A DNA stretch of 8,059 nucleotides from Desulfobacteraceae bacterium 4572_19 (GTDB lineage Bacteria > Desulfobacterota > Desulfobacteria > Desulfobacterales > NBLS01), in assembly GCA_002084385.1 (NCBI GenBank), contig NBLS01000015.1:1-8059 (forward strand), written 5' to 3'. The position numbers and the translations under genes were made by a program. Under the pieces are notes generated by a model. It was not told the DNA's origin. It searched no databases and saw only the letters and a program-made list of their open reading frames with translations. Shown piece after piece: positions 1 through 8,059 of the stretch (position 1 is its first letter; every line of letters begins with the position of its first letter).

Positions 1-229
1 AGCAAGAAAAATAAGTGCACAGATTGCTAATAAACTCTTGACTGATTGAAGCAAGTAAGATAACTACACCTCAAGAAATAAAAGTTGCTTGTAATTGCAT
101 ATAGGTTGTAGCGAGATGGTCTTTAAATGCAATTTTAGCCAGTTTGAGTGTAGTAAATTCAATGATTTAGACCATAGTTAACTAACTCTTTCGCTGGAAA
201 CCGGGGTTCAATTCCCCGTAGGATCACCA
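1..229 (+). ncRNA. ssrA: tmRNA (ssrA), 3' part; 5' part outside the window
   Basis: tmRNA rescues stalled ribosomes by acting first as an alanine tRNA and then as an mRNA for a degradation tag. Seen here: a T-arm at 202-218 (stem CGGGG/CCCCG, loop TTCAATT), an acceptor 3' strand at 219-225 (TAGGATC), discriminator A226 and encoded CCA at 227-229. No complementary acceptor 5' strand occurs upstream in the window, so the RNA is at least 229 nt long, far longer than a tRNA. Two H-type pseudoknots precede the T-arm. The first pairs 49-54 with 85-90 and 64-71 with 103-111 (one bulge). The second pairs 116-122 with 169-175 and 146-154 with 181-188 (one bulge). A chain of pseudoknots ending in a tRNA-like end is the hallmark of tmRNA. 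Two things fit poorly: position 70 is A, not the U of the alanine G3-U70 pair, and only about 13 nt separate the last pseudoknot from the T-arm. I could not identify the tag reading frame. The alternative is a tRNA-derived attachment-site remnant. Confidence 0.5.
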
Positions 230-262
230 TCATAAAAAATTTAATAGATAGAGGAGAACAGT

Positions 263-790
263 ATGTCTGACAAAGAAACGATGTTCAGTAAGATGAAAAA
301 AGAGTCTCCGTACATTATTCTTATAATATTATCTCTTTTAGGGGTTGGCATTATTAGTTTTTCTACGCAGAATTCTTCATGGTACTGGCAAATTATGATT
401 CCTATTTTTGGAATTACATGTATTTTAACAGAATGGAAAAGAACCAAAGAGAGCAATAAAAGTCTTTGGGGTTTAGTTAGGACCCAATTTCTTCACTGGG
501 GAGCATTTTTTCTTATAATGCGATTGGATTTCTTATCTGTAGTTCATGCAAATATGAACGATATTGTTACGGGCATGGTAATGCTTATGCTCCTTGCATT
601 CAGTACATTTATTGCGGGCATATACATTGGGTGGCGGTTTTGTGTTGTGGGACTGTTTCTGGCCGGCACAGTTGCGGTCTTGGCATTTCTTGAAAAATCT
701 ACAATTTTATTATTTATGATAATGCTCATAGTCGCTATTCTTTTAATCGTAGTCTCTTATTTTTGGACAAAACATAAAAAAATACAGTAA
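263..790 (+). CDS. small multi-spanning membrane protein, function unknown
   Basis: A 175-residue protein that I cannot assign to a named family. It has a charged, soluble N-terminus (residues 1-15) followed by about six hydrophobic segments, near 17-34, 41-57, 76-95, 101-121, 124-142 and 147-168, and a short basic C-terminal tail (KHKK). The loop between segments 2 and 3 (about 58-73) is charged (EWKRTKESNKS) and probably cytoplasmic. No catalytic or metal-binding motif is visible, so a transport or structural role in the inner membrane cannot be told apart. The ATG at 263 is supported by a strong Shine-Dalgarno sequence, GAGGAG at 251-256, six bases upstream. The gene starts 33 bases after the tmRNA CCA end with no clear promoter between, so read-through from upstream is possible. 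It converges on the hydrolase gene at 855. Confidence 0.75.
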   Translation: MSDKETMFSKMKKESPYIILIILSLLGVGIISFSTQNSSWYWQIMIPIFGITCILTEWKRTKESNKSLWGLVRTQFLHWGAFFLIMRLDFLSVVHANMNDIVTGMVMLMLLAFSTFIAGIYIGWRFCVVGLFLAGTVAVLAFLEKSTILLFMIMLIVAILLIVVSYFWTKHKKIQ

Positions 791-854
791 ATATTTACAA
801 CAGACCTCATAAAATCGACCTTTTTGGTATAAATCAATATTTGTATTACAATCT

Positions 855-1655
855 TTACGATTCAGATATAATAAATTTTTTTATCTCTTTTTTTAGAACA
901 GTCTCTCCAATGCCCAAAATATTATTGTGTTTGCAATCATCAATTTCAATAAGTCTTGCCCTGCCTTTAAAATTAGTCACCTGTTCTCTGGCGAGTTTAA
1001 TGGGAATAATATCATCATCAAGACCATGAAATAAAATTGCTGGTGAATCGGTTTGTTTTGCCCATATATTTGATAGAAATTTATGTTTCAATAAATATCT
1101 AACTGGTAGCCATGGGTAGTGATTTTGTGCCACATCCGCCATGGACGTATAAGCTGAAATCAATATTAACCCTGATATCGAAGTTTGTGTGGAAACCCAT
1201 GTTGCAACACCTGTTCCCATGGATTCACCCATAAGAAAAATAGGTAATTTTTCAGACTCTGTTTTCTTTATATAAGAGACAAGAGCCAATGCTTTTTCAC
1301 GAATTATATTCTCATCAGGCACACTTAAGTCCCCTCCAAACCCGGGATATTCAAAAAGTACTATATTGGAATTAAAGCCGGATAATAAATCATAAAAGTA
1401 TGTTCGATCACAAGCATTACCGGCATTGCCATGATAAATAACAATCCAATTTTCAGGATTTATAACTTGTTTTAAATAATAACGGATACCGTCAACATTA
1501 ACAGCTTTGGCATTATATCTAACTAATTGTGAGCAGGTTCCAAATGGTGTACCCATTGGATAAAACAGCATCTTCTCTTGGAAAAAATAGATAATTATTG
1601 CAATCATACAATAAAATGCCATTCCAACTGTAATAATTTGAATAATGAGTTTCAT
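855..1655 (-). CDS. alpha/beta hydrolase, Bem46/YfhR-like, membrane-anchored
   Basis: A 266-residue serine hydrolase of the alpha/beta fold. Residues 5-25 form one N-terminal hydrophobic helix, probably an uncleaved membrane anchor. The core follows in the order usual for Bem46/ABHD13-like proteins: the HGNAGN oxyanion motif at 75-80, the nucleophile elbow GESMG with Ser145, the acid in HGLDDDIIP (probably Asp214), and the catalytic histidine in CKHNN (His243). All three triad residues are present, so the enzyme looks intact; its substrate cannot be told from sequence. The start codon overlaps the gatA stop in an ATGA (1652-1655), and no Shine-Dalgarno sequence is visible, so translation is probably coupled to gatA. 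It is the last gene of the minus-strand operon. No convincing intrinsic terminator lies between it and the converging gene ending at 790. The functional link to tRNA amidation, if any, is unknown. Confidence 0.85.
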   Translation of the reverse strand: MKLIIQIITVGMAFYCMIAIIIYFFQEKMLFYPMGTPFGTCSQLVRYNAKAVNVDGIRYYLKQVINPENWIVIYHGNAGNACDRTYFYDLLSGFNSNIVLFEYPGFGGDLSVPDENIIREKALALVSYIKKTESEKLPIFLMGESMGTGVATWVSTQTSISGLILISAYTSMADVAQNHYPWLPVRYLLKHKFLSNIWAKQTDSPAILFHGLDDDIIPIKLAREQVTNFKGRARLIEIDDCKHNNILGIGETVLKKEIKKFIISES

Positions 1656-3115
1656 AATTTATTAAAATGCACTGCCTGTTCAAAACAGTATGCCGCCTTA
1701 AAAAGAGACTTCTCATCAAAATGTTTTCCCATAAGCTGAAGTCCTATGGGTAACTTCGTGGAAGATTGACCAGCCGGAACACTTATTCCGGGTATTCCGG
1801 CCAGATTTGCCGATATGGTAAAAATATCAGATAAGTACATTACTAAGGGATCTTTTGCAAATTCACCTATTTTTTGTGCAGGTGCAGGGGCAACAGGAGA
1901 AAGAATAATATCGCATTTTGTAAAAGCATTTTTAAAATCTTCCATTATAAGAGTACGTGCCTGAGATGCTTTTTTATAATAAGCATCATAATACCCTGAT
2001 GAAAGGGCATAGGTTCCAAGAATAATCCTTCGCTGAACTTCTTTTCCAAACCCATTGGATTTTGTATTTTTATACATCTCATAAAGATCAGTTGTACCAA
2101 AATCCCTTAAACCATATTTAACACCATCATACCGTGCAAGATTAGAAGATGCTTCGGATGTGGCAATAAGATAATATGCTGCTACTACATATTCTGTACG
2201 GGGTAAGGATATCTCAATACAATTAGCCCCAAGATTTTCCATAATTTTAATAGCAGACTTTGTAACAGAAGTAACATCGGGGTCAATGCCTTTTATTTGG
2301 ATATATTCAACTGGAATTCCTATGGTCATTCCCTTTAATGGCAAATCTTCATTTTTTATTAAAACTGACGAAAGATCAGGAAGAGTTTGATCTGCTGAAG
2401 TCGAATCATTTGGATCATAACCTGCAATGGTATTATAAAGTAAAGAGCAGTCTGTTACATTTTTTGTAAGCGGTCCTACCTGATCAAGAGATGATGCAAA
2501 AGCAACAATACCGAAACGTGAAACCCTGCCGTAAGTTGGCTTTAAACCAACAACTCCACAATGGGATGCCGGTTGGCGGATGGAACCGCCGGTATCACTT
2601 CCAAGGGAACCAAGACACATATTTGCAGCCACAGACGCAGCCGATCCTCCACTTGAACCACCTGGTATATGATCAAGATCCCATGGATTTCGAGTTATTT
2701 TTATTCCTGAATTTTCATTGGAAGAACCCATAGCAAACTCATCCATATTAACCTTTCCAACAATAACAGCACCAGCATCTTTTAACTTTTTTATAACAGT
2801 TGCATCGTAAGGTGGAATATAACCCTTAAGAATTTTTGATGCACAAGTTGTTTCAATACCCTCTGTATTTATCAGGTCTTTTATGGAAATTGGTATTCCT
2901 GTAAGAGGTGAAATATTTTTACCACTTGCAAATCGTTTATCAGCATTTTTTGCTTGTTCTAAAGCTTTAACACTACAGATATTTAAGTATGCTCCAATTT
3001 TATCATCCATTTTATATATTTGTTCTATAACATCTTTTACAAGTTCATTAGATGAAATCTCTTTTTTTATTAAAAGGCCAGATGCCTCTTCTATGGTCAA
3101 CTGATGTAATTTCAT
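1652..3115 (-). CDS. gatA: Asp/Glu-tRNA amidotransferase subunit A (GatA)
   Basis: GatA is the amidase subunit of GatCAB. It releases ammonia from glutamine, which GatB uses to convert mischarged Glu-tRNA(Gln), and often Asp-tRNA(Asn), to the amide forms. The protein has 487 residues, the normal length. The amidase-signature region is complete: SIKD with catalytic Lys79, PGGSSGGSAA with cis-Ser154, and GSDTGGSIR with nucleophile Ser178, the same numbering as in Staphylococcus aureus GatA. The C-terminal part (about 400-465) has the family pattern SPVAP...GIPGISVPAG...PIGLQLMG. The ATG at 3115 has only a weak AAAGG about 12 bases upstream. A 304-bp gap separates it from gatC; it holds a MITE copy and an older repeat, whereas the 3' junction with the hydrolase gene is a 4-base overlap. 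gatB is not in the window and must lie elsewhere. Confidence 0.97.
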   Translation of the reverse strand: MKLHQLTIEEASGLLIKKEISSNELVKDVIEQIYKMDDKIGAYLNICSVKALEQAKNADKRFASGKNISPLTGIPISIKDLINTEGIETTCASKILKGYIPPYDATVIKKLKDAGAVIVGKVNMDEFAMGSSNENSGIKITRNPWDLDHIPGGSSGGSAASVAANMCLGSLGSDTGGSIRQPASHCGVVGLKPTYGRVSRFGIVAFASSLDQVGPLTKNVTDCSLLYNTIAGYDPNDSTSADQTLPDLSSVLIKNEDLPLKGMTIGIPVEYIQIKGIDPDVTSVTKSAIKIMENLGANCIEISLPRTEYVVAAYYLIATSEASSNLARYDGVKYGLRDFGTTDLYEMYKNTKSNGFGKEVQRRIILGTYALSSGYYDAYYKKASQARTLIMEDFKNAFTKCDIILSPVAPAPAQKIGEFAKDPLVMYLSDIFTISANLAGIPGISVPAGQSSTKLPIGLQLMGKHFDEKSLFKAAYCFEQAVHFNKL

Positions 3116-3186
3116 AAATATTTAATACCTTTATTAGAGTTCACAGACCGTTAGATACTTATTGATGTAACGGCTTATATTTTATA

Positions 3187-3425
3187 TGAAAGTCCATAAA
3201 AAAACTGTATTTAAAAACTTTCATTTTTTATAACCATTCATGAACAAGAAATGCAATTTTTTGGTAATCTCACATTTGTAAGCGTTCACAAGTTCTTATA
3301 TTCGCATAAGCGACTTAGCATATAATAGTTGTCCTATATATGACAAGCTGTTTATGCAAAGATGAGGTATTGTGAACGCTTACCATTTTTTGTTGTAGCG
3401 TATTATTCACCATGGCAAGTTATAT
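3187..3425. repeat. dispersed repeat split by a MITE (filled site)
   Basis: This fills most of the 304-bp gatC-gatA gap. The left part (3187-3229) matches 7541-7584 at about 80% identity, beginning with a shared 17-base block TGAAAGTCCATAAAAAA. The right part (3384-3425) matches 7577-7618 without gaps at about 70%, including TATTCACC and AAGTT. Between the two parts sits the 154-bp MITE copy with a CATTTTTT on each side, where the copy near 7577 has only one. The right part reaches the last codons of gatC (stop at 3420-3422). In the rest of the gap (3116-3186) I see only a weak hairpin, CCGTTA at 3148-3153 pairing with TAACGG at 3168-3173, with no T-tract. Confidence 0.6.
3230..3383. mobile_element. 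palindromic MITE, copy A (IS66-like ends), between gatC and gatA
   Basis: A 154-bp non-coding element, roughly 87% identical to the copy at 3735-3890 and in the same orientation. The right end is GTGAACGCTTAC and the left end a decayed ATAACCATTCAT. An internal GTAAGCGTTCACAA at 3278-3291 is the exact inverse of TTGTGAACGCTTAC at 3370-3383, giving a 14-bp outer stem around an imperfect inner stem. Perfect 8-bp direct repeats CATTTTTT flank it at 3222-3229 and 3384-3391, as expected of a target duplication. No transposase is encoded. GTAA-starting ends with 8-bp target duplications are known from the IS66 family, so a related element acting in trans is the likely mobiliser (inference). Left-end mutations suggest this copy is the more decayed of the two. 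Confidence 0.75.
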
Positions 3426-3704
3426 AACTTTTGGAACAATAAAATAACCGTCTTCGCTTTTCGGAGCATTTTGCAAAGCGTCATCCACATCCAATGATTC
3501 CTTAACAATATCTTCCCTGAATACATTAGTTAAAAAAGAGGCATGGGTTGTTGCAGGCACGCCAGTTGTATCCAATGTTTTCAGAGTATCCACATAACCT
3601 AAAATTTTCCCCATCTGACTTGCAAGTTCTTCTACAGACGTTTTATCAATATCAAGACGGGCAAGCGTTGCCACATAAGTAATTTCATCATTTGTAATTT
3701 CCAT
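3420..3704 (-). CDS. gatC: Asp/Glu-tRNA amidotransferase subunit C (GatC)
   Basis: GatC is the small clamp subunit that holds GatA and GatB together. The protein has 94 residues, the usual size. The family pattern is visible: an N-terminal helix with a YVATLARLDI motif (residues 10-19), MGKILGYVDTLKTLDT (31-46), and a C-terminal part with a REDIV-type strand (63-67), a DALQNAPKSEDGYFIVPKVI end (75-94) being typical. The ATG at 3704 is chosen because GGAG lies six bases upstream (3711-3714) and because residue 1 matches normal GatC starts. A longer in-frame reading to 3827 exists, but its first 41 codons run through MITE sequence and have no GatC-like content. The gene is bracketed by two MITE copies. 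Without copy B, the distance from the SPOR gene stop to this start would be only 23 bases. Confidence 0.95.
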   Translation of the reverse strand: MEITNDEITYVATLARLDIDKTSVEELASQMGKILGYVDTLKTLDTTGVPATTHASFLTNVFREDIVKESLDVDDALQNAPKSEDGYFIVPKVI

Positions 3705-3710
3705 ATCAAT

Positions 3711-3714
3711 CTCC
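3711..3714 (-). promoter_or_regulatory. gatC ribosome binding site
   Basis: On the minus strand this reads GGAG, with six bases (ATTGAT) before the ATG at 3704. It decides the gatC start against the longer upstream reading that enters the MITE. It lies outside the transposed element, so the original translation signal survived the insertion. Confidence 0.8.
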
Positions 3715-3734
3715 AGTGCTCTAAAGCTTATTTT

Positions 3735-3890
3735 GTAACCGTTCACGAACAAGAAATGTGATTTTACGGTAATCTCACATTTGTAAGCGTTCACAAGTGC
3801 CTTATATTCGCATAAACAGCTTGTCATATAATAGTTATCCTATATATGACAAACTGTTTATGCGAAGATGAGATGCTTGTGAACGCTTAC
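3735..3890. mobile_element. palindromic MITE, copy B (IS66-like ends), between SPOR gene and gatC
   Basis: A 156-bp non-coding element bounded by terminal repeats GTAACCGTTCAC (3735-3746) and GTGAACGCTTAC (3879-3890), inverse with one mismatch. A second direct copy of the end motif, GTAAGCGTTCACAAG, lies at 3783-3797 and pairs perfectly over 15 bp with 3876-3890. Inside it, 3807-3819 pairs with 3854-3866 (13 bp) and 3821-3830 with 3843-3852 (10 bp), so 3783-3890 can fold into a long hairpin. Perfect 8-bp direct repeats CTTATTTT flank the element at 3727-3734 and 3891-3898. The right copy contains the SPOR gene's stop codon, so the duplication kept that gene intact. There is no coding capacity. 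IS66-type mobilisation is inferred from the GTAA ends and 8-bp duplications. Confidence 0.82.
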
Positions 3891-3891
3891 C

Positions 3892-4725
3892 TTATTTTAT
3901 TAGTACAATAGTTTTATATTTACCAGCCTTAAGCTTCGTCTCAACTTTTAATGCTTCAGCTTTGGTATTAAAACTACCTACCCGAATACGATACCATGTT
4001 ATTTTACCATGCTTTTTTATTATCATATACGATAAATACCCTCTATTTTTTAAAGTATTTACCAAATTAAATGCATCGCTAAAATTATTTAAGGCTGCCA
4101 CCTGAATTGTATATTTTTCTTTATTATTACTCTTTTCAGACCTAACGGTATCTGGTTTTACAGATATTTTTTTTATATCATCGTTATCAGTTTCCTGTTT
4201 AATTTTTTTTCTAATATCAGCAATAGATACTGCTTCTTGCAAGTTTTTTTGAACAGCTACATTTACAGTTTGTTTTTCTAATTTTCTGTGGTTTTGCTGT
4301 TGTTTTGCTATCCTCTGTTTTTCCTGTTTTATTAGTTTTTCTGGTTTTGCTGATTTTTCAAACGACGAGTTTAGTTCCAACTGTCGGGCTATCTCTTTTT
4401 TTGATGATATTTTAAGACTTTTTTTCTCAATAATTTTTATAGGAATTTCTTCTTCATTATTTTTCAATTCTTTGTAAAATTCAAACTCCGGTATCAATAT
4501 GGCTTGTTTATCCGAGTTAGAATAAATTGCATTTTCCAACTCTTGTACTTCCTGTACAACACCAAGTTGCCGTTCGAGTTTATCTATATCAAAGGTAATG
4601 GGAGCTGTTCCTCTTCCTACAAAAACACCCAGCGTAAACATCACTGTTGCAGAGAGAAAAAACACACACCCCCAAAGAAAAAAAGATTTATACGAAGTTT
4701 CCTTCTGTAGCAAATTATCATCCAT
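3892..4725 (-). CDS. membrane-anchored SPOR-domain protein
   Basis: A 277-residue, probably periplasm-facing protein. It has a short cytoplasmic N-terminus, one transmembrane helix (about 14-36, ending GVFVGRG), a long Lys/Glu/Gln-rich linker (about 45-200, likely coiled coil or disordered), and a C-terminal SPOR domain (about 203-277; YTIQVAALNNFSDA...WYRIRVGSF...AEALKVETKLK). SPOR domains bind denuded peptidoglycan glycans, usually at the division septum; a role in cell-wall division is inferred, not shown. I start at the ATG at 4725, one base after the argS stop; an in-frame GTG at 4752 would add nine residues but has no better ribosome site. No Shine-Dalgarno sequence is visible, so coupling to argS is likely. 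The stop codon lies inside the target duplication of MITE copy B. Confidence 0.85.
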   Translation of the reverse strand: MDDNLLQKETSYKSFFLWGCVFFLSATVMFTLGVFVGRGTAPITFDIDKLERQLGVVQEVQELENAIYSNSDKQAILIPEFEFYKELKNNEEEIPIKIIEKKSLKISSKKEIARQLELNSSFEKSAKPEKLIKQEKQRIAKQQQNHRKLEKQTVNVAVQKNLQEAVSIADIRKKIKQETDNDDIKKISVKPDTVRSEKSNNKEKYTIQVAALNNFSDAFNLVNTLKNRGYLSYMIIKKHGKITWYRIRVGSFNTKAEALKVETKLKAGKYKTIVLIK

Positions 4726-4726
4726 T

Positions 4727-6499
4727 TTACATTTTATCTGGAGCTGAGACACCGAGAAGTGCTAACCCATTTTTAATAACCTTCTGAACTGCAATAATCA
4801 AATAAAGTCTGGCAGATGACAACTGTTTATCATCTGTTAAAACCTTATGTTTATTGTAGTATGAATGAAAAGCAGATGCAAGATTCATAAGATAATAGGT
4901 TATCCTGTGCGGTTCCATATGTATTGCAGCAAACTTAACTATTTCAGGATATCTGGCAAGAAGTTTTATTAAACCGACCTCCTCTTTTTCTTTGAGTTTA
5001 GATACCATATCAGTATTCCACTCAGGAATTTCAATTCCCCTTTCACTCTGACCTTTACGTGCAATACTTGCAATTCTAGCATGAACATATTGAACGTAAT
5101 ATACAGGATTATCGTTACTTTTTTTCTTTGCAAGCTCTAAATCAAAATCCAAACTACTTTCGTAATGCCGTGCAAGAAAAATAAACCGTGCGGCATCCTT
5201 ACCGACCTCTTTTACAACCTGATCAAGTGTTACAAATTCACCTGATCTTGTTGACATTGCGACAGGTTTCCCCCCCCTTAAGAGATTTACTAACTGTACC
5301 AATATTACATCAAATGATTTTTTATTTTTTCCGGATGCTTTTTCCGATGCTTCACCAGCGGTTTCACCAGAGGCTTCAATAGACGCATTCATTCTCGAAA
5401 TATACCCGTGATGATCAGCCCCCCAAACATCTATAACCCTATTAAATCCCCTGCTAAATTTTTCCTGATGATATGCAATATCAGACGCAAAATATGTTGT
5501 TTGACCATTACTCCGAATAACAACCCTGTCTTTATCGTCTCCAAACTTCTCGGTCTTAAACCACCATGCACCATCACTTTCGTAAATAACACCTCTTTTT
5601 TTAAAATCCTCTATTACAGATGCAACTTTCCCCGAATCATAAAGAGTTTGCTCACTAAACCAATTATCAAAAATAACTCCAAAGGTCTCAAGATCAGAAC
5701 GAATACCATCTAAAATAGTTGTCGCTGCATATCTTGCACAAATAGCAATGGCATTCTCTTCAGACTCTTCGGAAATTTCATCTCCTTTATCAGTTTGTAT
5801 TTTTTTGGCAATATCACGAATATAATCACCTTGATAACACTCTTTAGGAAAGTCGATTTCTTTTTTCTCCATTTTTTTGCAAACCACCTCAACAGGGGCA
5901 ATCTTCGTATCTGTTTCTGGCTCTGACTCTTTTTCAAGCAATTGCATAAGACGCAGATAAACAGACTTTCCAAGGGTACGTATCTGTCTTCCTGAATCAT
6001 TTATATAATACTCTCTTTGAACTTCAAATCCACTAAACGCAAGAATATTAGCCACACTATCGCCTACAGCTGCACCCCTTCCATGACCAACATGAAGTGG
6101 ACCTGTAGGATTTGCACTTACAAATTCCACCTGAATTTTTTTTCCTTTACCCATGGAAGATGAACCATATTTTGCACCATCTTCATGAACATTATGGAGA
6201 GTCGGATACCATGCAGAATCATCTATAAAGAAATTTATAAACCCTGGTCCGGCTATTTCTGTTTTTACAATAATACCTGCCGGATCAAAAATATTATTAA
6301 TGATTATTTCTGCTATTTTTCTTGGAGCCATTTTTTGCAATTTTGCCGAAACCATAGAAAAATTTGTAGAAAAATCCCCATGTAACTCATTTTTAGGCTC
6401 TTCTAATTCAGGCTCTTGAAATCGAGATGAATTTAACTCCCCATTTTCAAGAGCTTTTTTTGCAGAGTGCAAAATAATCTGTTTTATTATTTGTTTCAT
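4727..6499 (-). CDS. argS: arginyl-tRNA synthetase (ArgRS)
   Basis: A class I synthetase that charges tRNA(Arg) with arginine in the cytoplasm. It has 590 residues, somewhat long for the family. The N-terminal tRNA-binding (additional) domain covers about 1-110. The catalytic domain carries [20 protein letters not shown] (125-143) with the HIGH-type motif HVGH at 136-139 and INDSG at 166-170. The KMSKS-type loop reads PVAMSTRSG (412-420), so the usual lysines are Ala and Thr. The DALR anticodon-binding domain runs from about 468 ([10 protein letters not shown]) to the end. Two stretches look inserted: acidic/basic 188-213 and Ala/Ser/Gly/Glu-rich 374-394, both in surface-loop positions. The start ATG overlaps the upstream gene's stop (ATGA, 6496-6499) and has no ribosome site of its own, which implies translational coupling. 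The stop lies one base before the SPOR gene start. Confidence 0.97.
5318..5380 (-). repeat. low-complexity insert within argS
   Basis: Codons 374-394 of argS encode an Ala/Ser/Gly/Glu/Lys-rich stretch between the GYISRM and [12 protein letters not shown] parts, where ArgRS relatives usually have only a short link. The DNA shows local duplications (plus strand: TTCACCAG twice, and CCGGATGCTT beside CCGATGCTT), as expected from slippage. The reading frame is kept. Confidence 0.5.
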
Positions 6500-7089
6500 T
6501 TTTTATCAGCATCCATATTTATATTCGTATCAATGTCCGTATTTATCTTCGTATCAACATCTATACTTATATCAATATCGGCATTAAGATTAGCACCTGC
6601 ATCAGCCTTTATATTTGTGCCAATTTTCATGCTACTACTACTACCAGCAATAACATCAACATTAATGGCGGCATTCGTGCTATCAGACTCTTCCGATTCA
6701 TCGTTAAACAGTCCGGCTAACACATCATCATTTTCATCATCACCTTCTGCTTCTATTGATTTTAATTCTAACTCTGATAACTCTTCTTCCTTTGAGATGG
6801 ATTCAAGATCATTAAATAGCACCTCAATAGTCTCATCTTCTTTTGCATCTTTAAGCCCGATAGCAGCTTCAAACAACTTATTTGCAAGATACAAAGGCGG
6901 GAAAATATTATTTGTACGCAATACATCAAAAAATTGATTTAATTCTTGTCCCATCGCCTCGTCTAAAGCTTTTGCATTATACTGTTCAGTACACATCATT
7001 GTGAAGATTCCAGGACTTAATTCTCCAAATTCCTTTAAAGTGTACTTGCCATCATTTATTTTTTTCTCAAGAATATATTTCTGCTTCAT
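6496..7089 (-). CDS. hypothetical protein with acidic, repeat-built C-terminal tail
   Basis: A 197-residue protein that I do not recognise. Residues 1-80 look like a folded domain (MKQKYILEK...[19 protein letters not shown]...[25 protein letters not shown]). Residues 81-140 are strongly acidic (Glu/Asp/Ser-rich) and probably disordered. From about 155 the sequence becomes Asp/Asn/Ile/Thr-rich with an 8-residue period at 170-193. There is no signal peptide or membrane helix, so it is likely cytoplasmic. The start is well supported by AGGAG at 7096-7100, six bases upstream. It is the first gene of the operon and overlaps argS by four bases (ATGA), so its translation probably feeds that of argS. 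The low-complexity tail and its 24-bp DNA repeat suggest a variable C-terminus. A regulatory or chaperone-like role cannot be argued from sequence. Confidence 0.75.
6511..6582 (-). repeat. three imperfect 24-bp tandem repeats in the 3' end of a coding gene
   Basis: Each unit encodes eight residues: [16 protein letters not shown] and IDTNINMD (protein residues 170-193). At DNA level the last two units share TTCGTATCAA and TATTTAT/TACTTAT blocks at a 24-base spacing. Units of a multiple of three keep the frame, so copy-number change would alter tail length without breaking the coupled argS start 12 bases further on. Confidence 0.6.
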
Positions 7090-7148
7090 AACAAACTCCT
7101 ATTAATTTGTTGTCAATATTAAGGGGTTACTCAAAACCCTAAACCAGT

Positions 7149-7177
7149 AACTTACTTTGTCAACAGATATCTGTCAA
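7149..7177 (-). promoter_or_regulatory. possible promoter of the argS-gat operon
   Basis: On the minus strand a perfect -35 hexamer TTGACA (7177-7172) is followed, after 17 bases, by TAAGTT (7154-7149), which matches only three of six -10 bases. It lies about 60 bases upstream of the first gene's start. Further TTGACA copies occur at 7163-7158 and 7116-7111, so the hexamer may instead be part of a binding site. A weak call. Confidence 0.35.
7163..7174. promoter_or_regulatory. 12-bp palindrome in the operon leader, possible operator
   Basis: ACAGATATCTGT is a perfect palindrome set between two direct TGTCAAC copies (7158-7164 and 7172-7178). It overlaps the spacer of the proposed operon promoter, the position of a repressor site. 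No known regulator motif is recognised. Confidence 0.3.
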
Positions 7178-7245
7178 CAAGTTGTGAGTATATTTTATAT
7201 ATTTTTTTATCCACTAAAAAAAATACATAACAGCAATAAAAACTA

Positions 7246-7274
7246 TTGACTTTATACTAAATCACATATATACA
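7246..7274 (+). promoter_or_regulatory. sigma-70 promoter of the serine tRNA genes
   Basis: TTGACT (7246-7251) and TATACA (7269-7274) are separated by exactly 17 bases, each one mismatch or close from consensus. The predicted start, near 7281, is just ahead of the first tRNA at 7289. No second promoter is visible in the 9-base gap between the two tRNA genes, so they are probably co-transcribed. Confidence 0.75.
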
Positions 7275-7288
7275 ACCTCCAATGATTC

Positions 7289-7376
7289 GGAGGAGTGGCC
7301 GAGTGGCTTAAGGCGGCGGTCTTGAAAACCGTTGAGTGTCACAGCTCCGTGGGTTCAAATCCTACCTCCTCCGCCA
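7289..7376 (+). tRNA. tRNA-Ser (anticodon UGA)
   Basis: An 88-base class II tRNA. The acceptor stem GGAGGAG (7289-7295) pairs fully with CTCCTCC (7366-7372), with discriminator G7373 and encoded CCA at 7374-7376. The anticodon loop CTTGAAA places TGA at 7323-7325, reading UCA and other UCN codons. The long variable arm (GAG...CTC) and discriminator G are serine identity features. The T-arm contains GGTTCAAATCC. Confidence 0.97.
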
Positions 7377-7385
7377 TAACAAAAC

Positions 7386-7478
7386 GGAGAAATGGCCGAG
7401 AGGCTGAAGGCGCTCGCCTGCTAAGCGAGTATAGGGTTGATAGCTCTATCGAGAGTTCGAATCTCTCTTTCTCCGCCA
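7386..7478 (+). tRNA. tRNA-Ser (anticodon GCU)
   Basis: A 93-base class II tRNA directly after tRNA-Ser(UGA). Acceptor GGAGAAA (7386-7392) pairs with TTTCTCC (7468-7474); discriminator G7475 and encoded CCA at 7476-7478. The anticodon stem CTCGC/GCGAG encloses loop CTGCTAA with GCT at 7420-7422, reading AGC/AGU. A long variable arm is present. Together the two tRNAs cover the AGY box and part of the UCN box. Confidence 0.97.
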
Positions 7479-7511
7479 TTAACCTCATGTTTTAACAAAT
7501 CCTGAAAGACA

Positions 7512-7539
7512 AAATAACTAATATGACAAATAGTTATTT
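7512..7539 (+). terminator. possible weak terminator after the tRNA genes
   Basis: AAATAACTA (7512-7520) and TAGTTATTT (7531-7539) form a 9-bp, A/T-rich stem with a 10-base loop, 34 bases after the second tRNA. There is no proper T-tract beyond TTATTTA, so its strength is doubtful. Parts of it (ATATGACAAA, TTTATG) resemble the MITE interior, so it may instead be a remnant of such an element. Confidence 0.3.
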
Positions 7540-7540
7540 A

Positions 7541-7618
7541 TGAAAGTCCATAAAAAAGCCATGTTATAAAGACTTACATTTTTTAGTGTGGTAAACTATT
7601 CACCCTTGTAAGTTGGAT
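7541..7618. repeat. dispersed repeat, uninterrupted copy (empty site)
   Basis: About 78 bp related to both flanks of MITE copy A. Its left half (7541-7584) matches 3187-3229 and its right half (7577-7618) matches 3384-3425, with a single CATTTTTT at 7577-7584 where the gat locus has one on each side of the MITE. The unit is non-coding and ends about 90 bases before the small gene at 7707. Its nature (old repeat, regulatory element or duplicated intergenic DNA) is unknown. Confidence 0.55.
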
Positions 7619-7706
7619 AAAAGTTCTTGGAAGGAAATGATAACTACTTCTGTTAATCCGGTACTCCAGTACATAATAACTATAGACCTCATATGTGGAA
7701 TCAAAT

Positions 7707-7883
7707 ATGACAATCCAAATGATAGCAAAAGATCTATATACTCTTATTAAACAAGTTGAACACCTCGAAAATAAACTTGAGAACACCCCAATTTATAAAA
7801 AAGAAATAATAAAGAATAAATTAAGAATTGCAATAGCAGAACGAAACCAAGTACGAAGACTTCTTGACGGTAGAAAAGGTTAA
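7707..7883 (+). CDS. small basic helical protein, function unknown
   Basis: A 58-residue protein with no family I recognise. It is Lys/Glu/Arg-rich and predicted almost wholly helical: a heptad-like stretch (about 4-28, DLYTLIKQVEHLENKLE), a short break around NTP (29-31), and a second basic helix (about 33-53), suggesting a helical hairpin or dimer and possibly nucleic-acid binding (inference). I chose the ATG at 7707 over an in-frame GTG at 7695; a weak TGGA lies about eight bases upstream of the ATG and nothing useful upstream of the GTG. No clear promoter is seen. The composition is protein-like, whereas the opposite strand gives only a Cys/Ser/Tyr-rich frame. Confidence 0.55.
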   Translation: MTIQMIAKDLYTLIKQVEHLENKLENTPIYKKEIIKNKLRIAIAERNQVRRLLDGRKG

Positions 7884-7935
7884 GGACTCACCAAAATAAC
7901 TTCTATTTTTAAACGCGATACGTGAAATGCCCATC

Positions 7936-7975
7936 AAAAAAAAAGCCCTGAATCACAATAAAGCGAAACAGGGCT
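7936..7975 (-). terminator. intrinsic terminator, minus strand (distal of a tandem pair)
   Basis: AGCCCTG (7944-7950) and CAGGGCT (7969-7975) form a G/C-rich 7-bp stem with an 18-base loop. Read on the minus strand the stem runs straight into eight further Ts (7943-7936). The plus strand has no T-tract after the hairpin, so it serves a minus-strand transcript entering from the right. Confidence 0.8.
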
Positions 7976-7984
7976 AATATATAT

Positions 7985-8027
7985 AAAAAAAGTTATTATC
8001 TTAAACGTTGTAACAAATGATAATAAC
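7985..8027 (-). terminator. intrinsic terminator, minus strand (proximal of a tandem pair)
   Basis: GTTATTATC (7992-8000) and GATAATAAC (8019-8027) form a 9-bp stem with an 18-base loop. On the minus strand it is followed by seven Ts (7991-7985). The A/T-rich stem is weaker than its neighbour's. No coding frame is evident in the last 30 bases, so the gene it ends lies to the right of the window. Confidence 0.7.
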
Positions 8028-8059
8028 CTTTGAAGAAAGTAAGTGCTATCAAGTATTCC

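Follow-up and report, generated by a model that had tools for sequence, protein, structure and literature searches.

The gatC gene of Desulfobacteraceae bacterium 4572_19 lies between two short, closely similar repeats, and the locus raises the question of what these repeats are and how two of them came to lie on either side of one gene. The window, which is the whole stretch of 8,059 nt analysed here, carries copy 1 at 3230–3383 (154 bp) and copy 2 at 3735–3890 (156 bp), both read on the plus strand from an end termed L1 to an end termed R, with boundaries taken from repeat comparison and a family profile. The two are identical at 136 of 156 alignment columns (87.2%), which bears out the coordinates and the identity of about 87% proposed in a first-pass annotation of this DNA. 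Direct comparison of the flanks likewise confirms that each copy has a perfect 8-bp target duplication of its own: CATTTTTT at 3222–3229 and 3384–3391 around copy 1, and CTTATTTT at 3727–3734 and 3891–3898 around copy 2, so that both window copies have perfect duplications, which differ in sequence. There are no genes inside the copies, and a transposase gene would not fit into either. The long gatC frame merely runs upstream into copy 2. Searched with the family profile (the window copies were included in its build), the window gives matches to copies 1 and 2 only, even when E values as high as 10 are admitted, if the reverse matches due to their palindromes are disregarded.

Each copy consists of L1, a spacer that fills the element up to position 48, L2 (an inner motif resembling an end), and then a palindrome of 106–108 bp that runs from L2 to R. 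L1 reads ATAACCATTCAT in copy 1 (3230–3241, plus strand), where it is decayed relative to other copies, and GTAACCGTTCAC in copy 2 (3735–3746, plus strand). L2 is GTAAGCGTTCAC in both copies (3278–3289 and 3783–3794, plus strand) and marks the beginning of the palindromes at 3278–3383 and 3783–3890. The R end lies on the minus strand at 3372–3383 in copy 1 and at 3879–3890 in copy 2, reading GTGAACGCTTAC on the plus strand in each case. As terminal inverted repeats, L1 (GTAACCGTTCAC) and R (GTAAGCGTTCAC) of copy 2 agree at 11 of 12 positions, while those of copy 1 are decayed. The initial description of palindromic elements with shared ends therefore holds in part: the right two thirds of each copy are palindromic but the left 48 bp are not, and the right ends are identical while the left ends (ATAACCATTCAT and GTAACCGTTCAC) differ. 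The window copies are mini-transposons, with their boundaries, their duplications and the independence of the two insertions demonstrated; that they are miniature and non-autonomous is supported by size, ends, duplications and the existence of relatives.

Relatives of the element are present in at least two orders, and their presence is sporadic among genomes. When 389 genomes of the order were searched by blast, with at most two candidates scored per genome, one real homologue emerged, in genome G115; it is laid out in the same way and has an exact duplication (GTAAAATA). Two candidates of 27 bases each were rejected, the one in G024 because it is within a reading frame and the one in G074 because it covers just inner-arm sequence. 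A three-motif pattern derived from the G115 homologue, GTAACCGTTCA-N20..50-GTAAGCGTT-N65..95-GAACGCTTAC, is found in 7 of the 389 genomes of that order, with 27 matches in G168 and one each in G115, G010, G073, G318, G328 and G268. In slightly widened form it occurs in 3 of 395 genomes of a phylum sample (G115, G578 and G679) and in 19 of 193 genomes of the order of G578, where G769 has 38 matches; the reversed control pattern has no match in any of the three genome searches. Because the pattern is strict, these genome counts are lower bounds, and G578 has three pattern matches yet many more copies. Among the 15 genomes nearest to the window, blast of the element found none, though one of them, G010, carries a diverged copy by pattern; G010 is also the genome of L012, a gatA relative of the window. 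The best match of copy 2 among 48 compared elements is L415, at 69.8% over 159 columns (E 1e-16, in a small set).

The window element has no blastn match among plasmids and phages, the G578 element has none among plasmids, and the three-motif pattern has none among viral contigs; the G578-type 31-base right end hits 101 plasmid records, of which the ten listed have E values of 0.6 or more. A 22-base pattern from the junction of spacer and L2 has no match in the genome contigs.

Copy numbers can be high. G578, a single contig of 3,097,763 bases, contains 127 exact 12-base ends against 1 for a control, and 57 ends and 45 near-full elements lie within 370 kb chosen for hits; a rough extrapolation from these 370 kb suggests perhaps 100 copies in total. 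With the 27 and 38 pattern matches of G168 and G769, the 45 near-full elements of G578 confirm that many dispersed copies can occur in one genome. G578 appears to be Desulfurivibrio alkaliphilus AHT2, a cultured species. In the main text of the paper on that strain (PMC5016858), the terms 'transpos', 'insertion sequence' and 'mite' are absent.

Evidence for mobility comes from the repeated occurrence of target duplications. Among 48 distinct elements outside the window (contig-end copies and identical sequences dropped, and the copies of G168, G769 and G578 represented by a part of them), the duplication is matched at 8/8 bases in 30 and at 7/8 in 9, giving 39 of 48 at 7–8 bases, and nine have fewer than 7 matching bases. 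In a subset of 16 elements, 10 have 8/8 and 2 have 7/8, and L085, L088, L096 and L099 do not reach 7. The 41 full copies found by profile in G578 include 16 at 8/8 and 12 at 7/8. The profile was derived from 15 copies selected because they had duplications, a mild bias; at positions displaced by 20, 40 and 60 bases, 0 of 123 comparisons reach 7 or more. Since 28 of 41 copies in this relative reach 7–8 of 8 bases, against none of 123 at shifted positions, chance is excluded. Duplications and constant ends, the lack of which had been named as grounds for giving up the interpretation, are thus both present in most copies, with the reservation that the search pattern itself contained the ends.

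Duplications also indicate which ends move. Of the palindromes from L2 to R that have an L1 outside them, 0 of 105 show a duplication of 7 or more bases at L2 and R, and therefore the mobile unit is L1 to R and not L2 to R. Palindromes lacking L1 have a duplication at L2 and R in 1 of 15 cases (L339:8147-8253, 107 bp, ACGGTCTT), and so L2 is usable alone, rarely. The layout is regular: with the window copies included, L1 and L2 are 42–50 bp apart in 49 of 50 elements and 59 bp in one, and the L2–R length is 101–110 bp, with 108 bp in 28 of 50, both ranges being set in part by the limits of the pattern. Duplications of 8 bp likewise flank a second kind of MITE, which lacks L2 and has the ends GTAACCGTTCACGGTTGTTGGT, and the end signal is therefore used by several elements.

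Which transposase moved the copies is less directly visible. The first-pass annotation had tentatively assigned them to IS66, whose ends start with GTAAGCG and whose duplications are 8 bp long according to PMC11946415. IS66 TnpB is present in 79 of 389 genomes and, in a second search, in 32 of 188. A scan for IS66 ends, as GTAA...TTAC pairs 0.9–4.5 kb apart with alike ends and 7–8 duplication bases, gave rows in 15 of 90 and 7 of 50 loci. With a repeat fetch (L209, the same as L259), a 1.67-kb pair with 7/8 duplication bases (L203, L253) and a chance pair (L237) set aside, 11 + 7 = 18 IS66 elements of 2.2–2.5 kb with exact 8-bp duplications remain; GTAA and the duplication were conditions of the scan for these 18, several of which are closely related to one another, so that 33 of the 36 ends are unique. 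Their ends begin with GTAA(G/C)CG in 35 of 36 cases, the (G/C)CG extension not being a scan condition, and carry an inner block, ACC(C/G)CA, strictly in place in 23 of 36. R of the mini-element starts with GTAAGCG and L1 with GTAACCG; the latter start is found at 4 of the 36 IS66 ends (L259, L390 and L408).

An inner-end profile made from 11 of the IS66 elements, with 0–2 bases of slack, was compared with 4030 GTAA sites in 80 gatA loci as control. The right ends of 50 mini-elements, the window's two included, fall within the top 1% of controls in 45 cases, and 40 of the 50 are equalled by at most 12 of the 4030 control sites, these counts coming from related elements and hence not being independent trials. 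The inner IS66 part reaches the top 1% at L2 in 1 of 50 and at L1 in 0 of 50. At the right end of window copy 1, 12 of the 4030 control sites are as good; copy 2, with 72 of 4030, is among the five right ends beyond the top 1%, as is L088 (1925 of 4030). When IS66 ends were left out of the profile and then scored against it, one of 19 did not fit. Judged by these motifs, the right end appears to keep an IS66 end, while the left end shows just its terminal bases.

A parental IS66 was not among the 141 IS66 loci, which hold part of the IS66 elements of these genomes, and this leaves room for the most serious alternative, a MITE family moved by a non-IS66 transposase; the source of this enzyme would be an element that has been lost or has escaped recognition, and that has GTAA at its ends and cuts with a stagger of 8 bp. 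The 12-base window end GTAASCGTTYAC occurs in no IS66 of those loci, which favours such a mover. A single IS66 there (L220/L269, genome G208) fits GTAASCGTTYAS: its start, GTAAGCGTTCAG, has the same 13 bases as the G578-type right end, its second end differs, and no duplication was found. It is the nearest approach to an autonomous IS66 with the same full ends, of which there is none in the 141 loci, and the IS with fully matching ends that had been expected in related genomes was not found among them. High copy numbers also occur where IS66 TnpB is not seen: it has no match in G168, G578 and G769, the three genomes with most copies seen, and IS66 DDE has none in G168 or in its three family members. 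A single IS66 DDE frame is present in G578; the IS66-like ends around it are separated by 1.53 kb and lack a duplication. MAG gaps may explain the missing IS66 in G168 and G769, but not in G578. The second MITE kind, with its GTAACCGTTCACGGTTGTTGGT ends, points the same way.

Two possible partners were considered and rejected, namely 17 IS66-like elements of G328, from whose loci the GTAASCGTTY motif is absent, and a 3.27-kb end pair in G578, of which the second end does not resemble those of the family. The fetched loci were also scanned for gene-bearing elements between duplication-flanked end pairs separated by up to 6.5 kb; none was accepted, and this counts against the non-IS66 mover as well. 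Also against it is the coincidence of a GTAA(G/C)CG start, an inner block in 45 of 50 right ends and an 8-bp duplication with those of IS66 elements in the same orders, and a non-IS66 mover is considered unlikely, though it keeps some weight. The assignment to IS66 is in turn favoured by the duplications, the GTAA(G/C)CG ends and the right-end inner block, and disfavoured by the lack of a parental element among the 141 loci; kinship to IS66 is supported, not proven, by the sequence comparison.

The palindrome itself invites a different explanation, in which hosts have co-opted it as an RNA or DNA structure (for example, inside gene runs, for RNase III processing or as an mRNA-stability hairpin), and pairing has been kept not just by transposition. 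As DNA, copy 2 has a folding energy of -46 kcal/mol (z -11.7 relative to 200 shuffled versions). As RNA of the gatC-sense strand it reaches -71.6 kcal/mol (z -12.4), a value that favours co-option, and copy 1 reaches -47.1 (z -5.9). The covariation set comprised ten palindromes, two of them from the window and the other eight from as many different genomes. Paired cells make up 97.0% of this set, and the covariation score is 0.369, against 0.179 (sd 0.019) when shuffled and at most 0.088 when slid. Pairing is maintained while the sequence changes, as would be expected of a co-opted hairpin, and the co-orientation of the window copies with one another in a same-strand gene run fits as well. However, two of five covariation measures are unexceptional: the 9 pairs changed on both sides are reached by 66 of 500 shuffles, and the 22 further pair types by 253 of 500. 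The kept pairing may reflect selection on structure, or both halves may be ends read by one protein, or an inverted duplication may be responsible; mobility itself or inverted duplication can keep palindromic ends matched. No Rfam family reaches the gathering threshold in the window copies, L086, L089 or L290. Delivery of a promoter or terminator was rejected, as promoter-like sites are at expectation (5 vs 5.0) and there is no terminator-like site. These nulls, and the sporadic presence of the element between genomes, speak against co-option, which is considered improbable, more so than a non-IS66 mover.

The two insertion sites lie in a minus-strand gene run of argS, a SPOR-domain protein gene, gatC and gatA. 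Between the copies, gatC (3420–3704, minus strand; PF02686, E 8.7e-24) is intact and encodes 94 aa; gatA (1652–3115, minus strand; PF01425) is the downstream gene, and the SPOR-domain gene (3892–4752, minus strand; PF05036 on 3892–4737) is upstream of copy 2 in transcription order. The copies do bracket gatC, as had been noted, but the sites are both gaps between genes, and no gene is broken. Both window copies have the same orientation within this same-strand run. Copy 2 is placed exactly at the end of the SPOR gene, and its right duplication includes the TAA stop (3892–3894, minus strand). On the minus strand this duplication reads AAAATAAG and carries the SPOR gene TAA, and the stop codon has therefore been preserved by the insertion. 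The gap between gatC and gatA, which holds copy 1, is 304 nt, or 142 nt minus the insert and one duplication. In 31 relatives with both genes placed, it is at most 65 nt in 25 and 185–479 nt in 6 (L005, L008, L009, L021, L029 and L030). Among the 80 gatA loci, the window GatA has at most 68% identity to those of Desulfobacterales MAGs.

A single CATTTTTT occurs a second time in the window, at 7577–7584, within an insert-free region (7534–7644, plus strand) that lies behind two tRNA-Ser genes. Joined-flank comparison identifies this region as a diverged paralogue of the copy 1 target, with 74% identity over 111 columns (E 9e-16). None of 500 shuffles scores as high as the 60-base left flank, or as high as both flanks joined, whereas the right 60 bases score 20 against a best shuffle of 19, barely above, and the right 28 bases alone are equalled by 24 of 500. 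The right-hand match to the paralogue extends into the end of gatC. Copy 1 probably inserted into an older repeat whose other copy is insert-free, a reading that is firm on the left side and modest on the right. Two similar copies in one orientation, no more than about 500 bp apart, might suggest that a segment beside gatC was duplicated locally, or that the copies resemble each other by chance, in place of two transpositions. This has a negligible probability and is refuted because the 8-bp duplications differ; moreover, the joined flanks have no direct match, only a weak inverted match of 27 bases, and homologous elements have their own duplications at other sites in other genomes. Differing duplications and flanks without direct match uphold the original view that two independent insertions took place.

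The most probable explanation, at about 0.72, is that both copies are non-autonomous MITEs with ends of the IS66 type, moved by a transposase supplied in trans, and that the family to which they belong is distributed across the phylum. This transposase, most likely an IS66-family TnpC (with TnpA and TnpB), would bind L1 and R, and would excise or copy the element, which would then be joined to a target cut with an 8-nt stagger to give the 8-bp duplications. L2 and the long palindrome from L2 to R would be carried inside the unit, L2 normally not serving as an outer end. Two separate insertions of this kind would have entered the gaps before and after gatC in the argS-SPOR-gatC-gatA run, and were presumably tolerated because no frame was broken. 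We infer the IS66 transposase, the cut-or-copy mode and the neutral effect on the gene run.

Compared with IS66 (TnpA/TnpB/TnpC), the mini-elements share the GTAAGCG/GTAACCG start and duplications of 8 bp; the inner block of IS66 is matched at one end only, the right one, in most members. They differ in size, being about 150–160 bp and gene-less whereas IS66 elements are 2.2–2.5 kb with genes; in their ends, where positions 8–12 are mostly TTCAC or TTCAG and L1 is without the inner block; and in layout, with the added internal end-like motif L2 and long palindrome. Elements such as ERIC, RUP and the Neisseria NEMIS/Correia repeats are, like those of the window, about 100–160 bp long, intergenic and of long hairpin potential. 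They are generally described as having other ends and other duplications than the window family. MITEs of other IS families include MITECca01, an IS982-derived MITE of Cardinium (PMC9769881), and MITEPsy1 of Pseudomonas syringae, probably from ISPsy2 and with a 4-nt duplication (PMC3189936). Both are short and gene-less, with inverted ends and several or many copies, and are moved in trans, as proposed here; they have other parents and a reported narrow host range, whereas the elements of the window family contain three end-like motifs and are found in two orders or more. The supposition that the family is unnamed stands, in that the literature searched, which excluded ISfinder and most subscription papers, contained neither a name nor a description of it, and no described MITE linked to IS66. 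We class the family as MITEs with an IS66-type right end, set apart from others by the three-motif layout.

A further reading, tentative and itself rather improbable, is that the MITE lineage, with its three ends (L1, L2 and R), would be old and would extend across the whole phylum. Its covarying hairpin would then contribute to the signal for transposition or to an RNA function of the host, and the lineage would have reached about 100 copies per genome with no resident autonomous partner. The signature GTAACCGTTCA, 20–50 bp, GTAAGCGTT, 65–95 bp, GAACGCTTAC allows the family to be annotated directly. Because of the high copy number in what appears to be the cultured Desulfurivibrio alkaliphilus AHT2, both the mobility of the element and the influence of its hairpin on adjacent genes are testable there. 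A MITE at high copy without a visible partner also raises the question of how long such elements outlast their own transposase.

Copy 1, the mini-element beside gatC (3230-3383), is inserted in an older, diverged repeat, which occupies positions 3186-3229 and 3392-3447 of the window and has its other copy at 7534-7644. This host repeat had no match at E values up to 1e-3 among the other loci collected.

Variant mini-elements of 133-188 bp, whose ends are of the GTAAGCG type and whose 8-bp duplications are exact, occur in two comparison genomes, G268 (L175:92-279) and G578 (L325:7571-7703 and L331:7706-7859). Another G268 sequence (L136:1501-1734) has ends like those of the main MITE family, followed by repeated GGTTCA motifs, and differs in its internal make-up. 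The comparison genome G010 carries a second kind of MITE, 145-149 bp long, with ends resembling GTAACCGTTCACGGTTGTTGGT. Its target duplications match at 8 of 8 bases in two elements (L190:560-708 and L190:1624-1769) and at 7 of 8 in the third (L191:126-270), and the internal, end-like L2 motif of the main family was seen in none of the three. In G328, an IS66-related element is present in multiple copies (17 loci among L101 to L119), and the motif GTAA(G/C)CGTT(C/T) is absent from all 17.

At the start of the window, the sole Rfam hit is a weak tmRNA match at 201-218, under the family threshold. The stretch at 1-230, which has the end GGTTCAATTCCCCGTAGGATCACCA, appears to be a truncated tmRNA or tRNA-like gene, represented by its 3' end.
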